A DNA stretch of 51,083 nt from Bacteroidota bacterium. GTDB taxonomy: Bacteria > Bacteroidota > Ignavibacteria > Kryptoniales > JAKASW01. The notes beneath the pieces are model-generated. The model searched no databases. It saw nothing but the letters and a program-made list of their open reading frames with translations, and was not told where the DNA came from. This document shows positions 1 to 51,083 of the stretch, piece by piece. The position numbers and the translations under genes are program-made. Position 1 is the stretch's first letter; every line of letters begins with the position of its first letter. Location: assembly GCA_021789975.1 (NCBI GenBank), contig JAJYIT010000030.1, forward strand, positions 1 to 51,083, in the 5' to 3' direction.

Positions 1-98
1 GAGACGTCCCCCTTCAACTTCATCATCAGCTCGCCGACTTCCGCTCCCCTTTTCCCATTGACCACCTGCTTCGACGAAACACTCCCGTTTTCAGCCAA
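1..98 (-). CDS. Unknown protein, 5' end only (cut by the window edge)
   Basis: A minus-strand reading frame opens with TTG (98-96) and stays open for 32 codons to the window edge. A very strong purine-rich ribosome site (AGGAGGGAGGAG on the minus strand, about 101-112) lies just upstream, which is the main reason for calling it. The visible N-terminus is polar and basic, starting MAENGSVSSKQVVNG, with no signal peptide or membrane segment. No family can be recognised from so little sequence. It is divergent from the sigma-factor gene, so the gap between them probably holds promoters for both. Confidence 0.4.
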   Translation of the reverse strand, partial: MAENGSVSSKQVVNGKRGAEVGELMMKLKGDV

Positions 99-359
99 CT
101 CCTCCCTCCTATGTCGGATTTCAGGCTGGACCTAACTGCCGACAATGTAAAGATGCAACTGCACAGATGGGTTGTATAAACTTTTGACTTACTGTCTGTC
201 CAGAAATCATACGCTCGTCCTGAGACCTCCTTGGTTCATGCAATTCTGGCTCGTAACGACAGCTTAAGAGCGGCACAGCGATTGTTTAATATTGGGAAGA
301 GCTACTAAGAACCTACAGTAATTTCAACTCCATTTTCGACCGAAAGAAGGAGGTAACCC
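99..359. other. Divergent intergenic region
   Basis: No gene is seen here. It separates the minus-strand partial gene from the sigma-factor gene. Two weak plus-strand promoter candidates are visible: TTGACT (184-189) with a poor -10 at 207-212, and TTAAGA (264-269) spaced 17 bases from TAATAT (287-292). Confidence 0.5.
264..292 (+). promoter_or_regulatory. Possible promoter of the ECF sigma-factor gene
   Basis: TTAAGA (264-269), a 17-base spacer and TAATAT (287-292) lie about 65 bases before the sigma-factor start. The same -35 hexamer at the same spacing occurs before nuoF (8373). The match to the sigma-70 consensus is only moderate. Confidence 0.3.
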
Positions 360-977
360 ATGTTAAGGCCGGTATTGCTCCACACTTCAGTAGGCTCCGG
401 GGAAAATCCGCAGCAGGTGTTTGAAGCGGAGATGCTGCCACACATGATGGCAGTCTACAATTTCGCATTCACTATGACACGCAATATGGATGATGCTAAA
501 GACCTCGTGCAGGATACATACATGAAGGCATACCGGTTCTTCGATAGGTTCACAAGCGGGACGAACGCGAGGGCCTGGCTTTTCAGCATCTTAAAAAATT
601 CATATATCAATCAATACCGGAAGGTATCCAAAGAGCCGGAGAAGATCGATTACGATGACATCAGGGAATTCTACACGAGCGTCAAGAGTTCTACGACCGA
701 CAACAACGACCTTCAGGAGAAGACGATTGATAGAGTCTTTGATGACGAGATTGAAGTAGCGCTGCAGCACCTTCCGGAGGATTTTAAAACGGTAATTATC
801 CTCTGCGATATCGAGGGATTTAATTACGAAGAGATAGCAGACTTCATCCAGATTCCAGTCGGTACCGTCAGATCCAGGCTGCACCGCGCAAGGAAAATGT
901 TGAGGTCCATGTTAAAGGGCTATGCAGAGACCCATGGCTTTAGGAATGTTAGGAAAAGGAATACCACCATCAGGTGA
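360..977 (+). CDS. ECF-type RNA polymerase sigma factor (sigma-70 family)
   Basis: The 205-residue product has the two-domain layout of extracytoplasmic-function sigma factors. Region 2 (about residues 31-85) includes DAKDLVQDTYMKAYRFF and a WLFSILKNSYINQYRK segment for -10 recognition and core binding. Region 4 (about 130-185) includes LPEDFKTVIILCDIEG and the helix-turn-helix GTVRSRLHRARKMLR. There is no region 1.1 or 3. Such factors direct core polymerase to stress or envelope regulons. The start follows a strong site, AAGGAGGTAA, six bases before ATG. No recognisable anti-sigma factor follows, only a tiny Cys-rich ORF, so the signal controlling it is unknown. The linker between the domains is acidic and polar. 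Confidence 0.9.
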   Translation: MLRPVLLHTSVGSGENPQQVFEAEMLPHMMAVYNFAFTMTRNMDDAKDLVQDTYMKAYRFFDRFTSGTNARAWLFSILKNSYINQYRKVSKEPEKIDYDDIREFYTSVKSSTTDNNDLQEKTIDRVFDDEIEVALQHLPEDFKTVIILCDIEGFNYEEIADFIQIPVGTVRSRLHRARKMLRSMLKGYAETHGFRNVRKRNTTIR

Positions 978-980
978 TCG

Positions 981-1091
981 ATGATGCGAATAATTGAGTT
1001 GCCTTTGTCAGTCAATAGCGCATGCCTCACCGATTTTCTCTCGCGGGAGCCCTGCGAATGTTCGTGCGGTTGCATGAGCGGATTTCGATGA
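981..1091 (+). CDS. Possible 36-residue Cys-rich small protein
   Basis: An ATG at 981, three bases after the sigma-factor stop, follows AGGTGA at a workable distance and opens a 36-codon frame ending in TGA at 1089-1091. The product has five Cys, with a CECSCGC cluster near its C-terminus. The position would suit a translationally coupled zinc- or redox-sensing partner of the sigma factor. It is much shorter than known zinc-binding anti-sigma factors, however, and could be chance. Confidence 0.25.
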   Translation: MMRIIELPLSVNSACLTDFLSREPCECSCGCMSGFR

Positions 1092-1175
1092 TGTCGGTTG
1101 GGGCTGTAAGGTTTGTGGGTTCGATAGGCGGAAGTGCGGATCGAGCTGTTTTCTGATTAAAGGGAGAGTGTCGAG

Positions 1176-1991
1176 ATGTCTAATGAGTTTCGTGATCGGC
1201 CGCTTAGTTTTAGTATCCCGCTTTCGCTACTGATCTTCATTTCAGCGATGAGTGGGTTGCTGTTCAAGGAAACTTACGCTGCGGAAAGCGCTCTTGCGGT
1301 ATCACAAGCAGTAGCGCAAGATTGGATCGATCTGATAGTCGTTATACCGCTTCTCTTGATTTCGTCAATCTTCTTGAGACGCAATAACAGGGCTGCATTT
1401 GTAATCTGGTTTGGTGCGATGATTTATGTCGTTTACATTTTTTCGATAGTTACACTAGGACTTCATTTCAACGAAGTCTTTCTTCTGTATTGCATAACAC
1501 TCGGACTATCGTTTTACACTATTGTTACAGTGCTCGCTGAAATCGGTTTGGGCACTATGAAAGACTGGTTCGATCCGAAGAAATCGAACAACGTGATCAT
1601 GACATTTCTTTGGGTTATCGCACTGATCTTTTTTTCGCAGTGGATAAAACAAGCCACAGCTGCTCTTATCCGAGACGACTTTAGGGACCCGGAGTCCTTG
1701 AGGAGCGCCGTGCACGTGCTTGATTTAGCTATATACTTGCCGGGCATGGCAATAGCATCCGCTCTTCTGCGAAATCGCCACCCTCTCGGATATGTTTTTG
1801 CTCCCGCGCTTGTTGTGTTCATTATCCTCAACGGAATCGTCATGGCCGCCACCGTAATAAGCATGGACAGTTTCGATCTTCCCGTCAATCTGTCCTCCAT
1901 CTGGCTCTTCATCGGAATTGCACTGGCCAGTGCTGCGGTTTTGAGCGATTTCCTGACACATTTGACGCCGCCGCTCGAAGCCACAGTTTGA
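1176..1991 (+). CDS. Polytopic membrane protein of unknown function
   Basis: The 271-residue product has about eight hydrophobic helices, near residues 10-30, 50-67, 73-98, 101-125, 139-157, 179-198, 205-228 and 239-263. They are joined by short polar loops; the longest, around 126-138 and 158-178, carry charged residues such as DWFDPKKSN and RDDFRDPESLR. It has no cleavable signal peptide and no motif I recognise. The start follows GGGAGAG. It stands about 200 bases after the sigma factor in the same direction and may be read with it. It could be a small transporter or an envelope sensor, but nothing in the sequence decides this. Confidence 0.75.
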   Translation: MSNEFRDRPLSFSIPLSLLIFISAMSGLLFKETYAAESALAVSQAVAQDWIDLIVVIPLLLISSIFLRRNNRAAFVIWFGAMIYVVYIFSIVTLGLHFNEVFLLYCITLGLSFYTIVTVLAEIGLGTMKDWFDPKKSNNVIMTFLWVIALIFFSQWIKQATAALIRDDFRDPESLRSAVHVLDLAIYLPGMAIASALLRNRHPLGYVFAPALVVFIILNGIVMAATVISMDSFDLPVNLSSIWLFIGIALASAAVLSDFLTHLTPPLEATV

Positions 1992-2406
1992 CGATTAACC
2001 AGGAGTGCCAACGAAAGCGACTTGAGAGATGACACTTGTCTCGATCCAGGAAAAAGGTGAGGCATTTGAATGCACATTGACTAGAGGAGATATCTCAGTC
2101 TCATCCAGATCGGGGTCCTTCATTTGGGCATTTGCAAGGGCGTGCGTCAAACTGACCATACACCTGATTAGAGTCTCTCTCAGTAAGTTAAGGACGGCGA
2201 AACCATCGCCAGTTCCTTGCGAAGAAAGCCGGCCAAAGCACGGCGACTTTACTCGTTAGTGGGAGCCGCTATCACCCGGCGAAGTCTTCCGCTCATGTTT
2301 CGGAAGAGATACTCTTCAGTGTCTGCAACTTTGAATGTTGCGAAGGAATCGTTGCGGCGCGTTGGATCCTGACTTGATTTGAGTTTTGCAACGCGCGCGG
2401 CCAGGC
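1992..2406. other. Intergenic region between convergent genes
   Basis: No convincing gene is seen. The stretch separates the plus-strand membrane protein from the 3' end of the minus-strand permease. Its one clear structure is the GC-rich inverted repeat at 2357-2396. A 76-codon plus-strand frame (2029-2259) exists but has no family features. Confidence 0.5.
2357..2396 (-). terminator. Possible factor-type terminator hairpin after the permease gene
   Basis: GCGCGTTG (2357-2364) and CAACGCGC (2389-2396) form a perfect 8-bp stem with a 24-base loop. It begins 10 bases past the permease stop codon. There is no U tract, so if it ends transcription it does so weakly or with Rho. It may instead protect the mRNA 3' end. 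Confidence 0.35.
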
Positions 2407-3816
2407 TCAGCCGCCCGACGTTTCCTGATTTCCGGAAATCAATGGATTCTGTTGACCCTTCTTTTTCCAATACACATATGCTGGTACACCTACCAAGACA
2501 AGCCCTAGGCCGAATAAGGAATCCCTCGGGTCTGTAACAACTGTATTATACACAAACCAAATCGCGATGATCACGAAGGCAAGGGGAACTATCGGGTAAC
2601 CTATCGCCTTGTACGGCCGCGGTGCATTGGGGCGTTTCTTCCTCAGTACGAATATCCCGAAAGCACCGATAGCATAAAAGAGCCATGACGCGAAAATCAC
2701 GTATGTGAAAAGTTGGTCGTAAGTCCCTGTTAGTGTCAACACCGAAGCCCACACCCCTTGAACCAAAAGTGAAACGTGTGGAGTTCGATATTTTGGATGA
2801 ACATCAGAAATATGTTTGAAGAATAAACGGTCCTTAGCCATTGCAAAGTAGACCCGCGCCGTCGTCATCGTGGTAGCGTTGACAGTTCCGAAGGTAGATA
2901 TCATTACTGCGATTGCGATCAATGCACCACCATTCTGCCCGAAGAACTTTGAAATCGCATCCGAAGCTACAAGATGAGAATGAGCGATCCCGGAAACGGG
3001 GAGTACATACATGTATGCCAAGTTCGCTGCGAGATAAATGAAGATAACAGATGTCGTGCCCACGATAAGCGCTATAGGTATATTGCGTCGTGCGTCTTTC
3101 ACTTCGCCCGCAAGATAGGTGACGCTATTCCAGCCGTCGTAGGCCCAAAGGACAGAAACGAGGGCGATGCCGAAAGCGCTGAGAAGGGAAGCTCCGTGCA
3201 ACGATGCACTTGAAAAAAATGGTGTAAATGTCTGGCCGCTGTGATTGCCAAAGATGAAACATGAGAAGACTATCCCGGCGATTGCCAGTATTTTTAGTGA
3301 TGTGAAAAGTCGTTGTACAAATCCGCCGAATTGGACACCGAAGTAGTTTACAGTCATCACGAACAAGATCGCGCCGATGGCCACGAGCTTTGTGCCCACC
3401 TCAGGCATCGTCAACAGACCAAAATTGATCTGGAGTCTGCTCAAACCGGGGAAGAAGAAGCCCAGGTACTTTGCAAAAGCGACTGCGATCGCTGCTATGG
3501 ATCCCGTCTGGTAGACAATGAAAGTGGTCCATCCATAAAGAAATGCGATGAAATCGTTATAGATTTCTCTGAAGTATACGTACTGTCCTCCGGCGGCAGG
3601 TATCATCCCGGCGATTTCGGCATTCGTAAGTGCTCCGGCAAGCGATAGGAGACCTCCGAAAATCCATACCGCAATAATCCAACCAGCATCTCCGAGGGTG
3701 AATGCGATCTTCTGTGGAACCAGGAATATGCCCGAACCAATTATTGATCCAATGACAACCGCGATCGCTGTCGTCAGACCGAGTCGGGTGGCTAGACCAG
3801 TATGCTCTATTTCGAT
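2407..3816 (-). CDS. APC-superfamily amino acid permease, apparently with an ATC start codon
   Basis: The product resembles LAT/AAT-type amino acid permeases, which exchange or import amino acids across the inner membrane. The first helix holds GSIIGSGIFLVPQ, the unwound substrate-binding segment typical of the family. MIPAAGGQYVYFREIY begins the conserved segment at helix 3, and about a dozen helices follow, including VLWAYDGWNSVTYLAGEV. The first ATG in frame (3606-3604) falls after about 70 conserved residues, so it cannot be the true start. No ATG, GTG or TTG exists further up to the in-frame stop. ATC at 3816-3814 follows GGAGG by four bases and gives 469 residues, a normal family length. 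The gene starts 11 bases after the enoyl-CoA hydratase-like gene, so the two are probably one transcript. A base error at the start codon is the main alternative. Confidence 0.85.
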   Translation of the reverse strand: MEIEHTGLATRLGLTTAIAVVIGSIIGSGIFLVPQKIAFTLGDAGWIIAVWIFGGLLSLAGALTNAEIAGMIPAAGGQYVYFREIYNDFIAFLYGWTTFIVYQTGSIAAIAVAFAKYLGFFFPGLSRLQINFGLLTMPEVGTKLVAIGAILFVMTVNYFGVQFGGFVQRLFTSLKILAIAGIVFSCFIFGNHSGQTFTPFFSSASLHGASLLSAFGIALVSVLWAYDGWNSVTYLAGEVKDARRNIPIALIVGTTSVIFIYLAANLAYMYVLPVSGIAHSHLVASDAISKFFGQNGGALIAIAVMISTFGTVNATTMTTARVYFAMAKDRLFFKHISDVHPKYRTPHVSLLVQGVWASVLTLTGTYDQLFTYVIFASWLFYAIGAFGIFVLRKKRPNAPRPYKAIGYPIVPLAFVIIAIWFVYNTVVTDPRDSLFGLGLVLVGVPAYVYWKKKGQQNPLISGNQETSGG

Positions 3817-3827
3817 GGTGCCTCCAA

Positions 3828-4799
3828 CTAAGATCCCTCTTTCATGCTAGACCCGCAGTACACGCAGAACTTGAAATCGGGAGAAACCTTCTTCCCGCAA
3901 TTGAAACAGATTTTCAGATTAGAGGATTTTTGTTCTCTCAGCATATCGTAGTTAACCGGGCGACGCTCGTTGAACGCCTTGATCCCTTCTTGAATCTCAA
4001 GAGTAGGCATATGCACTGCCAGCCAGTCGCGCAGATGGCCGACAGTCAGCGACCAGGAGAAATTCTTCCAGAAATTGAGTTGTTCCCGCGTATATCTTGT
4101 GCATTCCGGTAACTTGTTGTAAAGCTCTTCACAGACACGGTCCAACTCCGCACCCAGTTTCTTTCTAGGGACGACAAAATTGATAAGCCCCCAGTCGCGG
4201 GCTTCGGTTGCGGTGAGTGTCCTCCCGAGGAGGAGCATCTCGCGTGCCCTTCTTTCTCCGACGACGATCGGCAGCCATTGTGTAGCGCCTGCTGCCGGTA
4301 CGCTCCCTCGTGACGTTCCGACATGTCTAAGCGAGATGTCGTCGGCCGATATTGCAAGATCACAAGAGAGACTAAGCTCAATGCCTCCGCCAACCACCAT
4401 CCCGTTTAGCAGTGCAACGGTCGGCTTCCCGATATTGCGTAACCGGTCATGCATCTCGATGAATATGGACATCCATTTATAAAGATCATTCGGATGCTCG
4501 AGCAGCTCATCGTTCCATTCTTTGAGGTCGGCACCAGTACAAAAAGCTCTCTCACCAGTTCCCGTTACTACCAGAACCGCAATTGAATCATCAAAGGACG
4601 CATCCTGAAATGCGGTCGCCATTTCACGCATCGTGTCGAAGTTCAGCGCGTTCATAACATCGGGGCGATCCATGGTGACAGTAGCCCGATATCCGGTCTT
4701 GTCGTACAAGATGTTCTTAAATCCGAAACTGTCCGGCGATCTTCCTTTCAACTCATTCATTCGAGTTTTCCGATGACGATGAATTGTTTCATCCTGCAC
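3828..4799 (-). CDS. Enoyl-CoA hydratase/isomerase-family protein with C-terminal zinc ribbon
   Basis: The 323-residue product has a crotonase domain at about residues 25-285. It shows the oxyanion-hole segments AFCTGADLKEW (near 86) and MVVGGGIELSLSCDLA (near 134), with the first family Glu at about 141. The second catalytic Glu of true enoyl-CoA hydratases is missing: the aligned segment reads GTSRGSVPAAGATQ, with Gly at that place. This resembles MenB-like and other non-hydratase members. After a short linker, residues 298-315 form a CxxC...CxxC zinc ribbon (C298, C301, C312, C315), an unusual tail for this family. A GTG start at 4799 is used here; ATG at 4760 is possible and neither has a strong ribosome site. 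Its substrate is unknown, and it precedes an amino acid permease in the same unit. Confidence 0.85.
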   Translation of the reverse strand: MQDETIHRHRKTRMNELKGRSPDSFGFKNILYDKTGYRATVTMDRPDVMNALNFDTMREMATAFQDASFDDSIAVLVVTGTGERAFCTGADLKEWNDELLEHPNDLYKWMSIFIEMHDRLRNIGKPTVALLNGMVVGGGIELSLSCDLAISADDISLRHVGTSRGSVPAAGATQWLPIVVGERRAREMLLLGRTLTATEARDWGLINFVVPRKKLGAELDRVCEELYNKLPECTRYTREQLNFWKNFSWSLTVGHLRDWLAVHMPTLEIQEGIKAFNERRPVNYDMLREQKSSNLKICFNCGKKVSPDFKFCVYCGSSMKEGS

Positions 4800-4892
4800 A
4801 TCTTCATCACTCTACGGTTGCGACCTCAACGGTGGTATCCGCGTAATTTTCTGATCTGCTTCTGGCTTCAATACGATTCGGCTCGATATCTA

Positions 4893-4922
4893 ATTATGAG
4901 AATATAGTTGCCGAAATGTCAA
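4893..4922 (-). promoter_or_regulatory. Promoter of the enoyl-CoA hydratase-like/permease unit
   Basis: On the minus strand a perfect TTGACA (4922-4917), an 18-base spacer and CATAAT (4898-4893) make a good sigma-70-type promoter. It would give a leader of about 85 bases to the GTG at 4799. It faces away from the nuoA promoter. Confidence 0.55.
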
Positions 4923-4955
4923 AACTCAAAGACGAATCTGTCACCGTTCCGTCCT

Positions 4956-4984
4956 TTGATTTTTAGCAATCCATTGTTTAGATT
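4956..4984 (+). promoter_or_regulatory. Promoter of the nuo operon
   Basis: TTGATT (4956-4961), a 17-base spacer and TAGATT (4979-4984) lie just before nuoA. The -10 fits the TAnATT pattern of the promoters at 16173, 28850 and 49732. The predicted leader is only about 12 bases, so ribosome binding would rest on GAG and few other bases. Confidence 0.55.
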
Positions 4985-5002
4985 TTTGAAAACGAGATTC
5001 AA

Positions 5003-5359
5003 ATGCTGATAGATTACGTGCCGATTTTCCTTTTACTTTTGGTTGCTGCTGCACTCGGTGTCGTGATGACAAATATCAATCGCATCATGGGGCCGAAGAA
5101 ACCAAACCGCGAGAAGCTTTCGACCTACGAAAGCGGAATGGAGCCGATAAAGACGGCGCGCGAGCGATTCACGGTACGATTTTATATGGTAGCAATCTTG
5201 TTCATACTCTTCGATGTGGAAGTGGTGTTTCTCTACCCGTGGGCGGTGAACTTTTTGTCCCTCGGGTGGTTCGGTTTTATAGAGATGCTGATATTTATAG
5301 TTGTACTTTTGGTAGGATACTACTATGTGATTCGGAAAGGAGCGCTCAGATGGCAATGA
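5003..5359 (+). CDS. nuoA: NADH-quinone oxidoreductase subunit A
   Basis: This 118-residue inner-membrane subunit of complex I lies in the membrane arm beside the quinone channel. Three helices are visible, near residues 5-25, 62-82 and 88-110. The family loop [16 protein letters not shown] (about 33-48) carries the conserved YESG motif, and [14 protein letters not shown] (about 67-82) holds the buried acidic residues of helix 2. Length is normal. It is the first gene of the nuo cluster and its stop overlaps the start region of nuoB, which suggests coupled translation. Confidence 0.96.
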
Positions 5360-5889
5360 ACAGAACGAACGATGAGGAAGGATTCGTTACGACGAGATTC
5401 GATGCTTTGTTCAATTGGTCGCTTAAGAATTCGCTGTGGCCGATGCCGCTTGGTATCTCCTGCTGCGCGATTGAGATGATGGCGTTTGCGGGCCCGCGGT
5501 TCGATGTCAGTCGATTTGGCGCCGAAGTTTTCAGGTTCTCGCCCCGACAGAGCGATCTTTTAATAGTTGCCGGGACAGTAACATTCAAAATGGCGAAAGT
5601 CGTCCGAAAGATATATGATCAAATGCCCGATCCTAAATGGGTAATCTCCATGGGAGTCTGTGCTTCGAGCGGGGGAATGTACAGGTCATATTCTGTCGTC
5701 CAAGGGATAGATCAATTTGTGCCTGTAGACGTTTACGTAGCGGGTTGTCCGCCCCGTCCGGATTCTTTGCTCAAAGCTCTGATGGAGATCCAGAAGAAGA
5801 TTCAGGCGGGGGAAGGAAAATCTTCCGATCGGAAAATTGAGAAAGCCTTGTCTCAGGAAATCGTAGTGCCTGCCGGAGTGGAACAATAA
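5350..5889 (+). CDS. nuoB: NADH-quinone oxidoreductase subunit B (cluster N2)
   Basis: This subunit carries the terminal [4Fe-4S] cluster N2 that passes electrons to quinone. The four expected ligands are present at about C38 and C39 ([10 protein letters not shown]), C104 (GVCASSGG) and C133 (AGCPPRPD). The product has 179 residues, within the family range, with a Lys/Glu-rich C-terminal tail. ATG at 5350 sits eight bases after AAGGAG and overlaps the nuoA stop. ATG at 5356 is an alternative that forms an ATGA overlap. A longer frame open to 5239 is only nuoA read in another frame. Confidence 0.96.
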
Positions 5890-5893
5890 TAAA

Positions 5894-6445
5894 ATGAAAG
5901 AAAAGATCGAACAGAAACTGCGCGCCGCCTTCGGTGAAGCGGTAATGTCAATAGACGAATTTAAAGGCCAGGTCAACGTTGATGTCAAGCGTGACCGAAT
6001 AGTTGACGTTTGTCGGCTTCTGAAAGAAGATCCTGATTTGGGATTCAATTACCTGTCGGATGTTTGTGGCGCCGATATGCTGAACTTTGACGACATCTCT
6101 GCCCGCAAGGCGTATCTTGCTATTGAACATGAATCACGCCCGGAGCAAGTCCCGACTGATGAGAGATTCCTTGTGGTCTATCAGCTTACTTCGTTAAAGA
6201 ACAAGGAGAGAGTAAGGTTAAAGGTTAGAGTCGATGGAGATAATCCGGTGTGCCCAAGTGTGACTTCCGTTTACCCAGCGGCTAACTGGCCTGAACGAGA
6301 AGCGTTCGACATGCTGGGAATCGTATTTGAAGGACACCCGGACATGAGAAGAATGTACATGCCGGAAGAGTACGAATACTACCCGCTTCGGAAAGATTTC
6401 CCGCTGATGGGCGTGCCGGGTTCAATTCCCCTTCCTAGAAAATAA
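5894..6445 (+). CDS. nuoC: NADH-quinone oxidoreductase subunit C
   Basis: This 183-residue hydrophilic subunit belongs to the connecting module of complex I and packs against NuoD. The signature region is clear: WPEREAFDMLGIVFEGHPD, then MRRMYMPEEYEYYPLRKDFPL at the C-terminal end. It is a separate gene, not fused to nuoD as in E. coli. It starts four bases after the nuoB stop and nuoD follows after 14 bases, so all three are likely co-translated. Confidence 0.95.
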   Translation: MKEKIEQKLRAAFGEAVMSIDEFKGQVNVDVKRDRIVDVCRLLKEDPDLGFNYLSDVCGADMLNFDDISARKAYLAIEHESRPEQVPTDERFLVVYQLTSLKNKERVRLKVRVDGDNPVCPSVTSVYPAANWPEREAFDMLGIVFEGHPDMRRMYMPEEYEYYPLRKDFPLMGVPGSIPLPRK

Positions 6446-6459
6446 AGGTTACCGCATAC

Positions 6460-7707
6460 ATGCCGGAAGATAATCAGAACATCACTCAGATTCTAAAAGT
6501 ACTGGAAGACAGGGATACGAATGTAACTGTTGAAGATCCATTAGAGAACTACATGGTTCTCAACATGGGACCTCAACATCCTGCTACTCATGGTGTGCTC
6601 CGATTGCTCGTTAAGCTTGATGGAGAAACTGTAGTGGATTGCATTCCTGAGCTCGGATACCTGCATCGGGGTTACGAGAAAATTGCAGAGGCGAGCACAT
6701 ACATGGAATTCATTCCCCACACAGATCGCCTCGATTATATTTCACCGATTGCCAACAACGTGGCGTACGCTCTTGCAGTGGAGAAAATTGCCGGGGTCGA
6801 AGCGCCGTTGCGAGCGCAGTACATAAGAGTTATCGGGGCCGAGCTTGCGCGTATCTCATCTCACCTCATGGCCATTGGTGCGATGGCGATGGACGTTGGG
6901 GCTATGACGGTTTTTCTTTGGGCTTTTCGTGAGCGCGAAAAACTATATGATGTTTTCGACTTGCTGACGGGAGTTCGATTCACCACAAGCTACACTAGGA
7001 TCGGCGGCGTAGCACAGGATTTAACCGACGAGACCATCGAGGCGATAAAGAAATTTCTCGATGAATTTCCCGCGAACCTCAATGACATAAGCCGTATGCT
7101 CAACCGAAACAGGATTTTCCTGGATAGAACGGTGGGTGTCGGGGCAATAGATTCGCAGAGTGCTATAGATATCGGCTTCACCGGTCCTAATCTGAGAGCT
7201 TGCGGGGTGGAGTACGATCTCAGGGCGTTCTCTCCGTACCTTGTTTACGATCAATTGTCGTTCGACGTCATAACTGAGAAGAACGGCGACTGCTTTGACC
7301 GCTACATGGTTAGAATGAAAGAGATGCTCGAAAGTGTGAAGATTACAAGACAAGCGCTGGAGAAAATTCCGACCGGTCCGACGAAGGCAGATTTGCCGAA
7401 GAAAGTTCTTCCGCAAAAAGAGCGCGTCTATACCAGGATGGAGGAACTCATCCACGATTTCGTGATTGTCAATGACGGAGTCCACCCGGATCCGGGAGAT
7501 GTATATGTCGCTACTGAGGGTTCAAAGGGAGAGCTTGGCTTCTACATCATAAGTGACGGGAGTGGACATCCGTGGCGGCTGAAAATCAGGTCTCCTTCTT
7601 TCTGCAGCCTGCAAGCTCTCCCAATGCTTTTGAAAGGCCAGATGATTTCCGATGTCGTTGCAATCATCGGTAGCATTGATCCGATAATGGGTGAGGCGGA
7701 CAAGTGA
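6460..7707 (+). CDS. nuoD: NADH-quinone oxidoreductase subunit D
   Basis: The 415-residue product is the 49-kDa-type subunit that forms the quinone-binding cavity with NuoB. It shows NMGPQHPATHGVLRL (about residues 31-45) with the quinone-site His, then ELGYLHRGYEKIAE, and ends with the family GSIDPIMGEADK. About 25 extra residues precede the conserved start, a common variation. The ribosome site is weak. The gene follows nuoC directly. Confidence 0.96.
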   Translation: MPEDNQNITQILKVLEDRDTNVTVEDPLENYMVLNMGPQHPATHGVLRLLVKLDGETVVDCIPELGYLHRGYEKIAEASTYMEFIPHTDRLDYISPIANNVAYALAVEKIAGVEAPLRAQYIRVIGAELARISSHLMAIGAMAMDVGAMTVFLWAFREREKLYDVFDLLTGVRFTTSYTRIGGVAQDLTDETIEAIKKFLDEFPANLNDISRMLNRNRIFLDRTVGVGAIDSQSAIDIGFTGPNLRACGVEYDLRAFSPYLVYDQLSFDVITEKNGDCFDRYMVRMKEMLESVKITRQALEKIPTGPTKADLPKKVLPQKERVYTRMEELIHDFVIVNDGVHPDPGDVYVATEGSKGELGFYIISDGSGHPWRLKIRSPSFCSLQALPMLLKGQMISDVVAIIGSIDPIMGEADK

Positions 7708-7708
7708 T

Positions 7709-7801
7709 ATGTGGACTCTTGGACCTAAAGATTATTGGATGGTGTCAACATCGGAATCCAAAATTGAGAATCTGAAAACTAGAGTGGAAATTGTTTACTG
7801 A
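7709..7801 (+). CDS. Possible 30-residue ORF between nuoD and nuoE
   Basis: An ATG one base after the nuoD stop opens a 30-codon frame (starting MWTLGPKDYWMV) that ends at 7801, overlapping the nuoE TTG by 11 bases in another frame. The layout would allow coupled translation into nuoE, which lacks a strong ribosome site of its own. The peptide matches no family I know and may be no more than a leader or chance. Confidence 0.2.
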   Translation: MWTLGPKDYWMVSTSESKIENLKTRVEIVY

Positions 7802-8321
7802 AGAGAATCTTAGGAAAGTAGAAGAAATCAAGAAGCGTTATCCCACTGCGAAGGCGGCGGTGTTGCCGGTTCTCTGGGTTGCGCAGGAACAATTTGGCTG
7901 GATCTCGGAAGAAGTGATGCACTATATAGCCGATCTCCTCGGTGTACCGTTTAGCCATATACTCGGCGTTGTTACTTTCTACACTATGTACAATCGAAGA
8001 CCTGTCGGGAAATATCATGTCCAGGTGTGTGCTAACGTATCTTGCATGCTGCGCGGGGCAGACAATATGGTGGAACATCTTGAAAAACGATTAGGCGTGA
8101 AAGTCGGTCAAACGACCCCGGATAAGCTCTTCACGCTTTCGGAAGTAGAGTGCCTCGGATCATGCGGAACTGCACCCATGATGCAAGTGAACGACGACTA
8201 TTATGAGGGTCTTACATTTGATAAGATTGACCGCTTATTGGAGCAATTCAGGGATGGAAAGGGAGACCACGAGGGAAAACGAGCGGAGATCAGGACTCAA
8301 AACGAAGAGTCGAAGGGTTGA
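7791..8321 (+). CDS. nuoE: NADH-quinone oxidoreductase subunit E ([2Fe-2S] N1a)
   Basis: This 24-kDa-type subunit of the NADH-oxidising module binds cluster N1a in a thioredoxin-like fold. The four ligands are at about C80 and C85 (VCANVSCM) and C121 and C125 (ECLGSCGTAPMM). The helical N-terminal part (ILGVVTFYTMY) is typical. The product has 176 residues with a polar C-terminal tail. The start is TTG, because no ATG or GTG lies in frame before the conserved region, and its ribosome site is poor. Confidence 0.95.
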   Translation: MFTEENLRKVEEIKKRYPTAKAAVLPVLWVAQEQFGWISEEVMHYIADLLGVPFSHILGVVTFYTMYNRRPVGKYHVQVCANVSCMLRGADNMVEHLEKRLGVKVGQTTPDKLFTLSEVECLGSCGTAPMMQVNDDYYEGLTFDKIDRLLEQFRDGKGDHEGKRAEIRTQNEESKG

Positions 8322-8372
8322 AGGTCTGTCCAATGGCGGGCCGGAGGAGCAGGCGCTTTCATGCGGGATGGG

Positions 8373-8403
8373 TTAAGATAAAAGTTGATTTCAATTATAA
8401 TTG
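8373..8403 (+). promoter_or_regulatory. Possible internal promoter before nuoF with a palindromic -10
   Basis: TTAAGA (8373-8378), a 17-base spacer and a perfect TATAAT (8396-8401) lie in the 131-base gap before nuoF. The -10 is the core of a perfect 12-base palindrome, CAATTATAATTG (8392-8403), which could bind a dimeric regulator. It would allow nuoF to be expressed apart from nuoA-E. Confidence 0.4.
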
Positions 8404-8452
8404 TGAAGCATTTCCACGGTGATAAATCCGTAAACTAAGAGTTTGAAATAAT

Positions 8453-9760
8453 ATGGATTCCAATTCGAGATTGTTCGCACAAAACGGCGATCCGGCATTT
8501 CCGAAAATCGTTCTTCCTGATATTCCCGATCTAAGCCGCATCGAGGTCTACGAGGCGAATGGTGGGTATTCGGCACTGAAGAAAGCTTTAGGTATGGCCC
8601 CCGAGGCGGTAACCGATGAAGTAAAAAAATCAGGGCTGCGAGGCCGCGGTGGTGCTGCTTTCCCTACCGGTTTAAAATGGACATTCATGCCCAAAGGCAC
8701 CGAAAAGCCCAAGTACTTGGCCATAAATGCGGACGAAAGCGAACCCGGTTCATTCAAAGATAGACAGATACTCGAATACAACCCACACCAATTGGTTGAA
8801 GGAATTCTAATCGCTTCATACGCCATGGGAATAACGAGTGCGTACATATATATACGGGGAGAGTATTACAAATGGATGATGATTCTGCAGGGAGCTATTG
8901 ATGAAGCTTTTTCGCGCGGATACATCGGTGACAATATTGCGGGCTCAAATTACTCCGTTAATGTTTACGTCCATCGTGGAGCGGGTGCTTACATCTGTGG
9001 CGAAGAGTCAGGGTTGATGGAGTCCATTGAAGGTAAGCGCGGTTATCCCCGAGTGAAACCACCGTTTCCTGCGCAAAACGGTCTTTGGGGAAATCCTACC
9101 ACAATCAACAATGTGGAAACGATTACAAATGTCCCGGCGATAATATGGAATGGTGCCGAGTGGTTTTCAAAGATCGGTGCTTCGAAGCATCCTGGTACAC
9201 TTCTCTTTGGAGTGAGTGGACATGTGAAGAACCCTGGGGTGTTTGAGCTGCCGAGCGGTACGCTTTTGACAGAAATAATCTATAATTACGCCGGCGGCGT
9301 TATTGGGGACAAAAAAATCAAGATGGTGATTCCTGGCGGAAGTTCGATGCCCCCTATTCGAGGCGACCAGCTTGATGGAGTTAAGATGGATGCGGATTCA
9401 CTCCGAACCGTTGGAAGTGCGATTGGCACTGGCGGTGTAATCGTCATGGACGAAGACACGGATTTGACGTCGGTCCTCCTTCGAGTTGCAAAGTTCTATT
9501 GGCACGAGTCATGCGGGCAATGCACCCCGTGCAGGGAAGGGACAGGTTGGATTCGCAAGATACTTCAGCGCATCTGCGATGGCGGCGGGAAGACGGAGGA
9601 CCTTGACCTTCTAAACAGGATTGCCAACAACATCGAAGGCAATACGATCTGTGCCCTCGGTGATGCGGCAGCGTGGCCGATAAAGTTTACAATACAGCGG
9701 TTCAGAAATGAGCTCGAGGAAGAAATACTTTCAAAAGCACGCGCAAAGTCTGCTGCTTAA
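8453..9760 (+). CDS. nuoF: NADH-quinone oxidoreductase subunit F (FMN, NADH site)
   Basis: This 51-kDa-type subunit oxidises NADH through FMN and passes electrons to cluster N3. The FMN/NADH site is seen as RGRGGAAFPTGLKW (about residues 63-76) and INADESEPGSFKDR (91-104). The N3 ligands are C354, C357 and C360 (ESCGQCTPCREG) and C400 (NTICALGD). The product has 435 residues, a normal length. nuoG, its usual partner, does not follow; the next gene is dut. The rest of complex I must be coded elsewhere, or this module serves another hydrogenase-like or ferredoxin-type enzyme. Confidence 0.96.
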   Translation: MDSNSRLFAQNGDPAFPKIVLPDIPDLSRIEVYEANGGYSALKKALGMAPEAVTDEVKKSGLRGRGGAAFPTGLKWTFMPKGTEKPKYLAINADESEPGSFKDRQILEYNPHQLVEGILIASYAMGITSAYIYIRGEYYKWMMILQGAIDEAFSRGYIGDNIAGSNYSVNVYVHRGAGAYICGEESGLMESIEGKRGYPRVKPPFPAQNGLWGNPTTINNVETITNVPAIIWNGAEWFSKIGASKHPGTLLFGVSGHVKNPGVFELPSGTLLTEIIYNYAGGVIGDKKIKMVIPGGSSMPPIRGDQLDGVKMDADSLRTVGSAIGTGGVIVMDEDTDLTSVLLRVAKFYWHESCGQCTPCREGTGWIRKILQRICDGGGKTEDLDLLNRIANNIEGNTICALGDAAAWPIKFTIQRFRNELEEEILSKARAKSAA

Positions 9761-9777
9761 TAAGGGAAAACCGGCAT

Positions 9778-9814
9778 CCTGGTGCGGACTTCTGTTCTGG
9801 TCGGGTCCACCAGG
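9778..9814 (+). terminator. Possible terminator or 3'-end hairpin after nuoF
   Basis: CCTGGT (9778-9783) pairs with ACCAGG (9809-9814), and GGAC (9786-9789) with GTCC (9805-9808) inside it. The structure begins 17 bases after the nuoF stop. No U tract follows, so it is not a classic intrinsic terminator. Confidence 0.35.
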
Positions 9815-9889
9815 AAGTGACTTCTGACGTCAATCTTCGAAAGAAATCAAGATTTCATCGTCGCGCTATACAACCCGTGAGAAGGAGAA

Positions 9890-10396
9890 TTGGCTAGCAT
9901 CCCGCTAAAGGTCTATCGCGTCTCGGAAGAGTATAAAGATCTCCCGCTCCCAACATACATGACATCCGGCTCCGCAGGTATGGATGTTTATGCCGCTGTT
10001 AAAGCACCTTTGATAATTGAACCGATGTCATCAGCTCTAGTCCCCACAAATCTGAAAATTGAACTCCCTCAAGGATTCGAAGCCCAGATACGACCCCGAA
10101 GCGGCATTGCTTTGCGAAGCAAGATCATCCTCCCGAACTCACCGGGGACGATAGATTCCGACTATCGTGGAGAAATAAAGATAATTATGCTGAATCTGGG
10201 GAAAGAAAACTTCATCGTGAACCGGGGCGACAGGATTGCGCAAATGGTAATAACCGAATACAAGAGAGCGGAATGGCGGGAATCGATTTCTCTAAAAAAA
10301 ACCGAACGAGATGAGGGAGGCTTCGGGTCGACAGGAGTCTCTCTAAGCGGGGAATCAGAGGAAAGGTCGGACCGCACCGGACAACTCAGGGAATAA
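9890..10396 (+). CDS. dut: dUTP diphosphatase (trimeric dUTPase)
   Basis: This enzyme hydrolyses dUTP to dUMP and pyrophosphate, keeping uracil out of DNA and feeding thymidylate synthesis. All five family motifs are present in order: GSAGMDV (about 27-33), RPRSG (68-72), GTIDSDYRGEIK (86-97), GDRIAQMVI (113-121) and RDEGGFGSTG (140-149). Motif 3 holds the catalytic Asp and Tyr. The product has 168 residues; about 18 polar residues extend beyond motif 5. The start is TTG after AAGGAG. The gene is the first of a short plus-strand run to rsmI. Confidence 0.95.
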   Translation: MASIPLKVYRVSEEYKDLPLPTYMTSGSAGMDVYAAVKAPLIIEPMSSALVPTNLKIELPQGFEAQIRPRSGIALRSKIILPNSPGTIDSDYRGEIKIIMLNLGKENFIVNRGDRIAQMVITEYKRAEWRESISLKKTERDEGGFGSTGVSLSGESEERSDRTGQLRE

Positions 10397-10408
10397 ATCA
10401 GATCAGCA

Positions 10409-11149
10409 GTGACGACTCTCGCATACCATAAGGTCGACCGACGGTTTGAACTCGGGTTGACTACCGTCGATCCTGTTGCGTTTAAGAGACATGTACAAGT
10501 GATCCATGATGCAGGGTACACTATCGGGAATTCAGTCTTCGTTGAGCGCGAAATCGGGTCGGGGGTTTGCATGACTTTTGACGACGGTTATGACTGTTTC
10601 TTCAGGAATGTCATTCCTGTTCTTACTCCGATCGGGGCGAGTGCAACAACATTCGTCATTACCGATTATGTTGGCAGGACAAATGCGTGGGATCTTCGCT
10701 TATCATACAGACCTTACTTGCACATGAATGCTTCCCAGCTAAGAGAGGCGTCGGACTTAGGATTCGAGGTCGGGAGTCACACCCGCTCCCACAGAGACAT
10801 CACCAGGCTCGGTCCTGATTCTGTAAAGGAAGAATTGGCAGGATCGAAGAAATGTATTGAAGATATCATCGGGAAGGAAGTTGAAGCTTTGTCCTTTCCA
10901 TACGGCAAGCATGACAGGCGGGTCGCTGAGCTGGCTTTTGAGTTAGGGTATAAGAGGGTGTTCGGAATGGGGCTTAGCGTTTCGGCTGGTGCCCTGGGAA
11001 GAATTCCGGTCTATAAATTCGATAGTGCCGCGGCGGTTTTGAGAAAGGTAAAACTAAATAGGCTGGAAATCCTGAAAAGTGCTTTCATCCATTCTTTCTC
11101 AGGTTTTTCCGCGCTAATTTCTACGAGGATGACGACGAAGAGCACTTGA
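10409..11149 (+). CDS. Polysaccharide deacetylase family protein (NodB-like)
   Basis: The 246-residue product has the NodB fold of carbohydrate esterase family 4. It shows TFDDGYD (about 56-62), with the catalytic Asp and the metal-binding Asp, and SHTRSH (123-128), with two metal-binding His. SFPYGKHD follows near 157. Such enzymes remove acetyl or related groups from sugars of the cell wall, capsule or lipid-linked glycans. There is no signal peptide, and the frame starts at GTG with LAYHKV close to the N-terminus, so it may act in the cytoplasm or on a lipid-linked sugar. It starts 12 bases after dut. Confidence 0.85.
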   Translation: MTTLAYHKVDRRFELGLTTVDPVAFKRHVQVIHDAGYTIGNSVFVEREIGSGVCMTFDDGYDCFFRNVIPVLTPIGASATTFVITDYVGRTNAWDLRLSYRPYLHMNASQLREASDLGFEVGSHTRSHRDITRLGPDSVKEELAGSKKCIEDIIGKEVEALSFPYGKHDRRVAELAFELGYKRVFGMGLSVSAGALGRIPVYKFDSAAAVLRKVKLNRLEILKSAFIHSFSGFSALISTRMTTKST

Positions 11150-11165
11150 ACACAAGCGAAAGTCT

Positions 11166-12425
11166 ATGACGACAATGCAGGAAGAAGAACTAAAGACTTC
11201 TCAGAAGAGCGAGAAAATTGTTCCTCCAATTTCTTCGGTCTTTCCTGAGAAACGCGAGTGGCCTCTCCTTGCGGTAGCGCTTCTACTTCTTGTCATATTA
11301 GGGTACACAATGCGGGAAATCTTCAGCCCGATTCTTGTGTACGTTGTGTTTCTCATCGCAACGTACCCGATTCGAAGGGAATCCATGGTACGTCACATGA
11401 TCGTTATTGCGACGGTACTCTTCGGGTTCTGGTTCTTCGTGGAAGTGTCCGGGGCAGTTCTTCCGTTCGTCATAGCTTTCATAATTAGTTTCATCTTCAC
11501 GCCGGTCGTTGACGCATTAGCAAGGAAAAAGATACCCAGACCTGTTTCAATCGTGGGAATCCTGGTCGTTCTTCTGGGGGCGCTTGTGACTCTATCCGTC
11601 TTTTTGTTGCCGATGGTGTTTCAGCAATTCCAGACTTTTCTAACAGCTATCCCTACGTTATCGGGAGAAGTCAGCAACTCACTTAACGGGTTGATAAGCC
11701 GCGGGATTCTGGGCTTCAGTCCTGAAAACCAGGGGTTGCAGCAGGCCGTCGTGTCGGAAGTCTCGTCGAGAATTGAAGATGTTACTCGGGCAATCCCTAA
11801 CGGGATTCTGTATTTCGTGGCACAGGCCGCCGCTGCTTTGACTAAGATGCTAAATCTTGTACTCGTCCCGTTTCTCAGCTTCTACATCATGAAAGATTTC
11901 GATCTCATCCGTTACAGAGTCAAGATGGTTGTCCCGCGCCGGTACAGGCAGCGAGCTTCGGAAATATACGGGCTCATAGACGGTGTCCTCGGAGGCTACC
12001 TTAGAGGTGCCTTGACAGTGGCACTGATAAATTCGATCGTCATTTCTTCGCTGATGTCAATTTGGGGAGTGAAGTATCCTCTGGTAATTGGTTTGATTTC
12101 CGGACTACTCGATATGATACCATATTTTGGAATTCTTGTGAGCATGTCTGTGGCGGTACTGATCGCTCTTTTCGGAGATAATCCCGGCCTACAAGTAATA
12201 ATGGTTGTGGTTTCATTTCTCGGTATGAATTTGACGGAGACTACTATACTTTATCCTAAGATTGTGGGATCGAAGATCGGGGTACATCCGGTTCTATTAA
12301 TCCTCGCATTATTTGTGTTCGGATATTTTATGGGTTTCCTTGGACTGCTTATCGCGGTTCCAACTACTGCGATTCTTATAGCTTTACGAAAGTATTACGA
12401 ACGGAATCTTAGGCTGGCTCATTGA
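11166..12425 (+). CDS. AI-2E family transporter (PerM-type membrane protein)
   Basis: The 419-residue product has the AI-2E/PerM layout: about 35 cytoplasmic residues, paired helices at 34-52 and 55-66, two more at about 75-115, and a pair near 125-160. A hydrophilic periplasmic-type stretch follows, then a C-terminal block with VPFLSFYIMKDFD, YLRGALTVALINS and GLISGLLDMIPYFG, all family hallmarks. Members have been tied to autoinducer-2 export, Na+/H+ antiport or peptidoglycan-related transport, so the substrate cannot be named here. It ends overlapping the rsmI start by four bases. Confidence 0.88.
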   Translation: MTTMQEEELKTSQKSEKIVPPISSVFPEKREWPLLAVALLLLVILGYTMREIFSPILVYVVFLIATYPIRRESMVRHMIVIATVLFGFWFFVEVSGAVLPFVIAFIISFIFTPVVDALARKKIPRPVSIVGILVVLLGALVTLSVFLLPMVFQQFQTFLTAIPTLSGEVSNSLNGLISRGILGFSPENQGLQQAVVSEVSSRIEDVTRAIPNGILYFVAQAAAALTKMLNLVLVPFLSFYIMKDFDLIRYRVKMVVPRRYRQRASEIYGLIDGVLGGYLRGALTVALINSIVISSLMSIWGVKYPLVIGLISGLLDMIPYFGILVSMSVAVLIALFGDNPGLQVIMVVVSFLGMNLTETTILYPKIVGSKIGVHPVLLILALFVFGYFMGFLGLLIAVPTTAILIALRKYYERNLRLAH

Positions 12426-13105
12426 GTTCTACGTTGTATGTTGTCTCGACTCCGATCGGCAATTTCGGCGACATTACCTTGCGAGCTCTGGAAACTTTAA
12501 AGTCGGTCGATTTTGTGATCTGCGAAGAATTCCGAGTGGGTAATCGTCTGCTCCGTTATTATGGAATCGAGAAACCGCTCGAAGCTTTGAATGAGCACAA
12601 TGAAGCCAGAGACGCCGAGATGGCAATCGAACGGATCCGTAACGGAGCTGACGCAGCGCTTTTCTCCGATGCTGGTACGCCGGTTTTTGCCGACCCGGGC
12701 GCACGATTGGTCGGGCTCGCGCTGCAATACGGCGTCAGAGTAGTTCCCGTGCCGGGACCGTCCTCCATCCTCGCGGCGCTTGTCGTTTCGGATTTCGGTC
12801 TGAGCAGTTTCTATTACGCCGGATTTCTTCCGAGGAAACGAGACGAACGACGGAATCTTCTCAGGAAAATATCGTTGCTTGAAACCGTCTGTGTGATTAT
12901 GGAGACACCATATAGGCTCAAACCTTTGCTGGAAGATTGTCTCGCGGTTCTCGAAGCTGATCGGCGGGCTGTCGTTGCTGTTGATCTTACCCTGCCCTCG
13001 GAGCGCGTCATACGGGGGACTCTTGCCGATATTAACCGTAAATTCAAGGACGCCCCGTTCAAGGCAGAATTCGTTTTGGTGCTCGATGCGCCTCGCCATA
13101 TTTGA
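12422..13105 (+). CDS. rsmI: 16S rRNA (cytidine-1402-2'-O)-methyltransferase
   Basis: The 227-residue product belongs to the tetrapyrrole-methylase-like SAM enzymes. LYVVSTPIGNFGDITLRA (about 5-22), SDAGTPVFADPG (82-93), and VPGPSSILAAL with YYAGFLPRKRDER are the RsmI signatures. The enzyme methylates the ribose of C1402 in the ribosomal decoding centre. The usual EDTR motif is EEFR here, a mild difference. It lacks the small C-terminal domain found in longer RsmI proteins. The TTG start overlaps the stop of the preceding gene (ATTGA). Confidence 0.88.
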   Translation: MSSTLYVVSTPIGNFGDITLRALETLKSVDFVICEEFRVGNRLLRYYGIEKPLEALNEHNEARDAEMAIERIRNGADAALFSDAGTPVFADPGARLVGLALQYGVRVVPVPGPSSILAALVVSDFGLSSFYYAGFLPRKRDERRNLLRKISLLETVCVIMETPYRLKPLLEDCLAVLEADRRAVVAVDLTLPSERVIRGTLADINRKFKDAPFKAEFVLVLDAPRHI

Positions 13106-13406
13106 TCTTATTGTTTTCTCAGCTCTTTTCGCTTCCGGTTGTTCGGAGCAATCTCCTATTACAGAGACGAAATTCATCGATATATATGTGAACCTTCAAC
13201 TTATTAATGCAGAGTGCGGAAATAACACCACGCTTCAAGAGTCAAGAGCAGACTCCCTGATGCGGTCATATGGGGTAACCACCGCCCTTCTCGATTCCAC
13301 CATTTCGTGGTATAACAAGAGACCCTCTCTATGGAATGGAATCCTTGCGGAAGCGAATCGCAGACTCATGGTAATGAGGAACAGTCATCTCAGACATCCC
13401 CGGTGA
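13086..13406 (+). CDS. Small lipoprotein, DUF4296-like
   Basis: The 106-residue product starts with a short hydrophobic segment ending in FASGC, a lipobox-like site that would give a lipid-anchored Cys near residue 19. The mature part, with [25 protein letters not shown] and [20 protein letters not shown], resembles the DUF4296 lipoproteins common in Bacteroidota, whose function is unknown. The ATG overlaps the rsmI end by 20 bases, and its 3' end overlaps the convergent recQ by 17 bases. A longer frame open upstream to 12975 is rsmI in another frame. Confidence 0.65.
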
Positions 13407-15987
13407 TGATCCTGTAGACTAGGGTGACCTCTGCGGGTTCGCTATCTCGGACTGCGGCATGGGCAGCGTGAGGGTCGCCGGTCTTTTCGAGTTCCGACTT
13501 GATCAATTCGAATATCTTACGGTCGACGAGCCTGCTAAGATTGACATCGGTTCCACTTTCCCTGATATTTTCGAGAACATCGATGACATACTGAATGGAA
13601 GTAGATTCAGCAGCGGCTATTTCCGAAGCCGTCATCTTCTCCAAGTATAGCTCGTAAATCTTGATCTCCTCGTCCGAGAGTGAACCCGTATTCGGGGGAT
13701 TGAAATCCATACAAACCTGGAGCATCCTGCTTATGGCTTTTTTTGAATTATTCCCGAGGTCCTCTAAATATTCTGAAAGCCTGGATTTTTCCAACGGCCT
13801 CTCGTTGGCGATACGAATCAGGTTTTGATCAGTACATATGTTGAATACCGGTAGGGACAACTCCCTTGCAAGATCGCGTCTCTCTTCGCGAAGTGCTTTG
13901 TAGAGCGCTTTCCTGAACGAAAACAGATCCTTCGGACGTTGGGCGAAACCGTTTCGTAGGTAGTTCTTGCCTTCGGTTGTGATTGAAACACTCGGATATA
14001 GAAGTTTGCTTCTGGACAAATATCCGTGTGTCAACAAGAAGTCAAAGGCTGAGTAGACCAGTTCAGCATCAAGAGTCCTTAATCGACCCGAAAAACTGCG
14101 GAGATTCTCAGGCGCATCGCCGCTAAAGTTCCAGTCACCAATCAGGATCTCGCAGTATCTAGTGCGGCCGAATCTGCCTCCCGTTTCATCCACAAGCGAC
14201 AGGACAATTTGGTAGATTTCCTTCACGTTAAGGAATTCAGCGCTGCCTGTAATTCCGGCAGTCATCGCTTTTTGATTAGTGCAGATATCGCAATTCCCAC
14301 AACCACCCGGAATCTCTTCATCTCCGAAATACCGGAGGATGAAGTTGGTCCGGCACGTCGCGGCGCCGGCGTACTCAACGACTTTGTCAAGGCGTTGGTG
14401 TGCCCGCTGTTTCAGAAGGGCAATCCGATTGAAATCTATGGGTATCCTGTCGCTAGAGAACCTTTCCACTGCCATCCTGAAGCTTACGCCCTCAGATGGG
14501 GGAGTGTACTCCAGGAGTCCGGATCGATGCAGTATCTGCAATGTTCTGCTAACCGACGATATGTTGATGTCGGATTTACTAGCGATGTCTTCAAGCGTTA
14601 TCGGACGCGGACTCCCGAAGAATGCTGTACCATGAAGCCTCATAATTGCTTCAAGAACGACTCTTGAATCGTGGGACGAGGTTCGCTCGATTGCTCTCCT
14701 GTAGCTTTCAGGAGAAATGGTGGACTTAATGTATGCATCTGAGGAAATGCTCGGTACCAGATCAATCAATCCCTCGTGTGCCATGATCTTCAAAGTGGAA
14801 TCGATTATCCTCGCGTTCAGTTTGGTAGCAGCACCGACCTTTTGCGGGGATATGGAAAGATACTCGTGAATTCTTGATCCGACAGAGACAGCAAAAGAAT
14901 CGAAAATGAAATTGTATACTCTCGCAATGTCATCTTTGTTCGGGTATAAGGAGCCTATAAAATAGTCATGAACCATCAGGTCTCGTTTGTGGAAAAGAAG
15001 AATGCATTCTGAAAATCTGCCATCCCTACCCGCACGTCCGGCTTCCTGGTAATATGACTCAAGAGTGCCGGGGACATCATAATGGATCACATACCTTACA
15101 TTCGGTTTGTTAATACCCATGCCGAACGCGTTTGTAGCAACCATCACCTTCTCTGAGTGAAGAAATTCCTTCTGGGAATCAGACCTTTCTGAATCGGTAA
15201 GGCCTGCGTGATATCGTAAGGGAACGATCCCTCTTGTTTTCAAAAATTCGTAGGTCTCATCGACGCTCTTTCTGGTGGATGCGTATATTATGCCAGGCAC
15301 GGAGTTGGCACTTATGTATTTGATCAGTTTTTGGGATTTACTAGTTTCCACCAGAACCTGTAATGATAAATTATCTCGCGCGAAGCCGCGGATGTAAACG
15401 CGTGGACTTCGCATCTTTAAGTGAGCGATGATATCATCTTGCACTTCCGGGGTGGCGGTGGCAGTCAAAGCGAGAACTGTGGGGTTACCGACTGCGTCGG
15501 CAAAACCGGATATCTCGGTGTAATGAGGACGGAAGTCGTGACCCCACTGGCTTATGCAATGAGCTTCATCGACTGCAAGGAGGGACACTCTGGTCCTTCC
15601 GATAGCATCAACGAAAGCTCTTGAGTCCAACCTCTCCGGGGCGACGTAGAGAATTTTGATCGATCCAGACTTAATGAGTTGAAGTCGTGATCTTATCTCA
15701 TCTAACTCCAGAGTGCTGTCGAGCTCAGTTGCTACGATATTGGCGCGATTGACCTGAAGCACCTGGTCTTTCATAAGACTGATGAGAGGTGTAACGACAA
15801 TGGTCAGACCGTCCAAGAGCAGGGCGGGAAGTTGGTAACAAATCGACTTTCCACTTCCGGTCGGCATAACTGCCAGTGTGTCAAAGCCATTCACCACTGC
15901 ATTTATAATCTCGATTTGCCCGGGCCGGAACTTGCTCAATCCAAAGAATTTTTCCAGCCCTTTCTGCAGACGATCTGTGGGGGTCAT
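13390..15987 (-). CDS. recQ: ATP-dependent DNA helicase RecQ, long form
   Basis: The 865-residue product unwinds DNA 3' to 5' in recombination and fork repair. The helicase core has PTGSGKS (about 42-48), [26 protein letters not shown] (140-154) and the [10 protein letters not shown] arginine-finger motif. A Cys cluster, [11 protein letters not shown]...CGNCDIC, forms the RecQ zinc site and is followed by a winged-helix RQC region. An HRDC domain follows ([19 protein letters not shown]...). The end ([17 protein letters not shown]) looks like the C-terminal helix-turn-helix seen in some long RecQ proteins. The start is ATG at 15987: the frame runs open further, but only through non-coding DNA and the antisense of tRNA-Thr. 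No ribosome site is visible. Confidence 0.93.
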
Positions 15988-16172
15988 AGTAAAAAATTTA
16001 ACACTTAAAGGTAAAATCGTAAAAGCATTGTTCTCCGCCGTTTCAGTGTCTTTGATCAGTCCGGGGCGATGCTTACAAAATGCGAGCCAAAGCCGTCGGG
16101 CGACAATTGCCGAAATTTGGTGAACTTCGTAAGTTATTGATGCAACGTGAGTTTTCTGAGCGTTTTTTAACC

Positions 16173-16200
16173 TTGACTTTCTCGCGTTTTTTGTTAAATT
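16173..16200 (+). promoter_or_regulatory. Promoter of the tRNA / rpmG / secE-nusG cluster
   Basis: TTGACT (16173-16178), a 16-base spacer and TAAATT (16195-16200) lie in an AT-rich tract 20 bases before tRNA-Thr. It is the best promoter in the 233-base gap after recQ and is placed to start transcripts a few bases ahead of the tRNA. Confidence 0.65.
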
Positions 16201-16220
16201 TATTAGCTCAAATGTAAATC

Positions 16221-16293
16221 GCTGGCGTAGCTCAGTTGGTAGAGCAGCTGACTTGTAATCAGCAGGTCGGGGGTTCAAATCCCTTCGCCAGCT
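16221..16293 (+). tRNA. tRNA-Thr (anticodon TGT)
   Basis: A complete cloverleaf is visible: 7-bp acceptor stem (GCTGGCG/CGCCAGC), anticodon stem GCTGA/TCAGC with TGT at positions 34-36, and T-loop TTCAAAT. CCA is not encoded. It is the first member of a tRNA cluster ordered Thr-Tyr-Gly-Thr like the E. coli thrU-tyrU-glyT-thrT set. Confidence 0.97.
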
Positions 16294-16429
16294 CGGCCAA
16301 CAAAAGCCCGTTTTGTAGTTGATTTGGAAAACGAGCTGCGACTGTTAGCATGAGTTAGACCGGGAAGAGGTTCCGGATTTGTCCAGTTGGTTCTCGACCA
16401 TTGACATTGCTGAAAGACGGTCGCCGAAT

Positions 16430-16512
16430 GGGCGGACGCCGGAGTTGGAGAGCCGGGGCGGACTGTAAATCCGTTGGCTTAGCCTGAGAGGGTTCGAATC
16501 CCCCGCCGCCCA
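16430..16512 (+). tRNA. tRNA-Tyr (anticodon GTA), with unusual bases
   Basis: The 83-base type II tRNA has a GCGGA/TCCGT anticodon stem, GTA anticodon and a long variable arm (GGC-TTA-GCC). Three departures from the norm are seen: C at position 8 where U is nearly universal, an A7-G66 mismatch at the base of the acceptor stem, and an A50-C64 mismatch in the T stem. CCA is not encoded. Confidence 0.9.
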
Positions 16513-16607
16513 CTGAATCTCGTTCGTTTCAGGATCGACTTATCACGTTAACATATATCTGCAATAGCCTCGGCATAATTAGGGATTACAAAGGATGAGT
16601 TTCATTT

Positions 16608-16680
16608 GCGGGAGTAACTCAGTTGGTAGAGTCACAGCCTTCCAAGCTGTTGGTCGCGGGTTCGAGTCCCGTCTCCCGCT
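16608..16680 (+). tRNA. tRNA-Gly (anticodon TCC)
   Basis: Acceptor GCGGGAG/CTCCCGC, anticodon stem ACAGC/GCTGT with TCC in the loop, and a T-loop TTCGAGT are all complete. CCA is not encoded. Confidence 0.97.
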
Positions 16681-16914
16681 CAAGAAAATGAGTTGGGAGA
16701 TGATGAAAGAGCTATCGGTCGCGTGTTCTGCCCCAGAGGTGCATCCCTGCCTACCGGACTGGCAGGCGCCTGCGGTGAAGAACTCCGTCTCGTGGTCAAG
16801 TTTGTGTGGGACGAAATTAGAAAATTGTTGTTCTTAATGCATTTTGTTGAGCGAGTTCGGACCTTGAGGAATTCGGTCCGCAATTTATTGCTTCCCGGTG
16901 ACATCGTGGCACCT
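16681..16914. other. 234-base spacer with inverted repeats between tRNA-Gly and tRNA-Thr
   Basis: No convincing gene is seen. The spacer holds the REP-like repeat (16746-16772) and an inverted repeat CGGACC/GGTCCG (16858-16863 and 16875-16880). An 88-codon frame at 16693-16959 runs into tRNA-Thr and is rejected. Confidence 0.5.
16746..16772. repeat. REP-like palindromic element
   Basis: CCTGCC (16746-16751) and GGCAGG (16761-16766) flank a nine-base loop, TACCGGACT. The right arm runs on into the 10-base palindrome CAGGCGCCTG (16763-16772). This looks like the short dispersed palindromes found between genes in many genomes; whether other copies exist cannot be seen from one window. Confidence 0.5.
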
Positions 16915-16987
16915 GCTGACGTAGCTCAGCTGGTAGAGCAACGCCTTGGTAAGGCGTAGGTCACGGGTTCAAATCCCGTCGTCAGCT
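16915..16987 (+). tRNA. tRNA-Thr (anticodon GGT)
   Basis: Acceptor GCTGACG/CGTCAGC, anticodon stem ACGCC/GGCGT with GGT, and T-loop TTCAAAT are complete. It is the second Thr isoacceptor of the cluster. CCA is not encoded. Confidence 0.97.
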
Positions 16988-17007
16988 CATTGAGTTAAGG
17001 AGAAAGT

Positions 17008-17157
17008 ATGCGAGACATAATTACTTTAGAATGCACGGTCTGTAAGCACAGAAATTATACAGGAACGAAGAACAAGAGAAAGCAATCCGGCAGGGTGGAG
17101 TATAAAAAGTATTGTCGGTTCTGCAACAAACATACCTCACACAAAGAGACACGCTAG
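17008..17157 (+). CDS. rpmG: 50S ribosomal protein L33
   Basis: A 49-residue product, MRDIITLECTVCKHRNY onward, has the L33 form with two CxxC pairs (CTVC and CRFC) that bind zinc. L33 sits near the ribosomal E site. ATG follows AAGGAG by a normal spacing. It lies between tRNA-Thr and tRNA-Trp, the usual place before secE in many phyla. Confidence 0.95.
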   Translation: MRDIITLECTVCKHRNYTGTKNKRKQSGRVEYKKYCRFCNKHTSHKETR

Positions 17158-17194
17158 TCGCGGCTTAAACGCACTTCGGAATCCAACATGAAAT

Positions 17195-17267
17195 ACGTCA
17201 GTAGCTCAATTGGTAGAGCAGCGGTCTCCAAAACCGCAGGTTGGGGGTTCGAGTCCCTCCTGACGTG
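17195..17267 (+). tRNA. tRNA-Trp (anticodon CCA)
   Basis: Acceptor ACGTCAG/CTGACGT, anticodon stem GCGGT/ACCGC with CCA in the loop, and T-loop TTCGAGT are complete. The discriminator is G, and 3' CCA is not encoded. It ends 18 bases before secE. Confidence 0.96.
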
Positions 17268-17285
17268 CACAATGGAGTGGGAAAT

Positions 17286-17468
17286 ATGAGAGAGAAAGTT
17301 ATCGGTTTTTTTGACGATGTCGTGAAAGAAATGAAGAAGGTGACTTGGCCCACCAAAGATGAGTTGAAGGATGCTACTACGGTTGTCCTGGTTGCGACTT
17401 TGATCATGGCTTTTTTCATATACGCAGTGGATACTATTGTGAGCCTCACTCTGCGAGCCATACTATGA
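17286..17468 (+). CDS. secE: Preprotein translocase subunit SecE
   Basis: This 60-residue single-helix subunit clamps SecY in the inner membrane. The amphipathic segment FFDDVVKEMKKVTWPTKDEL carries the conserved VTWPT motif; one membrane helix follows (about residues 29-52). It is the short SecE form. ATG at 17286 is chosen because the frame further upstream is the end of tRNA-Trp. The stop overlaps nusG by four bases (ATGA). Confidence 0.95.
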   Translation: MREKVIGFFDDVVKEMKKVTWPTKDELKDATTVVLVATLIMAFFIYAVDTIVSLTLRAIL

Positions 17469-18052
17469 AAGAAGGAACCGAATCCAAGGACGGGCAAGTC
17501 GAGACCCCAAAGGTCACGACTAAACGATGGTACGTCGTAAGGACATATTCGGGACAGGAAACTAAAGCGGTTGCATATCTTGAAAGTCAACTGAAAGATT
17601 CTGACCTCAAGGAAAAATTCGGTGAAATTGTTATACCGACCGAAAAAGTCCCCACTATAAGCGAGAGTGGCAAGAAGAGAATCAAGACTAGAAACTTCAT
17701 GCCGGGCTACGTCATGATTGAGACTGAGATGGACGATCGCGTCAAGGCGTTTATCCTGAGTGTCCCTTCAGTAATCAGCTTCGTGGGACCAAAGGGCGGC
17801 CCAAGTCCGTTGCGACCCGATGAAGTCGTAAGGATGAAAGGGAGAATAGATGAGCACGAGGAGCGTCAGGCAACGGAGGTTCCGTTCAAAATAAATGACA
17901 AAGTGAAAGTCATCAGTGGGCCTTTCTCCACTTTTAAGGGGGAGGTTTCAGAGGTCAATGAAGACAGGCTGAAGCTTAAGGTTACCGTGACCATATTTGG
18001 GCGGCCCACTCCTGTTGAATTAAGTTTTACTGAAGTTGAACAAGAGAGATAA
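17465..18052 (+). CDS. nusG: Transcription elongation/antitermination factor NusG
   Basis: The 195-residue product has an N-terminal NGN domain ([31 protein letters not shown]) that binds the polymerase clamp. A C-terminal KOW domain ([19 protein letters not shown], about 145-190) contacts Rho or ribosomal S10. About 17 acidic and polar residues precede the domain. It is coupled to secE by an ATGA overlap and precedes the L11 operon. Confidence 0.97.
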
Positions 18053-18064
18053 ACAAGGTGAAGA

Positions 18065-18490
18065 ATGGCTAAGAAAGTCGTTGGCTTTGTAAAGTTGCAG
18101 ATACCTGCGGGGCAGGCAACACCAGCACCGCCGGTTGGACCGGCGCTCGGTCAGAAGGGCGTGAACATTATGGAGTTCTGCAAGCAGTTCAACGCAAGAA
18201 CCCAGGATAAACAGGGTCTAATCATTCCGGTTGTTATAACGGTCTATTCGGACAAGTCGTTCACATTCATCACCAAGACACCCCCTGCTGCGGTTCTACT
18301 TGTTAAGGAAGCAAAGGTGGAAAAGGGGTCAGGTGAGCCCAACCGGGTTAAAGTCGCTAAGGTCACGAAAGAGCAAGTCAGGAAAATAGCCGAAATGAAA
18401 ATGCCCGATTTGAACACGACAGATATAGAATCTGCCTTTAGTATGGTCGCAGGCACAGCCCGAAGTATGGGCATCGTAGTAGAAGGATAA
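18065..18490 (+). CDS. rplK: 50S ribosomal protein L11
   Basis: The 141-residue protein binds 23S rRNA at the GTPase-associated centre. The proline-rich N-terminal switch ([20 protein letters not shown]) and the C-terminal RNA-binding end ([12 protein letters not shown]) are standard. The start lies 12 bases after nusG. Confidence 0.98.
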
Positions 18491-18507
18491 AGAGAGAGTC
18501 TGCAAAT

Positions 18508-19209
18508 ATGAGAGAAAGTAAGAGATTTCAAGCCGCTAAGAAAGTGGTTGATAGGTCGAAAGAGTACTCTATCGACGAAGCCGTGGAGAAGCTGAAAGCG
18601 ACATCCAAGGCGAAATTTGATGAGTCTGTTGACATCGCTATAAGGCTCGGGGTTGACCCGCGCCATGCAGATCAGGCCGTGCGTGGAACCGTCTCTTTGC
18701 CGCACGGAATCGGCAAGACTGTCAGGGTTCTCGTGTTGTCCAAACAGCAGCAGAAACAAGAAGAGGCAGCACAAGCAGGAGCTGATTTTGCAGGCTTTGA
18801 CGACTACCTCAAGAAACTTCAGGAGGGTTGGGCGGAAGTAGATGTTATCGTTGCTACGCCGGACAGTATGGGTGATGTGGGAAGGCTCGGCAAGGTTTTG
18901 GGTCCGAAAGGGCTTATGCCGAATCCGAAAAGTGGGACGGTAACAGCCGATGTTGCAAAAGCTGTGTCCGAGATTAAGGCTGGAAAAATCGAGTTCAGGG
19001 TTGACAAGGCCGGGAATTTGCATTCCATCATAGGCAAAGCTTCCTTCGACAAGGAAAAGCTTGTTGATAATCTAAATTCATTTTTGGCGGCGGTCAACCG
19101 CTTGAAGCCGGCATCGTCCAAGGGCCAATACATAAAGAACGTGGCCATCTCGTCAACTATGGGCCCGTCGATAAAAATCGACAAATCTCTGGCCTCGAAC
19201 ATACACTGA
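18508..19209 (+). CDS. rplA: 50S ribosomal protein L1
   Basis: The 233-residue protein forms the L1 stalk that helps release deacylated tRNA, and in many bacteria represses its own operon. [26 protein letters not shown] and the final MGPSIKID are family signatures. It follows rplK by 17 bases. A 175-base gap separates it from rplJ. Confidence 0.98.
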
Positions 19210-19384
19210 GTTTACGCACTTAATGCTTCTAAGCTTCTTCCGGGGAGCTTCTCGAAGGAATTCTGTCAGAGTGATTCAAAAGTATATCCTGTCAGAGCCA
19301 TAGAACCCCGGACAAGGTAAACTCTCGGTGGTCGGTCGTGGATCGACGCACGGGGAGGAATGAATTAAATCACCTGAGGAAAAG
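19210..19384 (+). promoter_or_regulatory. Leader of rplJ-rplL (L10-leader candidate)
   Basis: The 175-base gap holds no gene. It contains a hairpin, AAGCTTC/GGGAGCTT around 19231-19250 with G-U pairing, and ends in a ribosome site before rplJ. In other bacteria this position carries an RNA bound by L10(L12) complexes to shut off rplJL. The call rests on position and structure; I cannot fold it against the family model here. Confidence 0.45.
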
Positions 19385-19915
19385 ATGAAAAGGGATGAAA
19401 AGGAACAGGTTGTCGCAGAAGTTGCGGAACTGATTTCCAATTCCAGTAGCCTTTTTTTCGCGGACTTCGCCGGAATGACAGTCGCAGACAGTAATGATTT
19501 GCGTCGCGAGTTCCAGAAAAATGGCGTCAAGTACCGGGTCGTCAAGAACACTTTAATAAAGAAGGCGATGAAGTCAACCGCTGCCGACGAAGGTGCTTTC
19601 AAGTACTTGGTCGGGCAGACGGGTATCGCCTTTGGCTCGGATGACCCGGTTACGCCTGCGAGGGTTTTGAAAAAGTTCTTCGATAAGATTCAGAAACCGT
19701 CGACAAAGGCGTTCGTGATTGACAAGCAGGTTTTCGAGGGGAAGAGGCTGAATGAATTTGCCACAATGCCTACGAAACCTGAGATGATTGCTGGAATACT
19801 TGGTAGCCTTCAATCGCCGATATCCGGGATTGCAAGATCTGTTTCTGCCATAATGCGTGATCTGGTTGCGGTGCTCGATGCGGTAGAGAAGAAACTCCCC
19901 GCTCAGGCATTGTGA
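19385..19915 (+). CDS. rplJ: 50S ribosomal protein L10
   Basis: The 176-residue protein anchors L7/L12 dimers to the ribosomal stalk. The N-terminal rRNA-binding domain has [21 protein letters not shown] and [13 protein letters not shown], and the C-terminal helix that carries L7/L12 is seen at the end. It precedes rplL by 28 bases and, by family rule, may autoregulate through the leader upstream. Confidence 0.97.
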
Positions 19916-19949
19916 TATCATAATAAGAATTTCAAAAGGAGAAATGAAA

Positions 19950-20336
19950 ATGTCGGAAGTTGTCCAGGAATTAGTCGAAAAGATTAGCAAGCTTACCCTC
20001 TTAGAAGCATCTGAGTTGAAAAAAGCGCTGGAGGAGAAATTTGGAGTGACTGCTGCAGCGCCGGTTATAATGGCTGGCGGCGCAGCCGGCGCAGCATCTG
20101 GCGCAGCACCAGCGGTGGAGGAAAAGACCGAATTTGATGTTAACCTCGTTAGCTGCGGAGCGCAGAAGATTAACGTAATAAAGGTTGTTCGTGCTGCCAC
20201 AGGGCTGGGTCTGAAAGAGGCGAAGGATCTTGTTGATGGGGCACCTAAGGTAGTAAAAGAAGCCCTTTCGAAGGCGGACGCTGAAAAACTGAAGAAAGAA
20301 TTGGAAGAGGCAGGTGCAACTGTCGAGCTGAAGTAA
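19950..20336 (+). CDS. rplL: 50S ribosomal protein L7/L12
   Basis: The 128-residue stalk protein recruits translation factors. An N-terminal dimerisation part ([21 protein letters not shown]'s family form) leads through an Ala/Gly-rich hinge to the factor-binding domain, with [30 protein letters not shown] at 19950 is chosen over 19944, because AGGAG lies eight bases before the second but only two before the first. Confidence 0.97.
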
Positions 20337-20413
20337 AGACCAGTCTCCCTACTGTCTTTATAGAACTTTGGCAGACATTTGAACGTTTTGTTTTACGGTG
20401 ATATCCTACGATT

Positions 20414-20442
20414 TGATGGTCCGCTCGAAAAGCGGATCATCA
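20414..20442 (+). promoter_or_regulatory. Strong hairpin in the rplL-rpoB gap
   Basis: Bases 20414-20425 pair with 20431-20442 over 12 pairs, with one G-U wobble and a five-base loop (CGAAA). No U tract follows. In E. coli the equivalent gap holds an attenuator and an RNase III site that lower rpoBC expression relative to rplL; the same role is likely here but not shown. Confidence 0.5.
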
Positions 20443-20491
20443 CTTTACATGTGGCACTTGGCCGTGCCCCAATTCTCTTACCCAAAGGAGT

Positions 20492-23400
20492 ATGACTGCA
20501 TTGAAGAATCCTGATTCTAATCCGAGAACCTTTTCGGACGGAGGGGAAGGGCGCATAAACTTTGCGAAGATTCCTCAAAGAGTCGACTATCCGGACTTGT
20601 TGAACGTCCAGATGGAGTCTTTCAAGAAATTCCTTCAAGAAGATGTGTCTCAGAAGAAACGAAAGTCCGTTGGACTGCAGGGCGTCTTCCAGGTGAATTT
20701 CCCGGTTTATGACAACAAGGAGCATTTCGCTCTCGACTTTGTAGAGTACAGCATTGAAAAGCCGCGGTATGGAGTGGAAGAATGCATAGAAAAGGGCTTG
20801 ACCTATGCTGTGACTCTAAAGGCAAAGTTACGGCTCGCGAGCAAAGACACCGACCCTGGCAAAGAAGGATTCATGGAGGCTAAGGAGCAAGAGGTGTACC
20901 TCGGCTCCATCCCTTACATGACTGATCGGGCGACGTTCATAATAAACGGAGCAGAGAGGGTCGTGGTTAGCCAGCTGCATCGTTCACCCGGCGTGTTCTT
21001 TGTTGAAACAGAACACCCGAACGGCGCTAGGATTTGGAGCTCTCGCGTTATTCCCATGCGAGGCGCATGGTTGGAATTCACGACCGATATTAACAACATT
21101 CTCTGGGTTTATATCGATCGGAAAAAGAAATTCTATGCGACGACACTTCTCCGCGCACTCGGTTACGAGAAGAGCGACGAGATCCTCCAATTGTTCACAC
21201 AAATTGAAGAAGTAACCGTTGCTAAAGTTGACGCTACTGAGCTCGTAGGTCGCAGGCTGGTTGAAGATGTCGTTGACACCAAGACAGGTGAGATAATTAT
21301 CGACACATCCGACATGTCCATCGAAGAATTGAGGCTGACTGAAGAACAAGTCGAACTTATCAAGAATTCTAATGTCAAGAAGCTTCGCCTTCTGAAAACA
21401 ACGAGGAAGGGCGATGATCCGATACTTCTGAATACAATCCGTGAAGACTCAACAATCTCAAGCGAAAGTGCGTTAAAAAAGATCTATGAAGAATTAAGAT
21501 CTGTTGAAGCGCAAGATACAGAAAGTGCGCGCGGACTTCTGGAGAAGATGTTTTTCAGCGAAAAGCGGTATGACCTTGGGAATGTGGGACGCTACAGGAT
21601 GAATGCAAAACTTAGTCTTGACATCCCAACGACCGTGACCATCCTCACGAAGGAAGATATTGTCGCGATAATGGATTACATGCTCAAGCTTCGACGCGAC
21701 GAGGGCCAGATTGACGACATTGATCATCTCGGCAACAGACGGGTGAAAACCGTCGGTGAACAACTTGAGTCGCAATTTAATCTCGCTCTGACCAGGATGG
21801 TTCGGAACGTAAAAGAGAGAATGAATATCCATGACGAAGAGAATTTTACTCCGCAGGGACTTGTCAATGCTCGTGTGGTCACGACAGTATTGAATTCATT
21901 CTTCGGTACCAGTCAACTCTCTCAATTTATGGATCAGACCAACCCGCTCGCCGAGATGACACATAAGCGAAGGATGAGTGCTTTAGGACCGGGCGGACTT
22001 ACAAGAGAACGAGCCGGGTTTGAAGTCCGCGATGTCCACTACACTCATTATGGCAGGTTATGTCCGATTGAAACGCCCGAAGGCCCTAATATCGGATTGA
22101 TCTCCTCTCTTGCTGTTCACGCGCGTGTTAATGATTTCGGGTTTATCGAAACGCCTTACTTTAAGGTTGTGAATGGCGCTGTCACGGATGAGATAGTCTT
22201 TCTCAGCGCGGCACAGGAAGACGAGTATAAAATTGCGCAGGCTAATACCATAGTTGATGAGAAAGGAAGAATCTCTGGAGAGCGTGCGCGGGCAAGATTC
22301 CATGGTGACTTTATCATGGAGAAGCCAAGCGAAATCCACTTCATGGATATTGCTACCAACCAGATCGTGAGTCCGGCTGCAGCGCTTATCCCGTTCCTTG
22401 AGCACGATGACGCGAACCGTGCACTAATGGGTGCAAACATGCAACGCCAGGCAGTTCCGCTCATAAATAGCGAGGCACCGCTCGTCGGCACCGGAATGGA
22501 GAGAAAGATAGCCGTCGATTCGCGGACGCTGATCACCGCAGAGCACGATGGGGTCGTTCAGTCTGTGGACGGAAGCCGCATCGTAGTGAAGTACGACGTC
22601 GTCGAACGGTCTGACGAGGTGATCTCCAGTTTCGAAGATTTGCGGACTAAAGAGTATAAACTGCGCAAGTTCTTCAGAACAAACCAGGATACGACCGTAA
22701 ACCAGGAGCCTCTCGTGAACCTCGGTCAACGTTTCAAGAAGGGAGATGTGCTGGCTGATGGTTGTTCTACTGAGAACGGCGAGCTCGCTCTCGGAAGAAA
22801 CATTCTTGTCGCGTTCATGCCATGGCACGGATACAATTTTGAAGATGCCGTGATCGTCAGTGAAGATCTGGTTGCGGAAGATGCCTTCACTTCTATTCAC
22901 ATTCAGTCTCTTGAGACTAGTGTAAGGGACACGAAGCGTGGTGAAGAGGAGTTGACACGCGACATACCGAATGTCTCTGAAGAAATGACGAAAGATCTAG
23001 ACGATAGCGGAGTGATAAGAGTCGGAGCGGAGGTAGTTGAGAACGATATCCTTGTTGGGAAGATAACCCCTAAAGGGGAGACTGATGTTACCCCAGAAGA
23101 GAAGTTACTGAGAGCCATCTTCGGAGATAAGGCGGGCGACGTGAAGGATGCTTCGCTCAAGGCTCCGCCGGGGATGCGCGGTGTGGTTATCGATACAAAG
23201 CTATTCTCGAGAAAAAAGAAAGATGCCGAGTCCAAGAAAGAAGAGAAGAAACGTCTTGAGGAAATAGAGAAGTGGTTGAAAGCTGCCAAGAGTGAAGTTC
23301 AAGACAAACTTTTGGAAAAGCTCGGCGACTTGCTTGAAGACGAGCCGTCTGTGGGGATTAGGGCGAGAGATGGCTCGGTAGCGATTAGGAGCGGTACTAC

Positions 23401-24358
23401 TCTCAAAAAGGAAATTTTCCAGAAGTTCGACGATCTTGAGAAACTCGATTTCAGCGAACCATGGGTCGAGAACGCAAGGAAGAACCGACTCATTGAGCAG
23501 ATCTATCGGAATTATCATGTGCGGATCCTCGACCTCGAAGAGGAAGCCCGACGGGAGAGAAATAAGGCAATAACCGGTGATGAACTTCCGCCGGGTATTG
23601 TTCAACTCGCAAAAGTCTACGTGGCATCAAAACGCAAACTTCAGGTCGGAGACAAGATGGCGGGTAGACACGGCAATAAAGGTGTCGTATCTATCGTTGT
23701 GCCCAAGGAGGACATGCCGTTCCTGCCTGATGGGACCTCTGTTGAAATGGTCCTAAACCCGCTCGGTGTCCCCTCCAGAATGAACATAGGGCAACTCTAC
23801 GAAACTGCTCTTGGATGGGCCGCAAAGAAGTTGGATGTCAAATACGCGTCTCCGATTTTTGACGGTGCTACCTGGGAGGAAGTCCAGGGAGAACTCCAGA
23901 AGGCCGGGTTGAATGAAAGCTCAAAGACGGTCCTTCTCGACGGGAAGAGCGGCGAGAAGTTTGCCAATGAAGTCACAGTCGGTTACATGTATATGATGAA
24001 GTTGGACCACCTCGTCGAAGATAAGATACACGCCAGGTCAACGGGCCAATACTCTCTTATAACCCAGCAACCTCTCGGAGGAAAAGCACAGTTCGGCGGT
24101 CAAAGGTTCGGTGAGATGGAAGTCTGGGCATTGGAAGCTTACGGCGCCTCTCACGTTCTGCAGGAGATGCTGACCGTGAAAAGTGATGACGTCCCTGGAC
24201 GTTCCAAATTGTTTGAGTCCCTGGTGAAAGGTGACAACACACCTGAGCCTGGAATACCCGAAGCGTTCAGCGTATTAGTTCGGGAGCTTCAGGGACTCGG
24301 ACTCGAAGTGAAAGTAATGCATGATGGTGAATTCGCACGAAGCGATGATAGAAAGTGA
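20492..24358 (+). CDS. rpoB: DNA-directed RNA polymerase subunit beta
   Basis: The 1288-residue subunit forms half of the polymerase active site. The rifampicin region (coded near 21,900-21,990) reads QLSQFMDQTNPLAEMTHKRR then MSALGPGGLTRER; the common resistance positions (D516, H526, S531 in E. coli numbering) keep sensitive-type residues. The C-terminal part has a charged Lys/Glu-rich insertion around residues 910-950, and GDKMAGRHGNKGV is present. ATG at 20492 lies very close to AAAGGAG; TTG at 20501 is the alternative start with better spacing. rpoC follows after 74 bases. Confidence 0.98.
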   Translation: MTALKNPDSNPRTFSDGGEGRINFAKIPQRVDYPDLLNVQMESFKKFLQEDVSQKKRKSVGLQGVFQVNFPVYDNKEHFALDFVEYSIEKPRYGVEECIEKGLTYAVTLKAKLRLASKDTDPGKEGFMEAKEQEVYLGSIPYMTDRATFIINGAERVVVSQLHRSPGVFFVETEHPNGARIWSSRVIPMRGAWLEFTTDINNILWVYIDRKKKFYATTLLRALGYEKSDEILQLFTQIEEVTVAKVDATELVGRRLVEDVVDTKTGEIIIDTSDMSIEELRLTEEQVELIKNSNVKKLRLLKTTRKGDDPILLNTIREDSTISSESALKKIYEELRSVEAQDTESARGLLEKMFFSEKRYDLGNVGRYRMNAKLSLDIPTTVTILTKEDIVAIMDYMLKLRRDEGQIDDIDHLGNRRVKTVGEQLESQFNLALTRMVRNVKERMNIHDEENFTPQGLVNARVVTTVLNSFFGTSQLSQFMDQTNPLAEMTHKRRMSALGPGGLTRERAGFEVRDVHYTHYGRLCPIETPEGPNIGLISSLAVHARVNDFGFIETPYFKVVNGAVTDEIVFLSAAQEDEYKIAQANTIVDEKGRISGERARARFHGDFIMEKPSEIHFMDIATNQIVSPAAALIPFLEHDDANRALMGANMQRQAVPLINSEAPLVGTGMERKIAVDSRTLITAEHDGVVQSVDGSRIVVKYDVVERSDEVISSFEDLRTKEYKLRKFFRTNQDTTVNQEPLVNLGQRFKKGDVLADGCSTENGELALGRNILVAFMPWHGYNFEDAVIVSEDLVAEDAFTSIHIQSLETSVRDTKRGEEELTRDIPNVSEEMTKDLDDSGVIRVGAEVVENDILVGKITPKGETDVTPEEKLLRAIFGDKAGDVKDASLKAPPGMRGVVIDTKLFSRKKKDAESKKEEKKRLEEIEKWLKAAKSEVQDKLLEKLGDLLEDEPSVGIRARDGSVAIRSGTTLKKEIFQKFDDLEKLDFSEPWVENARKNRLIEQIYRNYHVRILDLEEEARRERNKAITGDELPPGIVQLAKVYVASKRKLQVGDKMAGRHGNKGVVSIVVPKEDMPFLPDGTSVEMVLNPLGVPSRMNIGQLYETALGWAAKKLDVKYASPIFDGATWEEVQGELQKAGLNESSKTVLLDGKSGEKFANEVTVGYMYMMKLDHLVEDKIHARSTGQYSLITQQPLGGKAQFGGQRFGEMEVWALEAYGASHVLQEMLTVKSDDVPGRSKLFESLVKGDNTPEPGIPEAFSVLVRELQGLGLEVKVMHDGEFARSDDRK

Positions 24359-24396
24359 TTTGGCAGTGAACCTACTGCACACGGATAATAGAAAAT

Positions 24397-24418
24397 TTTC
24401 CGAAGGATTCTGCGGAAA
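24397..24418 (+). promoter_or_regulatory. Hairpin touching the rpoC ribosome site
   Basis: TTTCCG (24397-24402) pairs with CGGAAA (24413-24418) around a 10-base loop. The 3' arm directly abuts the rpoC Shine-Dalgarno GGAGG (24419-24423), so folding could limit ribosome access. Confidence 0.35.
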
Positions 24419-24432
24419 GGAGGATCTCATTA

Positions 24433-28797
<4,365 letters not shown>

Positions 28798-28809
28798 GTC
28801 ATGCAATTC

Positions 28810-28840
28810 GGGGAGAAGTAAAATTCTCCCCTATTTTTTT
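28810..28840 (+). terminator. Intrinsic terminator of the rplKAJL-rpoBC unit
   Basis: GGGGAGAA (28810-28817) and TTCTCCCC (28824-28831) form a perfect 8-bp stem with a six-base loop, followed by TATTTTTTT (28832-28840). It is a textbook Rho-independent terminator 13 bases after the rpoC stop. Confidence 0.9.
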
Positions 28841-28849
28841 GCCGTTTTA

Positions 28850-28878
28850 TTGATTGTTTAACGGACGTTTTTTATATT
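28850..28878 (+). promoter_or_regulatory. Promoter of the str operon (rpsL)
   Basis: TTGATT (28850-28855), a 17-base spacer and TATATT (28873-28878) follow the terminator. rpsL starts 40 bases downstream, so transcription of the remaining cluster can begin here. Confidence 0.7.
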
Positions 28879-28917
28879 AACACTCTATGATGAAGGCACG
28901 TATCCGGGAGGAACACA

Positions 28918-29301
28918 TTGCCGACGATTAACCAACTGATAAGGCAGGGGAGGAGAAGACTTCTCCTAAAAGGAAAATCCCCCGCGCTTCAGGGAAATCC
29001 GCAGAAGCGGGGCGTTTGCACCCGCGTTTATACCACCACTCCTAAAAAGCCGAATTCGGCTCTCCGAAAGGTGGCGCGCGTAAGGCTAGTTCACGGTATC
29101 GAAGTGACGGCTTATATCCCTGGCGAGGGTCATAATTTACAGGAGCACTCTATTGTATTGATTAGAGGCGGCCGCGTAAAAGACTTGCCGGGCGTGCGCT
29201 ATCACATCATTAGAGGTACTCTTGACACCGCCGGCGTTGCCGACAGAAAGCAAGGCCGTTCAAAGTACGGTGCCAAGAAACCTAAAGCTTCAGCGCAATA
29301 A
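28918..29301 (+). CDS. rpsL: 30S ribosomal protein S12
   Basis: The 127-residue protein monitors decoding in the A site. [19 protein letters not shown] and [17 protein letters not shown] keep Lys at the two positions that give streptomycin resistance when mutated, so a sensitive-type sequence is expected. The D-containing loop with VKDLPGV is also the usual methylthiolation site. The start is TTG, six bases after GGAGG. Confidence 0.98.
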
Positions 29302-29319
29302 AAACCAAAAGAGTTTTCG

Positions 29320-29787
29320 ATGAGGAAAAAACGCTCCGAACGGCGTCAGGTTTTTCCTGACCCTAAGTATAATGATATCTTCATAGCGAAATTCGTGAAC
29401 AATGTCATGAACTGCGGAAAGAAGCATCTTGCGCGAAGGATCATCTATGACGCATTTGACGTCATCGAGCAGCGCACCAAGCAGAACCCGTTGGACGTGT
29501 TCAGAAAAGCTTTGAATAACGTCCAGCCGATAATTGAAGTGCGTGCTAGAAGGGTCGGCGGAGCAACTTACCAGGTCCCGAGTGAAGTCAGGCCTGAGCG
29601 GAGTCTGGCTCTTGGAATGAGGTGGTTGATACGCTATGCGCGCGATCGGAAGGATAAGTCGATGTCGTTGAAGCTTGCTGCTGAGATTATTGCTGCTTCA
29701 AATGGCGAAGGCAACGCGATAAAGAAGCGCGAAGATACGCACAAAATGGCGGAAGCCAACAAGGCTTTTGCTCACTACAGATGGTGA
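29320..29787 (+). CDS. rpsG: 30S ribosomal protein S7
   Basis: The 155-residue protein nucleates assembly of the 30S head. [20 protein letters not shown] and [16 protein letters not shown]-type segments (here [16 protein letters not shown]) match the family, as does the end [12 protein letters not shown]. In E. coli, S7 represses the str operon; no matching site is identified here. Confidence 0.98.
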
Positions 29788-29816
29788 TTAGTACTGGAAG
29801 GTTGATGAGATAGACT

Positions 29817-31910
29817 ATGACGAGAGAGTATCCGCTGGGAAGAACGAGAAATATCGGAATAATGGCGCACATCGATGCCGGGAAAACTACTACTACCGAG
29901 AGAATACTTTTTTATACAGGAAAGACCCACAGGCTCGGTGAGGTGCATGATGGCGCGGCCACCATGGATTTCATGGAGCAGGAGAAGGAAAGAGGTATAA
30001 CGATCACTTCAGCTGCAACGACATGCTTCTGGAGAGATCATCGTATAAATATAATTGACACTCCGGGACATGTCGACTTCACGATCGAAGTCGAACGGTC
30101 CTTGAGAGTGCTTGATGGTGCGATCGCTTTGTTTTGTGCGGTGGGTGGTGTTGAGCCGCAGTCGGAGACAGTTTGGCGTCAGGCTGATAGATATGGTGTA
30201 CCGCGCATCGCTTTCGTCAACAAGATGGATCGCGTCGGTGCAGACTTTTTCAATGTTCTCCAGATGATGAGAGACAGACTTGGAGCCAACCCTGTCCCCA
30301 TTCAGCTTCCTATCGGGGAAGGTGATCTATTTGCCGGCATCGTTGATCTGATCAAAATGAAGGCGGTAATGTATAATGAGTCTAATCTCGGAACGACGTG
30401 GGAGGAATACGACATACCTCACGACCTCCAAGTTAAGGCTCAGGAGTACAGGACTAAGCTGCTTGAGGCGGTATCTGATGTCGATGACACGTTGCTGGTG
30501 AAGTATCTCGACGGCAAAGAAATTTCAGAGGATGAAATCATAGCGACGATAAGAAAGGCCACGATTGAGTCGAAGATAGTTCCTGTCGCCTGTGGCACTG
30601 CCTTCAAGAATAAAGGTGTTCAGCGTCTGATGGATTGTGTCGTTGATTTTCTTCCATCGCCTCTTGATGTGGGAGCAACTCAAGGGCATAACCCCGACGG
30701 TAATCAGATTTCGCGACAGCCTTCCGACGACGAGAAATTCTCGGCTCTGGCTTTTAAGATCATGACCGATCCTTACGTTGGCAAGCTCACTTTTTTCAGG
30801 GTGTACAGCGGCTTACTTTCCGGTGGTTCTTATGTGTACAATTCCACAAACGGACGAAAGGAAAGAATCGGTAGGATCCTGCGGATGCACGCGAACCACC
30901 GTGAGGATATCGACACTGCTTTCACCGGGGATATTGTCGCTGCGGTCGGATTGAAATATACAAAAACCGGTGACACGCTTTGTGATGAATCCTCCCCGAT
31001 AGTTTTGGAGAAGATGGAGTTTCCTGATCCCGTTATTCATGTGGCCATCGAACCGAAAACGAAAGCTGACCAGGAAAAACTCGGCGACTCATTGCAGAAG
31101 CTCACCGAGGAGGACCCCACATTCAGGATGTCTACAAACGAAGAGACGGGTCAGACTATCATCAGCGGCATGGGCGAGTTACATCTCGAGATTATCGTGG
31201 ATCGCCTAAAGAGAGAGTTTAAAGTCGAAGCAAACGTTGGACGACCGCAGGTTGCATACAAGGAAACAATTAGAAAGAAAGTTACGCAGGAAGGTAAGTT
31301 CATTCGTCAGTCGGGCGGTCACGGTCAATATGGTCACGTTGTCATTGACGTAGAACCAAACGAGAAGGGAAAAGGCTTCGAATTCACGAACTCCATCGTC
31401 GGAGGCGTCATTCCAAAAGAGTTCATCCCGGCTGTATCGCAGGGAGTGCAGGAGGCGTTGCAGAGCGGCGTGCTCGGCGGATTTCCTGTCGTGGATGTCA
31501 AAGTCAATCTGCTTGACGGTTCGTACCATGATGTCGATTCAAGCGAGATGGCATTCAAGATTGCCGGGAGCATCGCCTTTAAAGAAGGAGCTAAGAAGGC
31601 CGATCCGGTATTGCTGGAACCTATCATGGATGTAGAAGTCGTCACTCCCGAAGAATATTTGGGTGATGTGATGGGCGATCTCAATTCCCGAAGAGGAAGA
31701 ATCGAGGGGATTGGATCGAGGAAGGATGCCCAGGTCGTAAAAGCTGGCGTTCCGCTTTCGGAGATGTTCGGTTATGCGACATCCCTGCGATCCATGACAC
31801 AAGGCCGCGCAATTTTTACCATGCAGTTTTCCCATTATGACGAAGTCCCCAGAAGTATTGCTGAGCAGATTGTCGAAAAGGTGAGAGGGAAAGAGTCCAT
31901 TGCTGCATAA
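29817..31910 (+). CDS. fusA: Elongation factor G
   Basis: The 697-residue GTPase moves tRNAs and mRNA after peptide transfer. [15 protein letters not shown] (G1, about residues 17-31), [11 protein letters not shown] (G2), DTPGHVDF (G3), VNKMDR (G4) and five domains of normal length are present. It lies in the standard rpsL-rpsG-fusA-tuf order. Confidence 0.98.
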
Positions 31911-31987
31911 CAGAGACTCGTTTGGTCTATACTTCCAGCAAGCTTTCACTGGGCAAATTGTTTGAAAAAATTATAAGGAGAATTTAG

Positions 31988-33202
31988 ATGGCTAAGGAGA
32001 AATTCGACCGCAGCAAGCCACATATCAACGTCGGTACCATTGGGCACATTGATCACGGCAAGACCACTTTGACTTCAGCGATTACACTGGCACTTTCGAA
32101 AAAGGGACTTGCATCGGCAAGAAGCTTCGATAGCATTGATAATGCACCGGAGGAAAAGGCCCGTGGTATTACTATCGCAACCGCGCACGTTGAATATCAG
32201 ACCGCTACCCGGCATTATGCACACGTTGACTGCCCAGGCCATGCTGATTACATAAAGAATATGATAACCGGTGCTGCGCAAATGGATGGCGCGATTCTGG
32301 TGGTTGCTGCCAATGATGGTCCGATGCCCCAGACTCGTGAACATATCCTGTTGGCGTACCAGGTCGGAGTTCCTAAGATCGTCGTGTTTATGAATAAAGT
32401 TGATATGGTCGATGATCCCGAACTCCTGGAGTTGGTGGAAGTGGAAGTGCGCGATCTTCTGAAGAAGTATAATTTCCCGGGAGATGAAGTCCCGGTGATT
32501 AGAGGGAGCGCGTTGAAGGCGATGGAAGCAGGCGCCGATCCCAATGCCACCGGAGACGATCCTCGATTCAAGTGTATTTATGATCTTCTCGATGCTGTGG
32601 ACAGTTATATCCCGCTTCCGAAGAGAGATGTTGAAAAGCCTTTCCTTATGCCTATAGAAGATGTTTTTACAATCACCGGTCGCGGCACTGTTGGAACTGG
32701 TAGAGTCGAGCGCGGGAGAGTTAAAGTCAGTGAAGAACTGGAAGTGATTGGACTCGGCGCGCACAAGAAGGCGGTGTGCACCGGACTCGAGATGTTCAGA
32801 AAGGAACTTGACGAAGGAATTGCGGGCGACAATATCGGTGTTCTGCTGCGTGGCGTTGAAAAGACTGAGTTGGAACGTGGAATGGTTCTGGCGAAACCCG
32901 GCTCTATTACACCGCACACGAAGTTCACTGCGCAGGTTTATGTGCTGAGCAAAGAAGAAGGCGGAAGGCATACTCCGTTCTTTAAAGGATATCGTCCGCA
33001 GTTTTACTTCCGTACCACGGATGTCACGGGCTCTGTCACGGAATTCCCGGAAGGGACCGAGATGGTTATGCCCGGTGACAACGTCGATAACCTAAGGATC
33101 GAATTGATCACGCCGATTGCGATGGAAGAAGGTCTCCGCTTTGCAATTCGTGAAGGCGGCCATACCGTCGGAGCAGGCGTCGTAACAAAGATCATTGAGT
33201 AA
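31988..33202 (+). CDS. tuf: Elongation factor Tu
   Basis: The 404-residue GTPase delivers aminoacyl-tRNA. [10 protein letters not shown] (G1; Ile where Val is usual), [20 protein letters not shown] and MNKVDM are seen, and [20 protein letters not shown] has the FCB-group style. Domains 2 and 3 are complete. It is the only tuf in the window. A strong AAGGAG precedes ATG. Confidence 0.98.
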
Positions 33203-33230
33203 GTTAGTTGAATGTTGAAAAGATATCTTG

Positions 33231-33258
33231 CCGACAACCTGCGAATGCAGATTGTCGG
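33231..33258 (+). promoter_or_regulatory. Hairpin in the S10 operon leader
   Basis: CCGACAA (33231-33237) pairs with TTGTCGG (33252-33258); after one C/A mismatch CTGC pairs with GCAG around a GAAT loop. No U tract follows. It lies 22 bases before rpsJ, where L4 regulates the operon in E. coli, so it is a candidate feedback or processing site. Confidence 0.5.
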
Positions 33259-33279
33259 GATGGAAAGGTGAGGTAAGCT

Positions 33280-33588
33280 GTGGCTGGCCAGACTATCAGG
33301 ATAAAATTGAAATCATACGATCATGCCCTGATTGATAAATCAGCGGAGAAGATTGTACGAACGATAAAATCCACTGGCGCCGTAGTATCGGGCCCGATCC
33401 CCCTGCCGACGAAGAAAACCGTCTACACGGTTCTAAGGTCTCCTCACGTCGATAAACGGAGCCGGGAGCAGTTTGAGCTAAGGCAGCACAAACGTCTGAT
33501 CTACATTTACAATGCGTCATCTAAGTCGGTGGACTCACTCACAAAGCTTGACCTGCCGGCTGGAGTTGATGTGGAGATGAAGGTCTAA
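33280..33588 (+). CDS. rpsJ: 30S ribosomal protein S10
   Basis: The 102-residue protein has the standard [21 protein letters not shown] start and the [16 protein letters not shown]-type loop that enters the 30S head. It also binds NusG and NusB. The start is GTG after a GAGGTAA-type site. It opens the S10 operon. Confidence 0.98.
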
Positions 33589-33641
33589 TTGAAAAGACTT
33601 ACCGAAGAAAACGAATATTCCGGAAGGTGGAGTAGGAAGTA

Positions 33642-34268
33642 ATGCGTGGTTTGTTAGGAAAAAAGCTGGGCATGACCAATGTCTTCGATGACGTAGGAAA
33701 TTCTATTTCGGTTACCGTTATCGAAGCTGGCCCGTGTTCTGTAACGGCGGTGAAAACGAAAGAAAGTGACGGCTACGAAGCCCTTCAGCTTGCTTTTGGT
33801 GAGAAGCCGGAGCGTCTTACCAGCAAAGCGCTAAAGGGTCACCTGCTGAAATCCGGTGTAAAGGGTGCCCGGCTCATTCGTGAGTTTATCGGCTTCGACT
33901 TGAGTTCTTACAAACTGGGCGACGTTATTAGTATTGATAAGCTCTTCGCTGTTGGAGATCGCGTCTCGATATCAGGGACTTCGAAAGGACATGGATTCCA
34001 GGGGGTTGTCAAGCGTCACCATTTCGGCGGCGGCCCGATAACTCATGGTCAAAGTGACAGAACACGTGCACCTGGTTCTGTGGGTAGCTCTTCCTACCCA
34101 TCGAGATCTTTTAAAGGTCTCAGGATGGCGGGACGCATGGGCGGAAAAAGAGCGACAACAAAGAATCTGCGAGTTGTGAGGTTGATTCCTGATTCAAATC
34201 TGATTTTAGTCGAGGGTTCTGTCCCAGGTCCAACTAACGGTTATGTGGAAATTTGTCGCGCAAAATGA
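33642..34268 (+). CDS. rplC: 50S ribosomal protein L3
   Basis: The 208-residue protein reaches the peptidyl-transferase centre. GLLGKKLGMTNVF and RMAGRMGGKRAT match the family. The loop near residue 147 reads SVGSSSYPSRSFKG, with no Gln at the place methylated in E. coli L3, as is usual in the FCB group. Confidence 0.97.
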   Translation: MRGLLGKKLGMTNVFDDVGNSISVTVIEAGPCSVTAVKTKESDGYEALQLAFGEKPERLTSKALKGHLLKSGVKGARLIREFIGFDLSSYKLGDVISIDKLFAVGDRVSISGTSKGHGFQGVVKRHHFGGGPITHGQSDRTRAPGSVGSSSYPSRSFKGLRMAGRMGGKRATTKNLRVVRLIPDSNLILVEGSVPGPTNGYVEICRAK

Positions 34269-34296
34269 ATGATTGCGAGAGGTGAATGAGGCTGGA

Positions 34297-34992
34297 ATGA
34301 TTCAAGTTGAAGTCCTACGTACAGATGGGTCGAAGACAGGCGAGACGATCGAGCTTTTGCCAGCAGTCTTTGGAATTGAACCCAACGACCATGCTATTTA
34401 TCAAACAGTCACGGCATATCTGGCGAGCGCACGTCAGGGGACGCACAAGACGAAAACTCGTGCTGAAGTTAGAGGCGGCGGAAAGAAACCGTGGAAACAG
34501 AAGCACACTGGAAGAGCACGAAGCGGTTCAACTCGAAATCCGATTTGGAGCGGTGGCGGCACTATCTTCGGTCCCCAGCCTCATGGCTATGAAAAGAAAG
34601 TGAATGAAAAGGTGAAAGCTCTCGCCCGAAAATCGGCGTTGACGTACAAGGCAAGCGAAGGCGGCATTGTTGTGGTGGAAGATTTCACTCTTGCTGAGTC
34701 GAAGACCAAGAAGGTGGTTGAGATACTTAGAGCATTAGGTATTGACAAGAAGAAAGTCCTGCTGATGATGCCGAAGAACGATCAGGCAGTCAATCGCGCC
34801 GGCAGAAATCTTCCAAGGGTGTTCGTGAGAAGTGCTGTGGTTGCGTCGACGTACGACCTTTTGAATAGCGAAGTCGTTCTGTTTCAGAAGAGTGCATTGA
34901 CTTCGTTGCAAAGTGATCTGGTGAATTCTGGGTCAAGTAATGTATCCGACGTAAAATCAGTGAATGAGTCAAACACGGGAGATGGTAAATGA
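34297..34992 (+). CDS. rplD: 50S ribosomal protein L4
   Basis: The 231-residue protein lines the exit tunnel; the loop TRAEVRGGGKKPWKQKHTGR reaches the constriction. ATG at 34297 gives the normal N-terminus; TTG at 34273 and GTG at 34282 are in frame but would add non-conserved residues. The last 25 or so residues, Ser/Asn/Val-rich, extend beyond the usual end. The stop overlaps rplW by four bases. Confidence 0.95.
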   Translation: MIQVEVLRTDGSKTGETIELLPAVFGIEPNDHAIYQTVTAYLASARQGTHKTKTRAEVRGGGKKPWKQKHTGRARSGSTRNPIWSGGGTIFGPQPHGYEKKVNEKVKALARKSALTYKASEGGIVVVEDFTLAESKTKKVVEILRALGIDKKKVLLMMPKNDQAVNRAGRNLPRVFVRSAVVASTYDLLNSEVVLFQKSALTSLQSDLVNSGSSNVSDVKSVNESNTGDGK

Positions 34993-35279
34993 ATTCGCTC
35001 CTAGTCAGACCGCTTTTGACAGAGAAGAATACGAAGCTCCAGGAAAAGCGTCAGTATGTGTTTGAAGTACTGAAAGATTCGAATCGAATAGAGATAAAAA
35101 GAGAGATTGAAAAGCGCTTCAACGTAAAAGTAAGCAGTGTTCGTACGATTGTCATGAAGGGAAAGATTATCGGGACACTTACGAAGCGCGGACGGTTCGA
35201 GGGTAGGCGTCCGAAGAGGAAGAAGGCGGTTGTGACCCTTATGGAGGGATATACCATAGATCTTCTCGGGACGGCATAG
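34989..35279 (+). CDS. rplW: 50S ribosomal protein L23
   Basis: The 96-residue protein sits at the tunnel exit and docks trigger factor and SRP. LVRPLLTEKNTKLQEKRQYVFEV and the basic loop RFEGRRPKRKKA are typical. Its ATG overlaps the rplD stop (ATGA). Confidence 0.97.
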   Translation: MNSLLVRPLLTEKNTKLQEKRQYVFEVLKDSNRIEIKREIEKRFNVKVSSVRTIVMKGKIIGTLTKRGRFEGRRPKRKKAVVTLMEGYTIDLLGTA

Positions 35280-35318
35280 ATTGGACAAGAACGAATCAGT
35301 GAGAAAAGGATTTCTTAA

Positions 35319-36146
35319 ATGGGTTTGAAGAAACTAAAGCCGACAACGCCTGCGACACGATACTATTCTGTGTCGACGTTTGAAGAGGTTACTAAGTCAA
35401 AGCCTGAGAAATCTCTGATTGTTCCTCTGAAGAGCTCTGGCGGGAGAAATAATCAGGGTCGCATTACATCACGGCATAGAGGCGGTGCGCACAAGAGATT
35501 TTACAGGATCATTGATTTCAAGCGGAACAAATCGGGAGTTGATGCAAAGGTGGCATCTATCGAGTATGATCCAAATCGTAATGCCAGAATTGCGCTCCTT
35601 CATTATCTCGATGGTGTAAAGAGTTACATTATTGCCCCGGATGGCCTCAAAGTCGGGGATCGCGTCCAGACGGGTGATAAAGCGGAATTCAGTGTTGGCA
35701 GTGCGATGCCGATAAGAAACATACCTGTGGGTACCACAATTCACAGCATAGAAATGAAGCCGGGCAAGGGTGCCCAGTTGGCTCGCAGTGCGGGCACGTC
35801 AGCACAACTGGTAGCGAAGGAGGGAAACTACGCCACGCTTAGACTCCCGTCCGGCGAAATGAGGATGGTGCGAACTGATTGCCAGGCGACGATAGGTGTT
35901 GTCAGCAATTCTGAATACGAGAACATAAGTTGGGGAAAGGCAGGACGGTTGAGATGGCTGGGCGTCAGACCGCAATCGCGAGGCGTTGTAATGAATCCTG
36001 TTGACCATCCGCATGGTGGAGGAGAAGGAAAATCTCCCCAAGGAAATCCGCATCCGGTTTCACCGTGGGGTTGGAAGACAAAGGGGCTGAAGACGAGAAA
36101 GAGAAATCAAAAATCTAACAAATATATCGTCAAACGTAGAAAGTAA
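35319..36146 (+). CDS. rplB: 50S ribosomal protein L2
   Basis: The 275-residue protein supports the peptidyl-transferase centre. [13 protein letters not shown] holds the conserved His, and the basic ends are intact. It follows rplW by 39 bases. Confidence 0.98.
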
Positions 36147-36159
36147 CGGTTGAATTAAT

Positions 36160-36447
36160 ATGGCGCGTTCAGTAAAAAAAGGTGTGTTCGTTGATCCGAA
36201 GCTTGTGAAGAGAGTTGAGGATCTGAATAAGAAGAATCAAAAGAAAGTCATTAAGACTTGGGCACGTGACAGTATGATTGTTCCGGACTTTGTGGGCCAC
36301 ACCTTTGCCGTTCACAACGGTAACAAGTTCATACCGGTATATATCATCGAAGCGATGGTCGGCCACCGGCTGGGTGAATTCGCAGCAACAAGGACTTTTA
36401 GATCTCACCCTGGTATCAAGTCTGAAAAGACAGCGACGGCGGCATAA
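36160..36447 (+). CDS. rpsS: 30S ribosomal protein S19
   Basis: The 95-residue protein lies in the 30S head near the A-site finger. [39 protein letters not shown] and [16 protein letters not shown] are the full family pattern. Confidence 0.98.
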
Positions 36448-36458
36448 GGAGTAGGAAA

Positions 36459-36803
36459 ATGGAATCGAAAGCTGTTGTCAAATATGTCGGATCGTCTCCA
36501 CGGAAAATGCGGCTTGTAGTCGATCTCGTTCGTGGGAAAAGCGTAGGCGAAGCTCTCTCAATGCTCCACTTCTCTTCGAAGCATGCCTCTAAGGACGCGG
36601 AAAAAGTCTTGCGGTCTGCTGTCGCAAATATCATGAACAGGGAAGATGTCGGGCGGTTGGACGAAAACAGTTTGTATGTTAAAGAAATTTTTGTTGATGG
36701 CGGCCCCGTCGCAAAAAGAGTGTTGCCCGCCCCACAGGGACGTGCTTATCGTATACGGAAGAGAAGTAACCACATAACCGTCGTGGTGGCGACGAAAGAA
36801 TGA
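36459..36803 (+). CDS. rplV: 50S ribosomal protein L22
   Basis: The 114-residue protein lines the tunnel opposite L4. SPRKMRLVVDLVRGKSVGEAL and the hairpin GRAYRIRKRSNHITVVV match. A 68-base gap with a 12-base palindrome separates it from rpsC. Confidence 0.97.
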   Translation: MESKAVVKYVGSSPRKMRLVVDLVRGKSVGEALSMLHFSSKHASKDAEKVLRSAVANIMNREDVGRLDENSLYVKEIFVDGGPVAKRVLPAPQGRAYRIRKRSNHITVVVATKE

Positions 36804-36831
36804 AACACAACTGTATAAACCCGATCTTGAT

Positions 36832-36843
36832 GTCCGGCCGGAC
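36832..36843. repeat. 12-base perfect palindrome before rpsC
   Basis: GTCCGGCCGGAC is self-complementary and lies inside a weaker outer pairing of ACCCG and CGGGT, just before the rpsC ribosome site AGGAGG. It sits in one of the longer gaps of the S10 operon. Confidence 0.5.
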
Positions 36844-36871
36844 CAGAGCGGGTATATTTTAGGAGGAATTC

Positions 36872-37513
36872 TTGGGACAAAAAACCAATCCTATCGGCTT
36901 TCGGCTTGGAATAACTCGTGACTGGGATTCTACTTGGTTCGAGCATAAAGGTTATTCTAGTTTACTTGTTGAGGACGAGAGAGTCAGAAGCTACCTGCGG
37001 AACCGTCTTAACAAGGCGGGAGTCTCGCGCATTTCAATTGAGCGCAAGGGAAGTCAAATGACTGTCTCAATCCATACCAGCCGCCCAGGTATTGTGATCG
37101 GGAAAAGCGGGAAGGATGTCAATCAGCTTGAAGCTGAGTTAAAGAAGTTGACCTCGAGAGAAGCCGTCAAGATAAAGACCTTTGAGATCAAGCGTCCCGA
37201 GTTGGATGCCTATTTGGTTGCGGAGAACATTGCGAATCAGTTGGAGGGACGCATTAACTTCAGGCGTGCCATGAAGAACGCGATTACGTCTGCGACGAGG
37301 ATGGGAGCCGAGGGAATTCGCGTGATGTGTGCCGGACGACTCGGTGGCGCCGAGATTGCCCGAACCGCGCAGTATCGCGAAGGAAGAGTTCCGTTGCATA
37401 CACTAAGAGCGGACATCGACTATGCAAGAGTGGCCGCCAGAACTATTTATGGACTGATCGGTGTCAAAGTTTGGATTTGCAGGGGAGAAGTTTATGGCCC
37501 TCTGCCGAGATAA
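36872..37513 (+). CDS. rpsC: 30S ribosomal protein S3
   Basis: The 213-residue protein guards mRNA entry. It starts [19 protein letters not shown]; the KH domain shows [17 protein letters not shown], and [21 protein letters not shown] is conserved. The start is TTG after AGGAGG. Length is normal for a form without a long tail. Confidence 0.98.
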
Positions 37514-37531
37514 TCTCCAGGAGAGACAATA

Positions 37532-37951
37532 ATGTTAATGCCAAAAAGGGTCAAATACAGAAAGACACAGCGAGGAAGGATGCGTGGTAAAGCCGAGCGT
37601 GGAAGCAGCGTGTCCTTTGGAGACTTCGGTCTTAAAGCGCTCGAGCCCGGCTGGATCACGGCACGACAAATTGAGGCTGCTCGTGTCGCTCTGACAAGAC
37701 AGATGAAGCGCGACGGCAGAATCTGGATAAGAATTTTTCCTGACAAGCCTGTAACCAAGAAACCCGCAGAAACTAGAATGGGAAAAGGCAAGGGCATGCC
37801 CGAGTTCTGGGTGGCGGTTGTGAAGCCTGGAAGAGTGATGTTCGAAGTCGGCGGCATAACGCAAACTCTTGCTGCCGAGGCGCTCAGGCTGGCAGCGCAC
37901 AAGCTTCCTATCAAAACTAAGTTCGTTGCTAGAATGGATTATGAGGGTTGA
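37532..37951 (+). CDS. rplP: 50S ribosomal protein L16
   Basis: The 139-residue protein helps position A-site t[22 protein letters not shown] and [20 protein letters not shown] are typical; the Arg that is hydroxylated in some bacteria is present in TRMGKG. Confidence 0.98.
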
Positions 37952-37954
37952 GCC

Positions 37955-38221
37955 ATGATAAAACCTCACGAATTACGCCCGATGTCTGAAAAAGAACTTC
38001 TCCAGAGAATCAAAGACAATACTGAAGCAATTGACAAGATACGGTTCCAAAAGGCAGTGGGCGGTGAAGTAAAGAACCCGGTTCAGGTCAGGTATATCCG
38101 CAAAGAGATCGCGAGGATGAAAACCATTCTCCGTGAGCGCCAGCATGCGGGGTCGGCTCAAACTGTGTCGGCTCCCCCGGAAGGCACCGACGTGAAAACG
38201 ACGAATGATGAGGTCCGTTGA
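37955..38221 (+). CDS. rpmC: 50S ribosomal protein L29
   Basis: The 88-residue product has the L29 core ([40 protein letters not shown]) followed by about 20 extra Ser/Thr/Ala-rich residues beyond the usual 60-70. The stop overlaps the start of rpsQ. Confidence 0.95.
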
Positions 38222-38490
38222 TGGAAACAGCAGGTACAAACAGGAGTCTCAGGAAAACTAGGGTCGGAAAAGTCGTTAGTAATAAAATGCAGAAGTCAAT
38301 TGTTGTGAGCATCGAGAGAGTTGTGCCTCACCCGATCTACAAGAAGTATTTCAGGAGGACCACCACGCTCACGGCGCACGATGAAAAGAACGAAGCCCGA
38401 GTCGGTGATACCGTAAAGATTATGGAAACAAGACCGCTTTCGAAGACGAAGAGGTGGCGACTCGTCGAAATCGTTGAAAAAGCTAAGTGA
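38221..38490 (+). CDS. rpsQ: 30S ribosomal protein S17
   Basis: The 89-residue protein binds 16S rRNA in the body. [18 protein letters not shown] and [12 protein letters not shown] are the family pattern. ATG at 38221 shares its A with the rpmC stop (TGATG). Confidence 0.97.
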
Positions 38491-38504
38491 CGGAGGATTA
38501 AGAA

Positions 38505-38873
38505 TTGATTCAGGAAGAAACTAACCTGGTTGTGGCTGACAACTCCGGCGCGAAGAAAGTGCGTTGCATCCGCGTTCTCGGTGGTCACGACCGAAGGTAT
38601 GCGGGTTTGGGCGACCTTATCGTGGTTTCTGTCAAACAGGCGATACCGGGAGCGGAAGTAAAGAAAGGCGACGTGTCTAAAGCTGTCGTTGTACGAACCA
38701 AGAAGGAATACAAGAGGCCAGACGGCACGTTCATACGGTTTGACGAGAATGCGGCAGTGTTGCTAAATCAGCAGGGTGAACCTAGAGGCACGCGAATTTT
38801 CGGACCCGTTGCCAGAGAGCTGCGCGACAAGCAGTTCATGAAAATTGTTTCGTTGGCTCCGGAGGTACTTTGA
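38505..38873 (+). CDS. rplN: 50S ribosomal protein L14
   Basis: The 122-residue protein sits at a subunit bridge and is the docking site of RsfS. It starts [19 protein letters not shown], with TTG as start codon after GGAGG, and ends [18 protein letters not shown]. Confidence 0.98.
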
Positions 38874-38907
38874 ATCGGAGTCTTGCAGGTAAAAGAGGCT
38901 ACTAAGA

Positions 38908-39228
38908 ATGCACGTTCATAAGAATGATATGGTCCTTGTGGTTAGTGGTAACTCACGAGGGAAATCAGGTAAAGTACTCCGCGTTATTCCGGACAGGGAA
39001 AAACTGCTCGTTGAAGGCGTGAATATCAGAAAGAGGCACACGAAGCCGACTCAAAGCATACCAGCTGGCGGGATACTCGAAAGGGAACAGCCCATTCATG
39101 CTTCCAATGTGATGGTCATCTGCCCGAAATGCAACAATGCAAGTCCAGTAGGCTACGCTACTGTCGCTGGAGTCACAGGCCGCAAGCAAAAGATGCGGGT
39201 GTGCAAAAACTGTAACGAGATGTTCTAA
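38908..39228 (+). CDS. rplX: 50S ribosomal protein L24
   Basis: The 106-residue protein initiates 50S assembly. A KOW motif ([16 protein letters not shown]) lies at the start, and the C-terminal half has a CPKC...CKNC zinc ribbon, as in many bacterial L24 proteins. Confidence 0.97.
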
Positions 39229-39238
39229 ATGGGTTTGA

Positions 39239-39961
39239 ATGATGGCAAAAGAAAAAAGTAATATATCCGGTTCCGGATCACCCGCTGCCCCGAAAGAGAA
39301 AAAGCAGAAGGGCGGCGCACAGGAGAAAGCAAAGTCCGCGCGTGCGGCTGAAGCACAAGCTGAGTCAGTTGTCGAAGAGAAGGTGGTTCCCCGACTATCT
39401 GTGCTGTACAAGAATGAAATCATATCGGCTCTGACAAAGAGATTCTCGTACGGCAACAGGATGCAAGTTCCAAGACTCGAAAAGATTTCTATTAATTGCG
39501 GTGTAGGAGCAGCGACCCAGGATCCAAAGATTATTGAGACCGTTGTAAGGGATATGACAATCATAACGGGACAGAAGCCGGCGATCACTCGCTCGAAAAA
39601 AGCCATATCGAATTTCAAGCTTCGAGAAGGCCTTGCCATAGGCTGCAAAATAACGCTGCGAAGAGAAAAGATGTTTGAGTTTATGGATCGGCTGATCAGC
39701 GTCGCCATTCCACGTGTCCGCGACTTCAGAGGAGTCTCCGATAAATCGTTTGACGGGCGAGGCAGCTACACCCTCGGCGTCAAGGAGCAGATAATTTTCC
39801 CCGAGATCGACGTTGATAAGGTGGAACGGATCTTCGGTATGGACATCACGTTCGTTACCTCTGCCAGGACCGATGAGGAGGCTTACGAGTTGTTAAAGGG
39901 CTTCGGTATGCCTTTCAGAAGGAAAGAAAATGCCGAAACATCAATAGACAAAGCTGCCTAA
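39239..39961 (+). CDS. rplE: 50S ribosomal protein L5 with N-terminal extension
   Basis: The L5 domain (from about residue 48, [11 protein letters not shown], through [19 protein letters not shown] and [19 protein letters not shown]) is complete and contacts 5S rRNA and the P-site tRNA. The first 47 or so residues are an added Lys/Ala/Glu/Ser-rich low-complexity tail, making 240 residues in place of about 180. The ATG has no strong ribosome site; no internal start gives the standard form with a better one. Confidence 0.95.
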
Positions 39962-39977
39962 CGAAAGGAGCAATTGA

Positions 39978-40163
39978 GTGGCGCGAACAGCTATGATCGT
40001 AAAGGCTCAGAGGGAACCCAAGTACAAAGTGCGGAAGCATAATCGTTGCACGATATGTGGTCGCCCTAGAGCATACTATCGCAAATTCGGCGTGTGCCGC
40101 ATTTGTTTTAGAAGGCTGGCGCTTGATGGGTTGATTCCCGGTATCAAGAAGTCAAGTTGGTAA
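39978..40163 (+). CDS. rpsN: 30S ribosomal protein S14, zinc-binding short type
   Basis: The 61-residue protein is the zinc-binding (type Z) form, with CTICGRPR and CRICFRRLA each providing a CxxC. The start is GTG after AAAGGAG. It lies in the spc operon between rplE and rpsH. Confidence 0.97.
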
Positions 40164-40185
40164 TTTAACTTAGGAGTTTAAGTCG

Positions 40186-40581
40186 ATGTCGATGAGTGAC
40201 CCAATTGCTGATTTCCTCACCCGACTGAGAAATGCGGCAGCCGCTCGACAGAGAAAGGTCGATGTGCCGGCGAGCAATTTGAAGCGTGCGATAACAAAGA
40301 TCCTCTATGAGCAGCACTACATTGACAAATATGTAGATGTTGAGGATCCTCCGCAGGGAGTTATCCGGATTTACTTGAAATACTACAATGGGAGGCCTGT
40401 TCTGACAGGACTCAGGAGAATCTCTGCTCCCGGACGCCGAATTTATGCTGGCGCAGGCGAAATGCCGCGTGTGCTCAACGGTTTGGGTGTTGCAATAATC
40501 TCGACCAATAGAGGTTTAATGACCGACAAAGATGCAAGGCGCTTTAACGTCGGTGGAGAAATCTTGTGCTACATTTGGTAA
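40186..40581 (+). CDS. rpsH: 30S ribosomal protein S8
   Basis: The 131-residue protein binds helix 21 of 16S rRNA and in E. coli represses the spc operon. SDPIADFLTRLRNAA and LNGLGVAIISTNRGLMTDKDAR are the family ends. A second in-frame ATG lies two codons in. Confidence 0.97.
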   Translation: MSMSDPIADFLTRLRNAAAARQRKVDVPASNLKRAITKILYEQHYIDKYVDVEDPPQGVIRIYLKYYNGRPVLTGLRRISAPGRRIYAGAGEMPRVLNGLGVAIISTNRGLMTDKDARRFNVGGEILCYIW

Positions 40582-40599
40582 CCAGAAGGAGTTTCTAAA

Positions 40600-41145
40600 G
40601 TGTCACGAATTGGCAAGAAGCCTGTTCCCATCCCGAAGGGTGTGAGCGTACAGGTCTCCGACGGTGTCCTGAAAGTCAAAGGACCCAAGGGTGAATTAGC
40701 AGCCCTTCTTCATCCTGCGATCTCAGTCGATACCACTGCTGAGGAGTCAGTCGTCAAAGTGAGCGGTGAGGGAAATACCTTCAATGCACTCCACGGGCTG
40801 TGGAGGGCACTGCTGAATAATATGGTAAACGGAGTCACCAAGGGCTATGAGAAGAAATTGGAGATTATCGGCGTAGGCTATCGCGCTGAGATGAAAGGCG
40901 CCAATCTTCAATTAGTCCTGGGATTCTCGCATCCGATTCTGTTCAGACCTCCCGAAGGAATCAAGATACAGGCTTCTTCACCGACTAATCTTGTGATCTC
41001 CGGTACTGACAGGCAGCTCGTCGGACAGATAGCGGCAAAGATCAGGGCCTTTCGTCCGCCGGAACCTTACAAGGGAAAGGGGATCAAGTATGAGAATGAG
41101 TTTATTCGCCGTAAGGCTGGAAAGGCTGCGGCTGCAGCAAAATAA
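40600..41145 (+). CDS. rplF: 50S ribosomal protein L6
   Basis: The 181-residue protein lies near the factor-binding site. SRIGKKPVPIPKGV and RKAGKAA at the end are typical, as is EPYKGKGIKYENEFIRRKAGK. The start is GTG after AAGGAG. Confidence 0.98.
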   Translation: MSRIGKKPVPIPKGVSVQVSDGVLKVKGPKGELAALLHPAISVDTTAEESVVKVSGEGNTFNALHGLWRALLNNMVNGVTKGYEKKLEIIGVGYRAEMKGANLQLVLGFSHPILFRPPEGIKIQASSPTNLVISGTDRQLVGQIAAKIRAFRPPEPYKGKGIKYENEFIRRKAGKAAAAAK

Positions 41146-41164
41146 TTAGCGGAGATATTTCTAA

Positions 41165-41536
41165 ATGGGTCGGCTAGAGAAAAAGAAAATAAGGTCTGCG
41201 AGAGTAAAGCGTGGACTGAAGAAGCGAATCCGGGGCACTTCTGATCGCCCGCGGCTGGTTGTGTACAGAAGTCTTAAACACATTTATGGAACAATCGTCG
41301 ACGACACCAAAGGAAGAACACTGGCACAGCTTTCCAGTGCTAGTAAGGAAGTGGTGGACCAGATCAAGGAAGCTAAAGGCAAGACGAGTGTCAGCAAGAT
41401 CGTCGGGATGGCGCTGGCAAAGAAAGCTCTTGAAAAGGATATTAAGATGGTGGTGCTGGATCGCGGAGGCAGGTTGTATCATGGTCGCGTGAAAGCATTT
41501 GCTGAAGGTGCGCGTGAAGGCGGATTGAAATTTTAA
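41165..41536 (+). CDS. rplR: 50S ribosomal protein L18
   Basis: The 123-residue protein binds 5S rRNA. KKRIRGTSDRPRLVVYRSLKHIY and the ending HGRVKAFAEGAREGGLKF match the family. Confidence 0.97.
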   Translation: MGRLEKKKIRSARVKRGLKKRIRGTSDRPRLVVYRSLKHIYGTIVDDTKGRTLAQLSSASKEVVDQIKEAKGKTSVSKIVGMALAKKALEKDIKMVVLDRGGRLYHGRVKAFAEGAREGGLKF

Positions 41537-41551
41537 GAAGGTATCATACTG

Positions 41552-42127
41552 ATGAAATCAAAAGACCTGAAGGACGCTCAACGAGTAAAGCCTGACGAAA
41601 CTGAGCTGAAAGAAAAGCTTGTACATATCAACCGCGTCGCTAAAGTGGTTAAGGGCGGACGGCGTTTCAGCTTCAATGCTATCGTCGTAGTGGGAGATGG
41701 GAAGGGAAGTGTAGGCATAGGACTCGGTAAGGCAAATGAAGTTAACGATGCTATTAGCAAGGGTGTGGATGACGCGAAGAAGAACGTGGTGAGAGTCGCG
41801 GTACTAAAAGGTACCATTCCACATCCGGTCGTTGGTAAATTTGGTGCTGCCAAAGTTCTTTTGAAGCCTGCTACCCCCGGTACGGGGGTCATTGCCGGCG
41901 GTGGGGTTCGCGCGGTTCTCGAATCAGCGGGCGTTCAAGATGTGCTGACGAAGTCGATGGGTTCCTCAAACCCACATAACGTCGTGAAGGCAACGATGAA
42001 AGCCCTATTGAACCTTTCGGACGCCCGAATGGTCTCTGAAAGGCGAGGAATGAACCCAAGGGATGTCTACAGTATTCCAGCACCTGAACCACCAGCAGTA
42101 CCACAAACTGAACCGGGACAGGTATAA
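41552..42127 (+). CDS. rpsE: 30S ribosomal protein S5
   Basis: The 191-residue protein shapes mRNA entry. [20 protein letters not shown] and [17 protein letters not shown], and [16 protein letters not shown], are conserved; the loop keeps the ordinary spectinomycin-sensitive residues as far as can be judged. About 25 Pro-rich residues extend the C-terminus. Confidence 0.97.
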
Positions 42128-42129
42128 TC

Positions 42130-42336
42130 ATGAGTGAACCGAAGAAAATCAAGATAACCCAGATAAGAAGTGTCATTGAGAGACCGTATCCTCAGAAACG
42201 GACCATCAAGGCTCTGGGTCTCGGAAAAATAAGAAAGAGTGTTGTCAAAACAGATACACCGCAGATAAGAGGAATGATCGCCAAGGTTCAGCACCTCGTG
42301 AGTGTCGAACCGGTTCCCGAAGGATCTGCAAGGTAG
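42130..42336 (+). CDS. rpmD: 50S ribosomal protein L30
   Basis: The 68-residue product has KIKITQIRSVIERPYPQK and IKALGLGKIRKSVV, the L30 pattern. It starts two bases after the rpsE stop. Confidence 0.95.
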   Translation: MSEPKKIKITQIRSVIERPYPQKRTIKALGLGKIRKSVVKTDTPQIRGMIAKVQHLVSVEPVPEGSAR

Positions 42337-42343
42337 GAGCTTT

Positions 42344-42838
42344 ATGATGAACATGCTTGGAAATTTGAAGTACGCGCCTGGCTCAAAGAAAAAAGTGAAA
42401 CGCATTGGGCGAGGCGTCGGGTCCGGCCATGGCAAGACGGCAACGAAGGGGCATAAGGGACAACGGTCGAGGTCCGGCGATCAGGTCAGGGCGTGGTTCG
42501 AAGGCGGACAAATGCCTCTAAACAGACGAATACCGAAGTTCGGATTCGTCAGCCCGTTCAGGGTGGAGTACCAGATTGTTAACGTATCTACTTTGGGAAA
42601 GCTAGCCGAAGCGGGCAGGCTTCCGGGAGGAGCCGTAACACCAGAGCTTCTCTACAAAATCGGGACCGTGTCCAACAGAACGCGGCCTGTCAAGATCTTA
42701 GGAGACGGTACCCTGTCTGCAAAGCTGGATGTATCTGCGAATGCATTCAGTTCGTCCGCAGTAGAAAAAATTAAAGCCGCTGGCGGCACATCTAAGGTAA
42801 TTCCGGTTTCGGGCCGGGTAAAACCACTTGAGCAATAA
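42344..42838 (+). CDS. rplO: 50S ribosomal protein L15
   Basis: The 164-residue protein aids late 50S assembly. KKVKRIGRGVGSGHGKTAT and GFEGGQ-type MPLNRRIPKFGF (here WFEGGQMPLNRRIPKFGF) are conserved. ATG at 42344 follows AGGAG; the frame further up is rpmD in another frame. Confidence 0.97.
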   Translation: MMNMLGNLKYAPGSKKKVKRIGRGVGSGHGKTATKGHKGQRSRSGDQVRAWFEGGQMPLNRRIPKFGFVSPFRVEYQIVNVSTLGKLAEAGRLPGGAVTPELLYKIGTVSNRTRPVKILGDGTLSAKLDVSANAFSSSAVEKIKAAGGTSKVIPVSGRVKPLEQ

Positions 42839-42841
42839 GAG

Positions 42842-44185
42842 ATGTCGAGACTAACCGAAAGTTTGAGAAATATCTTCAAGGTTGACGACCTTCGCAAACG
42901 AATAATATTTACCGCGGGTCTTCTGGCTGTCGTGAGGCTCGGTGCTCACATCACGCTTCCAGGTGTAGATGCGTCGCTACTTGCAGAAGTTACACGCACT
43001 CAATCGCAGAACACACTCTTCGGATTGTATGACCTGTTCGCAGGCGGTGCGTTTGAAAATGCCGCCGTGTTTGCACTGGGAATCATGCCGTTCATCAGCG
43101 CGGAAATTGTGATTCAGCTCCTTGGTGCTGTCGTTCCTTACTTCCAAAAACTTCAACGGGAGGGCGAGGAAGGTCAGAAGAAGATTACACAGCTCGCACG
43201 CTATGGCACTGTACTGATTTCCGCCTTACAAGCCTGGGGAGTCAGTGTTAGACTGGAGAGTATGACGACAGGTGGCGGACTTCCGGTTATACCTGAAGCA
43301 GTCAGAGGACTTGGCTTCACTATGTCCACCGTAATCGTACTGACTGCCGGAACCATCTTTATGATGTGGTTGGGCGAGCAGATCACCGAGAAAGGAATTG
43401 GGAATGGCATCTCGCTTATCATCACTGTCAATATTATCGCGAGATTCCCGAATGCTGTTTTGGATGAGTACCAACTGGTCAGTTCAGGAGCAAGAAGCTT
43501 CATTTCTGAGGTTGTTGTCATCGCTCTGATGGTCGCGATTATAGCTGCGATTGTTTATGTTACAGAGGGTACGAGGAAGGTTCCGGTCCAGTACGCCAAA
43601 CGAGTCGTCGGAAGAAAGGTATACGGCGGAGTAACTCAGTATATACCGATTAGAGTCAACACCGCCGGTGTTATGCCCATCATCTTTGCGCAATCGATTA
43701 TGTTTGTTCCTCAGACAATATTGACATTTTTCCCGAACAATGAATTCATGCAGAGTATTGCCGGATATTTCTCCTTTACATCATTTGTATACTCGTTCAT
43801 CTATGCTTTGATGATCATATTCTTCACGTATTTTTACACGGCCATTGCTTTCAATCCGAAAGATGTTTCGGATAACATGAAGAAGCAGGGCGGGTTTGTA
43901 CCTGGCATCAGGCCTGGGCAACACACTGCCGATTTTATCGATAATATTTTGACTAAGGTGACTCTCCCGGGATCGATCTTCCTCGCGATCGTTGCTATTC
44001 TGCCGGCATTCATGGTACGGTTCGGTGTAAGTCAGAGCTTCGCATCCTTCTTCGGCGGTACCAGCCTGCTGATCATTGTCGGCGTCGGACTTGAAACTGT
44101 TCACCAGATCGAGTCTCAACTCGTTATGCACCATTATGATGGGTTCATGAAGACCGGCAAATTGAAGAGCCGCCGCTATTCTTGA
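42842..44185 (+). CDS. secY: Preprotein translocase subunit SecY
   Basis: The 447-residue protein is the protein-conducting channel, with ten membrane helices. ITLPGVDASLL, GGAFENAAVFALGIMPFISAEI, GEQITEKGIGNGISLII and the cytoplasmic loop KDVSDNMKKQGGFVPGIRPG are family marks. It pairs with SecE coded at 17286. It starts three bases after rplO. Confidence 0.98.
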   Translation: MSRLTESLRNIFKVDDLRKRIIFTAGLLAVVRLGAHITLPGVDASLLAEVTRTQSQNTLFGLYDLFAGGAFENAAVFALGIMPFISAEIVIQLLGAVVPYFQKLQREGEEGQKKITQLARYGTVLISALQAWGVSVRLESMTTGGGLPVIPEAVRGLGFTMSTVIVLTAGTIFMMWLGEQITEKGIGNGISLIITVNIIARFPNAVLDEYQLVSSGARSFISEVVVIALMVAIIAAIVYVTEGTRKVPVQYAKRVVGRKVYGGVTQYIPIRVNTAGVMPIIFAQSIMFVPQTILTFFPNNEFMQSIAGYFSFTSFVYSFIYALMIIFFTYFYTAIAFNPKDVSDNMKKQGGFVPGIRPGQHTADFIDNILTKVTLPGSIFLAIVAILPAFMVRFGVSQSFASFFGGTSLLIIVGVGLETVHQIESQLVMHHYDGFMKTGKLKSRRYS

Positions 44186-44191
44186 TATACG

Positions 44192-44959
44192 ATGATAAAT
44201 GTAAAGACTCGCCGCGAGTTGGAATTTATGCGCGAAGTGGGAAAAGTGGTTGGCGGGATCCTGGATACTGTTGAAAAGTACATTAGGCCAGGTGTCACGA
44301 CCAAGGAACTGGATGAGATTGCCGAAGATTTTGTTCTTTCACAGGATGCTAAACCAGCTTTTAAAGGCTATGGATTTGATAGGCGGAATCTCTTTCCCGC
44401 AACTGTCTGTTTATCGATTGATGACCAGGTTGTGCATGGAATACCGGGTTCTCGCCAACTTCAGAAAGGTGAGATCCTATCGGTAGATGTCGGTGCCATC
44501 AAGAACGGTTATTACGGCGATGCAGCTAGAACCTTTCCGATCGGCGAGATATCGGATCAAAAGAAGAAACTCATGGACGTTACGATCAAAGCGCTTAACA
44601 TCGGAATTGAAAACGCAGTGGCCGGTAACCACGTCGAGGATATTTCAAGTGCGATTCAGGATTATGTTGAAAGTAATGGGTTCTCGGTTGTCAGAGATCT
44701 GGTTGGTCACGGGATCGGGACAAAGCTACATGAAGATCCCGCTGTTCCTAACTACGGCAAGAAGGGCAGAGGTGCTCTTCTGAGGAATGGGATGACTCTT
44801 GCGATTGAACCGATGGTAAATGCTGGAACGTTCAGAGTGTACACTGCGAAAGATGGATGGACGGTATATACTTCGGATGGCAAGCCATCTGCTCATTTTG
44901 AACATACAGTTGCGATTTCAGATGGAAAACCCGAAATACTAACATTGTCCAATCGATAG
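44192..44959 (+). CDS. map: Methionine aminopeptidase, type I
   Basis: The 255-residue enzyme removes the initiator Met. The metal ligands are seen in [20 protein letters not shown] (two Asp), [14 protein letters not shown] (His), AIEPMVNAG (Glu) and HFEHTVAI (Glu). VVHGIPGSR holds the substrate His. It lies between secY and infA; adk is absent from this place. Confidence 0.97.
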
Positions 44960-44969
44960 GATCCTTCGG

Positions 44970-45188
44970 ATGGCAAAGCAAGGTCAAATCAAGGTCGACG
45001 GTACGATCAGCGAAACTCTGCCTAATGCGACTTTCCGTGTGAAGCTGGACAACGGTCATGAGATATTAGCACATATCTCTGGCAAAATGAGAATGAATTT
45101 CATAAAAATATTGGTCGGAGACAAGGTTACCGTGGAACTCTCCCCCTACGATTTATCGAAGGGCCGAATTGTATACCGCTATAAGTGA
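44970..45188 (+). CDS. infA: Translation initiation factor IF-1
   Basis: The 72-residue OB-fold protein occupies the A site during initiation. [37 protein letters not shown] and [18 protein letters not shown] are the full family sequence. Confidence 0.98.
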
Positions 45189-45200
45189 GGTAATGTCATA

Positions 45201-45317
45201 ATGAAAGTCCGAGCATCTGTCAGAAAACTCTGCGACAATTGCAAGATCGTAAAGCGCAAAGGCGTCGTGAGGGTTATTTGCAAGAAGAACCCAAAGCACA
45301 AGCAGCGCCAGGGATGA
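45201..45317 (+). CDS. rpmJ: 50S ribosomal protein L36
   Basis: The 38-residue product [19 protein letters not shown] onward has the zinc-binding Cys pair CDNC, a third Cys in VICKKN, and the closing His in NPKHKQRQG. It lies 12 bases after infA, its normal place. Confidence 0.96.
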
Positions 45318-45411
45318 ATGCAAACAGTAGGAAGTAAGTAGTAGTGAGTAGGTAGCATGTTTTGGGCAACCTACAAGCTTCGACACGCAACCTAAGTAAA
45401 GGAGAATCAAG
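45318..45411 (+). other. rpmJ-rpsM gap with TAG-rich repeats and a hairpin
   Basis: About 30 bases (45326-45355) are an imperfect repeat of GTAG/AGTA units. GTAGGT (45348-45353) can pair with ACCTAC (45369-45374). AAAGGAG then precedes rpsM. In E. coli the S4 repressor site of the alpha operon lies in this leader; here it is only a guess. Confidence 0.35.
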
Positions 45412-45795
45412 TTGGCAAGAATTTCAGGAGTCGATTTACCGAAGGGAAAACGGGCCGAGTACGGCTTGACTTATATATATGGGATCGGTCATGCCTCTGC
45501 GCTGGATATTCTCGATAAAGCTGGTATCGACCCCGCGAGGCATATAGGTGAATTGAGTGACGAGGAAGTGGCGCGTATCCGTCAGGTAATCACTTCGGAT
45601 TACAAGGTTGAAGGTTCGCTTCGAAGCGAGAACCAGATGAATATAAAACGACTCATGGATATCGGCAGTTATCGAGGTCTCAGGCACCGCAAAGGACTGC
45701 CGGTCCGAGGGCAGAGGACCAGAACCAATTCGCGAACTCGGAAAGGGAAGAGGCGCACTGTTGCAGGTAGGAAGAAGGCAGCTGCGAAGAAATAA
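45412..45795 (+). CDS. rpsM: 30S ribosomal protein S13
   Basis: The 127-residue protein makes head-to-large-subunit bridges. [25 protein letters not shown] and [22 protein letters not shown] are standard. The start is TTG after AAAGGAG. Confidence 0.98.
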
Positions 45796-45814
45796 ATAAC
45801 AGGAGAGATTTAAA

Positions 45815-46201
45815 TTGTCAAAAGTTGCAGGCAAGAAACGAAAGAAAACCACAGTTGACGCACACGGCATTGCCCATATTAAAGCCAGCTTCAACAATAC
45901 CGTTGTTGCCTTAACCGACATTTACGGTAACGTAGTATCATGGTCATCAGCCGGAAAAATGGGTTTCAAGGGCTCCAGAAAAAGTACTCCATACGCTGCA
46001 CAATCAGCCGGAGAGGCAGCGGCTAAGGAGGCAGCAAACCTGGGCATGAAAAAGGTGGAGGTCCTGGTCAAAGGGCCTGGTTCAGGAAGGGAAGCGGCTA
46101 TCAGGTCACTCCAAACCGGCGGACTCGAAATCACGAGCATACGAGACGTTACCCCTATCCCTCATAACGGATGCCGACCACCGAAGAGACGAAGAGTTTA
46201 A
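45815..46201 (+). CDS. rpsK: 30S ribosomal protein S11
   Basis: The 128-residue protein lies on the platform near the E site. [20 protein letters not shown] and [18 protein letters not shown] are conserved. The start is TTG after AGGAGA. Confidence 0.98.
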
Positions 46202-46221
46202 CGAAATATTCGGAGTTTTGA

Positions 46222-46854
46222 ATGGGAAGATATGTTGACTCAAGTTGCAGACTTTGTAGAAGGGAAAGACAAAAACTTTTCCTGAAAGGTGTCAAGTGCT
46301 ATACGGACAAGTGTCCGCTGGAGAAGCGTAATTACCCGCCGGGTGAACACGGCCTTCGAAGACGTGCGAAAGTCAGCGAGTACGGGATACAGCTGCGCGA
46401 AAAGCAGAAGGTGAAGAGAATTTACGGCGTTTTCGAAGACCAGTTCAGGCATTACTTTGAATTGGCTTCGCACCAGAAGGGAAGAACCGGTGAGAACCTC
46501 CTGAAGCTTTTGGAGAGAAGACTGGACAATGTGTTGTACAGACTCGGGTTCGCACCGTCGCGAAAGTCCGCAAGACAATTGGTGCTTCATGGTCACTTTC
46601 TTATAAATGGGAAAAGGGTGAACGTCGCATCGTATCTGTTGAGGGCAGGCGATACTGTTAAGGTCGCCGACCGAAGCAATCAGCTTGATACTATCCACTC
46701 GGCGTTGAAAAGAGTGAAAGACGGGATGTTGCCATCCTATTTACAGTTGGATAAGGCACAACTAACAGGTACGTTCCTTCAGGTTCCTGAGAGAGCAGAA
46801 ATACCGTTGCCAGATGTGAATGAACAGTTGATTGTTGAATTGTATTCGAAGTAG
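46222..46854 (+). CDS. rpsD: 30S ribosomal protein S4, zinc-binding form
   Basis: The 210-residue protein nucleates 30S assembly. The N-terminus keeps the zinc-site Cys (CRLCRRE, CYTDKC) of the C+ form, and the S4 RNA-binding domain shows [23 protein letters not shown]. In E. coli it represses the alpha operon. Confidence 0.98.
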
Positions 46855-46909
46855 AGTTACGAGCCGATGATCTCAAGCGTCCCGGTCGTCGTCACACCCG
46901 GCAATTCGG

Positions 46910-46924
46910 ATGTCCCAGGGACAT
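46910..46924 (+). promoter_or_regulatory. Short hairpin before rpoA
   Basis: ATGTCC and GGACAT form a perfect 6-bp stem with a CAG loop in the 99-base rpsD-rpoA gap. It is not a terminator, as no U tract follows. It may help set rpoA expression apart from the ribosomal genes. Confidence 0.35.
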
Positions 46925-46953
46925 ATCAAAAATTCAAGTGAGGTGAAAATCTA

Positions 46954-47943
46954 ATGAGCGCCGTGAAATTGCAAATGCCAGAGACAATTGTTTTGGATCA
47001 ATCAAGCTACAGCAACACATTTGGACGTTTCATCGTGGAACCGCTTGAGCGCGGATACTCCACGACTTTGGGCAACTCTTTCAGGAGAGTCCTGTTATCG
47101 TCAATTCCTGGCTGGACATTTACTCATTTCAGGATACCCGGCGCGCTCCACGAATTCTCAACCATCAAAGGAATGGCAGAAGACCTCGTGGATTTTACCC
47201 TTAACCTCAAAGGGATAAGAATAAAACTGATCGACAAGAAAATCAATAAGATTGCGGTCAAATTAAAGGGTCCCATGGAGTTTACGGCGGACGAAATACA
47301 GAGACAGTTTCCTCAGGTCGAGGTACTTAATCCGACTCATCATATCGCCACAATAAGCGACTCAAGAGAGATTGAAATCGAACTGCGTATCGGCCGCGGC
47401 AAAGGATACGAACCAGCGGAGGATCACAAACTTGTTGAGGCACCGGAAGATCTCGTTTCGGTGGACGCTCTTTATTCGCCGATCAGAAACGTAAGATTCT
47501 TTGTGCAGCCCACGGGCATCGGTGAGAAGATTACTCTTGAAAAATTGACGCTCGAAGTTGAAACAGATGGATCTATAACTCCTGAGGACGCAGTTACAAC
47601 GGCTGCAAAAATGCTCCAGGATCACATCCAGCTATTCCTGAATCTTGGGATACATCAGGAGGCATCAGATGAAGGTTCGGCCCAGGAAGAAGAAGCTGCC
47701 CGCATCAGGAAGCTTTTGAAGATGTCGGTCGACGACTTAGAGCTGTCTGTTAGGGCACATAATTGCCTGAAGGCTGCGAACATCCACACAATCTCTGAAC
47801 TTGTCAACAAAGACGAAGCCGAGTTGCTCAAATTTAGAAACTTCGGCAGGAAGTCGCTGGCAGAACTTGCTGAGAAAATCGGTAGCATGGGATTGAATTT
47901 CGGGATGGATGTAACCAAGTATCTCAAAGAAGACAACGAATGA
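46954..47943 (+). CDS. rpoA: DNA-directed RNA polymerase subunit alpha
   Basis: The 329-residue subunit dimerises to start polymerase assembly. The N-terminal domain has EPLERGYSTTLGNSFRRVLLSS and the C-terminal domain (about 255-329) has LELSVRAHNCLKAANIHTI and FRNFGRKSLAEL, which touches UP elements and activators. An acidic linker (EGSAQEEEAA) joins them. Confidence 0.98.
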   Translation: MSAVKLQMPETIVLDQSSYSNTFGRFIVEPLERGYSTTLGNSFRRVLLSSIPGWTFTHFRIPGALHEFSTIKGMAEDLVDFTLNLKGIRIKLIDKKINKIAVKLKGPMEFTADEIQRQFPQVEVLNPTHHIATISDSREIEIELRIGRGKGYEPAEDHKLVEAPEDLVSVDALYSPIRNVRFFVQPTGIGEKITLEKLTLEVETDGSITPEDAVTTAAKMLQDHIQLFLNLGIHQEASDEGSAQEEEAARIRKLLKMSVDDLELSVRAHNCLKAANIHTISELVNKDEAELLKFRNFGRKSLAELAEKIGSMGLNFGMDVTKYLKEDNE

Positions 47944-47958
47944 TCGGAGTTTTTTGAA

Positions 47959-48435
47959 ATGCGACATCTTAACTCAGGAAGAAAACTTAAACGGACTGCC
48001 AGCCACAGGAAGGCGCTGATGGAATCTCTGGCAACAAATCTGTTCCTATACAAACAAGTACGCACAACTCTTGCGAAGGCAAAAGAGACTCGCGTCTTTG
48101 TGGAACCGTTAATAACGAAAGCAAAGAAGGACTCGGTGGCAACTCGCCGTCATGTCGCAAGGTTTATTAAGGACAGGGAAGCGGTAAGAATTCTTTTCAG
48201 TGAGATTGCACCGAAAGCTATTGATCGGCCGGGCGGGTATACACGAGTCGTTAAACTGGGGCAACGCCACGGAGATGGCGGTGAAGTCGCTGTAATAGAA
48301 TTAGTGGACTTCAATGCTGCAGATGAAGCGCAGAAGCGGCGCAAAGTGTCGAAAGAAGAGGAAAGCAAACCCGAAGCTGAAGCCACAAAAGCCGAGCCGG
48401 TTAAAGAAAAACAGGAATCCGCACCATCTGCCTGA
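47959..48435 (+). CDS. rplQ: 50S ribosomal protein L17 with acidic tail
   Basis: The L17 core (RHLNSGRKLKRTASHRKALM, VRTTLAKAKETR, YTRVVKLGQRHGDGGEVAVIEL) is complete in about 120 residues. The last 40 or so are Glu/Lys/Ala-rich, giving 158 residues. It is the last gene of the ribosomal cluster. Confidence 0.97.
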   Translation: MRHLNSGRKLKRTASHRKALMESLATNLFLYKQVRTTLAKAKETRVFVEPLITKAKKDSVATRRHVARFIKDREAVRILFSEIAPKAIDRPGGYTRVVKLGQRHGDGGEVAVIELVDFNAADEAQKRRKVSKEEESKPEAEATKAEPVKEKQESAPSA

Positions 48436-48617
48436 TCTGGCAATCACCTCCAGAATGTAAGTTAAGATTGTTGCGAGTGTAGCATTCGAGGGTTGAACCG
48501 GAACGCGGTTCATTCCGTGTTGAGGATCTCCTGCTCGACCGCTATGAATGCGGGGATTCTTCCGACAAAATTCATCCGCCTACCCAACGTCAGTTCCGCT
48601 TCAAGAGTTGTGTCGCA
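48436..48617. other. Gap between rplQ and the convergent methyltransferase gene
   Basis: No gene is seen. It holds an inverted repeat GAACCG/CGGTTC (48495-48500 and 48506-48511) that could mark the end of the rplQ transcript, without a U tract. Confidence 0.4.
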
Positions 48618-48643
48618 CCGAAAGACGTATTTATGTCTTTCGG
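48618..48643. terminator. Hairpin spanning the 3' end of the methyltransferase gene
   Basis: CCGAAAGAC (48618-48626) and GTCTTTCGG (48635-48643) form a perfect 9-bp stem with an eight-base loop. The methyltransferase stop codon (48633-48631) lies in the loop. It could serve both converging transcripts, but neither strand has a U tract after it. Confidence 0.45.
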
Positions 48644-49479
48644 CAGTTGAACGTCGCGAACGGGACTTCCATATCCAGACTGCCTGACATCTGAGCGATC
48701 TCGTTGAGCTCACCCTCAATCCGCCTGAAGACATCGTCTCGAAACTCCGATGGTAGTATCTTTCTCCAGCTCGGCAGGAAAGCGGTTCTAATCAGAAAGT
48801 GGTTCATCATGGCAGTGCCGGTTGCAAACCGGTAACTGAACTTGTCATCAACTACCTTCTGTACCTTGAATCCGAACGATGTCAGGCGATTTTCAAGATG
48901 GAGGAGTGGAATTCTCTTCCTGCGGATATGCTCAGACAAAAAACTTAGGTATTCCTGTAATTTCATCTCATAGAGTGTTTTGCGGAACACTTCATAGAAC
49001 CTTGCAAATGTCCGGTCTGTATTCATAGTAAAAACGAATTGCGCCCCTTTTCGTGAGACTCGGTTGCATTCCGAGAGAGTCCGCGACAGGTTCTGCACAT
49101 TATTAAGTCCGTTGTTGGAGACAACCAGGTCGAAAGTCAGATCCTTAAAAGGAATCCGTTCGCCTCTGGCAAGCAATAGAAATGCGTTGGGAATGCTGGA
49201 GAGTCTGGTTTTCCGATTTGCCAGCGATACTCCTTCAATCGATGGATCGATGCCGATGACCTGAGACCCATCCCCCAATCTCATTGCGATCTCAAGCAAA
49301 GGAAATCCGAGACCACTGCCGATATCAATGACTCTCATACTCGTTTTGCACTCGATCTCTTCAAGCAGACGCAGACCGAAGGGGGCAGACCAAAGCGGTA
49401 GATCGTCCGTTATCATAGAGGCATCGGTAAATTTTTTTAAAGCGCGCTCAATCATAAAGATGTTCTGATTTGGAGTCAT
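48631..49479 (-). CDS. Class I SAM-dependent methyltransferase, substrate unknown
   Basis: The 282-residue product has a Rossmann methyltransferase domain: VIDIGSGLGFPLLEIA (motif I, about 50-65), VIGIDPSIEG (motif II, near 74) and DLVVSNNGLNNVQNLSRTL (motif IV region, about 125-143). The C-terminal third, with FSYRFATGTAMMNHFLIRTAF, looks like a substrate lid shared with UbiE/COQ5-like small-molecule enzymes. No substrate can be named. It stands alone on the minus strand, with ATG and no clear ribosome site. Confidence 0.85.
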   Translation of the reverse strand: MTPNQNIFMIERALKKFTDASMITDDLPLWSAPFGLRLLEEIECKTSMRVIDIGSGLGFPLLEIAMRLGDGSQVIGIDPSIEGVSLANRKTRLSSIPNAFLLLARGERIPFKDLTFDLVVSNNGLNNVQNLSRTLSECNRVSRKGAQFVFTMNTDRTFARFYEVFRKTLYEMKLQEYLSFLSEHIRRKRIPLLHLENRLTSFGFKVQKVVDDKFSYRFATGTAMMNHFLIRTAFLPSWRKILPSEFRDDVFRRIEGELNEIAQMSGSLDMEVPFATFNCRKT

Positions 49480-49796
49480 ACTAATTCAAGGAAATACAGG
49501 CTCAATCAAAATGTGCGTCCAATAATCTAGGTATCATTCAAGTTCGATCACGACACGTGTGATAAGCCCTTCGAGTCGCAAGGTAGCAGTGTCCCTGAAT
49601 AGATTCAACGTTCGTTTCAATCTTCGAACCGGGGCGACCCACGTTCTATTTTTGCCCTATAATATGGCTGCGTTTTAATGTTTTGACGGTAATTGAATTA
49701 AGTTGCATCTTCTCTACGGAAGTATTGCGGATTGAGATTCTTCGGTTTATTTCTTAAATTAGTGAGTTATAAAACCCTAATGGGGAACAGGAACTT
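49480..49796. other. Divergent region between the methyltransferase gene and engB
   Basis: No gene is seen in 317 bases. It holds the engB promoter (49732-49760), a perfect TATAAT (49656-49661 region, in CCCTATAATATGG) without a good -35, and a partial palindrome ATCAC/GTGAT (49547-49551 and 49559-49563) with an ACACGTGT core, which may bind a regulator. Confidence 0.45.
49732..49760 (+). promoter_or_regulatory. Promoter of engB
   Basis: TTGAGA (49732-49737), a 17-base spacer and TAAATT (49755-49760) lie 36 bases before the engB ATG. The -10 is identical to that of the tRNA cluster promoter. Confidence 0.6.
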
Positions 49797-50393
49797 ATGA
49801 AGATTGATGCTGCAAAATTCGTGACGAGTGCCGTGGACTATTCTCAGGTACCCGACACGGACCTGCCGGAAGTCGCATTCATTGGGAGATCAAACGTCGG
49901 TAAGTCTTCGCTTATAAACAAGGTTTGTAATAAGAGAAACCTTGCTCAAGCCAGTTCTGCCCCCGGCAAAACGCGTTCTTTGAATTTCTTCTTGATAAAC
50001 GACGAGCGCTATTTTGTGGATTTGCCTGGTTATGGATATGCCATCGCCCCGGAGCATATGAAGTCAAGCTGGGCCAAACTGGTGGAGACCTACCTACAGG
50101 AAAGGAAGCAGCTCAAGCTTGTCATCCAGATCTTGGATGCTCGTCATGAGCCGATGGAATTAGATAAGATAATGATCGGATGGCTCGAGTTCTACAAGAT
50201 ACCATACGTGATAGTTATGACGAAGGCGGATAAGCTCTCACAAAACAAAATGAACACGCACATGGCTCGTGCCAAGGCACAACTTCCGAACCTGAAGTAC
50301 TGTCAATGTTTCTTACCTTTCTCATCCGTGTCCGGACAGGGAAGGCAGGAGCTTATAAAAGTGGTTGAGGATTTTACTCAGCCGAAAGATTAG
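49797..50393 (+). CDS. engB: Ribosome-assembly GTPase EngB (YihA/YsxC)
   Basis: The 198-residue GTPase acts in late 50S assembly. GRSNVGKSSLIN (G1, about 30-41), GKTRSLNFF (G2), DLPGYGYA (G3, 75-82), TKADKL (G4, 142-147) and SSVSGQG (G5) are all present. Length is normal. It has its own promoter and lies just beyond the ribosomal cluster, a fitting neighbour though not co-transcribed. Confidence 0.96.
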   Translation: MKIDAAKFVTSAVDYSQVPDTDLPEVAFIGRSNVGKSSLINKVCNKRNLAQASSAPGKTRSLNFFLINDERYFVDLPGYGYAIAPEHMKSSWAKLVETYLQERKQLKLVIQILDARHEPMELDKIMIGWLEFYKIPYVIVMTKADKLSQNKMNTHMARAKAQLPNLKYCQCFLPFSSVSGQGRQELIKVVEDFTQPKD

Positions 50394-50584
50394 ACGAAGC
50401 TACGGGAAGGTCGGGAACAAGTTTTACCCTCTGCGCTGGTGTCTGAGTGGGAGATCTTGGTCTGTTCTTCTTCACTTGTGGCTTCTCTCGATTCTATACA
50501 AGTAACCTCCAGCGTATCAAGAAGCCGCACATTAGTAGAACGTACCCTCCTGAAAACTCTGCAGGATGCAGGCGTTCTCCATCG

Positions 50585-50671
50585 CGGAGAGGGAGGGATT
50601 CGAACCCTCGATACCCCGAAGGGTATTCCGGTTTTCAAGACCGGTCGATTCAGCCACTCTCGCACCTCTCC
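50585..50671 (-). tRNA. tRNA-Ser (anticodon TGA)
   Basis: On the minus strand an 87-base type II tRNA has acceptor GGAGAGG/CCTCTCC, anticodon stem CCGGT/ACCGG with TGA, a long variable arm (TACCC/GGGTA) and T-loop TTCGAAT. The discriminator is G and CCA is not encoded. Confidence 0.96.
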
Positions 50672-50706
50672 TTGCAAATCCATCCGAGATTCTCGGGTTC
50701 AAATTG

Positions 50707-50940
50707 CTATTGTAGCTGCGACAACAACCTACTTTCCTTCAGATGTCTCTCTAAGGTGCCACACTCATGAGCGACTTCGTCCATCTCACATCTTGAAATG
50801 AAAAACCAGTTCTTTTGATCTGTCAACTTCCGCCATTTCGAGATCTGCCACAGAATTTCACCAAAGCATTTGTTTTCAATAATCGGAAGTTTCGGGTGTG
50901 GCGATCTGAGTAACCAAATTACTAAAGCACACAACGTCAT
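50707..50940 (-). CDS. Doubtful 77-residue ORF, possibly part of a broken gene
   Basis: The frame starts at ATG 50940 and codes for a Trp-rich product with ENKCFGEILWQISKWRKL and a charged end. It has no ribosome site. An overlapping minus-strand frame (51082-50876, carrying CPYRGFKVVLNLLHD) lies directly upstream, so the two could be one gene split by a frameshift. No family is recognised. It precedes tRNA-Ser on the same strand. Confidence 0.25.
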   Translation of the reverse strand: MTLCALVIWLLRSPHPKLPIIENKCFGEILWQISKWRKLTDQKNWFFISRCEMDEVAHECGTLERHLKESRLLSQLQ

Positions 50941-51018
50941 GCAATAGGTTCAGGACGACCTTAAATCCGCGATAGGGGCATAAATATTGACGGATAAAAA
51001 GATGAGAGGATCCGTTAA

Positions 51019-51083
51019 GTGATTGATATAGCGATAGACGCTGGATTGGCGAGAAAAGATCGGGACACAACGGATTTTTCACC
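51019..51083 (+). CDS. Unknown protein, 5' end only (cut by the window edge)
   Basis: A GTG right after a stop codon, eight bases past AGAGGA, opens a frame that stays open to the edge. The visible N-terminus reads MIDIAIDAGLARKDRDTTDF. It is too short to name. It overlaps the minus-strand frame noted at 50707-51082, so at most one of the two is real there; the ribosome site favours this one. Confidence 0.35.
   Translation, partial: MIDIAIDAGLARKDRDTTDFS

Follow-up and report, generated by a model that had tools for sequence, protein, structure and literature searches.

In a genome carrying an amino acid permease gene on the window analysed here (51,083 nucleotides, the whole of contig C2 of genome G000, whose assembly has 85 contigs), and likewise in the sister genome G005, this gene is probably translated from a near-cognate AUC codon. 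The start is well supported by comparison, short of proof: the aligned genomes give the reading frame, the lack of a usual start, a conserved pair of Shine-Dalgarno (SD) element and AUC, a signature of purifying selection on the protein, and near-cognate starts elsewhere in the lineage. The AUC codon looks like a genuine regulatory start, likely of low efficiency, and not an error of sequencing.

Permease gene and its start region

Read from ATC, the gene (positions 2407 to 3816, minus strand) encodes a LAT-like APC transporter of 469 amino acids (Pfam AA_permease_2, E = 7.7e-56). Membership in the APC superfamily was indicated by the match of residues 12-426 to PF13520 (AA_permease_2), which scored 190.3 bits against a cut-off of 27. 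The best NCBIfam match was the L-type amino acid transporter model TIGR00911, with 241.1 bits and a cut-off of 701.8; the permease is a relative of this subfamily and was not filed as a member. The nearest solved structure by sequence was 6f2g, entitled 'Putative amino acid/polyamine transport protein' (residues 15-453, E = 1.1e-68), which we take to be BasC. The likeness to BasC-like LAT transporters is one of sequence over this range.

An in-frame TAG (3847-3849, minus strand) bounds the permease frame on its upstream side, and the open part begins at 3846. None of the 80 codons between 3846 and 3607 is ATG, GTG or TTG, and the first in-frame usual start is the ATG at 3604-3606 (minus strand), downstream of the first helix. 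Neither the 10 open upstream codons nor any codon before codon 71 therefore offers a usual start for this conserved protein. Initiation at ATG 3606 would remove the conserved first-helix motif GSIIGSGIF (3724-3750, minus strand), which has a similar counterpart in the aligned relatives. The proposed start is the ATC at 3814-3816 (minus strand), the sole start-like codon common to G000 and G005 from codon -10 to codon +20, with no usable ATG, GTG or TTG. The original prediction had described a frame open from about 3846 that lacks ATG, GTG and TTG until 3606, conserved first-helix residues encoded ahead of that ATG, and an ATC at 3816-3814 with GGAGG four bases before it. Reading the frame codon by codon confirmed this description, and every checkable point of the sequence observation was correct.

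The SD element GGAGG lies at 3821-3825 (minus strand), separated from ATC by the spacer CACC, and its GGAG is kept in G005. Since the 3' end of the 16S rRNA of G000 reads GGATCACCTCCTTTCT, GGAGG can pair with it, and the calculated duplex energy is -9.3 kcal/mol. A duplex at least this strong was found at 21% of 364 gene starts of G000, compared with 4.6% of internal usual codons. The SD of the G005 ATC is modest (-6.6 kcal/mol), as 42% of G000 starts and 18% of internal usual codons have one at least as strong. When spacing was taken into account, GGAG at a distance of 5, as for ATC, was 5.4-fold enriched at starts over internal codons in G000.

Comparison with the sister genome and the genus

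The genus comprises 13 genomes including G000, and the permease was present in all 13. Top matches, one per genome for the 12 others, were 78 to 89% identical. The nearest relative is G005, a metagenome bin, whose permease shares 89% protein identity with that of G000, while only 40% of the third codon positions are identical. The two genomes were sisters in the permease tree (support 99/99) and, with weaker support (87/88), in the IF3 tree.

The junction of the two genomes aligned without a gap, and G005 has ATC at the matching site with GGAG at the same distance, five bases before. None of the five spacer bases is common to the two genomes, and the 30 bases preceding ATC are 43% identical. 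From this adjoining identity and the 14 of 34 isoleucine codons that are identical between the two permeases, we estimated the chance that GGAG and the C of ATC alone would be conserved at approximately 1-2%. Protein similarity also breaks at ATC: when residues were read from the codons, 2 of 10 matched upstream and 13 of 17 matched downstream. The alignment with orthologous loci, which the original prediction had proposed as a check, thus placed ATC at this codon in the closest relative.

These data bear on a sequencing or assembly error at 3814, an alternative that had been raised with the original prediction. G005 is a metagenome bin and the assembly of G000 is fragmented, so that erroneous bases are conceivable in either. 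However, the same ATC with GGAG occurs in a second assembly in which about 60% of the third positions differ. An identical error would be needed in two genomes with 40% third-position identity, which is a strong argument against this explanation; we rejected it as highly improbable.

Other near-cognate codons of G000 were also considered as starts, namely ATA at 3810-3808 (codon 3), CTG at codon 14, and a second ATC at 3834-3832. Translation Table 11 lists ATA, ATC and CTG as possible starts, and the ATA sits 10 bases after GGAGG. Nevertheless, none of the three is kept in G005, where GTA, CTC and TTT are found, respectively. Moreover, GGAG at a distance of 11, as for the ATA, was only 1.4-fold enriched at G000 starts, near background. 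Initiation at any of these codons is accordingly considered quite unlikely, and ATC 3816-3814 remains the preferred start.

In G005, two in-frame TTG codons lie 14 and 31 codons upstream of ATC, and neither is accompanied by GGAG, GAGG or AGGA. The nearer one, inside the upstream hydratase gene, has a duplex energy of -0.3 kcal/mol, which amounts to no SD, and G000 has a stop codon between the matching site and ATC. This TTG is probably what a gene caller would pick.

The other 11 of the 13 genomes have a usual start (ATG, GTG or TTG), the nearest upstream copy of which lies 1 to 10 codons before the aligned ATC position. The arrangement GGAG-N5-ATC, in which a near-cognate codon and an SD at working distance are conserved together, was found in one of the 12 genus relatives, the sister species. 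Because the 11 other genomes have usual starts nearby, the ATC start seems peculiar to G000 and G005, and the switch to it appears confined to this pair. Relatives with ATG at the ATC codon had been named beforehand as evidence that would speak against an ATC start; the usual starts of the 11 genomes are all at other positions.

The usual starts of these 11 genomes also suggest that the pair lost one, and the ATC might accordingly be a decayed start of an unexpressed or degenerating gene. The codon differences argue against this reading. The permeases of G000 and G005 had identities of 0.888, 0.963 and 0.403 at the first, second and third codon positions, and among 457 codons we counted 239 synonymous and 53 non-synonymous differences, with intact frames in both genomes. 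This excess of synonymous differences indicates that the permease protein has been under purifying selection in this pair. We therefore regard decay of the gene as very unlikely.

Upstream hydratase gene and overlapping frames

An enoyl-CoA hydratase-like gene with a C-terminal zinc ribbon (3828-4799, minus strand; Pfam ECH_1 and Zn_Ribbon_1) precedes the permease, and the two are directly adjacent in five of the 13 genomes. Its TAG (3830-3828) ends 11 bases before ATC in G000, and the corresponding distance in G005 is 20 bases. Relative to the hydratase frame, that of the permease is shifted by -1 in both genomes; in G000 it runs without a stop through the final five sense codons of the hydratase. 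A -1 frameshift ahead of the hydratase stop could thus yield a hydratase-permease fusion, as had been suggested as a second alternative to an ATC start. No X-XXY-YYZ heptamer was present in G000 from 60 bases upstream to 30 bases downstream of ATC, as the original prediction had stated for slippery heptamers, and the one such string of G005 follows the hydratase stop. In addition, the overlapping residues are unconserved between G000 and G005. With no slip site in G000 and no conservation of the fused part, a frameshift fusion is scarcely credible.

Directly after the hydratase stop, a six-codon frame (3807-3827, minus strand) overlaps the permease start. It reads TTG GAG GCA CCA TCG AAA TAG in G000, and its equivalent in G005 reads ATG GAG AAG AAA TCG AAG TAG. 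This small frame might be the real landing site of ribosomes, from which the permease frame would be reached by reinitiation near its TAG or by a -1 shift. Consistent with such a role, both genomes have a usual start directly after the stop of the hydratase frame, the TAG overlaps permease codon 3, and the SD of the G000 TTG (-14.0 kcal/mol) is stronger than that of ATC. On the other hand, the ATG of G005 lacks an SD (-2.7 kcal/mol), the peptides differ (LEAPSK in G000 and MEKKSK in G005), and the shared TAG and TCG AAR codons are a consequence of conserved permease codons. The -1 shift would lack a slippery heptamer in G000, and reinitiation at ATA would face GTA in G005. The six-codon frame gives no permease frame unless a shift or reinitiation takes place. 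This route to the permease is therefore judged unlikely, and direct initiation at AUC is preferred. The small frame may serve as a leader, competing with the AUC start or feeding it.

Near-cognate starts elsewhere in the genome and genus

We surveyed 1.23 of the 4.70 Mb of G000 (26%) for coding signal at least 12 codons upstream of the first usual start, using a codon-usage score devised for this analysis. A near-cognate start escapes this flag if a usual codon occurs upstream of it or in the first 12 codons past the coding boundary. In total, 24 of 964 coding-like ORFs were flagged (14 of 676 and 10 of 288 in the two parts), and the permease had the highest score among the 14 ORFs flagged in the first 829 kb. 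Relatives backed four of the 24 as near-cognate starts, namely those of the permease, infC, rpsF and an ABC-2 permease; 18 were left out of the comparison. The same survey of G011 flagged five of 338 ORFs, which were likewise left out of the comparison with relatives.

The infC gene (G000:C79:155613-156233, minus strand) starts with ATC in nine genomes of the genus and with ATT in the other four, and every one of the 13 has GGAG 6 to 10 bases before this codon. Upstream of the conserved N-terminus, usual starts were absent from all of these genomes. The original prediction had drawn an analogy between the permease and the AUU of infC, and the starts of infC in this very genus make the comparison apt.

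The rpsF gene for ribosomal protein S6 (G000:C54:20470-20894, plus strand) has a putative CTG start. Each of the 13 genomes has this CTG nine bases after AGGAGG and an in-frame TGA in the interval, and from that TGA to the conserved N-terminus 12 of the 13 have no ATG, GTG or TTG. The exception, G009, has ATG two codons before CTG. Outside the genus, ATG or GTG was found in all 20 relatives read, out of 45 with a match. The SD of rpsF is extended, with duplex energies of -17.9 kcal/mol in G000 and -18.4 kcal/mol in G011.

The fourth gene encodes an ABC-2 type permease, named from its sequence (L331:15021-15311 on contig C85 of G000, plus strand). Its start is CTG in G000 and G005, and TTG occupies the same codon in G006 and G008; a match was found in four of the 13 genomes. 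The G000 copy is broken downstream by an early stop, and the relatives have long open frames.

Two further flagged ORFs of G000 were noted. A gene for an LCM-type methyltransferase (G000:C79:134574-135464, plus strand) has GTA GAC ATT where G005 has ATG GAT ATC, with no usual start upstream in G000. The ORF at G000:C37:259224-260285 (minus strand), which shows coding signal ahead of the first usual start codon, looks like prfB, presumably encoding peptide release factor 2. As prfB is a known +1 frameshift gene, upstream coding signal is expected for it.

Initiator tRNA, IF3 and RNA structure

Components that might alter start-codon selection were examined. Of 45 tRNA loci in G000, 43 (30 and 13) were scanned for an anticodon, and three of the 43 have CAT. 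A three-GC anticodon stem and a mismatched first pair are the marks of initiator tRNA, and one of the three (L185) has both. This initiator-like tRNA has a normal CAT anticodon, giving no sign of an altered initiator tRNA that reads AUC. IF3 is present in all 13 genomes, and that of G000 aligns normally to solved bacterial IF3; at the level of this alignment, an altered IF3 was rejected. A conserved RNA fold at the start was not found either: for the two segments, 174 and 189 of 200 shuffles folded at least as well.

Discussion

Here, we propose a model of initiation at the permease AUC. GGAG(G), 4 to 5 bases upstream, would hold the 30S subunit on AUC, and the initiator tRNA, with its unchanged anticodon CAU, would pair with the first two bases and leave a mismatch at the third position. 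Ribosomes that terminate on the hydratase stop, 11 bases upstream in G000 and 20 bases in G005, could possibly reload, which would couple the two genes. IF3 disfavours weak third-position pairs, according to PMC10158994. Because IF3 tends to reject mismatched complexes of the AUC type, initiation there should be inefficient and IF3-sensitive, giving a low, IF3-dependent level of the permease. For initiation itself as well as for low yield, IF3 sensitivity and coupling, the model draws on established knowledge of infC and sigR. The interpretation given in the original prediction is hence partly supported: the ATC start gained support from G005, which keeps GGAG-N5-ATC, and throttling of the permease by IF3 through AUC is plausible by analogy.

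Known systems resemble the permease in different respects. According to PMC5472188, infC begins with ATT in E. coli, and with ATC in Streptomyces. In infC, as in the permease, a GGAG-type SD accompanies a near-cognate AUN start, which is ATC or ATT throughout the 13 genomes. However, infC encodes a translation factor that is autoregulated, and its unusual start is found widely, whereas the permease is a metabolic gene with ATC in two sister species only. The Streptomyces sigR gene, described in the same paper (PMC5472188), has a conserved GTC start after the conserved ribosome-binding site (RBS) AGGAGGTG and is repressed by IF3. It is thus a gene other than infC with a conserved noncanonical start and a conserved RBS, and the IF3 repression reported there would be expected by analogy for the permease. 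It differs in having GTC rather than ATC and a longer RBS, and the IF3 effect is experimental in sigR only. In S. aureus, cvfC1 (AUU) and ccpN (AUA) have conserved starts that reduce translation and depend on the SD, as described in PMC13009471. The permease shares with them a conserved near-cognate start. The genes cvfC1 and ccpN have extended SD motifs; the SD of the permease is ordinary in both genomes, and it is the rpsF SD of this genus that is extended.

Near-cognate starts are a known kind of signal, and outside infC they are rarely documented. Among the papers listed by our literature search, none appeared to report an AUC permease start or a genus-wide spread of near-cognate starts; wording on such a start codon occurred once each in PMC10303841 (B. 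subtilis RNase Y) and PMC2678158 (an archaeon). It returned nothing on a CUG start codon for rpsF, nor on start codons of Kryptonia. The permease as a member of this class and the spread within one genus are thus absent from the search results. Such genes are truncated or overlooked by gene callers limited to ATG, GTG and TTG, and the usual call for the permease would lose its first 70 residues together with the first helix.

We tentatively raise the possibility that the genus uses an enlarged set of start codons, with AUC, AUU and CUG serving infC, rpsF, the amino acid permease and the ABC-2 permease, in which case the level of IF3 could jointly set the synthesis of a ribosomal protein and of transporters. 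The SD-AUC pair of a second species, together with the AUC or AUU of infC and the CUG of rpsF found genus-wide, opens the choice of start codons in this uncultured lineage to testing.
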